Source: Haladaptatus sp. R4 (lineage in GTDB: Archaea > Halobacteriota > Halobacteria > Halobacteriales > Haladaptataceae). From it: DNA of 64,000 nt. The stretch is taken from NCBI RefSeq assembly GCF_001625445.1, contig NZ_LWHG01000030.1:1-64000 (forward strand), read 5' to 3'. Below the pieces are notes generated by a model. That model saw only the letters and a list, made by a program, of their open reading frames with translations, was not told where the DNA came from and made no database searches. The position numbers were made by a program, and so were the translations under genes. Position 1 is the stretch's first letter; the number at the start of each line of letters is the position of its first letter. Shown here piece by piece: positions 1 through 64,000 of this stretch.

Positions 1-393
1 GAAAGTAGTTTAGAGAGTGGTATGAGTGCAATGGCTAGTGCCAACCGTTGTTACGGTACTGGTGTTAAATTTCTTGACGTACAAGTGTGTCTGAACAGCA
101 ATGGTAATATTAAGGCTTCTGTTGGGGCATTTGGGTTAGTGGCAGATAGCATTGTCATTAAACCTGGTCAGGCACGCAGAAGTGGTCATGTCACCACTGC
201 AATTCCTGGTCTTCCAGGTGTTGTTCAAGAATTTTCGACCACCTGAATTGTCTAGTGGTCAGGCACAACCGTTAGAAGAGTTCGTGTTCAGGCTACTCTC
301 AAAGGCTGGGACTTTGGCAGAGGATGGTATAAAATAGCCAGTTTGGATAGAGTAATAATTGATTAATCTATAATAAATTTTCTATGGTGCCAA
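1..393. other. T/G-rich stretch without a recognised gene
   Basis: No protein family is recognisable on either strand. A 74-codon open frame (22-246, +) lacks the acidic, GC-biased composition of the real genes here. The exact 11-mer TGGTCAGGCAC occurs twice, at 165-175 and 256-266, so some short repeat structure is present. It may be the edge of an accessory element that begins outside the window. Confidence 0.4.
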
Positions 394-478
394 TTGGTTC
401 TTCCGACCCTTCATCTTCTTCTCATAGTACGCAAACGTGAGTGGACACCACTCGGCAGCCCGCTTCAGTTTTTTAGCC

Positions 479-900
479 ATGACACGCCAATTGACGTTCT
501 CGGATATCACCGACCAGCAAACGCTGACGGAAAGTGCGAATGCAACGACCGACGATACACCGGAGACACCGACTTCCTCGACCGAGCACGACAGCACGCA
601 ACGACTGTCGCCGCCGAATACTTCCCAGAGCTGCCGGTCGAAACCATCGACTGGGAAGTCTCACATCGAGCGCAACGACAAGTAGGTGTGACGAAGTACG
701 ACCCGACAACAGAGGCGATCACGATTTCGTTGACCTGGACGGCCTACGAACACCACGGCCGGGAGCAATTCAGTGCGACTGTCTGCCACGAACTCATTCA
801 CGCATGGCAGTACCACGAGTTGGGCACCACGGATCACAGCGTAACGTTCACCCGCTGGACGGATACTCTCGATACCTCGGGCCACTGTGACTCATTATGA
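479..900 (+). pseudogene. SprT-like zinc metalloprotease gene, frameshifted and truncated
   Basis: The natural start appears to be ATG 479, giving MTRQLTFSDITDQQTLTES in one frame. The rest of the protein continues in another frame from about 575 (FLDRARQHATTVAAEYFPEL onwards). The zinc-protease motif HELIHAWQY, with the HExxH-like core, is encoded at about 789-815. SprT/Spartan-like proteins are DNA-associated metalloproteases, and haloarchaea have small versions that end in a zinc ribbon. Here the C-terminal cysteine ribbon is missing: the frame stops soon after FTRWTDTLDTS. Frameshift plus truncation make a functional product unlikely. The first 18 codons of a second copy sit at 35573-35626 on the other strand, next to a decayed SWIM gene, so the two families travel together. 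Confidence 0.7.
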
Positions 901-943
901 AAGATATTATCTACAAATTTGTCTGATAAATGCGAAAACCAGA

Positions 944-2155
944 CTAACCGAATAGAGGAACGAATTCGAACAACAGGTACGCAGAGACTGTTGAAATCCC
1001 TGGAACAATATTTTGCATGGCAATAACCCGTGCAGTAGTCCACGGTTCATAAAGCGAATTAATATCGGGGTGTTGATTCCTCTCTACTTCACTCGTAGAG
1101 GAATGGTGGTTCTCTTCTGGTTTGGTTTTCTTTATTGTTGGCGTGTCCGCTGAATCTACAGCAAGTGCGCCACCAGTGATTCCCAGTGGACCTTCTTCGA
1201 TCATTGTAGAGCGACGAGTATACTCCTTTACGCGAGTGGCACGGCCCCATCCAAGACCGACAATACTCATCGTAGAAACAATAACGATGCTAGCAGGAAT
1301 CCCGAGTTCTGAAAGGACAGTGATAAGTGTGGAACTCACAAGTGCGACGATCAATGCTGCAAGTAGAGGCATATCAGTGAGTTCACTTCCCATCGTATCG
1401 AGAGTTCGTCGAGCAATGGTAAACGCACCGACTGCAATAGCAGTCCCCGCTATCAAAATACCATAGTTCATTTCAATGGCACCGCTGCCGACGAGTGGAG
1501 CAATTGCGTTCGCCATATTCGATGCCCCTGCTGAGAATGCAGTATAACAGCCAACGATGATAACCAACAAGGTACCAATGAATTCTCGCATAGTTGTATT
1601 TGGACCGAGTGTCGGCCGGGCAATCCCCCCCGAGCGATCAATCTGAAGCAGTGTACCTTTGGTCTGTGTAATCGCAAACCAATCGAGAAGGGTAGGGTAC
1701 CAGTATCGACCAATAATAGCACTCACCCAAAAGGCAATCACCGGAGAGACAAGCCACCATGAAACAATTCGCCCCATCACTCCCACGTTCAGTGCATCAG
1801 TTGCAAGGCCGAGACCAGCAATTGTGCCAACTCCAGTCATTGAGGTCGAGGCAGGGACACCAACAATATTTGAAAGGAACAACGCCAATCCGATAAAAAA
1901 GAGAATTGCAATACTCGCTTCCAGAGTGAAAAATCGACTCGGAACAATTTCACCACCCATTGTATTGATGACATTGCGACCAACTGTCCATCCGCCAATA
2001 AGAGCACAGATACTCATGAGAGATGCAGCACCAACCTTTGAGATCGTTTGGCTACCAACTGCGGGACCGAAAGCAACTCCCGTATTCGAACCACCAACAT
2101 TGAAGCCCACGAAAATTGCGACAGTAAGTCCAATGAGAAAGAGTATCTCTACCAT
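944..2155 (-). CDS. PiT family inorganic phosphate permease
   Basis: This is a 403-residue polytopic membrane protein of the inorganic phosphate transporter (PiT/PHO-4) family, which imports metal-phosphate or phosphate by cation symport. The two signature halves are visible: GFNVGGSNTGVAFGPAVGS near residue 17, and AFSAGASNMANAIAPLVGSG in the second half. These are the internally duplicated GxNDxxN-type motifs with Asp/Asn substitutions common in haloarchaea. A loop of about 60 hydrophilic residues near the C-terminus precedes the last helix. The length suits archaeal PiT proteins. A small possibly exported protein (2192-2452) lies just upstream on the same strand. No PhoU-like partner is visible nearby. 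Confidence 0.9.
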   Translation of the reverse strand: MVEILFLIGLTVAIFVGFNVGGSNTGVAFGPAVGSQTISKVGAASLMSICALIGGWTVGRNVINTMGGEIVPSRFFTLEASIAILFFIGLALFLSNIVGVPASTSMTGVGTIAGLGLATDALNVGVMGRIVSWWLVSPVIAFWVSAIIGRYWYPTLLDWFAITQTKGTLLQIDRSGGIARPTLGPNTTMREFIGTLLVIIVGCYTAFSAGASNMANAIAPLVGSGAIEMNYGILIAGTAIAVGAFTIARRTLDTMGSELTDMPLLAALIVALVSSTLITVLSELGIPASIVIVSTMSIVGLGWGRATRVKEYTRRSTMIEEGPLGITGGALAVDSADTPTIKKTKPEENHHSSTSEVERNQHPDINSLYEPWTTARVIAMQNIVPGISTVSAYLLFEFVPLFG

Positions 2156-2191
2156 AGCTGAACCAAGTGGTATCGTTTGTTAAATCCTTTG

Positions 2192-2452
2192 TCAACGTTT
2201 AGTAGGAATCAACATCATTAGCTCGAGGTCGCTCTGTCGGAGTAACCCGTAATTGTGCGACTGGTGGTTGATGTTCACTTGATCAATGCCCTGGTGTTGA
2301 CTCACGGACGAACTTGCCCATTGAGAAGACGATGCCGCCACGGGTGCGATGCCCACTCCCCCGACCATAATGAGTCCGAGGAGCACCGCTACTGGTTTGA
2401 TGTGCCTTATCCGTTCCCCCTCCCGTAAATGTATCTTTAACATACCATTCAA
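2192..2452 (-). CDS. possible small exported protein
   Basis: This is an 86-codon frame ending 36 bp before the phosphate permease start, on the same strand. Near the N-terminus, basic residues are followed by a hydrophobic run (VAVLLGLIMVGGVGIAP) and VAASS, which is how a Sec signal peptide and cleavage site look. The downstream residues are Ser/Gln/His-rich with no recognised domain. An in-frame ATG at 2443 is an equally good start. It could be a small secreted protein, or the remaining 5' end of a longer exported protein whose body was lost. The evidence is only the signal-like segment and the position. Confidence 0.35.
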   Translation of the reverse strand: MNGMLKIHLREGERIRHIKPVAVLLGLIMVGGVGIAPVAASSSQWASSSVSQHQGIDQVNINHQSHNYGLLRQSDLELMMLIPTKR

Positions 2453-2510
2453 TTATAATAAGAGGAACTGAATGTTTGGGTAAGAAACCAGAACGTAAAA
2501 CTGGAATGTA

Positions 2511-2531
2511 CTGTCGGGTGCCACCCGACAG
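2511..2531. promoter_or_regulatory. perfect 10-bp-arm palindrome in a divergent intergenic region
   Basis: The arms CTGTCGGGTG (2511-2520) and CACCCGACAG (2522-2531) are exact reverse complements around one central base. A further half-site, ATCGGGTGA, follows directly. The palindrome lies between the divergently oriented gene 2192-2452 (-) and the winged-helix gene at 2655 (+). It is more likely a regulator operator than a terminator, because no T-run follows. Confidence 0.55.
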
Positions 2532-2654
2532 ATCGGGTGAACTCTTCTTTGGGTGGTTCAACCAAAACCATCGCTGGAGGAGATCAGTTTCAATCCGACA
2601 GATGTCACTGCCATATCAGCAGTGTCTTCACCCACTACCCACATTTGGTATCCA

Positions 2655-2933
2655 ATGCAACAACGTGTACAAGCTCCCGATGATACAGACGATTCACAAA
2701 CAAAACCACCGACTGACGTGCTGTCCGAACTTCCACCAAGTGCAAAACTAGTCGCAAAGACACTCGAATACAACGACGATGCGCTCACACAGGGTGAACT
2801 CGCCGATAAAACCTTACTCCCAGCACGCACAGTTCGCTACGCACTCACCCAACTCGAAGACCACGATCTTGTCAACTCACGCTTCTCATTTACTGATGCA
2901 CGAAAACGCTGCTATTCTCTTTCCTTCGACTAA
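2655..2933 (+). CDS. winged helix-turn-helix regulator (MarR-like, haloarchaeal type)
   Basis: A 92-residue protein. The start ATG 2655 was chosen because the upstream in-frame extension is low-complexity and non-homologous-looking, whereas MQQRVQAPDDTD begins a typical halophilic acidic tail. Residues 30-90 form a compact winged helix: SAKLVAKTLEYN, LTQGELADKTLLPARTVRYAL as the helix-turn-helix, then LEDHDLVNSRFSFTDARKRCYSL as the wing. Such short MarR-type proteins in haloarchaea are DNA-binding regulators with no effector domain. The perfect palindrome at 2511-2531, about 125 bp upstream, is a candidate autoregulatory site (inference). Confidence 0.75.
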   Translation: MQQRVQAPDDTDDSQTKPPTDVLSELPPSAKLVAKTLEYNDDALTQGELADKTLLPARTVRYALTQLEDHDLVNSRFSFTDARKRCYSLSFD

Positions 2934-3032
2934 TTACGTATAATAACGTAAGAGACGACAGCTCTACACAATCAGTTCGAAATTAAGCTGAAACTATAGA
3001 TGTGCGAAGCCGACAATCGCCAACTGAGGTAC

Positions 3033-3269
3033 CTATTGCCACTTTTCTTTGGGAACCCACCAGATAACCACCCACGGGCTCAATTTCCCACGTTCTAACG
3101 CACTCTGTTCATGTAGCTCTTCGAGCCGCTGGTACACTGGCCGCCGTTCCATCTCGACCGTATCCGCCACTCACCGGGCGGTCACGGCAGGAACCTCGGA
3201 CGCACGAATCACTCGAAGAATATCGTCGTCAGTGATGTCCTCTGTATGCTGGCCGGAAGTATCGCACAT
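3033..3269 (-). pseudogene. winged-helix regulator interrupted by an in-frame TGA
   Basis: Read from ATG 3269 this gives an acidic N-terminus and a helix-turn-helix: DDDILRVIRASEVPAVTAR, then TGA (3171-3173), then VADTVEMERRPVYQRLEELH in the same frame, ending KEKWQ at 3033. Without the stop it would be a 78-residue PadR/MarR-like winged helix typical of haloarchaea. The TGA sits inside the recognition region, where an Arg codon CGA would fit, so a single C-to-T transition explains it. It is probably a recent pseudogene. Stop read-through cannot be excluded, but no halophile mechanism is known to me. Confidence 0.65.
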
Positions 3270-3367
3270 TCTCCCTCTTTCGTCTTTACTGCAGTATGTA
3301 GTACGTGTACCCAAGCCCGAGTTCACTCTCCCAATAGCATTAACCTTCAGCAATGGGACTAGTTACT

Positions 3368-4501
3368 ATGTCACACTTCACTGATGGACAAAAGCAAAAA
3401 CTCCATGCAGCGTTTAACCGGCAACTTGACGTCGGCCTTCATCACGGGGCACAACTAGCGGTCTACATGGACGGGGAACTTGCGATTGATTTTGCTGGTG
3501 GTCTAACTGGTCCCGGTGGCAAACCAACAACGTCAGAAACACCTCACATCGTGTTTTCATGCACGAAGCCATACGTCGGTGTTGGACTGCACCAACTCGT
3601 TGAGCAAGGCAATGCGAATTACGACGATCCAGTCGTTGATCACTGGCCAGAATTCGCGGACGAAGGGAGTCAAAAAGCCGAGATTACTCTCCGACACGTG
3701 TTGAGCCACACCGCTGGAATTCCGTACGGGGAATTCGACGAGCGAGCCGATAAGTGGGGAGACTGGGATGCGGTTGTTCAAGCAATGGAAGACATCGACC
3801 CGATTTTCGATCCTGGTGAACAACCAGCGTATCATACATTCAACTATGGCTGGTTGGTTGGTGAACTCATTCACCGAATCAGCGGGCAACACGTCGATGA
3901 GTATATCGCTCAAAACGTGTTTGAGCCCCTGGATATGAACGATACCAGCCTCGGACTCAACGAGGATGAAGAGGATACTGTCGCTACGCTAACTGGCTTC
4001 GAAGTGCTTGACCGGTGCCGTGACCCGGGAGAAGGGCTAGGGATACCAGCTAGTGAGTCAGCAGAAGCGTTCAATCAGGAGGCCGTTCATCGGGCAGTAA
4101 TCCCAGCTGCAAATGGTATCGGAACAGCACGGGATATGGCACGATTCTACGCTTGTATCGCGAACGGAGGTGAGCTTACTGGAAACCGGATTTTGAGCAC
4201 AGATACTGTAGAAATAGCGACTCAAACCCACGCTGAGACCGAATCCGACGGGACGCTTTCGCGACCAGTTCGCTATGCGCTTGGCTTCTGGACGGGCGGC
4301 TTAGCTAATGATATGTTCGGAACTGTAAGCACCGAACGAATGTTTGGCCACGCCGGACTTGGAAGTATCTTTGGTTGGGGAGATCCAGAACACAGTATCG
4401 GATTTGCTTATGTGACCAATGGCATCCGCGAAGAGTCATACGAGCATGCCGCACGGGTGAATGCGATGTCCGATGCCGTACGATTGCTTAGTCAGCAGTA
4501 A
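3368..4501 (+). CDS. serine hydrolase, class C beta-lactamase-like fold
   Basis: A 377-residue protein from ATG 3368; a start at 3353 would add five residues. It belongs to the beta-lactamase/penicillin-binding-protein-like serine hydrolases (class C, esterase EstB-like). The catalytic SxxK is SCTK with Ser64 and Lys67. A Tyr-x-Asn-type element lies in YHTFNYGWLVGELI, and an HxG-type third motif in GHAGLGSIFGW near the C-terminus. The family includes esterases, D-aminopeptidases and carboxypeptidase-like enzymes, so the substrate cannot be named. No signal peptide is seen, so it is probably cytoplasmic. It stands alone between a broken regulator and a UspA gene. Confidence 0.85.
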   Translation: MSHFTDGQKQKLHAAFNRQLDVGLHHGAQLAVYMDGELAIDFAGGLTGPGGKPTTSETPHIVFSCTKPYVGVGLHQLVEQGNANYDDPVVDHWPEFADEGSQKAEITLRHVLSHTAGIPYGEFDERADKWGDWDAVVQAMEDIDPIFDPGEQPAYHTFNYGWLVGELIHRISGQHVDEYIAQNVFEPLDMNDTSLGLNEDEEDTVATLTGFEVLDRCRDPGEGLGIPASESAEAFNQEAVHRAVIPAANGIGTARDMARFYACIANGGELTGNRILSTDTVEIATQTHAETESDGTLSRPVRYALGFWTGGLANDMFGTVSTERMFGHAGLGSIFGWGDPEHSIGFAYVTNGIREESYEHAARVNAMSDAVRLLSQQ

Positions 4502-4659
4502 GCATCCTTTATCTGTTTCACAGAGCGCTCGTATCTCCTGTGAGAAATTTTCTTGTCGCTCTACTCGATTCTGCTGTCTACGGAGAGACTGTCCACCTCA
4601 TTTCGTTCACCTTTTCCACTAGTGTTGCCACTCTGCAACAAACGCGCCGATAACCGGTG

Positions 4660-4731
4660 GTGAAAGTGACTCGAAAACCCACTCAACCACCGGAAATCCC
4701 GACTTCTGAACGGTGGAAAAATCACTTTCAC
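4660..4731. repeat. inverted repeat upstream of the UspA gene
   Basis: GTGAAAGTGA (4660-4669) is perfectly complementary to TCACTTTCAC (4722-4731). The match extends imperfectly outward as CCGGTG (4654-4659) against TCCGG (4732-4736). CCGGTGGT is additionally mirrored by ACCACCGG at 4686-4693. It lies 47 bp before the UspA start. It could be a structured leader, a regulatory site or the end pair of a tiny mobile element. Confidence 0.45.
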
Positions 4732-4777
4732 TCCGGGGATGGATCACGATTATAGCACTTTCACGTGATAATCGTAT

Positions 4778-5335
4778 ATGGATAAATCACGTGCGAAAGC
4801 TCCTGCCGAAGCATTTGACGACACAGCAGCGATCGATGATCGGGCACGAAATGTATTGGTCCATCTCACTGGTAGCGAGATCGATCAGTGTCTTATTCGT
4901 GAAGCAGGAACGTACGTCACAGGCACGGGTGGCAAGCTCGTACTGGTGAACACAATGGCTCCGAATGAGTTTATGGAGCGACAGCAAGCGCACGCTCAGA
5001 TTGACCATCTTCCAACATACACTATTTGCCAAGCCGAAGAATCATGCCGTCAACACGCCCTCAAGCGTGGGCGACAAGCACTCGTGGCATTTGGCATTGA
5101 CTATACCGCTGTTGGAATGGTTGGCCGAGAAACTGATTCCTTGCTTACCACTGCTCAGCAGTATGATTGTGGCCATCTCTTTCTCGGTGACCAACAGCAG
5201 TCGTTGCTTCGTCGTTTTACGGCTCTGAGTTTCAGTCAAGTGATCACACGCAAGTTTGATGGGCTTGTCACCGTGCTACGGTCTGCCCGTGACGAAGGGA
5301 AGTCTAATAAGCGACGCTGGACGATGCAAGGATGA
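4778..5335 (+). CDS. universal stress protein, single domain, degenerate ATP site
   Basis: A 185-residue UspA-family protein. The opening RNVLVHLTGSEIDQCLIREA matches the first beta strand and helix of the Usp fold. ALVAFGIDYTAVGMVGRE and CGHLFLGDQQQSLLRRFTAL fall where the nucleotide-binding G2xG9xG(S/T) motif should be. The glycines of that motif are largely replaced, so ATP binding is doubtful. A basic C-terminal tail (KSNKRRWTMQG) follows. Usp proteins take part in stress responses and small-molecule signalling; the specific role here is unknown. The gene ends six bases before a decayed SWIM zinc-finger gene. Confidence 0.75.
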   Translation: MDKSRAKAPAEAFDDTAAIDDRARNVLVHLTGSEIDQCLIREAGTYVTGTGGKLVLVNTMAPNEFMERQQAHAQIDHLPTYTICQAEESCRQHALKRGRQALVAFGIDYTAVGMVGRETDSLLTTAQQYDCGHLFLGDQQQSLLRRFTALSFSQVITRKFDGLVTVLRSARDEGKSNKRRWTMQG

Positions 5336-5341
5336 TCCGCT

Positions 5342-5705
5342 TTGTTAGCTGATCGGATTGAGACGGCACAGAAACGCGCACAGGCCGAACAATTTGCCTT
5401 CGACGTGGATGCCCTTGGACTCATCGAAGTCACTAACGAGAGTCACGAGAACCCCACCCACCAGTACACAGTTTCCATCGACGACGTGACCGAGGAATTG
5501 ATAGCCTGTACGTGTCCGAACCACGCTCACCGCAACGCCTTGCAAACACATGGCCGCCGTCGAAACTGCGACGGATGACGGGACGCTTGACGCATTCCCA
5601 TCAGAGGACGACGATGCTGAACCAGACAACTGCGACTGTGACGGCTTCGGTGACTTCCCGTGCTGGCCATGCGTGCGGACGGGTCGCAAAGAACTGCCGG
5701 ACTAA
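5342..5705 (+). pseudogene. SWIM zinc-finger protein gene, copy 1, one-base insertion
   Basis: The start appears to be TTG 5342. The first frame encodes a small SWIM-type protein: ...FDVDALGLIEVTNESHENP, HQYTVSIDDVTEELIACTC, PNHAHRNAL. An extra T near 5540 turns the expected Ala-Cys-Lys-His into ALQTH and shifts the frame, which breaks the SWIM signature CxC-x(n)-CxH. The other frame then continues with HMAAVETATDDGTLDAFP and ends GFGDFPCWPCVRTGRKELPD. SWIM domains bind nucleic acid or protein; free-standing short versions are abundant in haloarchaea. Three more decayed copies are in the window (7813, 24773 and 35651). Confidence 0.75.
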
Positions 5706-5728
5706 CCCCATATCCCTTTTCATTTATA

Positions 5729-5815
5729 TCACGCCAAACAACGCTGTCCAATGGTACCCAGCGAACGCTGACCGAGTGCGTGGAGACGACCGACCGCACA
5801 GACAAACCGACGATT
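5729..5815 (+). repeat. 3' flank repeat of SWIM unit (copy A)
   Basis: The segment CACGCCAAACAACGCTGTCC and about 60 bp after it recur, diverged, at 8069-8160, again just after a SWIM copy. A short version occurs inverted at 35101-35127. The duplicated unit therefore includes the SWIM gene plus roughly 100 bp of 3' flank. Confidence 0.7.
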
Positions 5816-6256
5816 GCGCGCGGTTGGCTTAACCGAGCGCAAGTACAAGCAACCAACGTCGTGGCGAGTCGGATGGGTGTCTCCGGACCCCTGGCTCGAG
5901 AGCGCGTCAACTGGACCTCAGCGCTACCACTGTCCGGGTCTAGGAAACCGGAAGTCCATCGGTTTTTCCTCACCGGCGGGTCTATCTCGAAAAATATGAT
6001 CGACAATCTCGATGCAGGCAGAATCGCCTTTCGCGGGGAGTAGATCGACGTCAATGTACCCGTCGACCTGTTCGGAATGGGAAGGCGGATAGAACTCCCG
6101 TCGTAACGAAGGTGGGTGCGTTCAGCTGAGACGACACTATCGTTGAGGTGCTTGACCACCTCGTCGCAAGGGGTAGATTCCACAACACTACGGCTACCGA
6201 GAGCACAGAAAACAGAGTTGAACAGAAGGGAACGAATCGACTAAACAGATTCCTCC
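5816..6256. other. no confident gene; weak decayed coding signal on minus strand
   Basis: On the minus strand, acidic haloarchaeal-looking peptide stretches occur in two frames: CDEVVKHLNDSVVSAERTH near 6120-6180 and FYPPSHSEQVDGYIDVDLLP near 6020-6090. They suggest a frameshifted remnant. I do not recognise the family. Confidence 0.35.
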
Positions 6257-7660
6257 TCAGGCGAGCGGGATTATTCGTGAGGCAATCAGCGTGGTAATGA
6301 GACCGACGACGCCGACCAAGGTGGTGACCACCGTCCACGTCTTGAGTGTCTCTTTTTGTGTGAGACCACCGATCTCTTTGACGATCCAAAAGCCGCTGTC
6401 GTTATACCATGAAAAGATTGAGGCACCGGCACCAATCGCCATTACGAGGTACGCAGGGTTGACGGAGAGTTGACTGGCGAACGGGGCCATGATTCCGGAC
6501 GTAGTCACGATAGCAACGGTCGCGGATCCCTGAACGACGCGCACTCCGGCGGCGATGATCCACGCCGTCACGAGTAGCCCGAATCCAACGCCCTTGAGTC
6601 CCCCGGCAATGTAATCGCCGGCACCCGCTGCCTGCAACATAACTCCGAAAGCGCCTCCGGCGGCGGTGATCGCGGCGATGTTGCCGCCGCTTTTGAGGGC
6701 GTCTGTCAACTCGTCTGAGAACACCGACTGGCCTATGTCACTGATACGGTAGTACGTGAATGCCGCCGCCATCGCAGCGGCGGTTAGGGCAAAGTTCGGG
6801 TCGCCCACGTATCCCGTCACAGCGGAAGCAAGCGTGTTATCGGAGAATAACGTATCGACGGTAGTGGCCGCGCCCACGAGTCCAACGGCGAGAATGATCG
6901 GCAAAAGTGCCTCGAACAGACCGGGAAGCTGGTCTATCGGTGTCGTGGCCACTTCCTCGATTTCCGTGACCGTCGTCCCCATCGCGTCCCGAAGCGGGAT
7001 ATTCAACCGGCGGTTGATCCAATGACCGTAAGCCAATCCCGACACAAGTGCAGTCGGGAGTCCGACGACCACGCCGATCAGCATCGTGGTCCCGAGATTA
7101 GCTCCGATATTATCGACTGCAAGCAATGGTCCTGGTGTCGGCGGGATAAACCCGTGTGTCACCACCCCACCGGCGGCGAGAACCACTATGTAAAGCGTGT
7201 AATTCCCGCCTGTCCGTGACCGAGCGGACCGCGCGAGGGGCGCAAGCAAGTAAAAGACGTTGTCGAAAAACACAGGAATCGCCATCACGAAACTACTGCC
7301 GAACAGAGAAATCTCGGTTTTTCCATTACTCAGCGTACCGAATGCGCGCACGATGCGGTCGGCCGCACCGCTCTCTGTCATCGCCTTCCCGATGATCGCT
7401 GCCATCAGGATCGGGATTCCAATCCCAGCCATCCCGTCACCGAATCCGGTGGCCGTTTTACTTACCACATCGCCCAACGGGACTTGTGGCGAGACTGTCC
7501 CGACGACGAACGTCGCGATGACGAGTCCGACGAATGCTGGAAGGTCGAGCACGACGAGGAGAAATACGACGGCGATAACACCGACGAGCAATGAGACAAG
7601 CGGACCTTGTCCGCCTAACACTAGAGGGACGTTTACGTGGACCATGCTATCTCGGTTCAA
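6257..7660 (-). CDS. gntP: gluconate permease, GntP family
   Basis: A 467-residue membrane protein with about 12-14 hydrophobic segments, the usual size for GntP-family gluconate:H+ symporters. Family features visible are GFGDGMAGIGIPILMAAIIGKAM in the first third (shown only by its ends, GFGDGMAG and IIGKAM), then FVMAIPVFFDNVFYLLAPLA, TPGPLLAVDNIGANLG and the late NDSGFWIVKEIGGLT. GntP proteins import gluconate or related sugar acids into the cytoplasm. ATG 7645 (MVHVNVPLVLGG) is an alternative start five codons in. No kinase or dehydratase for gluconate lies beside it, so the substrate is by family only. Confidence 0.9.
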   Translation of the reverse strand: MNRDSMVHVNVPLVLGGQGPLVSLLVGVIAVVFLLVVLDLPAFVGLVIATFVVGTVSPQVPLGDVVSKTATGFGDGMAGIGIPILMAAIIGKAMTESGAADRIVRAFGTLSNGKTEISLFGSSFVMAIPVFFDNVFYLLAPLARSARSRTGGNYTLYIVVLAAGGVVTHGFIPPTPGPLLAVDNIGANLGTTMLIGVVVGLPTALVSGLAYGHWINRRLNIPLRDAMGTTVTEIEEVATTPIDQLPGLFEALLPIILAVGLVGAATTVDTLFSDNTLASAVTGYVGDPNFALTAAAMAAAFTYYRISDIGQSVFSDELTDALKSGGNIAAITAAGGAFGVMLQAAGAGDYIAGGLKGVGFGLLVTAWIIAAGVRVVQGSATVAIVTTSGIMAPFASQLSVNPAYLVMAIGAGASIFSWYNDSGFWIVKEIGGLTQKETLKTWTVVTTLVGVVGLITTLIASRIIPLA

Positions 7661-7812
7661 ACCTATCCATTATAAATCCATGGATATTAGTATAAATTTA
7701 TCATTTGGATTGTTTTACGTGAACATTGTCGTTATTGAAGTAACAGAAAACGAAGGGATCCCCTGTGAAAGCGGAGAGGTGGATTACTTACCTGAAGAGG
7801 TGAGTGTGTACA

Positions 7813-8045
7813 ATGTCTCGACTCATCGAAGTCACCAACGAGAGAGTCACGAGAACCACGCAGGCCACCAGTACACCGTCTCCATCGACGACGGGACGCT
7901 TGACGCCTTCCCTTCGGACGACGAGTGGATTAGTGGCCCGTACACTGGCTACGACACGTATGGCGCTGTCGATCACAGATACTGGACGTGTGAGAACTGT
8001 AGCGCGGAAGCCACCCGGAAGGGCGCACTCACTGACTGCTGCTAA
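7813..8045 (+). pseudogene. SWIM zinc-finger gene, copy 2, core deleted
   Basis: MSRLIEVTNE starts at ATG 7813. An AG duplication relative to copy 1 shifts the frame, after which ESHENHAGHQYTVSIDDG continues. The segment that carries the SWIM cysteines and histidine in copy 1 is missing: VSIDDG joins directly to TLDAFPSDDEW. A different tail follows (TGYDTYGAVDHRYWTCENC, then AEATRKGALTDCC), with two CxxC/CC-type cysteine pairs that look like a zinc ribbon. It is either a pseudogene or a remodelled small zinc protein. The 3' flank (8069-8160) matches that of copy 1. Confidence 0.6.
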
Positions 8046-8068
8046 CCTCGTCTACCTTTTTCAGTTCT

Positions 8069-8160
8069 GTCACGCCAAACAAGGTTGTCCGATGGTGCCC
8101 AGCGAACGCTGACTCAGTGTGCCGATACGACCGAGAACGCAAAGACAAGACACCGACGAC
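8069..8160 (+). repeat. 3' flank repeat of SWIM unit (copy B)
   Basis: CACGCCAAACAAGGTTGTCC at 8071 aligns with 5730-5749, and the following GATGGTGCCCAGCGAACGCT aligns with the same flank. Similarity fades after about 90 bp. Confidence 0.7.
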
Positions 8161-8173
8161 TGAGCACGACCTG

Positions 8174-8620
8174 CTAGGCTTCGTCGAGTTCCTCGGCCAA
8201 CCCGACGATGATACCTTCGGGGCCGCGCACGAAGCAGAGGCGGTACACGTCTTCGTACTGGGCGACTTCGCCTACGAGTTCGGCTTCGTGGGAGCGGAGG
8301 CGGTCGAGGACTTCGTCGATGTCGTCAACGGTGAACATGATACGGCGGATTCCCAGGGTGTTCACCGCCGGTTCCTCGGACCCGTCACGGGTGGCCTCGG
8401 GGGTGATGAACTCCGAGAGCTCGACGCGGCTGTGACCATCGGGCGTCCGCATCATGGCGATGTCGCTCTGGACGTTCTCGAGCCCTACGACGCGGCCCGC
8501 CCACTCTCCCTCGACGCGCGTCTCATCCTCCAGCTGCAGGCCGAGCTCCGCGAAAAACTCCTTCGCAGGTTCGAGATCCTCGACCACGATGAGGACGTTG
8601 TCCATTCGCTTGATTGCCAT
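8174..8620 (-). CDS. VOC family (glyoxalase/bleomycin-resistance fold) protein
   Basis: A 148-residue single-chain protein with two beta-alpha-beta-beta-beta modules: MDNVLIVVEDLEPAKEFFAE at the N-terminus, and IRRIMFTVDDIDEVLDRLRS in the second half, ending VYRLCFVRGPEGIIVGLAEE. VOC proteins use a divalent metal for isomerisation, dioxygenation or drug binding. The canonical His/Glu ligand set is only partly apparent (Glu in the last strand), so the activity cannot be given. It is a stand-alone gene after the SWIM-unit repeat. The complementary strand is also open over most of its length, which is a shadow. Confidence 0.85.
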   Translation of the reverse strand: MAIKRMDNVLIVVEDLEPAKEFFAELGLQLEDETRVEGEWAGRVVGLENVQSDIAMMRTPDGHSRVELSEFITPEATRDGSEEPAVNTLGIRRIMFTVDDIDEVLDRLRSHEAELVGEVAQYEDVYRLCFVRGPEGIIVGLAEELDEA

Positions 8621-8852
8621 AGTCCGAATAAACTAGGTGAGGGGTGCGCAAATAGGCGTCGCTGGCGGGAGGTTTCGTCGCGACCTTAGACCGGTCCCAT
8701 CTGCTAAGGCGGGGGCCGGTCCCAGGCTCTCCTTACGCTCACTCGGGTCGGGGCGTTGGTGTGCCCTTGCACTGTATCTCGCACGCCGAATATGTCCTCG
8801 AATGAGGGGTTCGACAGAGCCCAGAACGGAGAATATCGTTTTTCGTCGACGA

Positions 8853-9478
8853 TCAACGCTCGCGATCGTCACCGCCGTACACTGGACGGTATCGATGCAG
8901 GACGTTTCCATTCCCGAACGTCTTCGTGTCGAGCAGCCGCAATTCGAAATCGTCGGCCAGTCCTGCGAACAGCGAGTGCCCATCGCCCAGCAAAATCGGA
9001 TTCACGATTATTCGGAGCTCGTCGACCAGTCCCGCCTCGAGCATTGAAACCGTGAGCTTTGAGCTGCCGAAAATCGCGAGGTCGTCGCCGGATTGGCGTT
9101 TGAGCTCCGAAATCTCCTCGACAATGTCCTCCGAAACGACTCTCGTGTTGTTCCAATCCGCTTCCTCTAGCGTCGTCGAGACGACGACTTTGGGGAGGCT
9201 GTTCATGCGCTCGGCGACGCGGGAGTTGTCGTCGCCTCCGGCCAGTAGTTCGCCATTAGCTCGTAGGTGACACGACCGAAGAGGAGTACCCCGATTTCGT
9301 CCAGTTGCTCGACGGAGAACGTGTTGAACTCGTCGTCCACGTGGTGCCAGTCGATCTCGCGGTTCGATCGCTCGAAGAACCCGTTGAACGACATCATCTC
9401 GAAGGCGAACAAGTCGCGCTCGGCGGCCTCCCCTGTTAGCGATCGCGAAGATTCGGCCTCATTTCTGGAAGTCGGCAT
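8853..9478 (-). pseudogene. dihydrofolate reductase-like (RibD C-terminal domain) gene, frameshifted
   Basis: The first part (9478 down to about 9230) reads FAFEMMSFNGFFERSNREID, then EIGVLLFGRVTYELMANYWP. The second part, in another frame from about 9230, reads AERMNSLPKVVVSTTLEEAD, DDLAIFGSSKLTVSMLEAGL and VDELRIIVNPILLGDGHSLF. Joined, they form the standard ~190-200-residue RibD_C/DHFR-like protein (YyaP/YwjB type), an NADPH-dependent reductase fold of unknown substrate. One base is missing or extra near the junction EATT/DNSRVAERM. It is either an assembly indel or a fresh pseudogene, since both halves are otherwise well preserved. Confidence 0.75.
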
Positions 9479-9704
9479 GGCCCGTGAGAAGTTGACGCGT
9501 CGAGGTATAGTTATTGATAGAATACAGCCCGAAAGCTGACCTTATCCCTCTGAGATGTCTCATCCCTCCTCCGTGTTTGGAACTGGAGGTTCGTTCCCGA
9601 GGCAGCTGCAACCGCAAGAGTGCTGTCTATTCAATAACGTATGAGAAAACTATCAAGGGGTCATCAAGAGTGCAGCACGGTTACCAATCGAGTGCACGGT
9701 GAAA

Positions 9705-10028
9705 CTACTTCGACGACTCGTGTGTGAGCACTACTTCATAGAAACGTCGATCCGGTTCAGCGGTAGCCATTACGTCACTCATTTGTTCTTCCCAATCGCA
9801 CGAGTCACGAATCGCCCCAAATGCCTCTTGGCTTTCGAACAGGACGTAATTCACGATGCGTTCGCCGCCGAGACTGCGGTGGAGGCTGAACGAGACAAAC
9901 CCTGGGAGGTCACCCATTGATTCGACGTTCTCTTGGATCTCGTCGATGATTGGTTGCTGATTATCCGGATCAATCTTGAAGACATTGATGAGGGTTGCTC
10001 CAACTTCGTTATCGTTAATTTCGGGCAT
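9705..10028 (-). CDS. antibiotic biosynthesis monooxygenase (ABM) domain protein
   Basis: A 107-residue protein with a ferredoxin-like alpha/beta fold pattern. ATLINVFKIDPDNQQPIIDE forms strand one and helix one. LPGFVSFSLHRSLGGERIVN and YVLFESQEAF are characteristic ABM/YgiN strands, and WEEQMSDVMATAEPDRRFYE closes the domain. ABM proteins include cofactor-free monooxygenases and heme-degrading enzymes; the heme ligands of IsdG are not evident. It may be cotranscribed with the small membrane-anchored protein 10033-10221, whose stop is only four bases upstream. Confidence 0.85.
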   Translation of the reverse strand: MPEINDNEVGATLINVFKIDPDNQQPIIDEIQENVESMGDLPGFVSFSLHRSLGGERIVNYVLFESQEAFGAIRDSCDWEEQMSDVMATAEPDRRFYEVVLTHESSK

Positions 10029-10032
10029 AGAA

Positions 10033-10221
10033 TTACCGCTCTCCTGAATTTGCTGCTAATTTGCTCGCAGCGACGAGCCCAAGAATGACACCGAACCCGA
10101 AGACGACAAAGCGAGGCGGACCTCGTTCTATGGATCGCCTGCTCTCTGTACCCTGTTCTGCCTTTGTGTATTCGATACCACAGCAGGTGGACCGGTTCAA
10201 GCATGGCGTTGGAGCCATCAC
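10033..10221 (-). CDS. possible small single-span membrane protein
   Basis: A 62-residue frame with an N-terminal cysteine cluster (CLNRSTCCGIEY), a basic linker, and one predicted transmembrane helix (FVVFGFGVILGLVAASKLAA). It ends four bases before the ABM gene, which suggests an operon. No family is recognised. Support comes from the helix and the spacing only. Confidence 0.4.
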   Translation of the reverse strand: MMAPTPCLNRSTCCGIEYTKAEQGTESRRSIERGPPRFVVFGFGVILGLVAASKLAANSGER

Positions 10222-10399
10222 CTCTATAGACGGATCGTTATACCCTCAAGTTCGTTCGAACATGTTCGAGTAAATAGTCTTCGTGGCTGCTATCGTCCTC
10301 TAAGGTATGAAATCACCTGCGGCTGAAGTATCAAAAAATGAGTCGAATTACAGAGAGACACGATTTCGTAACAAAGTCCGAAGTAGCGAGGGAATCCCG

Positions 10400-10765
10400 A
10401 TGAGACGACTCATGCGCGTATTGCTAGGGGTTGAGGCTGTATCGTTTTTTCTTGCCGCCACAATTCATGCAGGGATGCTTATCAGTGGCTATGAACATCA
10501 CGAAGCGATGATTGCCGAGAGTATAATCGGGATGGTTCTGCTCAGTGGCTTAATAAGAACCTGGCTTCGTTCACGTTCGATGTTCACAACCGCCATAATC
10601 GTCCAAGCATTCGCATTACTGGGAACGCTTGTCGGAATCTTCACGATCGTCATTGGCATTGGCCCACGTACTGTCCCGGATATTGCATACCACGTAAGCA
10701 TCGTGGTGGTGTTAGCAGTTGGCCTTGGAGTAGCCCGACATGGACGTAGAACTGAAATGATGTGA
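10400..10765 (+). CDS. small four-helix membrane protein
   Basis: A 121-residue protein from ATG 10400 (MRRLMRVLLGVEAVSFFLAA). The in-frame extension back to 10307 is polar and unlike the rest. Four hydrophobic segments are visible: the first around VSFFLAATIHAGMLI, then SIIGMVLLSGLI, IIVQAFALLGTLVGIFTIVI and VSIVVVLAVGLGVARHG. Histidines in the first loop (IHAG...GYEHHEA) recall DoxX- or heme-type small membrane proteins, but no assignment is made. It is transcribed away from the ABM pair. Confidence 0.65.
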   Translation: MRRLMRVLLGVEAVSFFLAATIHAGMLISGYEHHEAMIAESIIGMVLLSGLIRTWLRSRSMFTTAIIVQAFALLGTLVGIFTIVIGIGPRTVPDIAYHVSIVVVLAVGLGVARHGRRTEMM

Positions 10766-10944
10766 AGCCGTCACAGACTTGGATATCGGCGATGTTGTAT
10801 GTGACTTCAGTGAGCTCCCCCGGACAAACTCCTACGTAGAATACGCAACTGCGGTAAACACAAATTAACTACTATCGCCTAAATCCATAAGCGGAAGTGG
10901 AACTCCCCCGGGACCTTCAATGAAATCTATGTGCACAGTTACCG

Positions 10945-11274
10945 TCATCGAAGATACGTCTCCAGTGAATCCACGACGTGATCGACAAAGTCCTTCGTAA
11001 CTCGACCCTGCCACGCCACCAGATCTTCGATACGAGGGGAGTGGACTGCCCATGGAGAGACGAACGATTCGTACGGTACACCACCTGTTTTCCAGACAGC
11101 TGGCTCTAAGGGAATCGAATCACCGTACTCTTTCGTCGAGAGAGCGACAGCCACGTACTGCTCGTCACCGAACGGATGCGATTCGTTGTTGACGATGAGC
11201 CACGGTCGTTGGCTATCTTCGCCCAGTTTGAACGGGTCTGAACTTCGAACCACATCGCCACGTTCCGGTTGCAT
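10945..11274 (-). CDS. MazF/PemK-like toxin protein
   Basis: A 109-residue protein of the PemK/MazF (CcdB-like barrel) superfamily. It has the family opening RGDVVRSSDPFKLGEDSQRP (GD..., then a proline-bounded strand), WLIVNNESHPFGDEQYVAVA, and the late LVAWQGRVTKDFVDHVVDSL. MazF toxins are sequence-specific endoribonucleases. The ATG begins exactly where the upstream wHTH gene (11275-11637) ends, so the two form a translationally coupled pair in antitoxin-then-toxin order. Instead of a MazE-type antitoxin the partner is a winged helix, an arrangement I associate with haloarchaea. Catalytic Arg/Thr residues cannot be assigned with certainty. Confidence 0.75.
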   Translation of the reverse strand: MQPERGDVVRSSDPFKLGEDSQRPWLIVNNESHPFGDEQYVAVALSTKEYGDSIPLEPAVWKTGGVPYESFVSPWAVHSPRIEDLVAWQGRVTKDFVDHVVDSLETYLR

Positions 11275-11637
11275 CTATTCGTCTCGCTCACTTGGGTGCG
11301 GTTCGTCCGGAGCGACTGCGTCCCACTCTTCAGGTTCGATTGCTCCTTCGTCTTGATTGAGCCGTTCCGTGATCGTGTGGAGAGCGTACGCGTCTGCAAC
11401 CCGATCAAGATCGTTCGTTATCGCCCAGTACTCTCCTCTGTGTCGGACGAGTTCACGCTGTTTCAACCGTGAGAGGGCTGTCCCAACTGTGTTCGGATCC
11501 GCATCGATACTGGTAGCGATTTCCGACCGGGAGAACGCTCTGTCCCGATTTGTATAGAGATAGCCAAGTATCTGTTCGGGCACGCTTGGGCCACTTGGGA
11601 GGTCCCCGGCTTCGAACTCCTCGATACGAACGGGCAT
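11275..11637 (-). CDS. winged-helix protein, putative antitoxin of the MazF pair
   Basis: A 120-residue protein. Residues 18-75 form a winged helix: SVPEQILGYLYTNRDRAFSR, then SEIATSIDADPNTVGTALSR as the HTH, then LVRHRGEYWAITNDLDRVA as the wing. A long acidic helical tail (RLNQDEGAIEPEEWDAVAPD) follows, which could mask the basic toxin. It directly abuts the MazF-like gene. The N-terminal PVRIEEFEAGDLPSGPSVPE is a conserved-looking lead-in for such haloarchaeal pairs. It is probably both repressor of its own operon and toxin neutraliser (inference from organisation). Confidence 0.7.
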   Translation of the reverse strand: MPVRIEEFEAGDLPSGPSVPEQILGYLYTNRDRAFSRSEIATSIDADPNTVGTALSRLKQRELVRHRGEYWAITNDLDRVADAYALHTITERLNQDEGAIEPEEWDAVAPDEPHPSERDE

Positions 11638-12351
11638 ACGCTGTACTTAGTGTGCCGATGTAATCAATGTACGGGTGTGCTGAAGCAGTGATCCAGTAGA
11701 CGATCGCTATCAGCAGGTACTCTTAGCTCGTTGGCTGAAACGATCTCCGCGTGAGGGATTCAAAACGGTCGAATAACTCGGATTAGGGGTTTGATCGACC
11801 AATTACACGGATGATTTGAGAGATAGGGAACCATTCTTCACGGGGCCTGTTGTCGTACGATCAGTGGCATAGAATCTGCGGTCGTATATCAGGTATTAAT
11901 CGGGATCGTAGGGAAAGTAGTCTGTGTTCTGGGATTTCGACGCGTTTCAATATGAGTGATTGATTCGATAACTGAAGTAGAACGTGCGGCGGCAGTGAGT
12001 TCTATTTCGCGAATCTGGCCGATTTAGGCGATTGACTACCGCTGGGCAGTATAAGCGGCAGTAGGTGCATCCCGGTACTCGCTTCAGTTTATGCGTAGAT
12101 TGTAGCGTTCTTCCACGACGACGCTGAGTTGGAGCACTCGACAAGTTACGAAGGAGGCTGGCACTGGGGGTGGTGAGCTATAGTATGTCCATTTGAGATA
12201 ACAATGGTCGAAGAACGACTGAAAGGTCGCCGGAGCGACTACGGCAGGTGTTGAAATGGCTTCTCATACTATTACCGAGTCGAACCATTCTTTATGATTA
12301 GTATCACATAATAGTCACAATTTTTATTTACCTTCTAATTCACCCTGAACT
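11638..12351. other. intergenic, no recognised gene
   Basis: About 700 bp with no open frame of convincing composition. A plus-strand stretch around 12105-12170 (FFHDDAELEHSTSYEGGWHW) is acidic and could be a decayed remnant of a lost gene. An A/T-rich promoter-like block at 12290-12345 precedes the small membrane gene at 12352. Confidence 0.4.
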
Positions 12352-12555
12352 ATGGTTTCAGTCGTCGCACTTGTCTTTGGATTGATTTGTGTCGTGTTCG
12401 GCGCGTCAATGATACGAGATCCAAGCGCTCCAGACAAATTCTGGTATCCCGAAGATAATCCAACGCATAGTCGAATTGCTCGGCGGGTAGTCCAGATGAT
12501 GGGCGGGCTGTGTCTCGTGTTCGGCGCTTTCGTATTATATCTTAGCTTAAGCTAA
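12352..12555 (+). CDS. small two-helix membrane protein
   Basis: A 67-residue protein with two transmembrane helices (VVALVFGLICVVFGASMI and MMGGLCLVFGAFVLYLSL). They are separated by a polar loop, RDPSAPDKFWYPEDNPTHSR. It is followed 33 bp later by another two-helix protein, so the pair may form a small membrane unit. No family is recognised. Confidence 0.6.
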   Translation: MVSVVALVFGLICVVFGASMIRDPSAPDKFWYPEDNPTHSRIARRVVQMMGGLCLVFGAFVLYLSLS

Positions 12556-12588
12556 TTCCTAATAAGTCAAAGAAAACTAACTAATTAT

Positions 12589-12804
12589 ATGAACCGAAAT
12601 ATGACTCCTATACTATCTAAAATTTTCATCACAACAGGAGTTTCATCGATGGTTCTCTTTGTTTCTGGCCGAACTACTGATCTAGCCCTGATTGACTTTG
12701 TTGTTCGAGACCTCCCATGGTGGGCGTCCATTGTGGGGTTACTAGGTGGTTACTTACTTTTTGTTATGGGACGATGGTTGGAACGATCTCAAGACTGCAA
12801 TTAA
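12589..12804 (+). CDS. small two-helix membrane protein
   Basis: A 71-residue protein with two hydrophobic helices (KIFITTGVSSMVLFVSG and WASIVGLLGGYLLFVMGRW) joined by an acidic loop, and a short charged tail. It is the probable operon partner of 12352-12555. No function can be assigned. Confidence 0.5.
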   Translation: MNRNMTPILSKIFITTGVSSMVLFVSGRTTDLALIDFVVRDLPWWASIVGLLGGYLLFVMGRWLERSQDCN

Positions 12805-12979
12805 GCAATGCTCTACTCAGACGGAGAGACCCCCTCTGAACAAAATAGACACAATTACGCTTTCTATGTAGTCTCAACATCTGCTCCTACGTCCGCTTAG
12901 TGCAACATGGAGCAGTATGATCTGTGTATTTTTGTATGAGATACCGCTGATTTCACCACTGGCTCCCAAGAGTACCACC

Positions 12980-13243
12980 CTAAGTATCCATCGCAGAGAC
13001 AGAAACCGTCCGGTCAGAATGAATCGTAACGTGATACCCAATATACTCAAAGCTCACCTCTGGTGAGCCATGCTGATAGAGATCCTCGAGGGCATCAGGA
13101 TCAATCACCTCGTAGAGGAGCGTCGCAGGCTTCGTGCCATTCGCTTCAGTCACTGCCGTCACCACGGCAGCAGTGATCGACTCGGTGTCAGGACGTGTCG
13201 TTCGTATCGATAGCTCTGACTGTGACGATGACGCGTTCTCCAT
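12980..13243 (-). CDS. HalOD1 output domain protein
   Basis: An 87-residue protein matching the haloarchaeal HalOD1 output domain: SITAAVVTAVTEANGTKPAT, then LLYEVIDPDALEDLYQHGSP, then VSFEYIGYHVTIHSDRTVSV. HalOD1 is a small alpha/beta domain found alone or attached to signalling proteins. Its biochemical role is not established, though it is thought to be a signalling output. It is transcribed away from the motif array that follows. Confidence 0.85.
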   Translation of the reverse strand: MENASSSQSELSIRTTRPDTESITAAVVTAVTEANGTKPATLLYEVIDPDALEDLYQHGSPEVSFEYIGYHVTIHSDRTVSVSAMDT

Positions 13244-13414
13244 ACGCTCTGCTCAGGGAAGGTGTGCTAATAGATTTTAGGAGCCAATCGGTATCATATA
13301 GCACGCTTTTTGATCAATCTCACTGAGTTGAATGTCCTCTCTTCGATAACCGTATCCACCCACGCACCACCAACCCACTAGCCCATCACTCCTTCACAAA
13401 CTCTCCTACCAAGC

Positions 13415-14534
13415 GGACAGTCAGCCAGCAGACACAGGGTGCCCACCCCAACGTGAACCACGCCGTCTTTCAAGTGAAAATCAATATCACAGACAACCAG
13501 CATCAGCCAGCTTGACAGTCCACTATTACCACACCACATTTCCGGAGTAAATCTGCTTCCCACTGCTGGTAGACGCTCTCTCCCTCCACAATCACTCTTG
13601 CCTTCACAGACTGTCCCACTAACTCACTCGCACTGACAGTCCGGTTGCTGATTCACAGAGGACAGTCCGGTGGCCTCAACTGGTCCACTTCAAACTCGTT
13701 GTAGCACGCTGGACAGTCCTCTGGTTATCGCCGGATACGGTCAACTCCCACTGGTACCGGGATGACAGTCCCACGGGCTGTTACACTCCCAACATCTATT
13801 CTGCTGGTCGGGAACGGACAGTCTAGAGTCCATTTGTCCCACTCCAGGCTGTCCTCACCTCTGGTGGACAGTCAGGCAGTACGTTCATTGTAACCCCGGT
13901 GTCTCTCTTATTGGCACCCAGATCTGCGTGAAGCCAGTGGGCATCCCAACCAATACATCCACTGGCATCCCATACCGTCGCTCATCGGATTTCTTTGTCT
14001 TGTCCGGATAGAGGGACTGTCAGAACTCGTTGCTCTTGATGACTGTCCTGTGCTGTCTCACAGCCTTTGTGTCTCGCACTTCGTCACTCGGTTTCTGGGA
14101 TGGACCGCTCCTCGAGGTCTTTCCGTCCTGGTAGCTGTCGTCCTCTCGTAACGCTGCACGTCCTTGCTGTCGATGCTGCCTAACTCCTCATCGTACTGCT
14201 CATCCCTTGTTTTCAGCTATCCTCTCGCTCCCTCTACACTGTCCGTCGCTGTCTCGCTCTCATTGACTGTCTACTGGTCTCGGTATGGCTGTCACTCCAC
14301 CTTCTGTTGTCAGCACCAGCTTCAGAAAGCTAAGTCGGCCTCGGTTTCAGTCTTCTTTTCGCACTGTGGACTGTCCCATCTCGCGGTATTCTGTGTTCTG
14401 TGGCTGCTGTTTCTACATGAGGGGACCGTCCCTCTGTACTCACACTCTCGCCTCTCTCATTATCTCGCCTTGGCGGACTGTCGTCCAATCGCTACACACC
14501 AGTCTACAGAAATCTCGCTTTCGGGGGACTGTCC
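13415..14534. repeat. array of ~17 GGAC-W-GTCC near-palindromes, ~26/52-bp phased
   Basis: Nine-mers equal or close to GGACAGTCC or its complement GGACTGTCC are centred at 13419, 13517, 13612, 13638, 13664, 13715, 13767, 13820, 13870, 14018, 14044, 14240, 14268, 14372, 14427, 14479 and 14530. Four are perfect with an A or T centre (13660, 13711, 14368, 14526); 14423 has C at the centre. Intervals are mostly 26-28 or 50-55 bp, with a few larger gaps. The central base is A in the left group (except 13612) and T in the right group. No protein family is visible. It could be a multisite binding region (operator, partition or origin-like) for a dimeric protein, possibly the winged-helix protein encoded at 15017. 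Confidence 0.7.
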
Positions 14535-14685
14535 ATACACCACTTTTCATCTGTTCTCCCTGCCTCATTCTGGCGCGGACTTCAATCTACTTCTCAAAAA
14601 TTTGATTGTCGTCATCTAAGTGGCTTTCGTAACTGTCGTCCCTGTCGCTTCTCCCCTATTGTGTCATAGTCTTTAGTACAGTTGT

Positions 14686-14750
14686 GGGTGCCCACTCAAT
14701 CAGTCTCACACAGTGGGGTGCCCGTCGTGCTACGTTTATCTTGGGTGCCC
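14686..14750. repeat. three GGGTGCCC sites at ~27-30 bp spacing
   Basis: The exact 8-mer GGGTGCCC occurs at 14686-14693 (inside GTGGGTGCCCAC), 14716-14723 and 14743-14750. An outlying copy is at 13437-13444, and related sites are at 13912 (GGCACCCA) and 13938 (TGGGCATCCCA). Spacing matches that of the GGAC-W-GTCC array, so this may be a second site type for the same or another protein. Confidence 0.55.
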
Positions 14751-15016
14751 ATGTCTCGTCGCTGAGTTCATTCTCAGTCTCTCTTCAGTTGGAGGTATGG
14801 TTGGTTGCTCCTCGGTTGTTTTCCAGTGTGTTTCTGCAAGGATGTTGCCGTCGGTTTTCGTTTTCTTCTTTCTTACACGTTGGTTCTCCCGGTAGTTGAT
14901 TTGTTTGCTGTTGTTTGGGGTGTGTTTCAGCTATATGTATCGGGAGGGGTGGATTATCCGCGTTTATGCTCCTAAACGCCAATAGAATTATTAGCGCTAT
15001 CTTCGTTTATGTTCGT

Positions 15017-15478
15017 ATGGGAACCTCAAAGACTAGAGAAGAAGATGAGATGATTCGGGGCCATCGTCGGACGTTGCTTGATGGTCTTCGCTATCACGGT
15101 GGGTCAGCCAACACCAGTGAGCTTCGTGCCTACGGGGATGTCCCACCGGGAAGTATCCGGCACCACCTCTCTGTATTAGAAGAGTGGGAGCTCATCGTGC
15201 AGGAGGGAACAGAGCGACTTGACAATGGTGAACTAGCCAATCAATATCACCTCACTGACGCTGGCTCAGCCGCTGCCGAGGAGATTGCAGAGAGTACGAC
15301 CACAGCTGAAACCGTTGAGAGTTTAGAACAGAAAGTGAACCAGCAACAAGAGCAACTGGAAACGCTTCACGACGAAGTGAAGTCGCTTCGGGAAGAAGTG
15401 GATGAACTCAATGAGCTTCGAGTAGAGTTCAACCGGATGGCCGAGATCGTCGAGGATTTCGCGAGACAGAAACAATAG
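15017..15478 (+). CDS. winged-helix protein with C-terminal coiled coil
   Basis: A 153-residue protein from ATG 15017. Residues 12-75 are a winged helix: MIRGHRRTLLDGLRYHGGSA, SELRAYGDVPPGSIRHHLSV as the HTH, and WELIVQEGTERL...YHLTDAG as the wing. Residues 95-150 are a heptad-rich coiled coil (SLEQKVNQQQEQLETLHDEV, SLREEVDELNEL), so the protein should dimerise or oligomerise. Such PadR/TrmB-like proteins occur on haloarchaeal plasmids and integrated elements. It is transcribed out of the long motif array. That makes the array its natural DNA target, for repression, spreading or partition (inference). The earlier in-frame start at 14915 reads into non-coding-like sequence. Confidence 0.8.
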   Translation: MGTSKTREEDEMIRGHRRTLLDGLRYHGGSANTSELRAYGDVPPGSIRHHLSVLEEWELIVQEGTERLDNGELANQYHLTDAGSAAAEEIAESTTTAETVESLEQKVNQQQEQLETLHDEVKSLREEVDELNELRVEFNRMAEIVEDFARQKQ

Positions 15479-15601
15479 AGGATGTTCTAAAACCGGTTGA
15501 ACGTGATCTCGATTTCCTCGTCTCATTCGTTGGTTTGTGCTTCGGTCGGTGATTGTCCTCGGTGGTCTGGGTCACTGTTGTCCTGCTTGGTCGTCACGAG
15601 G

Positions 15602-16141
15602 TTAGTGAGAGGCGTTTGGTCGTTGTCTTGGTAGAGTCGAAGATCCATCCGGTGTCGTTGTCTCCGGTGGCACCACAATAACATCCCACTCGCGTAGATC
15701 CCCGTTCATCTCGTACTCGGGGATGATCGGCGGCTTCAACTTCTCACGATTTCCTGGCCGGGTGATCGTCTTGCCCTCGATACTGAGTGTATTCGTTCCT
15801 GTATAGAACCGTCGCTCACCATCGACGCTGTGATTGCTCCGACAGCAGACCGGAGCGTGAGCAACTGTATTGTACACCTGTTCGGCGACGTTTTCCCGTG
15901 CAAAGAACAAGCACCGATTTCCGTCATTGTGTGCCTGTGCAAGGTTCTTGACCGTCTGTGACGGTTGGGTACTGCCGGTCGTGTGTCCACTTTCGATATT
16001 GGCATCATTCGTCCCCGCAAGCCGATTCAAGAGCGGGTAATCCTTGCGGTAGCTGTTGACTTTGTCTGCGACTGTCTCCGGGTCGTCATCCGATGTAATA
16101 GTGAAAACGTCATCCAGCCAGGCAAGGCCATCCGGCATCAC
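15602..16141 (-). pseudogene. C-terminal fragment of a plasmid-type ATPase
   Basis: The peptide MPDGLAWLDDVFTITSDDDP, ETVADKVNSYRKDYPLLNRL, NIESGHTTGSTQPSQTVKNL, then CRSNHSVDGERRFYTGTNTL and PPIIPEYEMNGDLREWDVIV resembles the C-terminal part of large haloarchaeal plasmid/integrative-element ATPases as I remember them. The N-terminal Walker A/B body is missing. A deletion appears internally, where TRPGNREKL joins directly to KPPIIPEY. The fragment directly follows a GGGP-synthase fragment on the same strand, so an illegitimate junction lies near 16145-16155. Confidence 0.55.
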
Positions 16142-16154
16142 CTCCCCCGTCTGC

Positions 16155-16406
16155 TCAGGAATTCAGAACAATCGAAAGCAGATAGCCAGAGGGTGTCTCG
16201 GTGTGAGACGACGACGGGCGATAGGTCGGCTCGACGAAGATGGAAATCTCGGTAGAACAGAGTGTATCGAGAATTGGTTGCACGCGTGCTTCTGTGACGT
16301 TCGTGGTGCCACCGAGTATGATTGCATCGGTGCCCGTGTCGGCAATGCTAGCGTAGGTATCCCCGTCGCTGAGTGCTTTGTCTGGGTCGATCTTCGTGAC
16401 GTGCTC
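16155..16406 (-). pseudogene. N-terminal fragment of geranylgeranylglyceryl phosphate synthase
   Basis: The open stretch reads EHVTKIDPDKALSDGDTYAS, IADTGTDAIILGGTTNVTEA, then IFVEPTYRPSS and GYLLSIVLNS. HVTK-DPDK and the IxGGTT phosphate-binding loop are hallmarks of GGGP synthase, which couples sn-glycerol-1-phosphate to GGPP in archaeal lipid synthesis. The family is ~230-250 residues; only about 84 codons remain, with no start codon. It stops at 16155 beside the plasmid ATPase remnant. It is a dead copy; the essential functional gene must be elsewhere in the genome. Confidence 0.75.
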
Positions 16407-16635
16407 TCACCATGCCCACGCAGCCACCATAGCTCACCATAGTGCCATCACATGCAAACCGCTTTCTCTTGGTAATTCTGAACTAATCGGAAGGTTGGCC
16501 AACTGAGCATTGCCATCAAAGAGAATCCGGACCATACCAAGATTAAATAGACAGTCGAAAGTTACGATCAGGGTTCACATTAAGGAGACGTACCACCATG
16601 TCATCTGTACGTTTGGAGATTTGCGAATACGAGAG

Positions 16636-17682
16636 TTAGTTTTCTATCTCTAAATCGAGATCATCACCTCGGTCCGATTCGTGCAGGATGAATGGTCCGA
16701 TTGCACTCGTCCGCTTCGCAATGGTTGCAATTCGCAGGACAATCGAGGTAAGCACAAAAAATGGGATGATCGTGATCGCTGATGATGCGCTAACGACCCA
16801 GATGATATTCGCGACGCCGAAGGTCACGCCAGGAAACGAGGTCGGAGCCAGAAAGAGTAGTGTTGCAATCGCGACAGCCAATGCAGGAAATGCAGTAATC
16901 AAGATCGACCGAATGAGACGCACGAGTTCCCACTGGAAGTAAAGCGACTTGAAATGCTCTCGCAGCGGGCCGAAGATCATGAGCACGTCGATCAACTCAT
17001 CGAATGCACGTTGCTCCTCATCGTCGAGACTATCTTCATACTCGGATTCGAGCCACAGGGCACCATACAGCTTCCACGAGTGATTATAGTTCATGGCGGT
17101 ACGGAGCAGATTGAACTCACCGAATTCAGCGTCCTCTAATTGGTCTTCGACCTCGTTAGCGTTCTCGACGAGAGCGCTAACGAATTCATCGACTTGTTCA
17201 CGTAACTCGTTGTTACTATTTTCTGTAAGGTTCTGTTCGAGGGTCTCGGCGCGTTCTTTGCTCTCCTGAACCAGATTACGGAGAAAGGTCTCGGGATCTG
17301 GGGGCCCGATTGTACCGAAGATACTGTCAACATCACGGCGGAAATCAACAGCGTCCTCCATTCGTTCTCGTTTGGTTTTTAGAGATCCGAGTTCTTGTGA
17401 GAGAACTAATTGACCGATTGTGACGACGAGCGTCACACCAGTAACGAGCGACGCGATAAACGCCTGAAAAGCGATTCCAACTTGATTTGTACTGCTCATG
17501 ACCGAGCGGAACGATGAGGGACCGATCGTTCCAGAGATGACGAGGATGATGAACAGGCTAACAGTCAAGAGACTAGTGATCGCCCATCGATCCCCATCAA
17601 GAAGAAACCAGAATCTGACTCGGGGCTCGTCCATTCGTTCTGCCATGGACTCGTCCGCTTCTCCCTCGTTCATGGCCGCCAA
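16636..17682 (-). CDS. membrane protein with cytoplasmic helical domain
   Basis: A 348-residue protein. Two transmembrane helices lie near residues 33-55 and 68-92 (ITSLLTVSLFIILVISGTIG; FIASLVTGVTLVVTIGQLVL). A long charged helical region follows at about 95-240 (SLKTKRERMEDAVDF, ESKERAETLEQNLTENSNNE, QVDEFVSALVENANEVEDQL). Two more helices are near 262-325. This resembles haloarchaeal proteins of unknown function with an internal helical domain. No catalytic motif is seen. It stands alone between the decayed GGGPS/ATPase fragments and the diol dehydratase locus. Confidence 0.75.
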   Translation of the reverse strand: MAAMNEGEADESMAERMDEPRVRFWFLLDGDRWAITSLLTVSLFIILVISGTIGPSSFRSVMSSTNQVGIAFQAFIASLVTGVTLVVTIGQLVLSQELGSLKTKRERMEDAVDFRRDVDSIFGTIGPPDPETFLRNLVQESKERAETLEQNLTENSNNELREQVDEFVSALVENANEVEDQLEDAEFGEFNLLRTAMNYNHSWKLYGALWLESEYEDSLDDEEQRAFDELIDVLMIFGPLREHFKSLYFQWELVRLIRSILITAFPALAVAIATLLFLAPTSFPGVTFGVANIIWVVSASSAITIIPFFVLTSIVLRIATIAKRTSAIGPFILHESDRGDDLDLEIEN

Positions 17683-18211
17683 TAGGCTGTCTGTAGAGAA
17701 AAGGACATCTACTAAACAACTCTATTAGCAGATGAGCAGTATTTTGTAAGCTCTACTTATGATTAATTCTGGCGGTGAACTCGGACTGACTTAGTTGAAA
17801 TCCTGCCGCCTCACTACCGCCTGTTGCACAAAGTAGAACTAAGGAACTAACTCGAACTCATTACTAAAGACGACAGCAAGACCTACTTTCGACTCCCCGG
17901 TGAGAACGATGTGTTCGGTCGCGGTGGTAGCGTTGCCCATCTGACCGCAGAACCTCATGGAGGCCATAGCTTCAGTCCTTACGTCTATGGCTCGTAGAAA
18001 TCGTCCAAAAACTGTAGTGCAATCGATTCGAACGATACCTAGTCGGTCCGAGTCATCGCATCTTGTGGTTCGGAGAAGACGGCAGCAGAGTAGGTACAAA
18101 CGGACAAAAATCACTACGAAACTAATTAATACAATTCTACTCTAATTGTTGTTCTGCAAACAATCTTGGACTATTTAATGATAAAATAGGAAAAATCTAT
18201 GTGGGAAGGAA
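17683..18211. other. intergenic before the diol dehydratase operon; possible decayed ORF
   Basis: A minus-strand frame (17839-18114) ends with AVVFSNEFELVP and contains ATEHIVLTGESKVGLAVVFS, which looks protein-like, but I recognise no family and the N-terminal part does not. The A/T-rich block 18120-18200 upstream of the dehydratase genes probably holds their promoter. Confidence 0.35.
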
Positions 18212-19948
18212 TTGCATGGTATGGTGTTTCAAACTATGAAGGAGAGAGAGAATAGTGAAGTCCAGAATACAGACACAAATCAGCATAAGAGATCGAACCG
18301 GTTCAAATCACTCGACGAAAAACCGGTAAACCAAGACGGGTTTGCCAAAGAGTGGCCAGAAGAGGGACTAATCGCAATGGACAGTCCCAACGATCCAGAT
18401 CCGAGTGTGGCTGTTGAAGAGGGCGAAATCGTCGAGATGGATGGAAAGCAGCGAGAAGAGTTCGATTTTATCGACTTCTTCATCGCCGACTATGCCATCA
18501 ACGTGGAGAAAGCCGAGGAAGCACTCGCTATCGATTCGGTTGAGTTTGCACAGCGGCTCGTTGATATCAACATCCCGCGTGAGGATATCATCGAGCTTAC
18601 GACTGCAATGACTCCAGCAAAACTGGCTGAAGTAGTGAACCAGATGAACACGCTGGAGATGATGATGGCATTGCAGAAAATGCGTGCTCGAAAAACGCCA
18701 GGCAACCAAGGCCATTGCACGAGTGTTAAAGATCATCCTGTACAAATCGCAGCTGACGCTGCCGAGGCGGCTCTCCGAGGATTCGACGAAATCGAAACTA
18801 CGGTCGGGGTAGCTCGATACGCACCGTTTAACGCACTCGCTCAACAACTCGGAAGCCAAGCTGGGCGCGGCGGAGTACTCACTCAGTGTGCTGTCGAGGA
18901 AGCGACCGAACTCGAACTCGGGATGAAAGGCCTGACGACGTACGCTGAAACCGTCTCAGTGTATGGGACGGAATCGGTTTTCAAGGACGGTGATGACACT
19001 CCATGGTCGAAAGCGTTTCTCGCCTCGGGGTATGCTTCTCGTGGGTTGAAGATGCGGTTTACCTCCGGTTCCGGTTCAGAAGTGAATATGGGACAAGCGG
19101 AGGGAAAATCGATGGTGTATCTGGAGTCACGCTGTGTTCTCGTGACCAAAGGATGTGGTGTCCAAGGACTGCAAAACGGTGGAATTAGTTGTATCGCAAT
19201 CCCATCCGCCGTGCCATCGGGGATTCGAGGTGTTCTTGCGGAGAACCTGATTACGACCATGGTCGACTTAGAGGTCGCATCAGGGAATGACCAGACGTTC
19301 TCCCATTCGCACAAACGCCAGATGGCACGGACGTTCCCACAATTAGTCGCCGGAACGGACCTCATCTTCTCCGGCTATAGCACCATGCCGAACTACGACG
19401 ATATGTTCGCGGGATCGAACTTCGACTCGTACGACTATGACGACTACAACGTTGTACAGCGCGACCTCAAGGTCGACGGGGGACTGAAACCGATTGCGGA
19501 GGAAGACGCGATTGCAGTACGGAATACTGCCGCACGCGCGATTCAAGTCGTATTCCGAGAATTGGGCTTCCCACAAATCACCGACGAAGAAGTCGAAGCC
19601 GCGACGTATGGAGATGGAAGCGACGATATGCCGGATCGAGACCAAGCCGCGGATTTGAAGGCCGCAGAAGAATTGATGGACGGAGATATCACTGGGCTGG
19701 ACATCGTGGAAATCCTCGCCAAACATGGTTTCGACGACTTGGCGGAGAACATGTTGAACATGCTCAAACAGCGAATTTCCGGGGATTACCTCCACACGTC
19801 TGCGGTCATCGATGGGGAATTCAACGTGACGAGCGGTGTGAACGACAGAAACGACTATCAGGGCCCTGGAACCGGCTATCGCATGAGCGAGGAGCGTTGG
19901 GAGGAAATCAAAGACATTCGGCATGCGTTCGATCCGAAAGAGATCTGA
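18212..19948 (+). CDS. pduC: B12-dependent diol/glycerol dehydratase large subunit
   Basis: A 578-residue alpha subunit (bacterial PduC/DhaB1 ~554). It dehydrates 1,2-diols or glycerol to aldehydes by adenosylcobalamin radical chemistry. The opening RFKSLDEKPVNQDGFAKEWP aligns with the PduC N-terminus, so the first ~30 acidic residues are an extension; ATG 18221 and 18236 are alternative starts. Hallmarks are TTAMTPAKLAEVVNQMNTLE, EMMMALQKMRARKTP, the barrel segments VGVARYAPFNALAQQLGSQ and RGGVLTQCAVEEATELELG, SVYGTESVFKDGDDTPWSKA, and SGYSTMPNYDDMFAGSNFD. It is first in a tight operon with the two other subunits and the reactivase. No shell or encapsulation genes flank it. Confidence 0.95.
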   Translation: MHGMVFQTMKERENSEVQNTDTNQHKRSNRFKSLDEKPVNQDGFAKEWPEEGLIAMDSPNDPDPSVAVEEGEIVEMDGKQREEFDFIDFFIADYAINVEKAEEALAIDSVEFAQRLVDINIPREDIIELTTAMTPAKLAEVVNQMNTLEMMMALQKMRARKTPGNQGHCTSVKDHPVQIAADAAEAALRGFDEIETTVGVARYAPFNALAQQLGSQAGRGGVLTQCAVEEATELELGMKGLTTYAETVSVYGTESVFKDGDDTPWSKAFLASGYASRGLKMRFTSGSGSEVNMGQAEGKSMVYLESRCVLVTKGCGVQGLQNGGISCIAIPSAVPSGIRGVLAENLITTMVDLEVASGNDQTFSHSHKRQMARTFPQLVAGTDLIFSGYSTMPNYDDMFAGSNFDSYDYDDYNVVQRDLKVDGGLKPIAEEDAIAVRNTAARAIQVVFRELGFPQITDEEVEAATYGDGSDDMPDRDQAADLKAAEELMDGDITGLDIVEILAKHGFDDLAENMLNMLKQRISGDYLHTSAVIDGEFNVTSGVNDRNDYQGPGTGYRMSEERWEEIKDIRHAFDPKEI

Positions 19949-19959
19949 CCACTGTGACA

Positions 19960-20535
19960 ATGAGTACTGAAACCAAAACCAGTCGACGGCAACTTCGACT
20001 CGAAGAGAACGGGAACGCCGAATCGGGAAGTGAAAGTGACGAGGTCGTAATCGCAATCAGTCCAGCCTTTGGCGAGTCACAAACCTCGACGATCGTGGAC
20101 ATTCCGCTTGCGGATGTGCTTCGTGAGACGATGGCCGGAATCGAAGAGGAAGGTCTCAATTCGCGACTCGTTCGGTTCATCGACACCGCAGATTTAGGTA
20201 ATCTCGGGAATCGGGGCGCAAAGTTGAGCGGGTCGGGGATCAGTGTCGGTATCCAGTCGAAGGGAACTGCCTTGATTCATCAAGCGGATTTGCTTCCGCT
20301 TAGCAATCTCGAACTGTTTCCGCAGGCACCGCTTTTAGATCGCGAGAAATTCAGAGCTATCGGAAAGAACGCAGCAAAGTACGCAAAAGGGGAGAATCCG
20401 TCCCCTGTCACGGTCGAGAACGATCCGATGGCCAGGCCGAAATACCAAGCACTCGCTGCGGTGCTCCACATCAAAGAGTCGAAATCGATCGACGAGACGC
20501 GAGAACCAGTCGAACTCGAAGCTCACTTCGAATAA
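19960..20535 (+). CDS. pduD: diol/glycerol dehydratase medium subunit
   Basis: A 191-residue beta subunit from ATG 19960, 11 bp after the large subunit. It shows the beta-subunit pattern: DEVVIAISPAFGESQTSTIV, IPLADVLRETMAGIEEEGLN, SRLVRFIDTADLGNLGNRGA, KLSGSGISVGIQSKGTALIH, and the late NDPMARPKYQALAAVLHIKE. In the bacterial enzyme this subunit binds the lower face of cobalamin. Its N-terminus is a charged, halophile-type extension rather than the bacterial microcompartment-targeting helix, in line with the lack of shell genes. Confidence 0.93.
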   Translation: MSTETKTSRRQLRLEENGNAESGSESDEVVIAISPAFGESQTSTIVDIPLADVLRETMAGIEEEGLNSRLVRFIDTADLGNLGNRGAKLSGSGISVGIQSKGTALIHQADLLPLSNLELFPQAPLLDREKFRAIGKNAAKYAKGENPSPVTVENDPMARPKYQALAAVLHIKESKSIDETREPVELEAHFE

Positions 20536-20550
20536 TTACCACAACGATCC

Positions 20551-20967
20551 ATGTCCGACAACAACACTACAGACGAACCAAGCGAGTACCCGCTCGGAAA
20601 GAATCCAGACCAAGTCGAAACACCGACCGGAAAAACGATGTCAGATGTGACGCTTGAGAGTTTGGCAGACGGCGATGTAGACGCAGCAGACATCCGCATT
20701 TCTGCAGAAACACTCGAAAAGCAGGCGACGGTCGCAGAATCTGCTGGTCGTTCGCAGATGAAACAAAACTTCCAACGAGCGGCCGAGTTGACCGAGATAC
20801 CGGACGAACGCATCTTAGAGATCTACAACGCACTTCGACCGAGTGGAGCCGAGAAAGAGACATTGTTGGAAATCGCTGACGAACTCGAGGACGAATATGA
20901 CGCACAGATCAACGCAGAACTCGTCCGTGAAGCGGCAGAAGTCTACGAAACGCGTGGACTGTACTAA
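20551..20967 (+). CDS. pduE: diol/glycerol dehydratase small subunit
   Basis: A 138-residue gamma subunit. The family core is clear: YPLGKNPDQVETPTGKTMSD, VTLESLADGDVDAADIRISA, ETLEKQATVAESAGRSQMKQ, NFQRAAELTEIPDERILEIY, NALRPSGAEKETLLEIADEL, ending in VREAAEVYETRGLY. The gene starts 15 bp after the medium subunit. Together the three subunits make the (alpha-beta-gamma)2 holoenzyme. Confidence 0.93.
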   Translation: MSDNNTTDEPSEYPLGKNPDQVETPTGKTMSDVTLESLADGDVDAADIRISAETLEKQATVAESAGRSQMKQNFQRAAELTEIPDERILEIYNALRPSGAEKETLLEIADELEDEYDAQINAELVREAAEVYETRGLY

Positions 20968-21031
20968 CGGCTCAACACGGTAGTGGTTACAGTCGTCCGT
21001 CCCCCTTTCGCTACAGAATACGATACTACAC

Positions 21032-22927
21032 ATGAACTACATCGCAGGAATCGACATCGGAAATTCCAGTACCGAGGTTGGAATTATTCGCCACGATCAG
21101 GAATCAAAGCGGTTCGTCGCGAGCAGTCTCTTTCGGACGACTGGTCTCAAAGGGACGACCGAAAACGTGCCAGGGATCGTACGAGCATTGGAACGTGGTG
21201 CCGAAAACGCCGGAATAGCGGTGGACGACCTTGATCTCCTCCTGTTGAATGAAGCAGCACCGGTGATCGGCGATGTTGCTATGGAGACGATTACCGAAAC
21301 GATCATCACCGAATCGACGATGATCGGCCACGATCCATCGACACCTGGCGGCATTGGAATCGGAACAGGAACCATTGTCGATATTACGGAGTCACAACGG
21401 GCTCATTCGAAAGACGAAGATATCATTTTCCGGGTCCCGAATGAGGTCGATTTCGCCGATGCGGCGGCCATCATCAACGAGTGGGTAGCGCAGGGATTCG
21501 ACATCCAAGGGGCAATCCTCCAGAAGGATGACGCCGTACTCGTTTCCAACCGCTGTGAGATCGAAATACCGATCGTAGACGAGGTAACCGAGATCGACGA
21601 AGTACCGCTCGGTCAACCCGCTGCCATCGAGGTCGCAGCATCCGGACAGACGATCGACACCCTCTCGAATCCGTATGGCATTGCGACCCTCTTCGAGTTA
21701 TCAGCGGAAGAAACACAGAAGATCATCCCGGTTGCACGGGCATTGGTCGGGAACAAATCCGGAGTCGTCATCAAGACACCGGAAGGGGATGTCGAAGAGC
21801 GGAGCATCCCAGCCGGGTCACTCACTGTAATCGGTGAGGATGGGTCAAAGAGTACCGTCGATACCGAGGATGGCGCACACGTGATTCGGGAAACGGTCCG
21901 TAACCGACGACCGCTCGAGGACGTTACCGGTGAATCCGGCACCAATATCGGAGGGATGCTTAACCGAGCCCGGACTGAAATGAGTGAAATCACAAATCAG
22001 GACCCCGACTCGATTCAGATCCGCGATATCCTCGCAGTGGATACGATCGTTCCTCAGGCCGTCAAAGGGGCAGTCGCTGGCGAATATCGGATGGAAAACG
22101 CTGTCGCGCTCGCCTCCATGGTCAAGACGAACCGACTACCGATGGAACAGATCGCGGGAGAACTAACAGAAGAGCTCGCCGTAGACGTCCACATCCAAGG
22201 AATAGAGGCATCGATGGCAGTGCTTGGATCACTAACGACGCCGGGAACGGACTTCCCGATCGCAATCCTCGATATCGGAGGTGGCTCCACGGATGCAGCA
22301 TACATGAACGAGCGCAAAGAGATCGAATCGATTCACCTCGCTGGGGCAGGCGACCTCGTCACGATGCTCATCGATTCTGAACTCGGATTGGAGGATCGGA
22401 AAACTGCTGAAGAGATTAAAAAGCATCCAGCTGCGAAAGTGGAGACACTCTTCAGTATCAGGCATGAGGACGGCACTGTCGATTTCCTGGAAACTGCTGT
22501 CGACCCCGAACTCTTTGGAAAAGTAGTTCTATTACAGGATGACGACGGAATGGAACCGATCGATACGGACCATTCGCTAGAAGAGATTCGGGCGACACGT
22601 AGAGAAGCGAAAGAAAAAGTGTTCGTGACGAACAGTAAACGGGCGCTTCGTCAAATAACGCCGTCATTAAATATCCGCCATTTACCGTTCGTCGTGATGG
22701 TTGGCCGGTCAGCGCTCGATTTCGAGATTCCCGAGATGATCTCGAATACCTTAGCGGAATACGGAATCGTTTGTGGCAGTGGTAATATCCGTAAAGAACA
22801 GGGCCCGAGAAATGCCGTCGCCACTGGACTTGTGCTGTCGCATATCGATGGCAATTCGTTCCTCGATTTCGAACTCCCGGATGAGCTTTCGACATCGATT
22901 ACCGAAACGGTGGCGACTGATGAGTAA
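21032..22927 (+). CDS. ddrA: diol dehydratase reactivase, large ATPase subunit
   Basis: A 631-residue protein (bacterial DdrA/PduG ~610). It swaps damaged cobalamin for fresh cofactor using ATP and a molecular-chaperone-like fold. Actin-like nucleotide motifs are visible: phosphate-1 AGIDIGNSSTEVGI at the N-terminus and phosphate-2 AILDIGGGSTDAAY near residue 415. Other family blocks are GIGTGTIVDI, GVVIKTPEGDVEERSIPAGS, EMSEITNQDPDSIQIRDILA, and a final VCGSGNIRKEQGPRNAVATG. It lies 64 bp after the small subunit and overlaps the next gene by eight bases. Confidence 0.93.
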   Translation: MNYIAGIDIGNSSTEVGIIRHDQESKRFVASSLFRTTGLKGTTENVPGIVRALERGAENAGIAVDDLDLLLLNEAAPVIGDVAMETITETIITESTMIGHDPSTPGGIGIGTGTIVDITESQRAHSKDEDIIFRVPNEVDFADAAAIINEWVAQGFDIQGAILQKDDAVLVSNRCEIEIPIVDEVTEIDEVPLGQPAAIEVAASGQTIDTLSNPYGIATLFELSAEETQKIIPVARALVGNKSGVVIKTPEGDVEERSIPAGSLTVIGEDGSKSTVDTEDGAHVIRETVRNRRPLEDVTGESGTNIGGMLNRARTEMSEITNQDPDSIQIRDILAVDTIVPQAVKGAVAGEYRMENAVALASMVKTNRLPMEQIAGELTEELAVDVHIQGIEASMAVLGSLTTPGTDFPIAILDIGGGSTDAAYMNERKEIESIHLAGAGDLVTMLIDSELGLEDRKTAEEIKKHPAAKVETLFSIRHEDGTVDFLETAVDPELFGKVVLLQDDDGMEPIDTDHSLEEIRATRREAKEKVFVTNSKRALRQITPSLNIRHLPFVVMVGRSALDFEIPEMISNTLAEYGIVCGSGNIRKEQGPRNAVATGLVLSHIDGNSFLDFELPDELSTSITETVATDE

Positions 22928-23282
22928 TACTGTCCCATCCCTGCGGCCACAGATTCTGGTGTACCATCATGGCGGGAGATGCGATGTACTCGATTTCGTC
23001 GAATACGGTATCGAAGAAGAGGGGGTTCCCTGGCAAGTTGAGCGCATTCCGCGGGACGAACTTCTCATGGTTGCAAACATGGCCGCCGAGGATTCACGAC
23101 TCGGCATCGGAATTGCGATTGGAGATGGAAATCCGAGTCGAATCGTTCTTCAACATGAACGGATGCCAGAAGAACAACCAATATTCGATTTGTCTTCACC
23201 AACGACTACACAAGCGAGGCTTCTTGGGGCGAACAGCGCCCGATTAGCAAAACGAACTCCGTTGAAGCGGATTCGTGAGTAG
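22920..23282 (+). CDS. ddrB: diol dehydratase reactivase, small subunit
   Basis: A 120-residue protein from ATG 22920, overlapping the ddrA stop (22925-22927), so translation is coupled. DdrB/PduH features are RPQILVYHHGGRCDVLDFVE (a beta-subunit-like fold), YGIEEEGVPWQVERIPRDEL, ESSRLGIGIAIGD-type loop (here EDSRLGIGIAIGDGNPSRIV), and LLGANSARLAKRTPLKRIRE at the end. It pairs with DdrA to release inactive cobalamin from the dehydratase. Confidence 0.88.
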   Translation: MSNTVPSLRPQILVYHHGGRCDVLDFVEYGIEEEGVPWQVERIPRDELLMVANMAAEDSRLGIGIAIGDGNPSRIVLQHERMPEEQPIFDLSSPTTTQARLLGANSARLAKRTPLKRIRE

Positions 23283-23287
23283 AAGAC

Positions 23288-23694
23288 CTACGATTCGAAG
23301 GCTTCGACACCGGCTTCAGCAACGGTTCGGTCTTCTTCAACCGCACCGCCACTGACTCCGACAGCGCCGACGACATCGCCATCAACACGAAGGGGATACC
23401 CACCTCCAAAGATTACGATACGGTCGTCATTCGTCGAATGAATCCCGAATAGAGACTCGTTCGGCTGACTGGCATTTGCTAATTCGTGGGTTGGCATTTT
23501 CAGACTCACAGCCGAATACGCCTTATTCTGTGCGATATCAATGCTCGCTAAGAGAGCATCATCCATCCGACGAAATGCAACCAGATTAGCGCGTCATCGA
23601 AGACGGCGATACACATCGGTACCTCGATCTCTGTCGCTTTCTCTTCAGCAGCAGCGAGGATCGATTCTGCAACGTCTGCACTTACATCAGTCAT
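23288..23694 (-). pseudogene. HbpS/GlcG (PduO C-terminal) family gene, one-base deletion
   Basis: From ATG 23694 the frame reads MTDVSADVAESILAAAEEKA, IEVPMCIAVFDDA, then shifts near 23590. The other frame continues NLVAFRRMDDALLASIDIAQ, NKAYSAVSLKMPTHELANAS, RIVIFGGGYPLRVDGDVVGA and VGVSGGAVEEDRTVAEAG. These are textbook motifs of the Haem-degrading/HbpS-GlcG family, often fused to PduO or encoded with diol dehydratases. Restoring one base gives a normal ~135-residue protein. It is convergent with ddrB, with only five bases between the ends. Confidence 0.8.
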
Positions 23695-23835
23695 TGTTCA
23701 CCATAAGCTCGTTATACGATAACACGGATCGAAGTATAAGATTTGTGTTGAAAATAGAACATACTACTGTATTGTTCTGCGCCGTAGATTTGCGCGAGGC
23801 GAAAAGATGATGAGATCGGACAAAAGACTCTGGCC

Positions 23836-24612
23836 ATGACTGACTCGTCATTGATCGATTCTTTACTCCGATCTAATGTACGAACGTCTATTCTCATTGC
23901 GATCGCTAACGACTGTACTTCGACTCAATCGCTGCTTGACTCCGATCTCGCCAGCGAGTCGGGTGTGTACAACACACTAACTCGCCTCCGGGAACAAGGG
24001 TTGATACATAGCCCGCAAGCGGACCACTGGTCGTTAACTGGACTGGGGCAAGTCGCCGCCAAACTCATCGACAACTGCCAACAAACAGAGTCTGTACTCG
24101 CGATTGATTCTGACTTCTGGCGGACCCACGGTGTAACAGCAATACCGCCACGTTTCCGACTTCGTCTTTCAGAGCTTGCTGGTGGACAAGTAGTGACGGC
24201 TACTGAGACGCGACCAGCGAATGCTATCTCTGAAATCGAACGACGATTGGTAAATTCGAACACAATCAGCGCCATTACACCGGTGTACGACGAGCAGTTG
24301 GCCAATGCAGGCACCACTGGTGAAATTGAGCGACTCATTTTTGACGAAGCCGTTTTCGACGACGTTATCCAGAAAACCATCTCGTCACAACTTGAGGCCA
24401 AGGAGACAATACGCGTGGCAAACGTTTCAGTTACGGTTACCATTACTGACGACTGTCTTCTCCTTTCGCTACCGACGTTGGACGGGACTTACGACGCCCA
24501 GACAGTATTTATCGCCGAGACGGAGGAGGCTCGGTGTTGGGGTAACGACCTCCTCGATTTCTACTGGGGTTCTGCACAGCCGTTGGAACGGTACTTATCA
24601 GGTCAAAACTGA
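23836..24612 (+). CDS. FilR1-type (DUF1724) winged-helix transcriptional regulator
   Basis: A 258-residue protein. Residues 1-75 form a winged helix (SLLRSNVRTSILIAIANDCT, SGVYNTLTRLREQGLIHSPQ, WSLTGLGQVAAKLIDN). Residues 95-255 are the methanogen/haloarchaeal FilR1-like C-terminal domain: DFWRTHGVTAIPPRFRLRLS, ISAITPVYDEQLANAGTTGE, and the late CWGNDLLDFYWGSAQPLERY. These regulators are thought to sense small molecules through the C-terminal domain. Placed right after the diol dehydratase locus, it is the best candidate for its local control. Confidence 0.82.
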   Translation: MTDSSLIDSLLRSNVRTSILIAIANDCTSTQSLLDSDLASESGVYNTLTRLREQGLIHSPQADHWSLTGLGQVAAKLIDNCQQTESVLAIDSDFWRTHGVTAIPPRFRLRLSELAGGQVVTATETRPANAISEIERRLVNSNTISAITPVYDEQLANAGTTGEIERLIFDEAVFDDVIQKTISSQLEAKETIRVANVSVTVTITDDCLLLSLPTLDGTYDAQTVFIAETEEARCWGNDLLDFYWGSAQPLERYLSGQN

Positions 24613-24772
24613 TTTCCCCACCGTTCTAGGATTTCTGTTTCTCGGTCGTTGCAGTAGTACTTTCTGCGAATATTCGATGATCGGCGCGGTCCGTGAGCGT
24701 CACCGTACTCGAACATGGATCTCACTATCTCAATGGAGTATACTACCACCTGTGATTGTCGGGGGAGCAGTC

Positions 24773-25125
24773 GTTCGTTCGGTAGTTCTTTTCGTCCCGT
24801 TCGCACGTACGGCCAGCAGTGGAAACCGTCGAAGCTGTCACAGTCACAGTCGTCTGTTCAGCATCGTCTTCGTTGTCCTCCGGCGGGAAGGCCTCGAACG
24901 TTCCGTCGTCGGTTGCGTTTTCAACGGCACCCATGTGTTTGTAGACAGCGTTCCAGTGGACGTGGTCGGGGAACGTGCAGGCCACCAGTTCGTCAGTCAC
25001 GTCGCCGATGGAAATGGTGTATTGGTGGCCTGCGGAATTCTCGTGGATCTCATTAATGACTTCGATGCATCCGGGGCTTCGGCGTCGAAGGAAAACTGTT
25101 CGGCCTGTGCGCATTGCTGTGCCAT
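24773..25125 (-). pseudogene. SWIM zinc-finger gene, copy 3, multiple lesions
   Basis: From ATG 25125 the frame reads MAQQCAQAEQFSFDAEAP, then shifts to GCIEVINEIHENSAGHQYTI and SIGDVTDELVACTFPDHVHW, NAVYKHMGAVENATDDGTF. Both SWIM cysteines that matter are gone: CTF replaces CTC, and VYKH replaces ACKH. A further shift precedes the tail VRTGRKELPN, whose stop codon is lost, so the frame runs on to 24603. This is the most eroded of the long copies. Confidence 0.7.
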
Positions 25126-25221
25126 TATGGCAGCTAAATCATCCAATTCCAGAAGAACCATTCCAATATTAATTAATTAATCTAAAAATATATTTTAAGT
25201 TCTGATGGGCTGTTTGCAAAA

Positions 25222-26133
25222 ATGCAACCAATGCACGATGACTCAGAGACGGACGTCAACCTGCGAGGCACTAGAGGGACGAATAAGCGTTTGACCACAC
25301 GACGGAGATTCGTTCGGTCGGGGGCAATGGGTCTCGCGATGCTAGGAGGATTGGGAAGTTCCGGGATAGCAGAAGCTAAAACGACACGACAAACCAGTCA
25401 GAACACTACCTCCCGCAGACCCGTAAACAAACACTCTTTCAGCGATGGCCTTACTGGTCTGTTACAGCGAAACCAAGTATGGACAAACGCATTGCCAGAT
25501 GGCTATTTCAGCGATGTCCAAACCAGCCAAGCACCTTCTGTGACCTCTGTTTGTTGCTCTGATTCGCGAGTATCCCAAGAGGGCATGTTTCTTGGAGCTC
25601 TTGAGGCAGGATTCTTGTTTAAGCCGAGCAATATCGGCAATAAAGTGATCAGTCTCGTGGACGGTGAACGAGTCGTCGACGGTGATTTTCTCTACGGTCT
25701 CGAAAAAGCGGATTCCGAAAACGGAGCGGTTGTCGGCCACACTGACTGTGGTGCGATTACTGCTGCCTATGAGATAGCACGTGGAACACAGGTCGATGAA
25801 TCACCGGGTATCAGCCAAGAACTAGAAGTACTTGTGGATATCGTCAGTGATGGTCTTGAATCCGACCGTGTCGACACTGAGACTTCAGATCTTGAGGTCA
25901 TCAATCAACTCGTCGAATACAATGTCCATCAGCAGATTCAATTTCTCGTCGACAGCGACGCAGTGTCCGACGAGCGAAACCTCTACGGATTCGTCTATGA
26001 CTTCCAGGGAGCGTATGGAGGTACACGAGGACGAACGTATTTGGTCAATATCGATGGTGAAACCAACCAGTGCCAACTCAAGCACCGAGTTCCGAATCAA
26101 TATGAATCGTTTGTTCGGAGTCTCCTTCAGTAA
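25222..26133 (+). CDS. Tat-exported beta-type carbonic anhydrase
   Basis: A 303-residue protein. A twin-arginine signal lies at residues 25-52 (TTRRRFVRSGAMGLAMLGGL, ending AEA), so it should be exported folded. The beta-carbonic anhydrase zinc site is complete: C112-S-D114-S-R116 (VCCSDSRV), then GHTDCGA with His173 and Cys176. Bacterial beta-CAs of this type hydrate CO2 to bicarbonate. The C-terminal half (EYNVHQQIQFLVDSDAVSDE, LYGFVYDFQGAYGGTRGRTY) is the usual family tail. An extracytoplasmic beta-CA is unusual. ATG 25231 is an alternative start. It stands alone, without a bicarbonate transporter beside it. Confidence 0.85.
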   Translation: MQPMHDDSETDVNLRGTRGTNKRLTTRRRFVRSGAMGLAMLGGLGSSGIAEAKTTRQTSQNTTSRRPVNKHSFSDGLTGLLQRNQVWTNALPDGYFSDVQTSQAPSVTSVCCSDSRVSQEGMFLGALEAGFLFKPSNIGNKVISLVDGERVVDGDFLYGLEKADSENGAVVGHTDCGAITAAYEIARGTQVDESPGISQELEVLVDIVSDGLESDRVDTETSDLEVINQLVEYNVHQQIQFLVDSDAVSDERNLYGFVYDFQGAYGGTRGRTYLVNIDGETNQCQLKHRVPNQYESFVRSLLQ

Positions 26134-26506
26134 GTGAGAAGTCAGGTTTCTTATGGTGGAAAAGATGACGAGCACCATGGGATCGTTTCCTAGTGTGTGA
26201 TCGTCGCCTTCAATCCCCAGAGGTGGTTTCGGACTCCTGGTCTTTCTTGAGACCCATTTTGGAAGACCGGTTGGGCATCGCAATCAATCGGCGGCTTCCT
26301 CACGCCGGAAGCCATCGTCCTTTCCATGAGTCTGTTTTTCAATCGACTCTTTAACTCGGTGTAAAGATGGTTGCCGCTACCTGTGACGTCACTGTAGTGA
26401 AGCCAGAGCATCAACAGCCGAGAGATATTCCTACTTTCCGGTACGAATGATCGGGGTGCTGCTGACATAGGACCCGTCACGAATCACTGCAATCTGTGAA
26501 TATATT
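26134..26506. other. intergenic, no convincing gene
   Basis: A 96-codon minus-strand frame (26190-26480) has mixed, non-acidic composition and no recognisable family. The 3' end of the carbonic anhydrase and the leader of the symporter are the only things I can place here. Confidence 0.4.
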
Positions 26507-27835
26507 TTGCTCCCTCTTCTAGCGGTAGGAGTGATAGATGATTCTCCTTGGAATCGATATCGGTCGGTTCCGCTTGTTTATCGTATCGCTGTCGGATTCG
26601 TACTTGGTGGCATATTTGGTTTCATTGTAGGGAAGCCCGCCGCTGCACTTGAACCGTTAGGGACGCTATTCCTTCGACTCCTGAAAATGTTGGTCGTTCC
26701 TCTTATTGTTTTCACACTTCTCAGTGGTGTTAAACAACTAACGCCTACAAAACTCGGTCGGATTGGTGGGAGTGTCGTCGGTCTGTATCTTGCAACGACC
26801 GCCATCGCTGGTTTTCTCGGCCTTGTCGTTGCAAACATATTGAATCCGGGAACAGGTGTCCAATTCACTGGTGGGAAAGCTCAATCCGCATCGCCACCAT
26901 CACTTGGGGAGGTTTTTCTGAATATCGTTCCCACGAATCCTGTCGCAGCATTTGGAAACGGGGATGTTCTTTCTATCGTCTTCTTCACACTTGTGTTCGG
27001 TCTCGGTCTCGCCATCGCCCGCGACTCTACTGAGTCTGAGCATGTCCGTGATGGAATCAAGACGTTCTTTGAGATCGTTGATGGTATCGTTGAGGGTCTC
27101 TTTACTGTCGTTTGGGGAGTTATGGAGTACGGTGTTGTCGGCGTATTTGCGCTCTTAGCGACCTCAATGGCAACACACGGTCTCGGCGCCATCGAGAGTC
27201 TTGCAATGCTGGTTGCTGCGGTTGCCCTTGGAACTCTTCTTCAGATTTCGATTACCTATCTCGGTCTCATTACGATGCTCGGTCTCGGGCAACATCCGAT
27301 CAAGTTTCTCCGGGGTGCAAAAGATGCGATGGTAACTGCATTCAGTATCCGGTCCTCAACTGGTACGCTTCCTGTAACTATGCAGAACGCGGAAGACGAC
27401 CTCAAGATCGATGAATCGTTGTATGGGTTCTCACTTCCGCTTGGCGCAACTATCAATATGGATGGTGCGGCGATTCGACAGGCGATTACCGCTGTCTTCG
27501 CTGCGAACCTCTTTGGGGTCCACCTCGGCCTCGGTGATCAGGTCACTCTCCTTGTTACCGTCGTTCTCGTTTCAATTGGGACTGCAGGTGTACCTGGAGC
27601 GGGCCTGATTATGCTGACTGTCGTCCTCCAATCCGTTAGTCTTCCACTAACTGTCGTCGGATTTGTCGCTGGTGTCGACCCAATCTTGGGACGAATAGCC
27701 ACGATGAATAACGTCACTGGCGATCTCGCTGTGGCCACCCTTGCAGCAAAATGGAACAATGCTATTGACTTTTCCACAGGGGTCTGGACCGACGACGAGA
27801 CTGCTGGAGAAACTGGATTAGCTATCTCTGATTGA
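26507..27835 (+). CDS. DAACS family dicarboxylate/amino acid:cation symporter
   Basis: A 442-residue protein of the glutamate/dicarboxylate transporter family (GltP/GltPh/DctA type). Signatures are KMLVVPLIVFTLLSGVK in TM2, the HP1 loop SIRSSTGTLPVTMQNAE (the SSS-T-P region), NMDGAAIRQAITAVFAANLF in TM7, HP2 GTAGVPGAGLIMLTVVLQSV, and the TM8 GVDPILGRIATMNNVTGD. The canonical NMDGTAxY appears as NMDGAAIR. No ATG lies near the N-terminus: the frame opens with TTG 26507, and GTG 26531 (VIDDSPWNRYRS) is also possible. It imports acidic amino acids or C4 dicarboxylates with Na+ or H+. Confidence 0.88.
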   Translation: MLPLLAVGVIDDSPWNRYRSVPLVYRIAVGFVLGGIFGFIVGKPAAALEPLGTLFLRLLKMLVVPLIVFTLLSGVKQLTPTKLGRIGGSVVGLYLATTAIAGFLGLVVANILNPGTGVQFTGGKAQSASPPSLGEVFLNIVPTNPVAAFGNGDVLSIVFFTLVFGLGLAIARDSTESEHVRDGIKTFFEIVDGIVEGLFTVVWGVMEYGVVGVFALLATSMATHGLGAIESLAMLVAAVALGTLLQISITYLGLITMLGLGQHPIKFLRGAKDAMVTAFSIRSSTGTLPVTMQNAEDDLKIDESLYGFSLPLGATINMDGAAIRQAITAVFAANLFGVHLGLGDQVTLLVTVVLVSIGTAGVPGAGLIMLTVVLQSVSLPLTVVGFVAGVDPILGRIATMNNVTGDLAVATLAAKWNNAIDFSTGVWTDDETAGETGLAISD

Positions 27836-27905
27836 GGCCCTAGATTTCTCTTAGTCTACATTCCAGACGTATTGACACAGCCGAGAAAATAGCTGATTCA
27901 GTGGT

Positions 27906-28904
27906 TCACTCGTTAACGAGCAGTAGTTTTCCAGTGAAATCTCCCATCTCTCCTAAACGGTGTGCGGCCGCTACTTCTTCGAAAGTGAATCGTTCATCAA
28001 TATGTGGTTCGATGGCACCGTCATCGACGAGAGCCGCGATAGTCTCGAGTTCTTCACCGATGCGGCTCTGATGTTTGCCCAGCAATACCGGGAGAATAAC
28101 TAATACGACCCCTAGTTCGAGCGAATTTGCATGCATCGCCGAGAGATCCTGTGTTGAACTCGATTCGGTGGTTACAACGGTTCCGAACGGACGAACCGCT
28201 TGGAATGCTGTTTGGAGATGGTCGTCACCGATAGGATCGAATACGATGTCAAATCCGTCCTCGCTAGCATGGTCGTTCACATATGCCTCGACATCGGTCG
28301 TCGTGTAGTCAACTGTCACGTCAGCCCCGATTTCAGTCGCGAGAGCACGTTTTTCCTCCGAGGATCCAGTCGCGGTGACGTTTGCTCCGAACCAGCGTGC
28401 AAGCTGAACACCGATATGACCGACACCACCGCTCGCTCCATAGACGAGCACTTCGTCGTCGATGTCGACGGTTGTCTTGTCTACGAGCATCTCCCACGCC
28501 GTGAGTGCGACGACTGGCAGGGAAGCTGCCTCCTCGAGTGGTAGCGTCTCTGGCGCGTGAGCAAATGTGTCCACGTGGCCAGTAACGTAGTCAGCGAGGG
28601 TTCCTTGCTGGCCGGCCCCACCAGGCATCCCATACACCTCGTCACCCTCTTCGAATCGCTCTACGTTTGCGCCAACGGAATCTACAATCCCCGCAACGTC
28701 ACAATGAAGAATCGCTGGGAAATCAGGGCTAAAATCGGGAAGATCCCCGCGACGAATCTTGTAATCTACCGGGTTGACACTCGATGCGACAGTTTCGATG
28801 CGAATTTCGTCTGGTTCTGGATCGGGTATCTCGACTGTTGTCTCCGTAAAGACATCTGGATTGCCATATTCTTCTATTGTATAGGCAGTCATCTCCGAAG
28901 TCAT
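27906..28904 (-). CDS. MDR family oxidoreductase (quinone-reductase-like)
   Basis: A 332-residue medium-chain dehydrogenase/reductase. The GroES-like half opens MTAYTIEEYGNPDVFTETTV, then VASSVNPVDYKIRRGDLPDF. The Rossmann half has VYGASGGVGHIGVQLARWFG, and the NADPH-selecting region ATGSSEEKRALATEIGADVT. The cysteine/histidine zinc ligands of alcohol dehydrogenases are absent, so it is a zinc-free quinone oxidoreductase or enoyl reductase-like enzyme. The start could equally be Met5 (MTAYTIEEYG, 28892). It is monocistronic and convergent with the symporter. Confidence 0.85.
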   Translation of the reverse strand: MTSEMTAYTIEEYGNPDVFTETTVEIPDPEPDEIRIETVASSVNPVDYKIRRGDLPDFSPDFPAILHCDVAGIVDSVGANVERFEEGDEVYGMPGGAGQQGTLADYVTGHVDTFAHAPETLPLEEAASLPVVALTAWEMLVDKTTVDIDDEVLVYGASGGVGHIGVQLARWFGANVTATGSSEEKRALATEIGADVTVDYTTTDVEAYVNDHASEDGFDIVFDPIGDDHLQTAFQAVRPFGTVVTTESSSTQDLSAMHANSLELGVVLVILPVLLGKHQSRIGEELETIAALVDDGAIEPHIDERFTFEEVAAAHRLGEMGDFTGKLLLVNE

Positions 28905-29267
28905 ATCGGCTTGGCTTTTTGCGTCCAGAAGTGAGTAAGTCTCGCTTCCGGAAGTTTTCGGAATACGTGGACCGGTGAGCCAGCCAAAGAACGTGCAAGG
29001 AAGACGATGACGTCACTGTCTCCCCACCCTACACCATTACCCGGCCTTCGACCTGCGTTGCCCCTTGAGGAAGGGAGATTAGCGACTGCTACCCAGCTAA
29101 AGACCAACAATAGCGATTGTCGGGACATTCGCTATCGAACAGTTCATCGCGGTGAATCACACCGATAGAGAACTCACTGGTTCACTGTGGTGAATCCACT
29201 TGTTATCGTTTAAGAATCTATAGGTGCCAGCAGATGTGTTCATACTCTCCTAACGCGTGTAAGGCGT

Positions 29268-30137
29268 ATGGCTGGATCAGATGAGAAGTTGGTTGAAGTT
29301 GATCTGGAGCTGAGCGATGGGCGAACACTTCATACGTATGATACAGGCGTGGATGATGCAGACGACCAGCTCACCGTTTTCTGGCACCATGGCACGCCGA
29401 ACATCGGCAAGCCTCCCGAACCTCTTTTCCAGTCTACAAACCTGCCTGACATCCGTTGGGTATCGTATGATCGGCCCGGATATGGTGGTTCAACCCCCTA
29501 TCCAGGCCGGGACGTGGCATCAGCGGCCGCCTGCGTCGCCAGCATCTCCGATGCGTTGGACATCGATCAGTTCGCGGTCATGGGTCATTCCGGTGGGGGT
29601 TCGCATGCGCTGGCATGCGGGGCACTACTACCAAAACGCGTCCTGTGCGTGGTCAGTGTGGCCGGACTGGCTCCGTTCAATGCCGAGGGTCTTGACTGGT
29701 TCGGAGGAATGACGCCGTCAGGTGCGGCGTCACTACGTGCCGCTATTGAGGGGCGTGCGGCAAAGGAGAAGTACGAGGCCTCAGCCGAGTACGACCCGGA
29801 GATGTTCACCCAGGCTGACCATGCCGCACTCTCGGACACGTGGTCCTGGCTGAACAGTGTCGTCGGTCCAGCCATGAAGGACGGACCGGACGGACTAATC
29901 GACGACGACCTTGCCTACGTCTCCTCATGGGGATTCGATCCTTCACAGGTTGACGTACCGGTACTCCTCTTGCACGGTGAGCAGGATCGGGTGGTGCCCA
30001 GCTCGCACAGTGAGTGGCTGGCGCACCGCTGTTCCTCGGCGGATCTGCGACTGCGCCCGGACGACGGACACATCTCGGTCCTCAACTCCAGCTCGATGGC
30101 CATGGATTGGATCCGGAAGCACGTTGACCAAAGCTAA
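29268..30137 (+). CDS. alpha/beta hydrolase
   Basis: A 289-residue alpha/beta-hydrolase-fold protein. The oxyanion region is FWHHGTPNIGKPPEP, the nucleophile elbow VMGHSGGGSHALACG (Ser108), the acid VLLHGEQDRVVPSSHSEWL, and the histidine RPDDGHISVL. The start motif SYDRPGYGGSTPYPGRDVAS is typical of the epoxide-hydrolase/esterase-like branch. The substrate is unknown. Codon use is slightly more GC-rich than its neighbours, and the protein resembles actinobacterial hydrolases in feel, so lateral acquisition is possible (impression only). Confidence 0.82.
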   Translation: MAGSDEKLVEVDLELSDGRTLHTYDTGVDDADDQLTVFWHHGTPNIGKPPEPLFQSTNLPDIRWVSYDRPGYGGSTPYPGRDVASAAACVASISDALDIDQFAVMGHSGGGSHALACGALLPKRVLCVVSVAGLAPFNAEGLDWFGGMTPSGAASLRAAIEGRAAKEKYEASAEYDPEMFTQADHAALSDTWSWLNSVVGPAMKDGPDGLIDDDLAYVSSWGFDPSQVDVPVLLLHGEQDRVVPSSHSEWLAHRCSSADLRLRPDDGHISVLNSSSMAMDWIRKHVDQS

Positions 30138-30163
30138 GCGAGTACGAACACTTCTGTCGATTC

Positions 30164-30292
30164 CTATTCGACGAACGCTGCGAGATTGTCGAGTGTTGAT
30201 TTCATTCCTGCTTCATGGTCCTCCGGTCGGATGCCTGCTGGCACGTTCTCAGCGCGCACGGTCACGATCTCATGGAGACGTGGAACAGAAGA
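30164..30292 (-). pseudogene. C-terminal remnant of an SRPBCC/AHSA1 family gene
   Basis: The minus strand reads VPRLHEIVTVRAENVPAGIR and PEDHEAGMKSTLDNLAAFVE, then stop at 30164. This is the characteristic end of AHSA1-like (SRPBCC fold) proteins. The N-terminal ~100 residues and a start codon are missing, so only the tail survives between the alpha/beta hydrolase and the repeat at 30325. Confidence 0.65.
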
Positions 30293-30326
30293 GCAGTGAG
30301 AAATGGCGAGATTCTAAGTTAGTATG

Positions 30327-30369
30327 ATATACTAATATAGTACCAACTCAGAATCAAGCTAGCGTCCGA
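30327..30369. repeat. dispersed repeat, partner at 58030-58072
   Basis: The stretch around CAACTCAGAATCAAGCTAG (30343-30361) and GTCCGAG recurs near 58041 as CAACTCGGAATCAGGCTAG then GTCCGAT, preceded in both by ATACTAA. About 80 percent of 36 bases match by eye. At 58 kb it sits directly upstream of the cupin gene, so it may be a shared promoter or operator; here it flanks a decayed gene. Confidence 0.6.
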
Positions 30370-30457
30370 GTTTCCGGCAGTGACCCCTCGGCGGGTCGCA
30401 GATATGATTGGAATGTAACGACAGCCAGTCCATCTGCGATTCGAGGACTCTCGATCA

Positions 30458-31753
30458 TCAATGACGTAGATATCGGACACTCCCGACAAGAATCAAGGTG
30501 AGTGAGAGCAGTGACAAAGCTAACTGAGGAACACCGAACCAGAACGGCGTCGCTGGGACAATCGCTCGAAGGAGGACGAGGATCGATGAGAGGATCGGGA
30601 TGTCGTTCCCTGGCGCAACGATTGATGACGTATCTGAACTGTATTGCGGCCCACCGACTGTTTCGCCCACCGGGAGTCGGTCCGCTTCATACGGAATCCG
30701 TGATGTTCTTGTACTCCATACGACTTTGCCTTCGGAATTCACCTCGACAATCCTTCTGTTTAGCGTATCGGTGATGAGCGTATTTCCATTTGGTAGTCGA
30801 TCAGCGTCACGTGGCCAATTAAATTCGACGCCATTAGCACTTCCTACTGTCCAAACAGGGCGCCATTCCCCACTCTCGGTGCGATGGAGTTCAACAATTC
30901 GGTCATTGTCACTATCGGCAACGAGTACGGCACCGTCTCCTATCCACTGTGGATTGTGTTGATGATTAAGCACAGAGGGATCACCACAGCGAATATCGCC
31001 ATCATTGTCATAATCCGCTAACTGGCCCGATCGTCGACAGCTTTCATCAGAGCTCGTTGGAGTATCCTTGTTGATCACCTCGACAACACCTTTGCCTCGT
31101 TGAATGACCAATAATTGGTTTGTGTTCCGAATCGAGATCAGATATCGACCATCACCAATGACGTCGACATCGTTGATGTGCAGCCAGTCCGACTTTGTTG
31201 GATCACTTGGCGCGTCGTAGAATGAACGCCCATTCCATTGCCATGTGACTGCTCCATTTTTTACCGTAAAGATGCGCTCGTGTTCCATATCGGTCATCAG
31301 ATATTCCCCCGACGGGAGGCGCTCGACATCGTGGACCTCACTATCTTTTTTGTCACGAACTGGGAAACTATATTCCGAGATGACATGGGGGGTGGGTGTG
31401 GGATCAATCACACGAAATCCTGAGCGTGAACATGGAGATTCATACGGAGCACATTTCTGATATCCCCCATCCATAAATCCTGCCAATACCGTTCCATTGC
31501 TCGTCTTCGTCACGTCGAAATAGCTACCTGCACTGGCTTCGCGCCATGTCACATCCCGACCAGTCAAAAGGTACACACTTCCATGCTCGTGCCAACCAGG
31601 ACCACCACCTTGTGATCCCACCAAAATCCGGCGGCTATCGCTATCACCGACGGAACCAATCTCTGGCGCAAGAGCCCCACTAATTACTACAGTTAATACG
31701 AAAAGGATGACACCGATTACGACGAGCCAGGTTCCTTGTCGGCGGGGATTCAT
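30458..31753 (-). CDS. arylsulfotransferase (ASST)-like beta-propeller, membrane anchored
   Basis: A 431-residue protein from ATG 31753 (MNPRRQGTWLVVIGVILFVL); the longer frame to 31867 reads into non-coding-like sequence. A signal anchor at 8-30 and a C-terminal helix (LALSLLSLTLILVGSVRYL) place the body outside the membrane. The body has repeated propeller blades typical of the arylsulfotransferase/ASST family in archaea: TKTSNGTVLAGFMDGGYQ, EVHDVERLPSGEYLMTDMEH, WLHINDVDVIGDGRYLISIR, NHQHNPQWIGDGAVLVADSD, WPRDADRLPNGNTLITDTLN. The histidines HDVE, HIND and HQHN fit the ASST pattern. Sulfotransfer itself is not shown; it may be only a binding propeller. Confidence 0.75.
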   Translation of the reverse strand: MNPRRQGTWLVVIGVILFVLTVVISGALAPEIGSVGDSDSRRILVGSQGGGPGWHEHGSVYLLTGRDVTWREASAGSYFDVTKTSNGTVLAGFMDGGYQKCAPYESPCSRSGFRVIDPTPTPHVISEYSFPVRDKKDSEVHDVERLPSGEYLMTDMEHERIFTVKNGAVTWQWNGRSFYDAPSDPTKSDWLHINDVDVIGDGRYLISIRNTNQLLVIQRGKGVVEVINKDTPTSSDESCRRSGQLADYDNDGDIRCGDPSVLNHQHNPQWIGDGAVLVADSDNDRIVELHRTESGEWRPVWTVGSANGVEFNWPRDADRLPNGNTLITDTLNRRIVEVNSEGKVVWSTRTSRIPYEADRLPVGETVGGPQYSSDTSSIVAPGNDIPILSSILVLLRAIVPATPFWFGVPQLALSLLSLTLILVGSVRYLRH

Positions 31754-32273
31754 TATATTTCGTACTCTGAGATGTCGCAAAGGGTTTGCGATCCCTAATC
31801 GGTGATACAAAATCTGCAGGCAATGAGTCGATATAGAGCGATCATAACGGAAACCGATTGAGAGCACGTTCGTGGTGAGAGCGACCCTTCAGACCAACAG
31901 CGCGATCAGGCCGTCTATCGGGTGAGTAAGCGAATCACCGAGGACCTCCCGAAAGACATTGCTGTGCTTGCCAAGCATCGATCCGGCAAACCCGAAGAAC
32001 TCCGGGAGATCGTCTGTGAAGAAGTCGACGAATAAGAAGTGATCGTACTGGTTTGTGGGCCAGTCATACTTGTTACTGCATCTGCTATCGTTGAGTTGCC
32101 GCTTGAATCCGGAGAGAGACGAGAACTCGAATTGGGATTGCTGTAATGAATGTTGCAATGACGACAGCGGTCGTCTACAACGGAATCACCCAGAGAAAAG
32201 CCTGGCTATGAAGACAGACGGTGAGAATCACGAGACTGTGCTGACCAGAACATCGAGACCAGTGCGAGTTGCC
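31754..32273. other. intergenic with decayed coding on plus strand
   Basis: The plus strand from about 31859 to 32035 is open with strongly acidic haloarchaeal composition (AVYRVSKRITEDLPKDIAVL, SGKPEELREIVCEEVDE) but has no start codon. A second short open piece (VIVLVCGPVILVTASAIVEL) follows. They look like remnants of a lost gene. The family is not recognised. Confidence 0.4.
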
Positions 32274-33617
32274 TCAATCTGATAAATACTCTCCACTCAC
32301 GGATCGACGCATTTCCCGGATAAGCGTCAGGTAGTCCTCTGGCGAATATTTTTGTTCTTTTTGTCGACGGATCTCTTGTTTTGTCTCACTATCAGCGAGT
32401 AAGTCGACAATCATACACGCTGTGAGTTTTGCAGGTATAATATACGCCATCTCATCGTCCACAGCTCGGAATTCCGGGGTATGTGGCGTTCCTTCGAATC
32501 CACCAATCATCGGGTGAATACCGGGTATGATTTGGGTGATGTCTCCCATGTCAGTCGACCCCGTTGTATGAGGATCATGAGTGTCAATTGCAGCAGAGCC
32601 TAGTTCATCGACTGCATTTGCTTCATACACCTCTATCATCGTTTTATTCGTCTGGAACGGAAGATACCCAGGATAGTCTTCGATCGAAATATCAGCTCCA
32701 ACAGCCATCGCGCCGCTTTCAAGTGCTCGATTCACCGAGTCATTCGCGTCATTGACTGCCTGGATTGATTTCGCGCGTGTGTACGATTCCATTCGAACGT
32801 CTGCAGGGACAACGTTGACCCCCTCCCCTCCTTTCGTTAAGATAGGGTGCACACGGACGTTGTCTTCGTCGGCGAACGTTTCTCGCTGAGCGTGGACTGC
32901 GTTCATGCCAAGCATCGCCGCATTGAGGGCATTGACTCCCTCTTCTGGCGCTGCGCCTGCGTGAGACGACTGCCCACGGTAGGTGACGAATTTGCCAATG
33001 AAACCGTTCGTCGACGAGCGGGTTAGAATCTCTCTTTCCGGGGTGTCCGCATCCGCATGTATCATTGCGGCACAGTCGACATGATCAAAATATCCCCGTT
33101 TGATCAGCTCTTGTTTCCCACCCAGTAATTCTATTTCACCGTCATTAACCAACGAGCGTCGGTACTCTAAGTCGAGGTATTCCTCGGCCGGGACAGCAAT
33201 AAACTCGACCGCGCCATGGAGCCGATCTAGAATTCCAGCCGAACTAAGCCCGTAGGCCGTTCCGATCAGATTGGCTAATTGGGCGTGATGGCCACATGCG
33301 TGACACGCTCCTGTTTCGGGATCTGCTTTCGGGTGCTCCCAGTTTACGAGCGCATCCAGTTCCCCAAGAACAGCGATCGTGAACTCATCCGCACTGGTTT
33401 CTAGGTCTGTGGAAGCGCGAGCACCAGTAATGGCGAGGTCGCGTTCGATTTCCAGTCCCATCGTTTCGAACGCTGCTGTGACTTTCTCGGTTGTTGCATG
33501 CTCTTTATAGCCGAGTTCGGGTTCTTCCTCTACAGCTTTGGCTAGTTCGATGATATCGTCTCGGTGGTCGTCAATCGCGGTACAAACGGCTTCTTTTTGG
33601 GTTTGTGTATCCGTCAT
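32274..33617 (-). CDS. M20 family amidohydrolase (AbgB/amino-acylase type)
   Basis: A 447-residue metal-dependent amidohydrolase of the M20D branch (IAA-amino acid/p-aminobenzoyl-glutamate hydrolase-like). Visible elements are EEPELGYKEHATTEKVTAAF, VLGELDALVNWEHPKADPET, the metal-site GACHACGHHAQLANLIGTAY (HACGHHAQ), EFIAVPAEEYLDLEYR, and the dimerisation-domain SSHAGAAPEEGVNALNAAML. The late TTGSTDMGDITQIIPGIHPM also matches the AbgB group. It should cleave an N-acyl or aromatic amide of an amino acid. The downstream membrane pair (33624-34948, upstream in transcription) is likely its substrate transporter. Confidence 0.87.
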   Translation of the reverse strand: MTDTQTQKEAVCTAIDDHRDDIIELAKAVEEEPELGYKEHATTEKVTAAFETMGLEIERDLAITGARASTDLETSADEFTIAVLGELDALVNWEHPKADPETGACHACGHHAQLANLIGTAYGLSSAGILDRLHGAVEFIAVPAEEYLDLEYRRSLVNDGEIELLGGKQELIKRGYFDHVDCAAMIHADADTPEREILTRSSTNGFIGKFVTYRGQSSHAGAAPEEGVNALNAAMLGMNAVHAQRETFADEDNVRVHPILTKGGEGVNVVPADVRMESYTRAKSIQAVNDANDSVNRALESGAMAVGADISIEDYPGYLPFQTNKTMIEVYEANAVDELGSAAIDTHDPHTTGSTDMGDITQIIPGIHPMIGGFEGTPHTPEFRAVDDEMAYIIPAKLTACMIVDLLADSETKQEIRRQKEQKYSPEDYLTLIREMRRSVSGEYLSD

Positions 33618-33623
33618 TTTGGA

Positions 33624-34088
33624 TCAGATGATTCCTTGATAGCTGAGTATTGCCTGTGCAACGAGTGCAGAGCCGATGAACGTGCCCGTGAATGCACAAA
33701 TAGCCACAACCACGATCTTCCAGCTCATCTGTTTCATGCTGGTCACCTGGAGTCCGATCGAGAGGCCAGCGTAGGCAAGAATTGGAGTTGTCGTTGCCAA
33801 GAACTGCACAGGATCAGTTAGTGAGAGAACGATGTCTTGAACTGGTGAGAATGGAAGCGAGAGGACGAATCCAATAATCGTCGCATATGCAAATGCAGGA
33901 AACTGAAGCGAGAGGTGACGACCTAGCAGCAACGAGACGAACCCGATGACTGCAATCAAGAGCATACCGGGTGCAGCTTCGATTGGACTGATTCCATAGC
34001 CGACGTAATTCCCGACCACTGTTATCACGCTGATGATGATGAGCATCTTTGCGATGTTTGACTCAAACGTTGGCGAGTCGACCGACAT
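33624..34088 (-). CDS. membrane protein, partner of the DUF3100-type protein
   Basis: A 154-residue protein with four or five transmembrane helices (MLIIISVITVVGNYVGYGIS, GMLLIAVIGFVSLLLGRHLS, ILAYAGLSIGLQVTSMKQMS, IVVVAICAFTGTFIGSALVA). Its start overlaps the stop of 34088-34948, and it ends six bases before the M20 gene, so the three are one operon. The fold and pairing recall two-part small transporters; the substrate is inferred only from the hydrolase. Confidence 0.7.
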   Translation of the reverse strand: MSVDSPTFESNIAKMLIIISVITVVGNYVGYGISPIEAAPGMLLIAVIGFVSLLLGRHLSLQFPAFAYATIIGFVLSLPFSPVQDIVLSLTDPVQFLATTTPILAYAGLSIGLQVTSMKQMSWKIVVVAICAFTGTFIGSALVAQAILSYQGII

Positions 34089-34948
34089 CAGCTCTCACCC
34101 CCGATGAGCGGGCGAGCAACACTGTACAACCAGTTGATGAGGGGAAGTGCGACAAATATTAGGACATAAATTCCGGTGAGACCTGTGAGCAGATTGCTTG
34201 TTGCGGCAAATGCGAGAATCTGGTCTGCTGGAACCGAACTAGAGGCTCCTGCTAAAGAGCTTGAACATGCAGTCATCATACTTGCACTTCCCATACCACA
34301 GGCCATTGCGAGTGCTAGCGGGTCTAATCCCGTGATGGGCGCCAGTCCACCGATGAGGCCGAAAAAGATCGTTCCGAGTACAGTTCCAGTAAGATACACT
34401 CCCAGAACACCTCTCCCCTCCGGTGATTCGATCCCATATCGTTCGGTTATCACAGCAAATGTGGCCTCTCGTGCGATGCTGACGCCACCACCGATGGCCT
34501 CCCGTTTCAGGCCGAGGATGAGTGCAACTGGTAGCGCAATGAAAATCGTGCCTAGATTCCCAAGCTCTTGAAGTAAGAACGCTGGTCCGGCGCTCACCAA
34601 ATTGTTGAACTCGGGCCCGACAGTCGTCCCATATTTGACGGCCAAGGGCATGAGGGAGATCGTCAAGAGAGTGGCACTGATTTCGCTGACATCCTTCGAG
34701 ACTATTTCTTGTAGCGACGGGATATACTGGCCAAGGACACTGTAACTGAGGAGGATTCCAATGACCACCGCGTATAATAGCGGAAGGAGTACGATTTGTC
34801 CTGGTCCGAGATCAAATGCATGACTACCAATCGCCTCTGCTACGATAGTGATCAGCAGTACTGTTGCATGCGTCTTGAAGTGTAACAGGTATCGACCGTG
34901 CGTTCGAATCGGGTCCCACGTTCCAGTCTCTGTCTCCGCGTTAGCCAC
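34088..34948 (-). CDS. DUF3100-like membrane protein, putative transporter
   Basis: A 286-residue protein with about eight hydrophobic helices. GPGQIVLLPLLYAVVIGILL, LLTISLMPLAVKYGTTVGPE, LQELGNLGTIFIALPVALIL, GVLGVYLTGTVLGTIFFGLI and MACGMGSASMMTACSSSLAG match my memory of DUF3100 proteins. In bacteria these are also found beside M20 amidohydrolases. It is first gene of the three-gene operon with 33624-34088 and the amidohydrolase. It is probably an uptake system for the amide or amino-acid conjugate (inference from context). Confidence 0.75.
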   Translation of the reverse strand: MANAETETGTWDPIRTHGRYLLHFKTHATVLLITIVAEAIGSHAFDLGPGQIVLLPLLYAVVIGILLSYSVLGQYIPSLQEIVSKDVSEISATLLTISLMPLAVKYGTTVGPEFNNLVSAGPAFLLQELGNLGTIFIALPVALILGLKREAIGGGVSIAREATFAVITERYGIESPEGRGVLGVYLTGTVLGTIFFGLIGGLAPITGLDPLALAMACGMGSASMMTACSSSLAGASSSVPADQILAFAATSNLLTGLTGIYVLIFVALPLINWLYSVARPLIGGES

Positions 34949-35572
34949 GTTGCATCACCGTGGTAGTGAGTTTCATGCACATTCGAATGAGTCTGTGAGT
35001 GTACGGAGTATCATTCTTCGCATGGCGGTAATAGGTGTAAAATCGAGTAGAGACAACAGGGTAACTGCTGACCCACGTATTTGGTTGAGGGGCACTCGGC
35101 ACCAACGGACAGCATTGTTTGGTGTAAAAGAATTAATATGATAATGAATCGAATAACTACGAGAAGCAACGGCGTCGCGTTGCGGAATATCACCCACAGC
35201 GCAACGATTGCAATTGCTATGCTCAGGATGTGGATACTGAAGACTCAATGCATAGAACAGCAAAACCCGGCTGAAGGCCCGGATTAGAGGGTTCTGCGGG
35301 CTGGTGGGGGAGCGGTGGGTTTCTCGCTTCACCCGTGCCCGTCAGCCGGGACGTACCCACGTGCCGGTCCGAATCGGCAGACCGGCGCATCAAATCCGGA
35401 GAACCATCGTCAGATGTTGCGATGACACGATTTCTGGTTTTACTGAGGTCTGTATTTGACGGTGATTCTCCTCACCTAAACCTTGGACTGGATCGTTTAT
35501 CTCCGTGTCGCTACCACGCCCTCCGTTGGTTCCAAAATTCGACCCAATGGCAAGATATGGGACAGCTGTGAT
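34949..35572. other. intergenic; contains an inverted copy of the SWIM-unit flank motif
   Basis: At 35101-35127 the minus strand reads TTTTACACCAAACAATGCTG then TCCGTTGGT, matching the SWIM 3' flank at 5729 and 8069. No intact gene is visible. Around 35262-35330 the plus strand is G-rich with several short inverted matches (AACCCGGCTGAAGGCCCGG), possibly a terminator-like structure. Confidence 0.45.
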
Positions 35573-35626
35573 TTCGGTGAGCGTTCGCTGGTCGGTGATA
35601 TCTGAGGCCGTCACTTGACGTACCAT
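35573..35626 (-). pseudogene. 5' remnant of a second SprT-like gene
   Basis: The 18 residues MVRQVTASDITDQRTLTE match the start of the SprT-like gene at 479 (MTRQLTFSDITDQQTLTE). After that the similarity stops and the frame continues with unrelated sequence. Only the first 54 bases of the gene survive, directly after SWIM copy 4 on the same strand. Confidence 0.7.
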
Positions 35627-35650
35627 GGATAAAAAGCGCTGAAACAGTGG

Positions 35651-35881
35651 TTAGTTCGGCAGTTCTTTCCGTCTTGTTCGCACGCACGGCCAGCACGGGA
35701 AGCCACCGAGGGGCCATCGCAGTCTCAGTTGTCTGGTCCGGCATCGTCGTCGCTCTCCACGGGAAGGTGTCGAGCGTCCCGTCGTGGGTTGCGTTCACGA
35801 CGGCGGCCATGTGTTTGCAGACAGCGTTCCGGTGGACGTGGTGTCAGGTGCAGGCCATCACGTCATGCACTGGACGACGTA
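35651..35881 (-). pseudogene. SWIM zinc-finger gene, copy 4, stop and frameshift
   Basis: The minus strand gives VHDVMACT then an in-frame TGA where the second SWIM cysteine should be. It then reads HHVHRNAVCKHMAAVVNATH, DGTLDTFP, and after a frameshift GFPCWPCVRTRRKELPN with stop at 35651. The CKH half of the SWIM signature is preserved, unlike in copies 1 and 3. The SprT start follows 25 bp downstream, so SWIM-SprT is a recurrent gene pair here. Confidence 0.7.
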
Positions 35882-35911
35882 TTCGGAGTGATGTGGTAGT
35901 CGCCCTTTCGA

Positions 35912-36172
35912 CTACTGTCTGTGCGTGAAGATCAATACGCGATCGTCTTCGACGCCGACGCAGAGGTCGAGTTGCATTGAGAGGTTGAGGCTCGTCGGGT
36001 TCTGCTTGCAGACGACGAGGTCTTCGAATGGTTCGTCGCATGCCGGACACGCCACTGAAACCGTGTTCTGGTACGACTTGATCGACTGGTTCTCCTCCTG
36101 GGGCGTTAGTGACGACACCAGGGACTTGAGGTCTACCTCGTCCATACCCGCCGAAACGAAGTTCTCCCCCAT
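35912..36172 (-). CDS. small CxxC zinc-binding-type protein (DUF7385-like)
   Basis: An 86-residue protein with one clear Cys pair in VACPACDEPFEDLVVCKQNP, followed by TSLNLSMQLDLCVGVEDDRV and LIFTHRQ. This CPxCxEPFxxLVV...FTH pattern is familiar from small haloarchaeal zinc-finger proteins that I recall as DUF7385 or 'flagella cluster protein'; the name is from memory and uncertain. The N-terminal half is acidic and helical. It is intact and directly upstream of the decayed SWIM copy 4 on the same strand. Confidence 0.6.
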   Translation of the reverse strand: MGENFVSAGMDEVDLKSLVSSLTPQEENQSIKSYQNTVSVACPACDEPFEDLVVCKQNPTSLNLSMQLDLCVGVEDDRVLIFTHRQ

Positions 36173-36246
36173 AAACGCTCTGCAGGAGCAGAGCGATCAG
36201 TCTGGGATCGAACATCCACTCGGTCGGTTCGCCGTGTATCACTCCA

Positions 36247-36330
36247 CTACAAGGGAGTGAGATCCTCACCCGCCCTCAAGGGCGCGCGGGGCTTCCTGCA
36301 AGGGAGTTCTCGCGTCAGAGTAATAACGTG
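36247..36330 (-). mobile_element. 3' end remnant of an IS1341-type (tnpB) element
   Basis: The minus strand contains AGGAAGCCCCGCG, then the hairpin GCGCCCTTGAGGGCG, then GGTGAGGATCTCACTC. A stable GC-rich hairpin after GGAAGCCCCGCG is characteristic of the right end/omega-RNA of haloarchaeal IS200/IS605-IS1341 elements. No TnpB catalytic region remains upstream (36331-36550 holds only broken, Arg-rich frames). It is therefore a solo right end. Confidence 0.5.
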
Positions 36331-36550
36331 AGCGCCGACTCGTACTTTGACACCTCGGCTTGCCGTCACGGTGCGACACGTCCCAGGCGGTCGCGTTGAC
36401 CGATAGGGCTGAGAAACGCTCGGCCGACGCGTGTGCTGTTGTGCACGGTCGAGCATGACGCGCTCAGTCGTCGTCGGTTTTGTTTACCATCTCGAAGCGC
36501 TCGGCGAAACCGAGTTAGTACGAGCCGCGGATACATGAGATCACTGACAA

Positions 36551-36748
36551 TTATATCAGTGCTTGATGGACTACGAATGATAGGATGACAACAAGCCAAA
36601 GGAGAGATGCAAATGAACCTGCGACAACTAAGCCCTTCCAGACTTCCTTCGCTTGTTCATCTGGTGGCGATGCTGTGCGTTTATGATTTGCTGACCAGCA
36701 ACAATCAAGAATCATCTCCCGCTCGGATTCAGTTTCCCAGTAATCCAT
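36551..36748 (-). CDS. possible small tail-anchored membrane protein
   Basis: From ATG 36748 a 65-residue frame reads MDYWETESEREMILDCCWSA, a polar middle with PPDEQAKEVWKG, and one C-terminal helix (LVVAGSFASLLWLVVILSFV). The acidic start and clean helix make it plausible. The longer frame to 36808 adds 20 less convincing residues. No family is known to me. Confidence 0.4.
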   Translation of the reverse strand: MDYWETESEREMILDCCWSANHKRTASPPDEQAKEVWKGLVVAGSFASLLWLVVILSFVVHQALI

Positions 36749-37107
36749 AAATTCTATACAGAAGCCATTTGTATTGTTATACGCGCCATACCAAACAATA
36801 ATCAACAATTACTACGGTTCTAAGATCTGAATGAGGGTTCGCCAGGAGTATAGTGTTCCAGTGGAGTGTAAGGATGGGCAGTATCCGTACGGGAGTGGTG
36901 ATTTGGAGGTGAGAGACGCCTCGCAGTTGATCATCCTTGTCAGTGCTCTATTCCGTATTATTGGTTCTTTTCCTGATATTCAGCCACCTCGTCCGGTTTG
37001 TAGTGCCCTGAGAGTTCAGCTGAGAGGATCAGATCCACGGGATGCCGGTCCACTTAGCCATGTTCGTGAGGAGTCGGACGTGACTATTCGAGGTTTCTCT
37101 TCCTCAA
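36749..37107. other. intergenic, nothing recognised
   Basis: The plus-strand 122-codon frame that begins at 36831 runs into the antisense of the Usp gene and has no halophile composition. No repeat or RNA gene was recognised here. Confidence 0.4.
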
Positions 37108-37983
37108 TTATTCCGACTTCGTCAATCGTACTGCAAGAACTGGTGCATCGCTCGTTCGTAATGTCTTTTCTGTCACACTTCCAAGGAGATAGCGCTTGAC
37201 TCCGGATCGACCGTGTGTACCCATAGTAACCAGATCGATTCCACGATTGCTTATGAAATTCCGGATATTGCCATACGGGGAACCTGCTTGGACGTGTGTT
37301 TGTACCTCGATTTCACGCTGCTCCGCTTTGTCCGCGACTGACCGAACGACTCTCTCGGCTTCAGTGCGTGCTGGGTCTGACACACTTGGCAACCCTCGCC
37401 CACTCACAATTACATAAAGAACGTGAACAGATGCCTCTAACTGGTCAGCGATGGCGATTCCGCGCGTGACGGCAGCTTCAGCAGCAGCACTCCCATCGGT
37501 TGGGATGAGTATCGAATCACATTCGACTGCCTCTTGATCTATCCGAGTAGGCGGCACTGCCATCACTGGAGCGTCGCTCATTCGTACGACACGTTCAGTA
37601 ACACTTCCCAACAGTAGCCTGTCGAGTCCGCCTCGTCCGTGGGACCCCATCACGGTAAGTTCGATATCGTTCTCTGAAACGTAGTTGAGGATCACTTCGT
37701 ATGGAGTGCCGTGCTCGATGACCGACTCATATGGTATTTCTGATGTCCGGTCGAGGATTTCTTCAACCCCGGTCACTGCCTCTTTGGCTCGTTCTTCTAA
37801 TGCCGTTCGACGCTCCCGATTGACCTCATCAATATCGGCGAGCTGATCGGTGTACGTACTGATATTAACGACACTTAATATGTGGACAGTCGCATCGAAT
37901 GCGTCCGCAAGCCAGCGTCCGTACCGTGCGGCTGCTTCCGCGTTTTCACTCCCGTCGGTTGGAACGAGAATTCGGTCGTACAT
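37108..37983 (-). CDS. tandem universal stress protein (two Usp domains)
   Basis: A 291-residue protein made of two UspA domains. Domain 1 (1-145) opens MYDRILVPTDGSENAEAAAR and ends with VMGSHGRGGLDRLLLGSVTE. Domain 2 (about 155-288) opens CDSILIPTDGSAAAEAAVTR and ends with TMGTHGRSGVKRYLLGSVTE. Both carry an intact G2xG9xGS nucleotide loop, so ATP/AMP binding is likely, in contrast to the degenerate UspA at 4778. Tandem Usps act in stress and energy sensing. It stands alone, upstream of the catabolic island. Confidence 0.92.
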   Translation of the reverse strand: MYDRILVPTDGSENAEAAARYGRWLADAFDATVHILSVVNISTYTDQLADIDEVNRERRTALEERAKEAVTGVEEILDRTSEIPYESVIEHGTPYEVILNYVSENDIELTVMGSHGRGGLDRLLLGSVTERVVRMSDAPVMAVPPTRIDQEAVECDSILIPTDGSAAAEAAVTRGIAIADQLEASVHVLYVIVSGRGLPSVSDPARTEAERVVRSVADKAEQREIEVQTHVQAGSPYGNIRNFISNRGIDLVTMGTHGRSGVKRYLLGSVTEKTLRTSDAPVLAVRLTKSE

Positions 37984-38146
37984 GAATGATAATTGGCGGG
38001 CCGAATACTAGGTTCTTGGGTAGCATACTCTGGACTTCCTCGATTCGGATGGAAGAGATATAATGGGTAATCTGGGACTCTATATCGCTACTCCACTTAT
38101 TGCCGTTTGTCCTTCAGATGCAATCTCTCTCTCTCTCCAATTTTAT

Positions 38147-38638
38147 TCACTCTTGAGAGAAATTGTCCATGAATTTCGGGTTGTTCTTGACCTCATCCAT
38201 GACGAATCGAGAGGATGTCTCGTTAACACCATCGATAGCGACCATCTCGTCGATGACCTCGTTCATCCGATTTCGATCCTGCACACGGACGAGAACCATG
38301 AAGTCGACATCGCCCATCGTATAGTATACTTGTTCGACGCCATCGATATCTGCGAGCTTGTTCCCGATATCGGTCGAGTAACCCTTCTCGTGGGTGACGG
38401 ATACCTCAGTGATCGCCACCATATCGAGTTCGAACGGTTCCGGGTTCAAGTCGGCAGTAATACCTTTAATCACGCCGCTCTCTTTCATCTTGTTGAGCCG
38501 ATAGTGGACCGCTGATTTCGAGAGATCCAACTCATCTGATAGTTTATCTAGACTCACATCAAAATCATTTTCGATGAACGTAAGCAGTTTCACGTCGACT
38601 CCATCGAAATCATCACTCGTCGAATATCCCTTCGTCAT
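38147..38638 (-). CDS. Lrp/AsnC family transcriptional regulator
   Basis: A 163-residue protein from ATG 38638 (MTKGYSTSDDFDGVDVKLLT). The HTH is LDKLSDELDLSKSAVHYRLN, followed by KMKESGVIKGITADLNPEPF. The RAM effector domain is DMVAITEVSVTHEKGYSTDI, then VEQVYYTMGDVDFMVLVRVQ and DRNRMNEVIDEMVAIDGV. Lrp-type proteins bind amino acids and act on short inverted repeats. It sits at the edge of the amine/pyrimidine catabolic island. A GAATGTTGTTC site lies 77-87 bp before its start, the same motif found before the catabolic genes, so it is the obvious regulator, including of itself (inference). Confidence 0.87.
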   Translation of the reverse strand: MTKGYSTSDDFDGVDVKLLTFIENDFDVSLDKLSDELDLSKSAVHYRLNKMKESGVIKGITADLNPEPFELDMVAITEVSVTHEKGYSTDIGNKLADIDGVEQVYYTMGDVDFMVLVRVQDRNRMNEVIDEMVAIDGVNETSSRFVMDEVKNNPKFMDNFSQE

Positions 38639-38714
38639 TATACTACTTTCACCCTCCAACGTATATGAATAGCACGCTATTTGGTAAATACTTCTAATTT
38701 GTCTATCATCCATA

Positions 38715-38725
38715 GAATGTTGTTC
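38715..38725. promoter_or_regulatory. Lrp-type operator candidate, upstream of the Lrp gene
   Basis: GAATGTTGTTC, form GAA-N5-TTC, 77-87 bp before the Lrp ATG. Confidence 0.5.
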
Positions 38726-38914
38726 AATCTTGTCGAACGACCATTATCTGCTTGAAAACGTCTTTCGATTCCGCGAGTTAGTTTCCGTTTGTCGCTCTAC
38801 GGTCGTCGTTTGAGGACTGAACTAATCCTTGGTCATACTCCATCTATTCGAGACGCCACAGTCATCTTCGAACGACTCTTTGGACCGATTTCGAGTAGGT
38901 CGCAATTGGGAGAG

Positions 38915-40171
38915 CTATTCATCCATATCGCCGATGAGCTGTGCAGTCGAAACTGCCATCACTTTTATTGCGGTAAGGATGTCCTCGATCGATGCGTACT
39001 CATCCTCGACGTGGGCCTGCTCCAAACGTCCAGGGCCATACACGATGCACTGATCGATGCCTGCATCGTTGACGACAAAGCGTTGGTCGTCGGAACCGGG
39101 GGAAATGACGAATTCGGTATTTCCGTGGAACGAATCGACGTTCCGTGCGAACGTTTGGCTCACTTTGCAATCCTGGGAGACGTTCGTCGGTTCCGCGAAC
39201 ATGATTTCATCATAATCGAGGGAGGCGTCCATACTGTCCTCCGTTTCACCGATCAGTTCCCGAATCTCGTTTCGCACGTCTGCGACCGATTCGGTCGGAA
39301 CGAGTACCCGATAGAATGTCGCCGTACAGCGGTCCGGAACGACGTTCTCGGAGTACCCCGCGTCCATCATCGTCACCGAAATATCCGCTCGTTGAGATTC
39401 GCTTGGGGTGACCGGAAGGTCGGTCGTCCGCTGGTGAAGCTTGGTCCGATACTCCTCGATGCGTGTTAAGAAATCGTTCATCGTCGAAACGGCGTTGATT
39501 CCGTCGTGGGCCATACACCCGTGAGCTTTTCGTCCATGCGTCACGACTTTGAACTTCAGAACACCACGGTGACCGAGACAGACCCGAGACGAGTCGAAAC
39601 ATTCGGTGTATACACAATAATCGGTACCATCGAGGAATCCTTCGTGTGCGAGATATCCGAGGCCAGTAAACCCACCCGTTTCTTCGTCGACCGTCATACT
39701 CTGTGTAACCGACCCTTCCAATTCAGCATCGACGGCTTCCAATACGTCAATCGCAAACAGACTGGCGACGATACCGGATTTCATATCGCTGGCGCCGCGT
39801 CCATAGATTCGATCCCCTTCTATCGTTGGGTCGAACGGGTTTCTGGTCCAATCTTCTCCCGCGGGAACGACGTCGTAATGACCGGTGTAGTGGATGTTCG
39901 GCCCATCCCCGAACGCTTTCTGCCCTAGCACGTTGACCCGCTCCAAGTGGGATCGTTCCGGATAGTGCCGTTCTACGACGTTTTCGGGAACGTCGATCAA
40001 TTCGACATCGTATCCCCGTTTCGATAGCACCGTATCGAGAAAGGAAGCACCTTCTCGATAATTATTGCCCGGTGGGTTTTCCGTTTGAATTTCGAGAAAT
40101 GAAGAGAGGAGGGAGACGATTTCACCGCGTCGGTCGTCGACTTCGTCGTATATGGCCTGCTTCGTCACCAT
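38915..40171 (-). CDS. M20 family deacylase (ArgE/DapE-like)
   Basis: A 418-residue metallopeptidase-fold deacylase. Metal-site blocks are NIHYTGHYDVVPAG and YGRGASDMKSGIVASLFAID, with TVDEETGGFTGLGYLAHEGF carrying the catalytic Glu and ligand Glu. The lid/dimerisation domain has HGRKAHGCMAHDGINAVSTM. Family members remove acetyl, succinyl or carbamoyl groups from amino acids. Its ATG overlaps the stop of the SDR gene by one base. It is therefore coupled to 40171-40914. The precise substrate is not deducible. Confidence 0.85.
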   Translation of the reverse strand: MVTKQAIYDEVDDRRGEIVSLLSSFLEIQTENPPGNNYREGASFLDTVLSKRGYDVELIDVPENVVERHYPERSHLERVNVLGQKAFGDGPNIHYTGHYDVVPAGEDWTRNPFDPTIEGDRIYGRGASDMKSGIVASLFAIDVLEAVDAELEGSVTQSMTVDEETGGFTGLGYLAHEGFLDGTDYCVYTECFDSSRVCLGHRGVLKFKVVTHGRKAHGCMAHDGINAVSTMNDFLTRIEEYRTKLHQRTTDLPVTPSESQRADISVTMMDAGYSENVVPDRCTATFYRVLVPTESVADVRNEIRELIGETEDSMDASLDYDEIMFAEPTNVSQDCKVSQTFARNVDSFHGNTEFVISPGSDDQRFVVNDAGIDQCIVYGPGRLEQAHVEDEYASIEDILTAIKVMAVSTAQLIGDMDE

Positions 40172-40914
40172 TAGATATCCCTCCCGCCATCGACCTCGAG
40201 GGCTGTTCCCGTTATCATCTTGGCGTCATCGCTCGCGAGGAAGGTAGCCGCGGCGGCGATGTCGATCGGTTCGGCGAGACGGCCGAGTGGAATCGTCTCT
40301 TGCATACTGGTGACGCTGAGGTCGTCCCCAGCGAACTTCGGCAGCATCGGCGTATCAGTCGCCACTGGGCAAATGGCATTTGCCCGGATGGATGGGGCGA
40401 GTTCATACGCGAGTTGTTTTGTCATCGCGACCATTCCCCCTTTCGATGCAACGTATGCCGAAAGTCCAGTTCGTGGTCGGATCGCTGCCGTAGATGCTGT
40501 GTTGAGGACGACGCCCCCACCGTCGCGGAGATACGGGACGGCGTGTTTCACTCCGAGAAAGGCGCTTTTTAGATTGACAGAGATGATCTGGTCCCATTGG
40601 GTCTCGGAAACGTCCTCGACCGGGGTCGCCTGTTGCGGAATGCCTGCATTGTTGTGCAACACATCGAGCGAACCGAACTCCGCCACCGTTCGCTCGATCA
40701 TCGTTTTCACGTCCTCTTCGGACGAAACGTCAACCTCCAGTGCAACTGCGATGCCGTCATCGAGTTCGATTTTCTCGACAGTTTGACTAGCAGCATCGTC
40801 ATCGATATCCGCACAGACGACTGCTGCCCCTTTGGACGCGAATCGCTCTGCGATGGCTTGACCCATCCCAGAACCTGAACCCGTTACAATAACGGTCTTT
40901 TCTGAAAAGCTCAT
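40171..40914 (-). CDS. short-chain dehydrogenase/reductase
   Basis: A 247-residue classical SDR. The cofactor loop is VTGSGSGMGQAIAERFASKG; DIDDD after strand two suggests NAD rather than NADP preference. HNNAGIPQQATPVEDVSETQ is the NNAG motif, and the active site is STAAIRPRTGLSAYVASKGG with Tyr-x3-Lys. It probably oxidises a hydroxy intermediate in amine or nucleobase degradation. The promoter region is shared with the divergent ALDH gene (41077) and contains GAATATTATTC at 41002. Confidence 0.9.
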   Translation of the reverse strand: MSFSEKTVIVTGSGSGMGQAIAERFASKGAAVVCADIDDDAASQTVEKIELDDGIAVALEVDVSSEEDVKTMIERTVAEFGSLDVLHNNAGIPQQATPVEDVSETQWDQIISVNLKSAFLGVKHAVPYLRDGGGVVLNTASTAAIRPRTGLSAYVASKGGMVAMTKQLAYELAPSIRANAICPVATDTPMLPKFAGDDLSVTSMQETIPLGRLAEPIDIAAAATFLASDDAKMITGTALEVDGGRDI

Positions 40915-41001
40915 GTGAAGTTATCTCGTGGCATTTGCTATCAAACTTCGGTTTGGGTAACCCAATAATCCGTCAATAATCCGAATAGGGCGGTAATATA
41001 T

Positions 41002-41012
41002 GAATATTATTC
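41002..41012. promoter_or_regulatory. Lrp-type operator candidate between SDR and ALDH
   Basis: GAATATTATTC, 88 bp before the SDR start and 65-75 bp before the ALDH start. Confidence 0.5.
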
Positions 41013-41076
41013 TCCTATTTGTATGATTCTCGTATTATTGCCAAAGTACTATCGTTATGGCGAATCTAGATCGCGT

Positions 41077-42555
41077 ATGGTTCAATCGGATATTTCGTTC
41101 AAAGAACGATATTCCCTCTTCATCGATGGAGAACAAATGCCACCATCCACGGACGAGTTTATCTCAACCTATGACCCTGCGACGGGTGATTCGTTCGCGG
41201 AAATCGCGGTAGCTGACTCACGCGATGTCGACCGTGCCGTCACAGCAGCTCGGACCGCCTTCGAGTCGTGGCGAGATGTCGCTCCGGAGAAACGTGGTCG
41301 CATTGTCCATCGAATCGGGAGACAGATACAGGATTCAATCGACGAATTAGCGGCCATCGAATGCAGAGATCAAGGGAAACCGATCTCCCAGGCTCGAAGC
41401 GATATGCGCGGTGCGCGGCGATATTTCGAATACTATTCCGGGGTTGCTGATAAGCTCCAGGGACAAAGCGTACCGGTTGGACCGGATCAAGTCGATTTCA
41501 CTCTGCGTGAACCGTACGGAGTAAGTGCACAGATTACGCCATGGAACTTCCCCGGAAATTTGTTTGCTCGGGGTGTCGCCCCGGCGTTGGTTGCCGGAAA
41601 CACAGTCGTCATCAAACCGGCTCCACAGACCGCCTTATCCACCCTCCGGCTCGCCAAACTCTGTTCTGAAGCAGGTCTTCCAGATGGCGTCGTCAACGTC
41701 GTAACTGGAACCGGTGAATCGACTGGGCAACCCCTCGTGTCCCACTCCGATGTCGATACGATAACTTTCACGGGAAGCGTCACGACAGGTCAATCGATTA
41801 TGAAGCATGCAGCAGATACTGTTACACCGGTGACCCTCGAACTCGGTGGAAAAAATCCAGCGATAGTATTCCCCGATGCGCCGCTCGACCGGACCGCTGA
41901 AAGCATCGCTACTGCCATTTTCACGAATGCCGGACAGGTGTGTTCGGCCGCCGATCGTCTCCTCGTTCACGACGATATCCACGATCGATTGGTCGAGCGA
42001 ATCGCTTCGATCGTCGACGAGTACGAAATCGGCCCCGGAAAATCTGACCCTGACATCGGTCCGCTTACTTCCGCCGAACACAAAGACCGGGTTCTGCAGT
42101 ATATCGATGTTGGAAAAGAAGAGGGTGCGACACCATTGATTGGAGGAGAGGTCCCCGATCAGCCGGGATACTTCGTCGAACCGACGATCTTCACGGATGT
42201 CGAAAACGAGATGCGAATCGCCCAAGAGGAAATATTTGGTCCGGTACTCTCGGTGATCCCTTTTCACGACGAACAAGAGGCACTATCGATCGCCAACGAT
42301 ACGAAGTACGGGTTGACGGCAGGAATATTCACGAACGATATCACTCGGGCACACCGTCTTTCACGATACCTGGAGGCGGGCAATGTCTATGTGAATAAGT
42401 GGTTCGGAGATACGACACAAACCCCGTTCGGTGGCTACAAATACAGCGGTATTGGTCGCGAAAAGGGCTTGGAAGCACTGGATTCGTATCTACAAACCAA
42501 GAACGTCGCGATCGACATCAGTGAGGATGGCAGCGGGACGCTTCCCGGAGCATAA
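41077..42555 (+). CDS. NAD(P)-dependent aldehyde dehydrogenase
   Basis: A 492-residue ALDH from ATG 41077; the in-frame 41023 start adds 18 non-homologous residues. Hallmarks are ITPWNFPGNLFARGVAPALV, IKPAPQTALSTLRLAKLCSE, the ELGGKNPAIVFPDAPLDR motif with the general-base Glu, the catalytic Cys in NAGQVCSAADRLLV, EEIFGPVLSVIPFHDEQEAL, and TPFGGYKYSGIGREKGLEAL. It is closest in feel to betaine-/aminobutyraldehyde and vanillin-type ALDHs. In this island it likely oxidises an amine-derived aldehyde. It is monocistronic, divergent from the SDR. Confidence 0.92.
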   Translation: MVQSDISFKERYSLFIDGEQMPPSTDEFISTYDPATGDSFAEIAVADSRDVDRAVTAARTAFESWRDVAPEKRGRIVHRIGRQIQDSIDELAAIECRDQGKPISQARSDMRGARRYFEYYSGVADKLQGQSVPVGPDQVDFTLREPYGVSAQITPWNFPGNLFARGVAPALVAGNTVVIKPAPQTALSTLRLAKLCSEAGLPDGVVNVVTGTGESTGQPLVSHSDVDTITFTGSVTTGQSIMKHAADTVTPVTLELGGKNPAIVFPDAPLDRTAESIATAIFTNAGQVCSAADRLLVHDDIHDRLVERIASIVDEYEIGPGKSDPDIGPLTSAEHKDRVLQYIDVGKEEGATPLIGGEVPDQPGYFVEPTIFTDVENEMRIAQEEIFGPVLSVIPFHDEQEALSIANDTKYGLTAGIFTNDITRAHRLSRYLEAGNVYVNKWFGDTTQTPFGGYKYSGIGREKGLEALDSYLQTKNVAIDISEDGSGTLPGA

Positions 42556-42708
42556 TCCATATCGGTATCCTGGAAAGATCGCTTGCAAGCCCCAGTATAT
42601 TGTATTGTTTTTATCGGTATTTTAGGACATAATACTGAATAGATGTTAATATACGAATGAGATACATCTGATCGCAAATCTTTTGAACAATGCAGAGAGA
42701 ATTTGTGC

Positions 42709-43881
42709 ATGGGCAACACGGAACAAATGGAGGAGTTGACGACTCTGATCGGAGAGTTAGTCCGTATCGAAACGGAGAATCCACCTGGTAACGAGAAAGC
42801 GTGTGCGGAGTTTATCGCCACTTGGTTCGAAGAACGAGATATCGAAGCGGAGATCATCGACGAACCATATCCCGACCGACCCCAAGTTGGCGTCAAAGTT
42901 GGGAGTGGCGAACCAACGCTCGTGTTGAACGGGCACATCGACGTCGTCCCGGCAGGGGACCGGGACCAATGGACGCACGATCCGTATGCCGGCGAAGAAG
43001 TCGACGGGCGTCTCTACGGTCGTGGGAGCGTCGATATGAAGACCGGTGTTGCGATAGGGATGTTGACGATAGCTCACTTTGCGGATGATATCGAATCCGG
43101 TAGGCTTCCAGGATCGCTCGTTTTTCATGCAGCAATCGGTGAGGAGACGGCCGAACCGGGGACGAAAACCCTCCTCGAAAACGGCTATGACGGGGATTAT
43201 GGTGTCGTACTTGAGCCGACTCGGTTGCACACTGCGACGAGTGAGAAGGGTCTGGCGTGGTACGAGATCTCCGTTACGGGCGACCCATCACATGCGAGCC
43301 GACCCGATCAGGGCACGAACGCGATTCAGTATGCAAAACCAATGCTGGACGCACTCGATGAGTATGACTCCACAGTCAGGGAACGTACCGATCCCTTGGT
43401 CGGGCAAGCCTATTCGACGGTGACGATGTTCGAAGCAGGTACGAAAGAGAACGTCGTCCCTGAAGAGGCAAAGATCACCATCGATCGGCGTTTCCTCCCG
43501 GATGAATCCATCGAACAAATCGACTCGGAGATCGATGAGCTAGTGGAAAGCGTCCAAGAGGAACACGGTGTTACCATCTCGTGGAACCGGACGCGAACGT
43601 ACGAATCAGCTGCCATAGACGAAGACAGCGTACTTGCGGATATTTTCCGAAAGCACTCCGCACGGGTCGCGGACGTATCTCCGGAACCGTGGGGGGTGAG
43701 CGCATCGACCGACGTTCGTAACTTTATCAATGATGCCGATACTGAAGCGATCACTTGGGGTCCCGGTGATTTGGCACAGGCTCACACGTACGACGAGCAC
43801 GTCGACCTTTCCGCTGCTATGGATGGGTTGGATGCTCTTCTCGGCGCAACCGAAGAGATGCTTACAGCGGTATCGGAATAA
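42709..43881 (+). CDS. M20 family deacylase (ArgE/DapE/acetylornithine deacetylase-like)
   Basis: A 390-residue protein from ATG 42709. Ligand blocks are LVLNGHIDVVPAGDRDQWTH, YGRGSVDMKTGVAIGMLTIA, HAAIGEETAEPGTKTLLENG with catalytic Glu-Glu, VVLEPTRLHTATSEKGLAWY, and the lid SHASRPDQGTNAIQYAKPML. The late TYDEHVDLSA carries the last His. It removes an N-acyl or N-carbamoyl group. The half-motif GAACAATGC sits at 42685, just before the start. It is a second M20 enzyme of the island, distinct in sequence from 38915-40171. Confidence 0.88.
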   Translation: MGNTEQMEELTTLIGELVRIETENPPGNEKACAEFIATWFEERDIEAEIIDEPYPDRPQVGVKVGSGEPTLVLNGHIDVVPAGDRDQWTHDPYAGEEVDGRLYGRGSVDMKTGVAIGMLTIAHFADDIESGRLPGSLVFHAAIGEETAEPGTKTLLENGYDGDYGVVLEPTRLHTATSEKGLAWYEISVTGDPSHASRPDQGTNAIQYAKPMLDALDEYDSTVRERTDPLVGQAYSTVTMFEAGTKENVVPEEAKITIDRRFLPDESIEQIDSEIDELVESVQEEHGVTISWNRTRTYESAAIDEDSVLADIFRKHSARVADVSPEPWGVSASTDVRNFINDADTEAITWGPGDLAQAHTYDEHVDLSAAMDGLDALLGATEEMLTAVSE

Positions 43882-43995
43882 CGGTCCAGCGTAGCGTGTA
43901 GCGATTATCACGAGTGGTCGGCGTCGGGGAGGAAGGGATATTATACTTCAATTGGCCCCGATTGGAGGATAAAATACGATGATCAAATAATTTCC

Positions 43996-44007
43996 TACAA
44001 TATTGTA
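43996..44007. promoter_or_regulatory. palindrome upstream of the SSS symporter operon
   Basis: TACAATATTGTA is a perfect 12-bp palindrome containing the AATATTGT core of the island's motif, 58-69 bp before the small-subunit ATG. Confidence 0.5.
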
Positions 44008-44064
44008 CAATGACAACCGATAGATTTACATTCGAAAATTGTATTCTATGTGGTAGGGTCAAAC

Positions 44065-44247
44065 ATGACACTATATGGCATGCCAACAGCGATGTTCCTG
44101 GTGTTCGTTGCGACGATTTTAGCCGGGAGCCTTGGTGCAATCCACTACACGATAGTTCACATTCTGTTAGGAAGACCGATTGACGAGAACATTCGAAAAA
44201 CGACGACGGAACCACGTGCGACAGACGGGGGCCGCAACGATGGCTGA
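44065..44247 (+). CDS. small membrane subunit of the sodium/solute symporter
   Basis: A 60-residue protein from ATG 44065 with one or two helices (TAMFLVFVATILAGSLGAIH, YTIVHILLG) and a polar tail. Its stop (44245-44247) overlaps the ATG of the SSS transporter (44240) by eight bases, so they are translationally coupled. Many archaeal and bacterial SSS transporters have such a small accessory protein. Its role is probably stability or assembly. Confidence 0.65.
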   Translation: MTLYGMPTAMFLVFVATILAGSLGAIHYTIVHILLGRPIDENIRKTTTEPRATDGGRNDG

Positions 44248-45688
44248 CGTCAATCCGTACTATCTCGGCGCGTTCGTGGTGTATCTGCTTATCGTTCTTG
44301 CCATCGGTATCTGGGGATATCGGAAAACGACAGATGTCATGGATTTCTGGGTGATGGGGCAGAGCATGGGACCGACCCTGGCAACCTGGTCGCTCGTTGC
44401 CAACTTCGTGAGCGCAGTCAGCGTGATCGGATTTATCGGAGCCGTCTACGGCGGCGGCTATTCCCTCATGACCGGTACCATTTTGGGATTGATGCTCGGT
44501 GTCAGCGGTCTCTACTTCGTCGTCGGTCGCGTTCGACAGTTGAATCACCTGACGTTGCCCGACATCATCGCGGATCTGACCGGGCGACAAGCGGCCCGAC
44601 CGATTGCAGGAGCGGTGTTGCTCGCGAACGGTTGGCTGTACCTTATCATGCAACTCGTCGGTGCCAGCCTCCTCGTTACGACGATTACCGGTGTTCCGTA
44701 CGAGTACATGGTGTGGGTCATCGGCGTCGTGTTCATCACGTACACCGTCCTCGGCGGGTTGGTGAGCGTGGCGTGGACGGACCTCCTTCAAGGTACGATC
44801 ATGGTCGCAGCCGTTCTGTTCGCACTCGGGTACATGGTGCTCGACTTGGGTGGATTCACTGCCATCAATACCGAGTTTGCCGCGATGAGTTCAGCAAACG
44901 TTGCGCCTCTCGGAAACGGTGCCTACACGGTAATCGGAGTCATCGCATCCGTCGTCGCGTTTTTCGGCACGATATTCACGGAACAGAACATGATCGTGCG
45001 TATCGCCGCGACGAAGGACGTCCGAACAGCGAAAATCCATCTCGCAGCTTCCGGTGTCATTCTTTCGGTGTTCTACACTGCGCTCGTGGTCCTCGGCGGT
45101 GCGACGACCGTCGCACTGGGGAACGCCGGATTGTCGATCAACACTGTGGATAACGCGTTCCCGACGTTGATAACCGATTACGTGCCGACCTCGGTCGGTG
45201 TCGTCATCATTCTCGCCGTTATGAGTGCGATCCTTTCGACGACGGATACACGACTTCATTCGACGGGCATCACTACGGCGCGTGACATCTACAGCTACTT
45301 CCGACCGAACGCATCGGACGAATCACAGCTTCGGGTTTCACGAATTGCAACCGTCGTCTTCGGAATAACTGCGACGGCGGCGGCCGTCAATCCACCGGAC
45401 ACGATTATCGGTCTTTACAACCTTCGTGCGATCCTGCTGACGAGTGCTTTCCTCATCCCGGTTTATACAGCACTCTACCTCTCGGATGTCAACGGATGGG
45501 CTGTACTCGCCTCCATCGTCGTTGGGACGGTCTTGGGCCTTGCCGCAAACTTCTACGGTGGAGGTATCGGCATCCCCGCGACGTTCATCGGTGTCGGGTC
45601 GGCCGCGTTGGTGTTGTTGGTCGGGTATTATGCCCTTCCGGATCAGGGAAATGGCCCACGACAGGAGTACGCCGCTTCGGATGATTAA
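44240..45688 (+). CDS. sodium:solute symporter (SSS family)
   Basis: A 482-residue protein from ATG 44240 (MADVNPYYLGAFVVYLLIVL) with about 13 transmembrane helices. SSS/LeuT-fold features are FWVMGQSMGPTLATWSLVAN, FVSAVSVIGFIGAVYGGGYS, the TM5-6 region VWVIGVVFITYTVLGGLVSV, AWTDLLQGTIMVAAVLF, FFGTIFTEQNMIVRIAATKD, and the Na+-site-like VIILAVMSAILSTTDTRLHS. It imports an organic solute with Na+. By context this is an acylated amino acid, hydantoin or pantothenate-like compound. It is followed 18 bp later by the C45 gene. Confidence 0.88.
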   Translation: MADVNPYYLGAFVVYLLIVLAIGIWGYRKTTDVMDFWVMGQSMGPTLATWSLVANFVSAVSVIGFIGAVYGGGYSLMTGTILGLMLGVSGLYFVVGRVRQLNHLTLPDIIADLTGRQAARPIAGAVLLANGWLYLIMQLVGASLLVTTITGVPYEYMVWVIGVVFITYTVLGGLVSVAWTDLLQGTIMVAAVLFALGYMVLDLGGFTAINTEFAAMSSANVAPLGNGAYTVIGVIASVVAFFGTIFTEQNMIVRIAATKDVRTAKIHLAASGVILSVFYTALVVLGGATTVALGNAGLSINTVDNAFPTLITDYVPTSVGVVIILAVMSAILSTTDTRLHSTGITTARDIYSYFRPNASDESQLRVSRIATVVFGITATAAAVNPPDTIIGLYNLRAILLTSAFLIPVYTALYLSDVNGWAVLASIVVGTVLGLAANFYGGGIGIPATFIGVGSAALVLLVGYYALPDQGNGPRQEYAASDD

Positions 45689-45706
45689 TGCCATACGAAA
45701 ATATCG

Positions 45707-46792
45707 ATGACATCACTACCACATCTCGTTCTAACCGGATCACCGTACGAACGCGGCCTCACACACGGGGAACGCTTCGCGGAAGAGATCCGTATGAACG
45801 TCGAAACGTACCTGACACGGTTTGCACAACACGGTGCCAAGGAAGAAGTCGTTCGACGCCAAGCGACCGAGTACGTCCCCCTCGTGGAGGAGTGGAACCC
45901 CGACTATGCCTCGGAATTGCGTGGTATCGCCGACGGAAGTGGCGTCCCAATCGAGGAGGTAATGCTTCTCAACGTCCGATACGAGATACTCTATGCGTCT
46001 TATTCCGATCAAACGGCCGGAACGGACGGATGCACCAGTTTCGGTCTCCTTCCGACGGCGACAGCCGACGGGAAAACGTATGTTGGACAGAATTGGGACT
46101 GGGCAGTACCCATCGCAGATACGCTCTTGGTAACCGAGACTCATCAGCGCGATGGAAGCGACCACATCGCGATCACGGAGGCAGGTATCGTCGGCGGAAA
46201 GATGGGCGTCAACGAACACGGTATCGGCCTCGTGATTAATGGCCTCGTTTCCCCGGACGATGGTGAACACCCGTTTCGGAAACCCTTCCACCTTCGCTGT
46301 CGCGAAATACTCGATGCGACACGCTTCGATAGCACACTCGAATCGATTATCGCCACACCGCATGCTTGTTCAGCCAATTACGTCGTCGGTCATGGTGATG
46401 GAGAGGTGATAGACATCGAAACGTCGCCCAACCGGACCGACCATGTCTATCCACGGGATGGAATCGTCACACACGCCAATCACTTCATGACGTCCGGTTT
46501 CGAGAGCCGAATGGAACGACAGCTCCCTGACTCGCTCTATCGAGCAAATCGACTTCGTCGACTGTTCGAACACCAACGTGGAGCGATAGACACTGAAATA
46601 ATGAAATCCGCTCTTTGTGACCACTTCGGTCGTCCCGCGAGTATCTGTCGACACGAAGATCCGGATGCTCCCGTGGAAGAGCGCAGTCGGACAGACACGA
46701 GCGTAATTCTCGATCTCGACGACCGCACTCTGCATGCCACCTATGGACCTCCGTGTGACGAAGACTATCGGACCTACCGACTTGGAGAATAG
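45707..46792 (+). CDS. C45 family autoproteolytic acyltransferase/hydrolase
   Basis: A 361-residue Ntn-hydrolase of the isopenicillin-N acyltransferase (C45) family. The self-processing nucleophile is Cys109 in GTDGCTSFGLLP, preceded by the ~108-residue alpha segment that carries SPYERGLTHGERFAEEIRMN. The beta segment has VGQNWDWAVPIADTLLVTET, GGKMGVNEHGIGLVINGLVS, and HANHFMTSGFESRMER. Such enzymes hydrolyse or transfer amide-linked acyl groups from amino acids. It follows the SSS symporter in the same operon, so the transported compound is probably its substrate (inference). Confidence 0.87.
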   Translation: MTSLPHLVLTGSPYERGLTHGERFAEEIRMNVETYLTRFAQHGAKEEVVRRQATEYVPLVEEWNPDYASELRGIADGSGVPIEEVMLLNVRYEILYASYSDQTAGTDGCTSFGLLPTATADGKTYVGQNWDWAVPIADTLLVTETHQRDGSDHIAITEAGIVGGKMGVNEHGIGLVINGLVSPDDGEHPFRKPFHLRCREILDATRFDSTLESIIATPHACSANYVVGHGDGEVIDIETSPNRTDHVYPRDGIVTHANHFMTSGFESRMERQLPDSLYRANRLRRLFEHQRGAIDTEIMKSALCDHFGRPASICRHEDPDAPVEERSRTDTSVILDLDDRTLHATYGPPCDEDYRTYRLGE

Positions 46793-46928
46793 TGGAACGC
46801 AGTAGAAAGTGATTTTCTAGACCGCTGGAGGGATGAAACCCGTCGGAACGATACCGAGTCACTTCCTGACTGACCGCACTCGGCTACGGGGCCACTTGCT
46901 CTTGCCTTCCCCCTCTCCCCGATTTTTC

Positions 46929-46939
46929 GAACATTGTTC
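46929..46939. promoter_or_regulatory. Lrp-type operator candidate, upstream of aminotransferase
   Basis: GAACATTGTTC, 39-49 bp before the ATG at 46978. Confidence 0.55.
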
Positions 46940-46977
46940 AAACGAGCGTTTATTATTTTGGAGAAAAATCGTTCACT

Positions 46978-48291
46978 ATGTCACAGCAGGATTCAGGAAC
47001 GGAGCCGGTCTCGATTCACCATTGGTACGATCCGGAGTCTAGGCCCCTCAGTATCACTGACGGTGAAGATGCGACAGTATGGGACGAGGATGGAAACGAA
47101 TACCTCGACTTCTGCTCGCAGTTGTACTGCACCAACCTCGGCCACAGTAACGCGGCAGTGATCGAAGCAATGGAAGAACAGGCAGGAAAGATACCGTACG
47201 TTTCCTCGGCAAAACGGTCACCGACCCGCGACCGACTCGCAGAAAAGCTCGCACGCGTCACACCCGAATCACTGTCCCACACGTTTTTCTCGGTTTCCGG
47301 AAGCGAAGCCAACGAAATCGCGGTACAGTTCGCGCGTGAGTATCAGGACGCACCAACGGTACTCACCCGTTGGCGGTCCTATCACGGTGGAACGTACGGT
47401 GCAGGAGCGCTAACAGGCGATCCCGAAACACGGGCAACGATAGAACGGCACGCTGCTACTTCAGGCACAGCAAAGTTTCTCCCACCCATTCCAAAGGCCT
47501 TCGACACCAGTGATCCTCAAGAACTGGCACAGCGTGCCGGAGAGCACCTCGAATTCGTGATTCGAAATGAAGGGCCTGACTCGGTTGCCGCCATCCTCAC
47601 CGAACCGATCGCCGGAACGAGCGGTGCTTTCACCGCGCCCCCGGGTTATTTTGACCACGTTCGTGACCTCTGTGATGAGTACGACATCCTCCTCATCGCC
47701 GACGAAGTCATCACAGGATTCGGTCGCTGTGGTGACTGGTTTGGCGTTCAGACCGAAGACATCGAACCGGATATGCTGACGTTTGCAAAAGGCGTTACGA
47801 GCGCATATGCACCTCTCGCGGGCGTCTCGGTAACGCCGGAGATTGCGTCGTTCGTTCGGACGAACGGTTTCGATATTGGACAGACGTTTGGGGGACATCC
47901 GATGGCGTGTGCCGCTGGCTGTGCCGCAATCGATGAGTATGCAGACGGCATAATCGATGGTGTTACTGATCTGGAAGAGGGGCTCGCGTCTCGAATTCGA
48001 CAGTTGGAATCGAAACACGATGTCGTCCGTGATGTTCGTGGACGAGGAGGGCTGTGGGCTGTCGAGTTCGCCGACCCGGAGACCGAGACTTCCTTCCACG
48101 ATCCACGTGTCGACGACGGGCAAAACCCCGTCTCGGCGGTCCTCCACGAATGTCGCGACCGAGGTATCCTGCTGGGAGGTGGTCGCCCTGGGTTCCAGAT
48201 CATCATCTCTCCACCGCTGATCGCAACGAAGTCCGAGATCGACCGGGCGATGGATGCACTCGATGACTCTATCACGGCAGTCTTCGATTGA
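46978..48291 (+). CDS. class III (omega-amino acid) aminotransferase
   Basis: A 437-residue PLP enzyme of the fold-type I class III group. Blocks include YLDFCSQLYCTNLGHSNAAV, FFSVSGSEANEIAVQFAREY, RWRSYHGGTYGAGALTGDPE, AILTEPIAGTSGAFTAPPGY, LLIADEVITGFGRCGDWFGV, and the Schiff-base Lys in MLTFAKGVTSAYAPLAGVSV. These fit beta-alanine/beta-aminoisobutyrate or taurine:pyruvate transaminases. With the adjacent methylmalonate-semialdehyde dehydrogenase it would yield (methyl)malonate semialdehyde from pyrimidine-derived beta-amino acids. Confidence 0.9.
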   Translation: MSQQDSGTEPVSIHHWYDPESRPLSITDGEDATVWDEDGNEYLDFCSQLYCTNLGHSNAAVIEAMEEQAGKIPYVSSAKRSPTRDRLAEKLARVTPESLSHTFFSVSGSEANEIAVQFAREYQDAPTVLTRWRSYHGGTYGAGALTGDPETRATIERHAATSGTAKFLPPIPKAFDTSDPQELAQRAGEHLEFVIRNEGPDSVAAILTEPIAGTSGAFTAPPGYFDHVRDLCDEYDILLIADEVITGFGRCGDWFGVQTEDIEPDMLTFAKGVTSAYAPLAGVSVTPEIASFVRTNGFDIGQTFGGHPMACAAGCAAIDEYADGIIDGVTDLEEGLASRIRQLESKHDVVRDVRGRGGLWAVEFADPETETSFHDPRVDDGQNPVSAVLHECRDRGILLGGGRPGFQIIISPPLIATKSEIDRAMDALDDSITAVFD

Positions 48292-48373
48292 GAGTCCATC
48301 ACCCACGTTGGAGTTGATGGAGAACAGAGTTGGTGGAAAACGGAGTTGATAGAAAACGGCAGAAAAGGCGTTG

Positions 48374-49846
48374 TCAGGCGTCAGGCCATCGCTCGATGTA
48401 GACCACTTTATCGGTGTAGAAATGAATCATGTCTTCACCTTGTGCGTGGAGATCACCAAAGAAGGAATCCTTCCAACCACCGAAGTGGAAGAATGCCATC
48501 GGAGCGGCCGTTCCTGTATTCACACCGAGGTTGCCAGCGTCGACCGTATGGCGGAATTTTCGGGCATCGCTTCCCCGGTCGGTAAAGAGACTGGCGGCGT
48601 TACCGAACCGACTTCGATTCACGATGCCGAGGGCATCTTCGAAATCGTCAGCGCGGATCAACGCGAGGACCGGTCCGAAAATCTCCTCACAGGCGATACT
48701 CATCTCCGGATCGACATCGCCGAAGATCGTCGGTCGAAGGAAATTCCCAGTATCGGGTGTTTCGAGTTCGCGGCCATCTAGGAGGAGATCTGCACCGTCC
48801 TCGATACCTTCTCCAATGTAGTCTTCGACCCGGTCTTGCTGATCCGGCGTGATGAGCGGCCCCATTTCGGAATCGTCAGTCAACCCATCGGCAACGGTCA
48901 TGTTCTCGGCGCGTTCGACCACCCGATCGGCAAATTCGTCGTAAACATCGTCGACGACGACTGCAACGGGGTTCGCGAGACATCGTTGTCCGGTGTTCGC
49001 GAAGGCGGATCCGATCGTTTGCTCGGCGGCGAAATCGAGATCGGCGGATTCGGCGACAACGATGTGGTTTTTCGCTCCTCCTTGCGCTTGAACCCGTTTA
49101 CCGTTGGCTGCAGCCGTTTCGTACACGTACTTGGCCACTGGAGTACTTCCGACGAAGGATACCCCCGCGATATCGTCGTGTTCCAACAATGTATTGACCG
49201 TCTCCTTGCTCCCATTCACGAGTTGTAAAATCCCGTCAGGGAATCCAGCGTTTTTCACGAGCTCGAACAGATATTGTGCGGTAAGCGGATCGCGTTCGCT
49301 CGGTTTGAGGATAAATGCGTTACCAGTGGCAACCGCGTAGGGAAGGAACCAGAGGGGAATCATTCCCGGGAAGTTGTACGGCGTGATTGCGGTGAACACG
49401 CCGAGTGGTTTCCGGACGGCGGTTTCATCGATCTCCGGGGCAGCGTTCGGGAGGTGGCCCGCTTGCATGAGCGATGGAATACCACAGGCGACTTCGACGT
49501 TTTCGATGCCTCTGCGGAGCTCTCCTTTCGCTTCTTGAAACGTTTTTCCGTGTTCTCTGACCAGCAGTTCCGCGATTTCGTCTTGATGATCTTCGAGTAA
49601 TTGCTTCAATCGAAACAGTGGTTGGATACGTTCTTCAACCGGAACCTCTCGCCACTCCAAGAACGCTTCATAGCCAGCCTGCACTGCCTCGTCGACGTCG
49701 GAAGTAGTACTGAAGTTCGTGTGTGCTATCGTCTCTTCCGTCGCAGGATTTACGATATCTTGGCCGTCGGAACCGCTCGGGGCTCGCCATTCCCCATCGA
49801 TGTAATTCTGTACGGAATCGATGTCGATCGGAGTTTCCATCGTCAT
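48374..49846 (-). CDS. mmsA: CoA-acylating methylmalonate-semialdehyde dehydrogenase
   Basis: A 490-residue ALDH-superfamily protein of the MMSDH subgroup. VQNYIDGEWRAPSGSDGQDI is the typical opening; then AITPYNFPGMIPLWFLPYAV, VAKYVYETAAANGKRVQAQG, the GGAKNHIVV loop that replaces ELGGK, and the catalytic Cys in FANTGQRCLANPVAV. The end FFHFGGWKDSFFGDLHAQGE, followed by DMIHFYTDKVVYIERW, is diagnostic of MMSDH. It converts methylmalonate or malonate semialdehyde with NAD+ and CoA to propionyl- or acetyl-CoA and CO2. It is divergent from the second aminotransferase and shares the motif at 49918. Confidence 0.93.
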   Translation of the reverse strand: MTMETPIDIDSVQNYIDGEWRAPSGSDGQDIVNPATEETIAHTNFSTTSDVDEAVQAGYEAFLEWREVPVEERIQPLFRLKQLLEDHQDEIAELLVREHGKTFQEAKGELRRGIENVEVACGIPSLMQAGHLPNAAPEIDETAVRKPLGVFTAITPYNFPGMIPLWFLPYAVATGNAFILKPSERDPLTAQYLFELVKNAGFPDGILQLVNGSKETVNTLLEHDDIAGVSFVGSTPVAKYVYETAAANGKRVQAQGGAKNHIVVAESADLDFAAEQTIGSAFANTGQRCLANPVAVVVDDVYDEFADRVVERAENMTVADGLTDDSEMGPLITPDQQDRVEDYIGEGIEDGADLLLDGRELETPDTGNFLRPTIFGDVDPEMSIACEEIFGPVLALIRADDFEDALGIVNRSRFGNAASLFTDRGSDARKFRHTVDAGNLGVNTGTAAPMAFFHFGGWKDSFFGDLHAQGEDMIHFYTDKVVYIERWPDA

Positions 49847-49917
49847 GAGTCATGTGCGCATTTGTCTCCCCGCCTCATAACACTTTCTCACCAAATCCAA
49901 CTCGAAGATAAATATGC

Positions 49918-49928
49918 GAATATTGTTC
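49918..49928. promoter_or_regulatory. Lrp-type operator candidate between mmsA and aminotransferase
   Basis: GAATATTGTTC, the consensus form, 72-82 bp before mmsA. The mini-palindrome GAATATTC follows at 49934-49941. Confidence 0.55.
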
Positions 49929-50018
49929 TGAATGAATATTCACTAGCGGACAATATCCTACAACACTGGATAATCACCAAAGATTAATCAACTCGTGCGG
50001 AGTAGAGAGGATAGAACG

Positions 50019-51371
50019 ATGTCTGGTCAAGAAAGTGAGTCCGATACCACTCTCAACGAGATAGAACGGACTGACAAAGAGTACGTCTTCGGTACGTGGT
50101 CGTTTCAAAGTGAAGTGAGCCCAACACAGATAATAGACACCGACGGCGTCACCTTCACCGATGCGAACGGGAACGAATACATCGACTTTTCGGGACAGCT
50201 CATGTGCTCGAATCTCGGTCATTCCGCCGAGCGAGTTACGGAGGCCGTCTCCAAACAGATCAATGAAACGGCATACGTCGCCCCGGGCTTCACCACGGAA
50301 GCGCGTGCAAATCTCGGAAAGAAGTTAGCGGAGGTTACACCTGGTGACCTTTCGAAGACGTTCTTCTCGACGAGCGGGACGGAAGCGGTCGAGGCTGCGA
50401 TCAAAATTGCGAGATTTTCCACTGGAAAGCAAAAGATCATCTCTCGATACCGTTCCTATCACGGAGCAACCTATGGATCCATTAGCGTAACAGGGGACCC
50501 TCGTCGGCTTGCAGCAGAACCCGGCATCCCGGGGACGATCAAAGCCCCCGACCCGTACGCCTACGGGTCGACATTGGATCCGATGCAGAGTCTCGAATAC
50601 ATAGAGGAAATGCTGAAGTTGGAAGGAGATACTGTCGCAGCGGTACTCGTCGAACCGATCGTCGGTTCGAACGGGATTCTCGTGCCACCCGATGAGTACC
50701 TCCCCCGACTCAAGGAGATCGCACACCAACACGGCGCTCTCTTGATTTGTGATGAGGTGATGTCCGGATTTGGACGAACCGGCGAGTGGTTTGGTTGTGA
50801 CGTGTTCGACGTCGAACCCGACATTATGACGATGGCAAAAGGATTGACCGGAGCGTATCAACCACTCGGTGCCACCATCGTTAACAGTGAAATTGCCGAC
50901 CACTTCGAAGACGATATGTTTTGCCACGGGCACACCTACTCCGGTCACCCAGCGGCGGTCGCCGCAGGGCTCGCGGCCGTCGAAACGTACCAATCGGAAA
51001 ACCTCATCGATCAGGCACGGGAAACCGGAGAATATCTGGGCGCTCGTCTCGATGACCTCGCAAACAGTCACCCCAGTGTTGGTGACACACGGGGCGTTGG
51101 ACTCTTCCGTGGAATCGAATTGACGAAGAGTTCGAACAAACGGGTCCCGTTCGGGACTCGGGACGACAAAGTCAGTAAGGGGAGTACAGTCGTAGACGAG
51201 GTGGCGGCCAAAGCCTACGAAAACGGCGTCTACGTTGCGAACATGATCAACACCCTCATTATCGCACCGCCGCTCACGATCACGGACGCCGAGATCGATG
51301 ATGCGGTCGCTGCACTCGATGTTGCCCTCGAAGTATCAGACGAGGCGATGGAGGATGGAATCATGGACTGA
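50019..51371 (+). CDS. class III (omega-amino acid) aminotransferase
   Basis: A 450-residue PLP enzyme from ATG 50019 (MSGQESESDTT); the earlier frame start is non-coding-like. Blocks are IDFSGQLMCSNLGHSAERVT, TFFSTSGTEAVEAAIKIARF, SRYRSYHGATYGSISVTGDP, ILVPPDEYLPRLKEIAHQHG, LLICDEVMSGFGRTGEWFGC, and the PLP lysine in IMTMAKGLTGAYQPLGATIV. It is close in organisation to the aminotransferase at 46978 and probably arose by duplication. The two may split beta-alanine and beta-aminoisobutyrate, or serve different amines. Confidence 0.9.
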   Translation: MSGQESESDTTLNEIERTDKEYVFGTWSFQSEVSPTQIIDTDGVTFTDANGNEYIDFSGQLMCSNLGHSAERVTEAVSKQINETAYVAPGFTTEARANLGKKLAEVTPGDLSKTFFSTSGTEAVEAAIKIARFSTGKQKIISRYRSYHGATYGSISVTGDPRRLAAEPGIPGTIKAPDPYAYGSTLDPMQSLEYIEEMLKLEGDTVAAVLVEPIVGSNGILVPPDEYLPRLKEIAHQHGALLICDEVMSGFGRTGEWFGCDVFDVEPDIMTMAKGLTGAYQPLGATIVNSEIADHFEDDMFCHGHTYSGHPAAVAAGLAAVETYQSENLIDQARETGEYLGARLDDLANSHPSVGDTRGVGLFRGIELTKSSNKRVPFGTRDDKVSKGSTVVDEVAAKAYENGVYVANMINTLIIAPPLTITDAEIDDAVAALDVALEVSDEAMEDGIMD

Positions 51372-51489
51372 TCTCATCCGCATTGACGACACCACAATCG
51401 CATTATTTGATTTGTGGACTCGAGTGCCTCTAATTGGTACTTGTTCAATTTTCCTCCGTAATTAGTTCATAATAAGAAAGAATATAGTA

Positions 51490-51500
51490 TAATATTGTTT
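51490..51500. promoter_or_regulatory. Lrp-type operator candidate, upstream of hydantoinase
   Basis: TAATATTGTTT matches nine of 11 positions of GAATATTGTTC and ends 44 bp before the ATG. Confidence 0.4.
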
Positions 51501-51543
51501 CATTGAGCACAATACTTTTCACCATTGAGAGTTATTTCCTACC

Positions 51544-52926
51544 ATGGTAGTTGAGACCATAATTAGCGGTGGAACAGTGGTAACTGCTACAGGAAAAACC
51601 GACGCTAGTATCGCGATCGACGACGGGCAAATCGTCGGTATCGGAACCGATGAAACGTTACCGGACGCATCCGAAACGATCGATGCATCCGGTTTACTCG
51701 TAATGCCCGGCGTGATCGATCCACACGTCCACATCGATGATATGTTCTCCATCGATAGCTACGAATCCGCGACGGGTGCCGCTGCTGTCGGTGGGACGAC
51801 CTCATACATCGACTTTGCATGGCAAGCATGGGACGGTGAGATGGGAATTTGGGACGAAGACGGGACGCTACTGGAAGGCGTCAAGCGAAAGCAGGAGAAA
51901 GGGGAAGATGCGCTGGTCGATTACAGTCTTCACGGTGCAATCACACGAGAGGACCCCGCCGTTTTCGATGAAATCCCCGACGTAATCGATGCTGGTGTGA
52001 CGTCGTTCAAGATGTTCACCGCATACGAGCACGGCCTTTCGAACGGATTCATGAACAGGGCCATACAGCATATCGCGGCGGAAGATGCCGTCGGTGTGTT
52101 TCACACGGAAGACCCATCGATCTGTGACTCGCTGACCGAACAATTCAAAGAGGAAGGAAAAGGGGATCCGGAATGGTATCCGAAATCACGTCCGGATTAC
52201 GCGGAAGCCATGGCGGCCGAGGATGCGGCGCGAATGGCGGTCGAAGCAGGGATGAAGTACTATGGAATACACACGACGTGTCGAAAAGCGGCCGACATTC
52301 TGGAGTACTTCCAAGACGACGGCAGCATGATTCGTGCCGAAACGTGCACCCATTACTGTACGCTCGACGATTCGATCTTCGAGGAGATGGGCAATCTCCC
52401 CATGATTGCACCGCCAATCAGAAAGCCGGATGACATCGAGGCGATGTTCGAACATCTTCACAACGGCTGTTTGAGTGTCGTCTCGACCGACCATTGTGGA
52501 TATCGACTCGATCAGAAACAAGTCGAAAACTGGTGGGATAGTGCGTTTGGAGCGAACGCCCTTCAAGTCAGTTTACCGGTGTTCTACGATGAAGCAGTGA
52601 ATCGCAGAGGATTCTCACCGTCGTTCGTGGTACGAGTGATGGCTACGAACCCCGCCGACACGTTTGGACTCTCGGAGAAGGGAGCGTTGGAGACGGGGAA
52701 GGACGCGGATATCGTTCTCATGGATCCGGATGAAACGTATTCCATCACTGCCGACAACAACGTCAGCAAAGCCGAATTCTCGATTTACGAAGGACGAACG
52801 GTCACCGGTCGCGTGAAGAAAACCCTCGTCCGAGGTGAAGTCGTCGCAGAAGACGGGGAAGTCGTCGGAGACCCAGGATATGGGCAGTTTATCGAACGTG
52901 AGGTCCCTGACTGGAATACACAGTGA
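51544..52926 (+). CDS. dihydropyrimidinase/hydantoinase
   Basis: A 460-residue cyclic amidohydrolase. The binuclear metal site is visible: H61-x-H63 in VIDPHVHIDDMFS, the carboxylated Lys156 in VTSFKMFTAYEHG, His187 in VFHTEDPS, His243 in YGIHTTCRKA and Asp316 in STDHCGY. It opens the ring of dihydrouracil, dihydrothymine or hydantoins to N-carbamoyl amino acids. The N-terminal VVETIISGGTVVTATGKTDA forms the small beta-sandwich. The downstream convergent pair 53990 (carbamoyl hydrolase) and 52950 (LLM) supplies the next and previous steps. Confidence 0.92.
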   Translation: MVVETIISGGTVVTATGKTDASIAIDDGQIVGIGTDETLPDASETIDASGLLVMPGVIDPHVHIDDMFSIDSYESATGAAAVGGTTSYIDFAWQAWDGEMGIWDEDGTLLEGVKRKQEKGEDALVDYSLHGAITREDPAVFDEIPDVIDAGVTSFKMFTAYEHGLSNGFMNRAIQHIAAEDAVGVFHTEDPSICDSLTEQFKEEGKGDPEWYPKSRPDYAEAMAAEDAARMAVEAGMKYYGIHTTCRKAADILEYFQDDGSMIRAETCTHYCTLDDSIFEEMGNLPMIAPPIRKPDDIEAMFEHLHNGCLSVVSTDHCGYRLDQKQVENWWDSAFGANALQVSLPVFYDEAVNRRGFSPSFVVRVMATNPADTFGLSEKGALETGKDADIVLMDPDETYSITADNNVSKAEFSIYEGRTVTGRVKKTLVRGEVVAEDGEVVGDPGYGQFIEREVPDWNTQ

Positions 52927-52949
52927 GCAACCGAAACTCGCAGTGATTG

Positions 52950-53987
52950 CTATTCCGATTTGAACTCTGCGAAGACGTCGATAACTTCCTCTACGTTATC
53001 ACCTAACGAGTAGAGAACGGGCTCCGTACATCCTGCGTCACAATAATCCTGTACACGACTGACGACGTCCTCTGGGGTCCCTGCAGCGACCACGTTCGTC
53101 ACAATATCGTCATCCACGAGGACGCTTGCACGTTCGATATCCTCGGCCGTTGCGGGCCAGCTTCCTAATTCCGCCTCAACTTGGTCACCGAGTTCGGGGG
53201 CGATTCCCGATCCCTTCCTAATGTGTGGCTGCTGTCCGATGTATTGGGTTACCAGTCCACGGGCTTGGTCGATCGCTCGTTGGCGGTCCTCATCCATCGA
53301 GACTGCAATCAACTGTGGTCGATCGACGTCCTCGATCGAGCCACCTTGTTTCTCGACTCCCTCCGTGAGCTTCTGCATGCCGAGTTCGTTGTGTTCGGGT
53401 GGGATGAGATAGTTCATGAATACACCGCCTGCAATTCCGTTACCTACCAGTTCACCGGTGAGTTTGTGCATCGTTGGGCCCGTGGCACCGATGTATATCG
53501 GGACATCCCGTGGTGAAGCGTCCGAACGGACGAGATCGAGTTCGATGTCCTCGACGTTGAGAGTCTGACCCTCGTAAGTCACGTTCTCGAGGTCGAACAA
53601 TTTCCGGACCACAGTACAGTATTCCCACATTCTCCGAAGTGGGTTCTTGCGGTCGATGCCGACTTTTGATGCGAGGGGATCCCACCAGGCACCGATGCCG
53701 AGCTTCATCCGTCCCCCGGAGAGTTCGTCGAGCGTGGAGAACGTCTGGGCCATCAACGCCACGTTCCGTGTATAACAGTTCGTCACACCGGGGGCGATGT
53801 CTATCTCGTCGGTGACCTGCGTATATGCGCCCATGACGGTCATCGCATCTCGAACGAGGCGCGACTCACCCTGCCAAACCGAGTCCAATCCTTTGGATTC
53901 TGCATACTGGGCATACCGTACTTCGTCGGCGATATCTTCGCGCTCCCAATTCCAGATTCCAACGCGATCGAATTGTGGATCTGCCAT
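52950..53987 (-). CDS. LLM class (F420-dependent) flavin/deazaflavin oxidoreductase
   Basis: A 345-residue luciferase-like monooxygenase-family protein of the F420-dependent Mer-like group. RYAQYAESKGLDSVWQGESR, DEIDIAPGVTNCYTRNVALM, AQTFSTLDELSGGRMKLGIG and DVPIYIGATGPTMHKLTGEL are typical TIM-barrel blocks. It ends with TPEDVVSRVQDYCDAGCTEP. Members use F420H2 or FMNH2. Its stop-start spacing with the carbamoyl hydrolase is two bases, so they are one operon. In a pyrimidine context it could reduce uracil or thymine in place of a flavin-type dihydropyrimidine dehydrogenase, which is not seen here (hypothesis). Confidence 0.88.
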   Translation of the reverse strand: MADPQFDRVGIWNWEREDIADEVRYAQYAESKGLDSVWQGESRLVRDAMTVMGAYTQVTDEIDIAPGVTNCYTRNVALMAQTFSTLDELSGGRMKLGIGAWWDPLASKVGIDRKNPLRRMWEYCTVVRKLFDLENVTYEGQTLNVEDIELDLVRSDASPRDVPIYIGATGPTMHKLTGELVGNGIAGGVFMNYLIPPEHNELGMQKLTEGVEKQGGSIEDVDRPQLIAVSMDEDRQRAIDQARGLVTQYIGQQPHIRKGSGIAPELGDQVEAELGSWPATAEDIERASVLVDDDIVTNVVAAGTPEDVVSRVQDYCDAGCTEPVLYSLGDNVEEVIDVFAEFKSE

Positions 53988-53989
53988 GG

Positions 53990-55225
53990 TCAGTCCTCCA
54001 TTGCGAGTTCGAGTGCGGCGTTCGCAAACGTGTTTGCCGCCATATAGCAGTCGTCCCAGCTCGTGTACTCTTCCTCGGAGTGGCTTTTTCCATTCTCACT
54101 GACGGCAAACACCATCGACGTATCCATGATATCGGCAACGTGTGTGGCGTCGTGACCTGCTCCACTGAAGATCCGCATCGCGTCGTATCCGAGGTTTTCC
54201 GTGGCCCGTTCGACCGCTACGATGTTTCTCTCGGCGAAGTCGACGGATGGGGCACGCATGCGTTCTTCCCATTCCCAGTCGAGCCCTTCTCGTTCCGCTG
54301 CCATCTCCGCCTCGGCAAGAACGCGGTCGAAGGCGTCTTCGACGACCTCATCGCTTGGGTCACGAAAGCCCCACGTGAACGTGACTTCACCAGGGATGAT
54401 GTTGATCGAATTCGGTTGAACATCCATAAAACCGGTCGAACCGACGGTTCGCTCCCCAAGCGAATTCGCTATTCGCCGAATTTGTGTGATTACGTCCGCC
54501 GCCCCGATGAGTGCATCACTGCGGTAATGCATGGGCGTGGGCCCTGTGTGATCGGCTTCTCCATAATAGGTGATTGCACCCCAAGTAAAACCGACGATGC
54601 CCGTAACGATTCCAACGTCCATGTCGTTCTCCTCTAGATACGGTCCCTGCTCGATGTGGAGTTCGAAGTAGCCGTCGTAGTTCTCCGTCGGAGTTACCGG
54701 TACATCCCCTTTGTATCCGATTCGCTCCAATTCGTCCTCGAATCGGTTCCCATCTTCGTCTGTTTTGTCGTATTCCTCCGCTAGGTCGTGGTTACTGGCC
54801 CATACACCACTTCCTTGCATCGCAGGTTGATACCGTGACCCTTCCTCGTTCGTCCAGTTGACGATCTCGACTGGATGTTCGGTTTCTATTCCCTCGTCAT
54901 TGAGCGTACGAACGAACTCGAGGGCAGCAATGACGCCAAGTGCACCATCGTATATCCCTCCGTATGGCTGTGAATCGAGGTGTGAGCCGAGCAGAATCGT
55001 CCCCTTTTCGGGGTTCCGTCCCTCCCGTCGGCCAAACATGTTTCCGAACTCGTCGATGCGAATGTCGAGGCCCTCGTCGTCCATCTGCTCGTAAAACCAG
55101 TCACGAATTTCTCGGTCGTCGTCGGAAAGTGCCAAACGATGCAGTCCGCCGTTTTCAGTCGCACCGATTTCGGCTTGTTTTTTCATCGTATCCACAAACC
55201 GTTTCCGGTCTATCTCGATGGGCAT
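53990..55225 (-). CDS. Zn-dependent carbamoyl-amino acid hydrolase (beta-ureidopropionase/allantoate amidohydrolase type)
   Basis: A 411-residue M20-family hydrolase of the HyuC/AllC/ureidopropionase group. RLALSDDDREIRDWFYEQMD opens the catalytic domain. Blocks are ILLGSHLDSQPYGGIYDGAL (HLD and the YDGALG motif), VNWTNEEGSRYQPAMQGSGV (catalytic EE), YFELHIEQGPYLEENDMDVG, and FSGAGHDATHVADIMDTSMV. The family removes the carbamoyl group from N-carbamoyl-beta- or alpha-amino acids. It is first in a two-gene operon with the LLM protein and divergent from the NCS1 permease. Confidence 0.92.
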   Translation of the reverse strand: MPIEIDRKRFVDTMKKQAEIGATENGGLHRLALSDDDREIRDWFYEQMDDEGLDIRIDEFGNMFGRREGRNPEKGTILLGSHLDSQPYGGIYDGALGVIAALEFVRTLNDEGIETEHPVEIVNWTNEEGSRYQPAMQGSGVWASNHDLAEEYDKTDEDGNRFEDELERIGYKGDVPVTPTENYDGYFELHIEQGPYLEENDMDVGIVTGIVGFTWGAITYYGEADHTGPTPMHYRSDALIGAADVITQIRRIANSLGERTVGSTGFMDVQPNSINIIPGEVTFTWGFRDPSDEVVEDAFDRVLAEAEMAAEREGLDWEWEERMRAPSVDFAERNIVAVERATENLGYDAMRIFSGAGHDATHVADIMDTSMVFAVSENGKSHSEEEYTSWDDCYMAANTFANAALELAMED

Positions 55226-55390
55226 ACCAACGATGGCGGCACAAACACTATTAAGTCTTTTCCCGGTAAATGAGCCTATTATACTAATATTGGTTCTGTA
55301 TTCTTTACAACGTCCTATTCTGACCCGAAGTTTTAAATAAGTGTATGCAATGGCATGGTGTATGGTATCCCAAGATCAGGTGGTTAATCC

Positions 55391-56782
55391 ATGAGTGAAA
55401 ATTCAAAAGACAACGCGAACGATACGACGGAACTCGAGGGATTGAGTCCGATTCCACGAGACGAGCGGACAATGGGTCTCTCCCACTACATTCCGGTCTG
55501 GTGGTCATCGCTGATCATCGTCCAAGCATTTGCTGTCGCGTTTTTCGCCGTTTATCCCCACGGGAATTTGAATCTCGTTCAAGCGGGCATCGCGATCGGG
55601 ATCGGAACGATCATTGCAACGATATTTTTCATTCTGAACGGATTCCCCGGCTACGAAGAAGGAATCCCGTTTGCCGTTCAGACACGGTCTGCATTTGGCA
55701 CTCGGGGGTCGATCATTCCGAACTATCTGCGAATTATTCCCGCCATCGGATGGCTTGGTATCGGGAACTGGATCGGGGCTCTTGCGATTCAAACGATCAC
55801 GACGACGTTGTGGGGATTTGGAAACGTCTGGGTGTACTTCGTTCTATTCGTCCTTCTGAACGTTGGCCTCGCACTCAACGGGATCACGTCCATCAAGTGG
55901 TTCGATTCGATCGCCGCCGGGATTCTAGGACTGTTGCTGGCATATACGGTGTATCTCGTTCTCACGACGCAGCATATTCCCAGTGACGTTATCAACTACT
56001 CTGGATCGTGGGGGAGTCAGTTCTACGCGACGATTTCGGCGGCCGTCGGATTCATTATCACGGGTGCACTCAACGCCTCGGACCTCAGCCGCCATCTCAA
56101 GGAAAAGGGAGGTGCTCGTAACCAAGTATTGGGCCATGCCTTCGGTATCGCACCACCGATGATGTTCATGTTATTGGTGGGGCTGGTCTTTGGTGTCTCG
56201 ACCGGAAATGCGAACCCGATCGAGGCGATAATGATCGTCGCACCCAATCCGCTCGTCGGTAGTGCGATGTTGCTGTTCGTATTGGGCGCACAGATTTCGA
56301 CGAATCTCACCCTCAACATCCTCCCACCGACTCACGTTTTCCAGGATTCGCTCGGTATTTCGTGGCGCCAAGGAGTCGTTCTCACGAGTGCGCTGTCGGT
56401 TGTTTCCTTCCCTTGGTATCTCTTTTCGAGCAACATATTCTACACGTTCATCAACGCATATTCCGTCTTCCTCGGTCCGGCTCTTGGAATTCTGATCGCA
56501 GACTACTGGATCATCAGGAAACGCGATACCGATATCACGTCCCTCTACACAGTAGATAAAAGCTCGAAGTTTTGGTTCATTCGCGGGTTCTCGATGTCCG
56601 CACTCGTCAGCCTCTTGTTGGGGGCAGCCGTGAGTATCCCCTTCCTCGATATCTCGTGGATGGTGGGACTGCCGATCGGATTTGTCTGTTACTGTGCTCT
56701 AAAGCGATTTGAATTCGATCAACTCCTCACCGATCTCGTCGCGGACACTACCCGGAGTTCCACAAAGAGCAGCAACGATTGA
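55391..56782 (+). CDS. NCS1 family nucleobase/hydantoin permease
   Basis: A 463-residue, 12-helix transporter of the nucleobase:cation symporter-1 family (cytosine permease CodB, hydantoin permease Mhp1). MGLSHYIPVWWSSLIIVQAF is the entry of TM1. GTRGSIIPNYLRIIPAIGWL has the typical PxxxRxxxAIGWxG-type element, followed by WIGALAIQTI and NASDLSRHLKEKGG. It brings in pyrimidine bases or hydantoins with Na+ or H+. It is placed divergently from the hydrolase/LLM operon and next to the hydantoinase, so it supplies the pathway. Confidence 0.9.
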   Translation: MSENSKDNANDTTELEGLSPIPRDERTMGLSHYIPVWWSSLIIVQAFAVAFFAVYPHGNLNLVQAGIAIGIGTIIATIFFILNGFPGYEEGIPFAVQTRSAFGTRGSIIPNYLRIIPAIGWLGIGNWIGALAIQTITTTLWGFGNVWVYFVLFVLLNVGLALNGITSIKWFDSIAAGILGLLLAYTVYLVLTTQHIPSDVINYSGSWGSQFYATISAAVGFIITGALNASDLSRHLKEKGGARNQVLGHAFGIAPPMMFMLLVGLVFGVSTGNANPIEAIMIVAPNPLVGSAMLLFVLGAQISTNLTLNILPPTHVFQDSLGISWRQGVVLTSALSVVSFPWYLFSSNIFYTFINAYSVFLGPALGILIADYWIIRKRDTDITSLYTVDKSSKFWFIRGFSMSALVSLLLGAAVSIPFLDISWMVGLPIGFVCYCALKRFEFDQLLTDLVADTTRSSTKSSND

Positions 56783-57077
56783 CCGCGGAGAGCTGCTTCT
56801 AAGATTGCTGTAGAGCAAGTGTTCATAGCAAGGACACGAAAATACAAATTTCTGAGGAGGAGTCAGTGAAGTGGAGATACTGATTCGATAGTTTGTTGAG
56901 GATCCTAGCTGGTAGTGGTGCTGCTATCATTCGGTTTGTGTCGGTCTCTTAGCCGTCTTAGACATCATAGAGAGTTTAGAACAAGACTATAAATCTATGG
57001 ATCATGGGAGTTTCCAAGATTAGAAGATACCTTTATTCTCCACTATCCAATTGGGAAACAATGGGTGATTATCTTGT
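56783..57077. repeat. intergenic; first copy of a ~35-bp dispersed repeat at 56956-56991
   Basis: TCTTAGACATCATAGAGAG then TTTAGAACAAGACTAT at 56956 resembles TCTTAGCTATCATAGAGAT then CTTAGAACAATATTAT at 57568. The second copy contains GAACAATATTA, the complement of the catabolic-island operator (10 of 11 positions). They may be promoter leaders of lost genes. Confidence 0.5.
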
Positions 57078-57227
57078 TCAGTCTAAATTCGAAATCGCTT
57101 CGTCAATATCGAAGTCTTGAGTGGTTTCGGATCCTTCTTCTGTACGATCGACCTTCTCTTGGTCCTCATCGATCTCTACTTCCGGTCCCTCTTCCTCGGT
57201 GAACTCCGTGTTTACTCCCCACGGCAT
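57078..57227 (-). CDS. possible small acidic protein
   Basis: From ATG 57227 a 49-residue frame reads MPWGVNTEFTEEEGPEVEID, EDQEKVDRTEEGSETTQDFD and ends IDEAISNLD. The very acidic composition is halophile-like, so it is probably translated or recently was. The longer upstream frame is basic and unconvincing. Function unknown; it could be the tail of a degraded gene. Confidence 0.4.
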   Translation of the reverse strand: MPWGVNTEFTEEEGPEVEIDEDQEKVDRTEEGSETTQDFDIDEAISNLD

Positions 57228-58099
57228 GTTATTTTTCCCCGACCGGTATGTACTCGAGTTCTGGATCCATTGTGTGCTTCTGAAGTCATTGATTCTATTG
57301 AATCCACCGGTGGTGGAACCAGCCAACGAGATCATCGAGGAGCGAGGAGATGAGGAACCGAAACCGAAGCTATGTCTCTCTGAGTCCATACGTGGGGTGA
57401 CGACGATGATGATTCGTCTGAGGTGCAGGCAACACTCGCTGAAGTTGAGCCGCTGTGATCGGGCTGTTGTATGGCGAATCTCCAGACCGGTTCTTGAACA
57501 AGAGAGGATACCGGATGATGCACCAGTGAAGGCAAGTGTGACTACCGTCTTTTATTAAGAGCCTGGTTCTTAGCTATCATAGAGATCTTAGAACAATATT
57601 ATGCAATGAGATGAAAGGTATGTCTACTGCTGACTCAGTTAATCTCTTCTGCGAGTGACACCGCTTCGCCAAGCGATAACTCTCGATATGTTGTTTGGAA
57701 CTATTCTATCTAACCAAGCGAAAATTGATCGATGCGTTGAGTCCACTTCTGAATGGGGTGGACGAAAAGATACTCAAATTAGAGTACCGGTTGGAAAGAC
57801 ACAGACGATTCTAACTCTGGCTTGGTTCTTCAAGATCGAATCTGTGCGCTCTAGACTGTCGGATCTCCTCGGAGGGAGTGCGCTGTTACTAGGCAGAAGT
57901 ATGCTGGTGGAGTGACTCACCGCCTCTCTTGGTGTATTGGTATGGTTACACTCCAGTCGGAATACATGGATAGATGTCTTCGTCTGTTGGAATTTGTTCT
58001 ATAGAAGGTTCTGTATTAGTATACAATACTAACTTAGCGTCAACTCGGAATCAGGCTAGAGTCCGATCATTTAATCACGTATCACCGACAGCGATAGGT
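57228..58099. other. intergenic with decayed coding and the second dispersed repeat
   Basis: Plus-strand pieces WGDDDDDSSEVQATLAEVEP (near 57398-57455) and VIGLLYGESPDRFLNKRGYR (near 57455-57520) are in different frames and look like a broken acidic protein. The dispersed repeats at 57568-57603 and 58030-58072 lie here; the latter is directly upstream of the cupin gene. No intact gene is seen. Confidence 0.45.
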
Positions 58100-58492
58100 A
58101 TGGGATACCATCTCATCGATTCGAACGACCTTGACCAGTGGGACGACCGTCCGACCGATGTCCGGTCGCTCAGTGTTGCAGCAGGGTACGACTATCAGAA
58201 CTCGAAGCTCGGCCTTCGGGTCTATGAACTCTCTCCCGGTGAGCAGTCCGGGCTGAGCTACCACACCCACGACGAGCAAGTCGAAGCATTCTACGTTCTC
58301 GACGGGACGCTTCACGTCGAAACCCCCGACGAGACGTATGTTGTAGAATCAGATCAAGTCCTTTTTGTCGATCCTGGAAGCCCGCAGCGAGCATTCAATC
58401 CTCAAACCGCCGAAACAGCCACACGTATCCTCGCTATCGGGGCACCATCTGTTGACGACGCGCGCCCGTACGATCCAACTGACGACGCGTGA
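58100..58492 (+). CDS. cupin domain protein
   Basis: A 130-residue cupin from ATG 58100 (MGYHLIDSNDLDQWDDRPTD). The two cupin motifs are ELSPGEQSGLSYHTHDEQVE (HxH...E metal-binding set) and FVDPGSPQRAFNPQTAETAT, the second with the PGxxHxxxN histidine replaced by Gln. LHVETPDETYVVESDQVLFV links them. Single-domain cupins bind a metal and act as isomerases, dioxygenases or storage/sensor proteins; the role is unknown. The dispersed repeat at 58030-58072 is probably its promoter or operator region. Confidence 0.8.
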   Translation: MGYHLIDSNDLDQWDDRPTDVRSLSVAAGYDYQNSKLGLRVYELSPGEQSGLSYHTHDEQVEAFYVLDGTLHVETPDETYVVESDQVLFVDPGSPQRAFNPQTAETATRILAIGAPSVDDARPYDPTDDA

Positions 58493-58946
58493 TCCGTCGC
58501 TCTACTGTACGGGCAAAAAGCTCCGTCACATAACGATTAGGTTGGAAGACAGCACAATGTCCAGCCACGGTTCCAATTTCTCCGAGAAATCCACACTGAT
58601 CTCCTACGATCTTATTGTCGGAATACTTTAGTCGCTAATTTATAGCCGTCGTAGTGTGATCGCGAATGGACCGACCTGCGGGTGATCGAGTCTGCGATTT
58701 ATTGCGCTTGCAAGAGGTACATTCGGTACGAGTACAAGGTCAAAATCCTTGCAGTCTCCGTAGATGGTGTTGATCGATTTCGACCGTGTAATTGACACGA
58801 GACAGTAATCTCAATCGAATTATAAAATTGATTCCTCGTGAGGGATAGCAATCGTGGGTGTGAATCTCCCTAGAAGAATCACTCGAATCACCATCCACAA
58901 TAGGATTATGCATACTGAGATGATATCTTCACTAGGGGAGATACCG
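58493..58946. other. intergenic, nothing recognised
   Basis: No coding frame of halophile composition is present. The in-frame extension of the amidase back to 58854 has basic, non-conserved residues. An A/T-rich block near 58815-58835 may hold the amidase promoter. Confidence 0.4.
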
Positions 58947-60461
58947 ATGTCATCACCGTCATTCGAACTATTAGAAACGACTATCGACCAAATCCACCAC
59001 GCATACGAAGAGGGAGACTTGGACAGTCGCGAACTTGTCGAGAGCTATCTCGAACGCATCGAAGCATACGACCAAACCGGTCCGGAGATTCAGTCGATCA
59101 TTACGATCAATCCGGACGTCCGAGAGAGGGCCGAGGAACTCGATCAGGTATTGAGAGAATCAGGAGATTTCGTTGGGGCACTTCATGGTATCCCTGTAGT
59201 GGTAAAAGACCAAATTAAGACAAAGGGAATCACGACGACCTTTGGTTCCGTGGCGTTCGAAGACTATGTGCCAGAGCAAAACGCGACACTTATCGAACGA
59301 CTCGAAGACGCTGGCGCAATCGTTCTTGCGAAGACAAACCTTCCAGATTGGGCGACCTCGTGGTTCGCATTCTCATCAGTTCTGGGACGAACTAAAAATC
59401 CGTATGCACTCGACCGTGATCCGGGTGGGTCGAGTAGTGGGACAGGTGCTGCAGTGGCTGCCAATTTCGCTTCGGTTGGCATCGGAGAGGACACGGGTGG
59501 TTCGATACGCTTGCCAGCGTCGTTCACAAACCTCTTCGGATTCCGTGTCACGCCAGGACTTATCAGTAGAACGGGTCTATCGCCACTCGTTGTCTCACAG
59601 GACACTGCTGGGCCGATGACCAGAACGGTGAAAGATACTGCAATCCTACTTGACGTACTCGCTGGATACGATTCAACCGACCCGTACACAGTCACGAACG
59701 AGTTAACACACGTGGATGGGACGTACGTCAACCAACTTACGGAAGATGGTCTTAATGGTGCTCGAATCGGCATTCTCCGCGATAAATTTGGCGACGATTC
59801 CGATCCGAAGGCGAAGCCAGTCAACCAGCTCGTTGAGGAAACAATCGAACTGATGAGTGATGCTGGGGCAGAAATCGTAGACCCGATTCAAATCGACGAT
59901 ATCGACCACTACGTTGAGGAAACGTCCTTGTACCTCGTTCAATCGAAGCGAGATATCAACGAATTTCTGACGAACCAAGCGAACGCACCGGTCGAATCAG
60001 TCGACGAGATTTACGAACAAGAATTCTATCACGAACTTCTTGACTTACTCGAAGGCATTGCAGAGGGTCCTACCGACCCGGAAGACGAACCAGATTATTG
60101 GCGAAAAATCGTCCTTCAAGACACCTTCCAACGAATCCTCCTCAATACGTTCGCTCAACATCGACTGGACGCGGTTCTGTGTCCGGATGTACAGGTAGTC
60201 CCACCGAAAGCAGATGAAGTGCAGTCCGGTGCGCTCGATACGCTCACATTCCCGACGAATACGGTCATCGCGTCACAAGCTGGATGCTGTGCGATGTCGA
60301 TACCTGCTGGAGTAACGGACGAGGGACTTCCCGTTGGTGTCGAACTCATTGGTAAACCATATGACGAAGCGACATTGTTGAAACTGGCCTACGCGTACGA
60401 ACAGATTGCAAACCCCCGTGTCATTCCGGATACGACACCAGCGCTAGAGTCAGAAGAGTAA
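58947..60461 (+). CDS. amidase signature family enzyme
   Basis: A 504-residue amidase from ATG 58947 (MSSPSFELLETTIDQIHHAY); the longer start adds 31 non-homologous residues. The signature enzyme Ser-cisSer-Lys triad is Lys87 (GIPVVVKDQIKTKG), Ser162 (DPGGSSSGTGAAVA) and Ser186 (GEDTGGSIRLPAS); the 75- and 24-residue spacing matches fatty acid amide hydrolase. The last part (ASQAGCCAMSIPAGVTDEGL, PVGVELIGKPYDEATLLKLA) is the standard C-terminus. It hydrolyses an amide to acid plus ammonia. Beside PxpA and a GABA-type transaminase it may act on an amide of a glutamate- or GABA-related compound. Confidence 0.9.
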   Translation: MSSPSFELLETTIDQIHHAYEEGDLDSRELVESYLERIEAYDQTGPEIQSIITINPDVRERAEELDQVLRESGDFVGALHGIPVVVKDQIKTKGITTTFGSVAFEDYVPEQNATLIERLEDAGAIVLAKTNLPDWATSWFAFSSVLGRTKNPYALDRDPGGSSSGTGAAVAANFASVGIGEDTGGSIRLPASFTNLFGFRVTPGLISRTGLSPLVVSQDTAGPMTRTVKDTAILLDVLAGYDSTDPYTVTNELTHVDGTYVNQLTEDGLNGARIGILRDKFGDDSDPKAKPVNQLVEETIELMSDAGAEIVDPIQIDDIDHYVEETSLYLVQSKRDINEFLTNQANAPVESVDEIYEQEFYHELLDLLEGIAEGPTDPEDEPDYWRKIVLQDTFQRILLNTFAQHRLDAVLCPDVQVVPPKADEVQSGALDTLTFPTNTVIASQAGCCAMSIPAGVTDEGLPVGVELIGKPYDEATLLKLAYAYEQIANPRVIPDTTPALESEE

Positions 60462-60617
60462 CACTGAACTCTCTCATTTTACCATATATCCGGGCATAGT
60501 CCGAGAAATCAGAGGTCATCCATATCAATGGGGAACATCGGTACCTCGAACTACCAAGCATCGGGGCCGTCATCGTTGTGCCCTGATCGTATCATCGTGT
60601 AATGGTGACTACTGTGA

Positions 60618-61985
60618 TCAGGTGTGAGTTTCGACCCCGTCCATGACGATATCCATTCCAACTTCAACCTGTTTGTCAGTGATAACGAGTGGTGGAATGA
60701 TTCGAAGAACGTTTCCATTCCGCCCAGCGGTCCACACCAAGACACCATGCTCGTAGCAATATTGTTGAATCGCTTTTATGAGTGGCTTGTTTGGTTCTCC
60801 ATCCCCATCGACGAACTCGACGCCGATGAAAAGACCTTCGCCTCGAATTTCCCCGATCTCTGGCGTATTATCCTCAATCTCTCGGAAACGATCCAGAATA
60901 TTCGCTCCCATCTCACGTGCGTGAGCAAGCAGATCGTGGTCTTGGATATACTCGATTGCACGAACTCCTGCGCGCATTGCTGGGACGTTACCACGATAGG
61001 TTCCGACATGTCCTCCCGCGTCCCATGTATCGAGATTTTCGTGGTACATCGTCGCTGAAAGCGGAAGACCGATGCCACCGATGGCTTTTGCCATCGGCAT
61101 TATGTCGGGCGTCACGTCTTCCCATTCAGTCGCAAACCACTGCCTAGTTCGCCCGAAACCGGTCTGGATTTCGTCGACGATGAGCGGGATGTCGTTATCC
61201 GAGGTTATCTGCTTTAATCCGCGGAGGAATCCCTTTGGAGGCGTTACAATACCACCCTCTCCTTGAATTGGCTCGACCCAAATGCCAGCAGGATTCGCGA
61301 TACCGCTGTAGGGGTCTTCGACGAGTTCACGGACGTCAGACAAAGCCCGCTCGCAAGCATCATCTTCTGAAATGCCCTGTCTGAAGGGATATGGATACGG
61401 AACGTGGTAGACGTCAGGAAGAAGCGGCTCATATGCCTGCTTGTACTTTCGTCCCCCACCGAGACTGAGTGCGCCGGACGTCGCTCCATGATAAGCCCCA
61501 CGGAAGGCTATGAGTCCCGTATTTCCGGTGTTGTATTTCGCTAGTTTGAGCGTAGCTTCGATGGCGTCGCTCCCGGTCGGTCCTCCAAAGACCACTCGAT
61601 TCTCGTCAGAGAGCGTGCCAGGTGCAATCTCGTTCAACTTATCGATGAGTTCGAGTCGCGCTTCGGTCGGAAAATCGATCGAGTGAACGAGTTTCTCCGT
61701 CTGCTCTTGGACTGCCTCAAGCACATATGGATTCGAGTGACCGACGTTGAGTACACCGATACCAGCGAAAAAATCGAGAAACGTGTTTCCGTCTACGTCA
61801 CGAATCGTTGCCCCCTTGGCCGAGTCGATGGCTATCGGGACGCTCTTTGGGTACGCGACGGCAGCGCTGTCGATCTGCCGCTGTTTGTCGAGGAGTTCTT
61901 GAGATCGCGGTCCTGGAACGTGATCGACGTCAGGTGCCTCGCTAAAATGAAGATCGTCGATTGGTGGGCTGCTAGTCATACTCAC
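60618..61985 (-). CDS. 4-aminobutyrate-type class III aminotransferase
   Basis: A 455-residue PLP aminotransferase of the GabT/ornithine group. TFLDFFAGIGVLNVGHSNPY, NRVVFGGPTGSDAIEATLKL, AFRGAYHGATSGALSLGGGR, GIWVEPIQGEGGIVTPPKGF, LIVDEIQTGFGRTRQWFATE, then the Schiff-base Lys in IMPMAKAIGGIGLPLSATMY. Fold-type I residues are all present. It converges with the amidase and diverges from the pxpA gene. GABA or a diamine-derived omega-amino acid is the likely substrate by family; the genes around point to glutamate/5-oxoproline metabolism. Confidence 0.9.
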   Translation of the reverse strand: MSMTSSPPIDDLHFSEAPDVDHVPGPRSQELLDKQRQIDSAAVAYPKSVPIAIDSAKGATIRDVDGNTFLDFFAGIGVLNVGHSNPYVLEAVQEQTEKLVHSIDFPTEARLELIDKLNEIAPGTLSDENRVVFGGPTGSDAIEATLKLAKYNTGNTGLIAFRGAYHGATSGALSLGGGRKYKQAYEPLLPDVYHVPYPYPFRQGISEDDACERALSDVRELVEDPYSGIANPAGIWVEPIQGEGGIVTPPKGFLRGLKQITSDNDIPLIVDEIQTGFGRTRQWFATEWEDVTPDIMPMAKAIGGIGLPLSATMYHENLDTWDAGGHVGTYRGNVPAMRAGVRAIEYIQDHDLLAHAREMGANILDRFREIEDNTPEIGEIRGEGLFIGVEFVDGDGEPNKPLIKAIQQYCYEHGVLVWTAGRNGNVLRIIPPLVITDKQVEVGMDIVMDGVETHT

Positions 61986-62135
61986 ACTAGGAAACGGGAG
62001 ACGAAATACGTTACCAGCAACGGATCGCTGTGTTTGTTACGATGCCATGTCGCACTGCGAGCGTTCGGACTGGAATACTGAATGACCTCCGTCAGTGACC
62101 GAAGTTATTTCTTCCTCTCTGGCCACGTATTCGGT

Positions 62136-62897
62136 ATGGTAACGATCGACATAAACTGCGACATGGGAGAGAGCTTCGGCAACTGGTCGATGGGTCGAGA
62201 CGAGGAAGTGATGCCGTACATCACCTCCGCCAACATTGCAGGGGGATATCATGCAGGGGACCCACACGTGATGGACGACACTGTTGCTCTCGCTGCTGAA
62301 CACGGCGTTGGAATCGGAGTCCATCCCGGCCTCCCCGACAAGATGGGGTTCGGGCGTCGAACGATGGCCGCGAGTCCCGAGGAAGTCCGTGACTATGTCA
62401 CCTATCAGTTGGGCGCGTTGCAAGCGTTTGCCGAGCAGCACGGAACGACCGTCCAACACGTCAAACCCCATGGTGCAATGTATTCGATGCTTTCGGAGAG
62501 TGATGAGCACGCCCGGGCGGTAATGGACGGAATTCTCGACGTGAACGAGGACCTCATTTACCTCGCAACAGACATGAACATCTACGAGGTCGCACAGGAG
62601 TACGACGAACTTCGCTCCGTGTTTGAAGGGTACGTCGATCTCACATACCGTCCGGACCGAAGTCTCATCGTCGAACAACATATGGAGCCAAAAGATCCGA
62701 ATCTGGTTACAGAACGGTTTCTTGATATCGCACTCGATGGGAAAGTGACCGCCGAAGATGGGACGGAAATCGACGTTCCTGCAAAGAGTATCTGTATCCA
62801 CGGCGATGGACCGAACGCTGTTGAACTCCTCGAAACCATTCACCAGCAAGTGGACGAACACGATATCCAACTCGCATCACTTGACGAAATCGCATGA
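62136..62897 (+). CDS. pxpA: 5-oxoprolinase subunit A (LamB/YcsF family)
   Basis: A 253-residue protein from ATG 62136 (MVTIDINCDMGESFGNWSMG). The family signature DINCDMGESFG is followed by ITSANIAGGYHAGDPHVMDD, GVGIGVHPGLPDKMGFGRRT, VQHVKPHGAMYSMLSES, and SICIHGDGPNAVELLETIHQ. PxpA with PxpBC opens 5-oxoproline with ATP. PxpB and PxpC are not seen in the window and may lie beyond 64000 or elsewhere. A biotin carboxylase is next door, and PxpA-type proteins are often clustered with biotin carboxylase and carrier genes. Confidence 0.9.
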   Translation: MVTIDINCDMGESFGNWSMGRDEEVMPYITSANIAGGYHAGDPHVMDDTVALAAEHGVGIGVHPGLPDKMGFGRRTMAASPEEVRDYVTYQLGALQAFAEQHGTTVQHVKPHGAMYSMLSESDEHARAVMDGILDVNEDLIYLATDMNIYEVAQEYDELRSVFEGYVDLTYRPDRSLIVEQHMEPKDPNLVTERFLDIALDGKVTAEDGTEIDVPAKSICIHGDGPNAVELLETIHQQVDEHDIQLASLDEIA

Positions 62898-62967
62898 GAA
62901 GTGTACACCCACCTGGGTATCGAACTCGTTCAGCGGTTTTGTCCCGTGTTTGACGAATCTCGTCTTC

Positions 62968-64000
62968 TCACTCCGCTTCCTCGGATGGCATGGTAAACAC
63001 CTCATCAATGTACTTCGTGGAATAGTCGCCGTTGTGGAAGGCATCGTCATCAAGCATCGCTAAATGGAATGGAATGGTGGACGGAACGCCTTCGATTTCA
63101 GCCTCCTGAAGCACTCGTCTCGCTCGTTGGAGGAGGTGTGGTCGATCTTCTGCGAAGACGATGAACTTGGCGATAAGGGAGTCGTAGTAGGGACTGATTT
63201 TGTCACCTTCGTCGATTCCGTCGTCGACACGGGTTCCAATGCCACGCGGTTGTCGATATCGGTCGACCGTCTCCCTGGCATCGGTGCAAATTCCTTAGAT
63301 GGGTTTTCAGCGTTGATGCGGAATTCCATCGCAGTCCCACGGGATTGGATATCTGCCTGCTCGAACGTGAGTGGGTCTCCTGCAGCCACTCTGAGTTGCC
63401 ACTGGACGAGATCGAGTCCTGTGACTATCTCCGAGATTGGATGTTCGACCTGGATTCTCGCATTCACTTCGAGGAAATAGAACTCACCATCTTCGTACAG
63501 AAACTCCACCGTTCCAGCGTTCACATAGTTTGCTTCAGCGGCCCCTTTGCGCGCTGCACTCCGTATGTTCTCTCGCTCTGTCTCGGTCAATGCTGGACTG
63601 GGTGTCTCTTCGATGAGTTTCTGCTGTCGTCGTTGGATACTGCAGTCGCGCTCGCCAAGATCCCGGACGTTACCGTGTTCATCACACAGAATTTGGACTT
63701 CGATATGTCGTGGATTTTCGAGGTAGCGTTCGACATACACGTTCGAGTTGTTGAAGTAAGCCTCGCCCTCTCGTTTCGCGTTCGTAAACTGCTCTTCAAT
63801 TTCGTCCCCTTCATGGACGACTTTGAGACCCCTACCGCCGCCCCCGCCATCGGCTTTGATTGCGATTGGGTACCCGTGTTCGTGCGCGAATCGAGATATC
63901 TCTTGGACGTCTGTGACCGGCTCCGTGGTTCCAGGGACGATCGGGACGTCAGCTTGTCGCATTATTTTCCGTGCCTTTGTTTTTTCACCAAACTGTTCCA
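62968..64000 (-). pseudogene. biotin carboxylase (AccC), one-base frameshift, N-terminus beyond window
   Basis: The minus strand from the window edge reads the ATP-grasp core: [60 protein letters not shown], and [20 protein letters not shown]. It continues to FAPMPG near 63275, where one base is lost. The correct continuation in another frame is [40 protein letters not shown] and DDDAFHNGDYSTKYIDEVFT, ending SEEAE at 62968. Biotin carboxylase carboxylates biotin on a carrier protein. It is either an assembly indel or a recent mutation; all catalytic parts precede the shift. The first ~100 residues lie outside the window. Confidence 0.85.

Follow-up and report, generated by a model that had tools for sequence, protein, structure and literature searches.

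A conserved polar array of near-palindromic sites linked to a haloarchaeal conjugation module, a candidate transfer-origin-like region

Organisation of the locus

The DNA considered here (the window) is a stretch of 64,000 nucleotides from Haladaptatus sp. R4 (contig NZ_LWHG01000030.1, positions 1 to 64,000). It includes a non-coding region (13245-15016), from which an acidic ORF, as expected of haloarchaeal genes, is absent and in which a stretch of ~1.3 kb bears repeats of two short motifs, termed A and B. The left part of this array is A-rich and the right part T-rich, and the array is followed by a gene encoding a wHTH protein and by the remains of a VirD4/TrwB-like gene. The features are as follows.

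13415..13874 (+): distal A block of GGACAGTCC-type sites at 13415, 13513, 13634, 13660, 13711, 13763, 13816 and 13866, with a T-centred exception at 13608
13913..13971 (+): B block, with GGCACCC at 13913 and degenerate GGCATCCC at 13940 and 13964
14014..14534 (-): proximal A block of GGACTGTCC-type sites, the reverse complement of the distal motif, at 14014, 14040, 14264, 14368, 14423 (C-centred), 14475 and 14526
14686..14749 (-): proximal B block of GGGTGCC, the reverse complement of GGCACCC, at 14686, 14716 and 14743
14979..14997 (+): imperfect dyad, rich in AT, around CCAATAGAATTATTAGC and immediately before the start of the wHTH gene, as read from the sequence
15017..15478 (+): wHTH and coiled-coil protein of 153 aa with a MarR/PadR-like winged helix
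15602..16192 (-): decayed VirD4/TrwB-like C-terminal fragment with frameshifts and an internal deletion

An additional GGGTGCC copy lies inside the distal block, at 13437. Blocks homologous to the distal A block are found in loci L001, L035, L096 and others, and the degenerate GGCATCCC at 13940 and 13964 corresponds to GGCACCCC in the homologue L096. The AT-rich dyad, comparable to dyads in L001, L035 and L107, is a possible autoregulatory operator of the wHTH gene.

Two neighbouring regions of the window may be mentioned in passing. At 10945-11637, a small HTH gene precedes a PemK/MazF-like gene (no Pfam match) in an arrangement equal to that of the annotated HTH and PemK/MazF pair in L115, and the two genes probably form a toxin-antitoxin pair. 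At 18212-22927, a few kb from the conjugation remnant, lie diol/glycerol dehydratase-like genes (pduC-like, with an apparent reactivase), which to our knowledge are unusual in haloarchaea.

Number and enrichment of the sites

A direct count gives 16 sites with a GAC-N-GTC core within 13415-14534, of which 15 are at most one mismatch from GGACNGTCC, the remaining one being TGACTGTCT at 14264. The array of ~17 sites described in the original prediction is thus confirmed as an array, its exact number varying with the cut-off. Likewise, where 12 of 16 intervals had been given as 26-28 or 50-55 bp, 10 of 15 are found at 26 or 50-55 bp. The enrichment does not depend on choosing the motif beforehand, as GACAGTC ranks first in an unbiased 7-mer scan over 20 kb (15 copies vs 0.16 expected), and the same core is the strongest local repeat in motif-free 7-mer scans of the window, L001 and L035. 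Allowing one mismatch, 14 GGACAGTCC/GGACTGTCC sites (GGACWGTCC) occur in 13245-15016, compared with 0.55 +/- 0.71 expected and a maximum of 4 in 2000 dinucleotide shuffles. Across the whole window, GGACNGTCC with one mismatch is observed 40 times against 36 expected, a count that conceals the local enrichment because the rest of the window is pooled in. Genome-wide, 3732 occurrences of the one-mismatch pattern in 4.9 Mb amount to 0.76 per kb, and the array, at ~13 per kb, is far denser.

A CRISPR array was considered and rejected, since the sites are 9 bp long, degenerate and present in both orientations, and are not identical repeats of ~30 bp with regular unique spacers; no cas-like genes were recognised among the ORFs neighbouring the array.

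Polarity, second motif and spacing

The sites on the left are GGACAGTCC and those on the right GGACTGTCC, with a strict switch between the blocks to which 13608 is the sole exception. The central base is consequently sorted, being A in the distal block and T in the proximal one, and because the site is otherwise palindromic and this base is conserved, each block has a direction. The symmetric dimer proposed earlier as the binding unit is only partly borne out, given this conserved polarity base. The second motif, GGCACCC/GGGTGCC, also occupies fixed places and is sorted by orientation, so that the order toward the wHTH gene in nearly all of 18 tabulated loci is GGACAGTCC, GGCACCC, GGACTGTCC, GGGTGCC. 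This grammar can be written A>, B>, <A, <B, with totals over the 18 loci of 97 A>, 88 <A, 55 B> and 43 <B. The flanks outside the nine motif positions carry little information.

Pooled over relatives, the spacings fall at 25-30, 48-58, 74-79, 92-107 and 121-131 bp, which corresponds to a lattice of ~25.5 bp; the vector strength at ~25 bp is 0.72. Phasing with the helix, at ~10.4 bp, was weak in these pooled spacings (vector strength 0.11). As 25.5 bp is ~2.4 turns of the helix (26 bp ~2.5), neighbouring sites would lie on alternate faces, and the suggestion that many sites share one face holds for the ~52-bp steps, near five turns, but not for the array as a whole.

The opposed motifs could also act in a transcript, as a long structured RNA or other transcript-level element in which left and right motifs pair, GGACAGTCC with GGACTGTCC and GGCACCC with GGGTGCC, both perfectly. 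We regard this as highly improbable: an Rfam search of the array region gave zero matches, each site is near-palindromic in the manner of protein sites, copy numbers and spacings vary, and with the order A, B, A', B' the two pairings would cross.

Further copies and conservation

The same genome holds three more arrays, namely L001 (contig C33, 17 sites), L002 (C33; chiefly the distal half, with 79% identity to the array of the window) and L003 (C7). Arrays also occur in two other genomes of the genus and in other families, and many Haladaptatus, Haloterrigena and Natrinema plasmids carry them. The pattern search across genomes returned many single scattered matches, several of them resembling coding repeats, and only dense clusters were counted as arrays. 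Several partial arrays are seen in L091-L093 (G181; NC_013744-NC_013746, Haloterrigena turkmenica), a genome with one fragment of this VirD4 family and one weak match. In three other relatives (L044, L107 and L114), a related but different motif, GGACCCC, builds an analogous array, with TGGACCCCC and, near the gene, inverted GGGGGTCC.

The standalone homologue L096 (G326:C4, 9032-10345) holds a full 17-site array. Between it and the window, motif columns picked on the window sequence only are 96.5% identical (164/170), compared with 77.7% of the other 1433 aligned columns (binomial p ~5e-12), and the motif columns are under purifying selection. No VirD4 or wHTH gene was found within 10 kb of the L096 array, VirD4 being on another contig of that genome; the array may possibly be a site mobilisable in trans or a relic. 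Together with the fixed grammar in nearly all 18 loci, the conservation of the motif columns gives good support to the original prediction of a specific multi-site protein-DNA assembly. That prediction took absence of the array from relatives keeping the neighbouring gene as a point against it, and such relatives exist in part: L042, L043 and L046-L050 have a gene of the 15017 type and lack the array, none being detectable in L043 and L046-L050 although both VirD4 and wHTH genes are present. In the literature searched, the coverage of which is incomplete, the array is not described.

Association with a conjugation module

Where the locus is complete, the array precedes a gene for a wHTH and coiled-coil protein (140-190 aa). 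This gene faces a VirD4/TrwB-like gene in convergent orientation, after which come p350 and a VirB4-like ATPase. Of the 18 tabulated arrays, most are directly upstream of the wHTH gene, with VirD4-p350-VirB4 either convergent to that gene or at a distance of a few kb. VirD4 matches TrwB_AAD_bind (1.3e-7, above the family cut-off), and the partner ATPase matches the VirB4/TraC families. Linkage to coupling protein and VirB4 genes, as expected of an oriT-type region, is thus present. Contigs C33 and C7 of this genome encode intact homologues of the window VirD4 fragment, and the named relatives closest to a VirD4 of this genome are on Haladaptatus plasmids (90-92%). Among phage records, the only VirD4 match was a distant one, in two records of Bacillus phage G.

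In VirD4 loci that have no wHTH gene (Natrialbaceae, Halorussus and Halobacterium plasmids L103-L106, L108 and L109), the array is absent too, although their p350 is still 47-59% identical, and L100 and L101 retain the array with very different VirB4 and p350 (26-29%). The array belongs to the VirB4-p350-VirD4 conjugation module, which in the window survives as a remnant, its VirD4 being a pseudogene. The intact operon is likewise missing from the L037, L096 and L002 copies, and arrays without intact VirD4 nearby extend to the Haloterrigena turkmenica replicons; both decay and mobilisation in trans are compatible with these arrays. No relaxase is annotated near the modules, and none was found among the unannotated large proteins scanned, a subset of the ORFs. 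No relaxase has been recognised on archaeal conjugative plasmids in general, the transfer mechanism of which is not worked out (PMC12857230; PMC9905601).

The wHTH gene and regulation

The wHTH protein resembles MarR/PadR regulators, and its gene is exchanged between otherwise similar elements. Among L035, L039 and L041, VirD4 is 90-94% and array DNA 86-88% identical, while the wHTH proteins are 29-56% identical. L035 and L039 share 92% in VirD4 and 32% in wHTH, L001 and L090 share 89% and 31%, and in L090 and L097 the relation is reversed (45% and 78%). Comparison of L035 with L039 and L041 shows that the exchange extends over the wHTH gene with its promoter and over the final ~50 codons of VirD4, in elements otherwise 93-96% identical. 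The cassette of wHTH and VirD4 tail has the look of one for immunity, exclusion or specificity.

Across these exchanges, the recognition helices of the wHTH relatives differ and the array motif is unchanged, which weakens the earlier proposal that the protein encoded at 15017 binds the array. Since wHTH is swapped while the array stays constant, it is probably not the sole reader, and wHTH as sole reader was dropped as the leading idea.

The array lies next to the wHTH promoter, and a regulatory role is possible. It would then be a co-operative region, a long operator array controlling the wHTH gene and thereby the conjugation operon, in keeping with its place upstream of the wHTH gene in complete loci and with MarR/PadR-type proteins typically being regulators. 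Yet the array begins ~160-390 bp upstream and covers at least ~1 kb, its motif stays constant as the recognition helix changes, and distinct AT-rich dyads are present at the wHTH promoters of L001, L035 and L107. In addition, VirD4 is convergent and transcribed from a promoter at the opposite end, and standalone arrays occur, all of which makes a regulatory region an unlikely explanation. In L107 (14103-14263), three 33-nt AT-rich repeats lie directly upstream of the wHTH gene, apart from the array, and are likely the gene's own operator.

A VirD4 segment as candidate reader

VirD4 residues ~530-604 show the H-S-H-H-S-S order of a winged helix. They score best within a model that is poor overall (mean pLDDT 44, local 64-83). 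Profile and fold searches with this segment or its model returned nothing significant. The helix motif of this segment, WRxV, is found in 16/16 array loci vs 1/12 non-array loci, a contrast that overstates independence because the loci are related; on the VirD4 tree, helix and array co-occur with about three separate losses of both. In seven further loci, 6/7 agree with the rule. The one that breaks it, L118, combines an A/B array, in which the A sites are reduced, with a VirD4 without the helix and no VirB4 upstream in the operon; judged from sequence, it looks like a recent hybrid, with an L035-type array and wHTH next to a distant VirD4. Conversely, L047 and L049 keep most of the helix and lack the array. 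A strict tie of the motif to VirD4 subtype was rejected, as the A/B motif spans deep VirD4 splits. Given the model and the co-occurrence, the winged-helix-like segment can be put forward as one candidate reader, a hypothesis with support and with one clear exception.

Partition and replication genes on complete plasmids

The original prediction named a partition centromere or an origin among the possible functions, and two complete plasmids speak against both. On NZ_CP111039 (80-kb circle), ParA and Orc1/Cdc6 occupy 0.1-2.6 kb, and the array is found at ~52.5-54 kb. On NZ_CP071310 (42-kb circle), the array, at 8.3-9.8 kb, is apart from ParA and separate CTATAG repeats, at 19.6-22 kb. A triple repeat based on CTATAG adjoins ParA in five copies on the latter plasmid (L089, 20464-21959); these are candidate partition or origin repeats.

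For a centromere-like partition or stability site, the array would be bound by an AspA-like or KfrA-like spreading wHTH. There is precedent in pNOB8, where the dimeric winged-helix protein AspA binds to a 23-bp palindrome preceding its own gene, and spreads (PMC5120986), and the wHTH protein here also combines a winged helix with a long C-terminal helix; moreover, ParA heads the conjugation gene cluster in NZ_CP071310. Nevertheless, ParA and its partner gene are elsewhere on complete plasmids, once with their own repeats, the array follows the VirD4/wHTH module and not parA, and the wHTH specificity shifts while the sites stay constant. A partition site is, accordingly, quite unlikely in our estimation.

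Multi-copy repeats in non-coding DNA, A-rich on the left and T-rich on the right, could similarly mark a plasmid replication origin. However, the array is not beside an orc1/cdc6 or rep gene on NZ_CP111039, the distance to Orc1/Cdc6 around the circle being at least ~30 kb. GC skew in NZ_CP071310 has no turning point at the array, and single megaplasmids hold several array-like places. An origin of replication is a very remote prospect.

Proposed function

The interpretation we favour is that the array is a transfer-origin-like (oriT/clt-like) multi-site cis recognition region of a haloarchaeal conjugation module consisting of wHTH, VirD4, p350 and VirB4, for which the chances seem about even. 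The array would then be a candidate for the start signal on the DNA that is still missing from the picture of archaeal conjugation. The motifs, their grammar and conservation, the linkage to the module, the swapping of wHTH and the separate replication and partition loci of two plasmids are direct results, whereas the link to DNA transfer, the identity of the reader and the use of the window remnant in trans are inferred.

In this mechanism, protein units would occupy the ~25.5-bp lattice of polar sites, formed by a pair of opposed A blocks and a pair of B blocks, and the occupied array would mark plasmid DNA as substrate of the VirD4/VirB4 pump. The swappable wHTH would most likely regulate the module or adapt the complex to VirD4, and the VirD4 segment ~530-604 may possibly read the array, by analogy with FtsK-like TraB at clt. 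Although the window module is decayed, the intact VirD4 systems encoded on C33 and C7 could perhaps use its array and wHTH remnant in trans. A bolder form of the proposal, a relaxase-free archaeal transfer origin in which the opposed polar two-motif arrays on the ~25.5-bp lattice are read directly by a VirD4 winged-helix domain that loads and orients the pump on the plasmid, is doubtful.

With a cis element of this kind, conserved, under selection, tied to the module and ordered by a definite grammar, the mechanism of archaeal transfer becomes testable. A role of these elements in specificity or exclusion is suggested by the repeated exchange of the wHTH cassette along with the end of VirD4.

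Comparison with known systems

The AspA-ParBA centromere of pNOB8 resembles the present locus in being on an archaeal conjugative plasmid and in combining a winged-helix protein with palindromic DNA upstream of its gene, but AspA binds and spreads from a single 23-bp palindrome in an operon with parBA, whereas here ~15 spaced sites are found and no parBA adjoins the wHTH gene (PMC5120986). Instead of forming an operon with parB and parA, the wHTH gene is convergent with virD4, and ParA is elsewhere. Furthermore, the wHTH changes independently of the sites, which argues against specific reading. In the sps/SpdA system of Streptomyces plasmids, short palindromes are likewise tied to a small DNA-binding protein gene on a conjugative element, yet motif and protein are different, and a long polar array is not among the features described in the available part of that source (PMC4170104).

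Compared with relaxase-type oriT regions, a relaxase gene and a nic site were not identified here. Accessory proteins at oriT are exemplified by TraM/TraD of F. PcfF plays the accessory part at the oriT of pCF10 (PMC6514445). With oriT regions having such accessory-protein sites, the array shares the character of a cis region beside transfer genes. The exchange of the VirD4 C-terminal tail together with the wHTH gene is as expected if both proteins touch.

Finally, clt of Streptomyces conjugation consists of non-coding TRS repeats read by the FtsK-like TraB (PMC4170104). The motor here is VirD4/TrwB-like with VirB4 and not an FtsK-like TraB, the repeats are 9-bp near-palindromes in opposed polar blocks with a second motif, and the reader is only a candidate. 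The array resembles clt/TRS in offering multi-copy short non-coding repeats that serve a DNA pump; if the parallel holds, recognition of the repeats would fall to the motor, with no relaxase needed.
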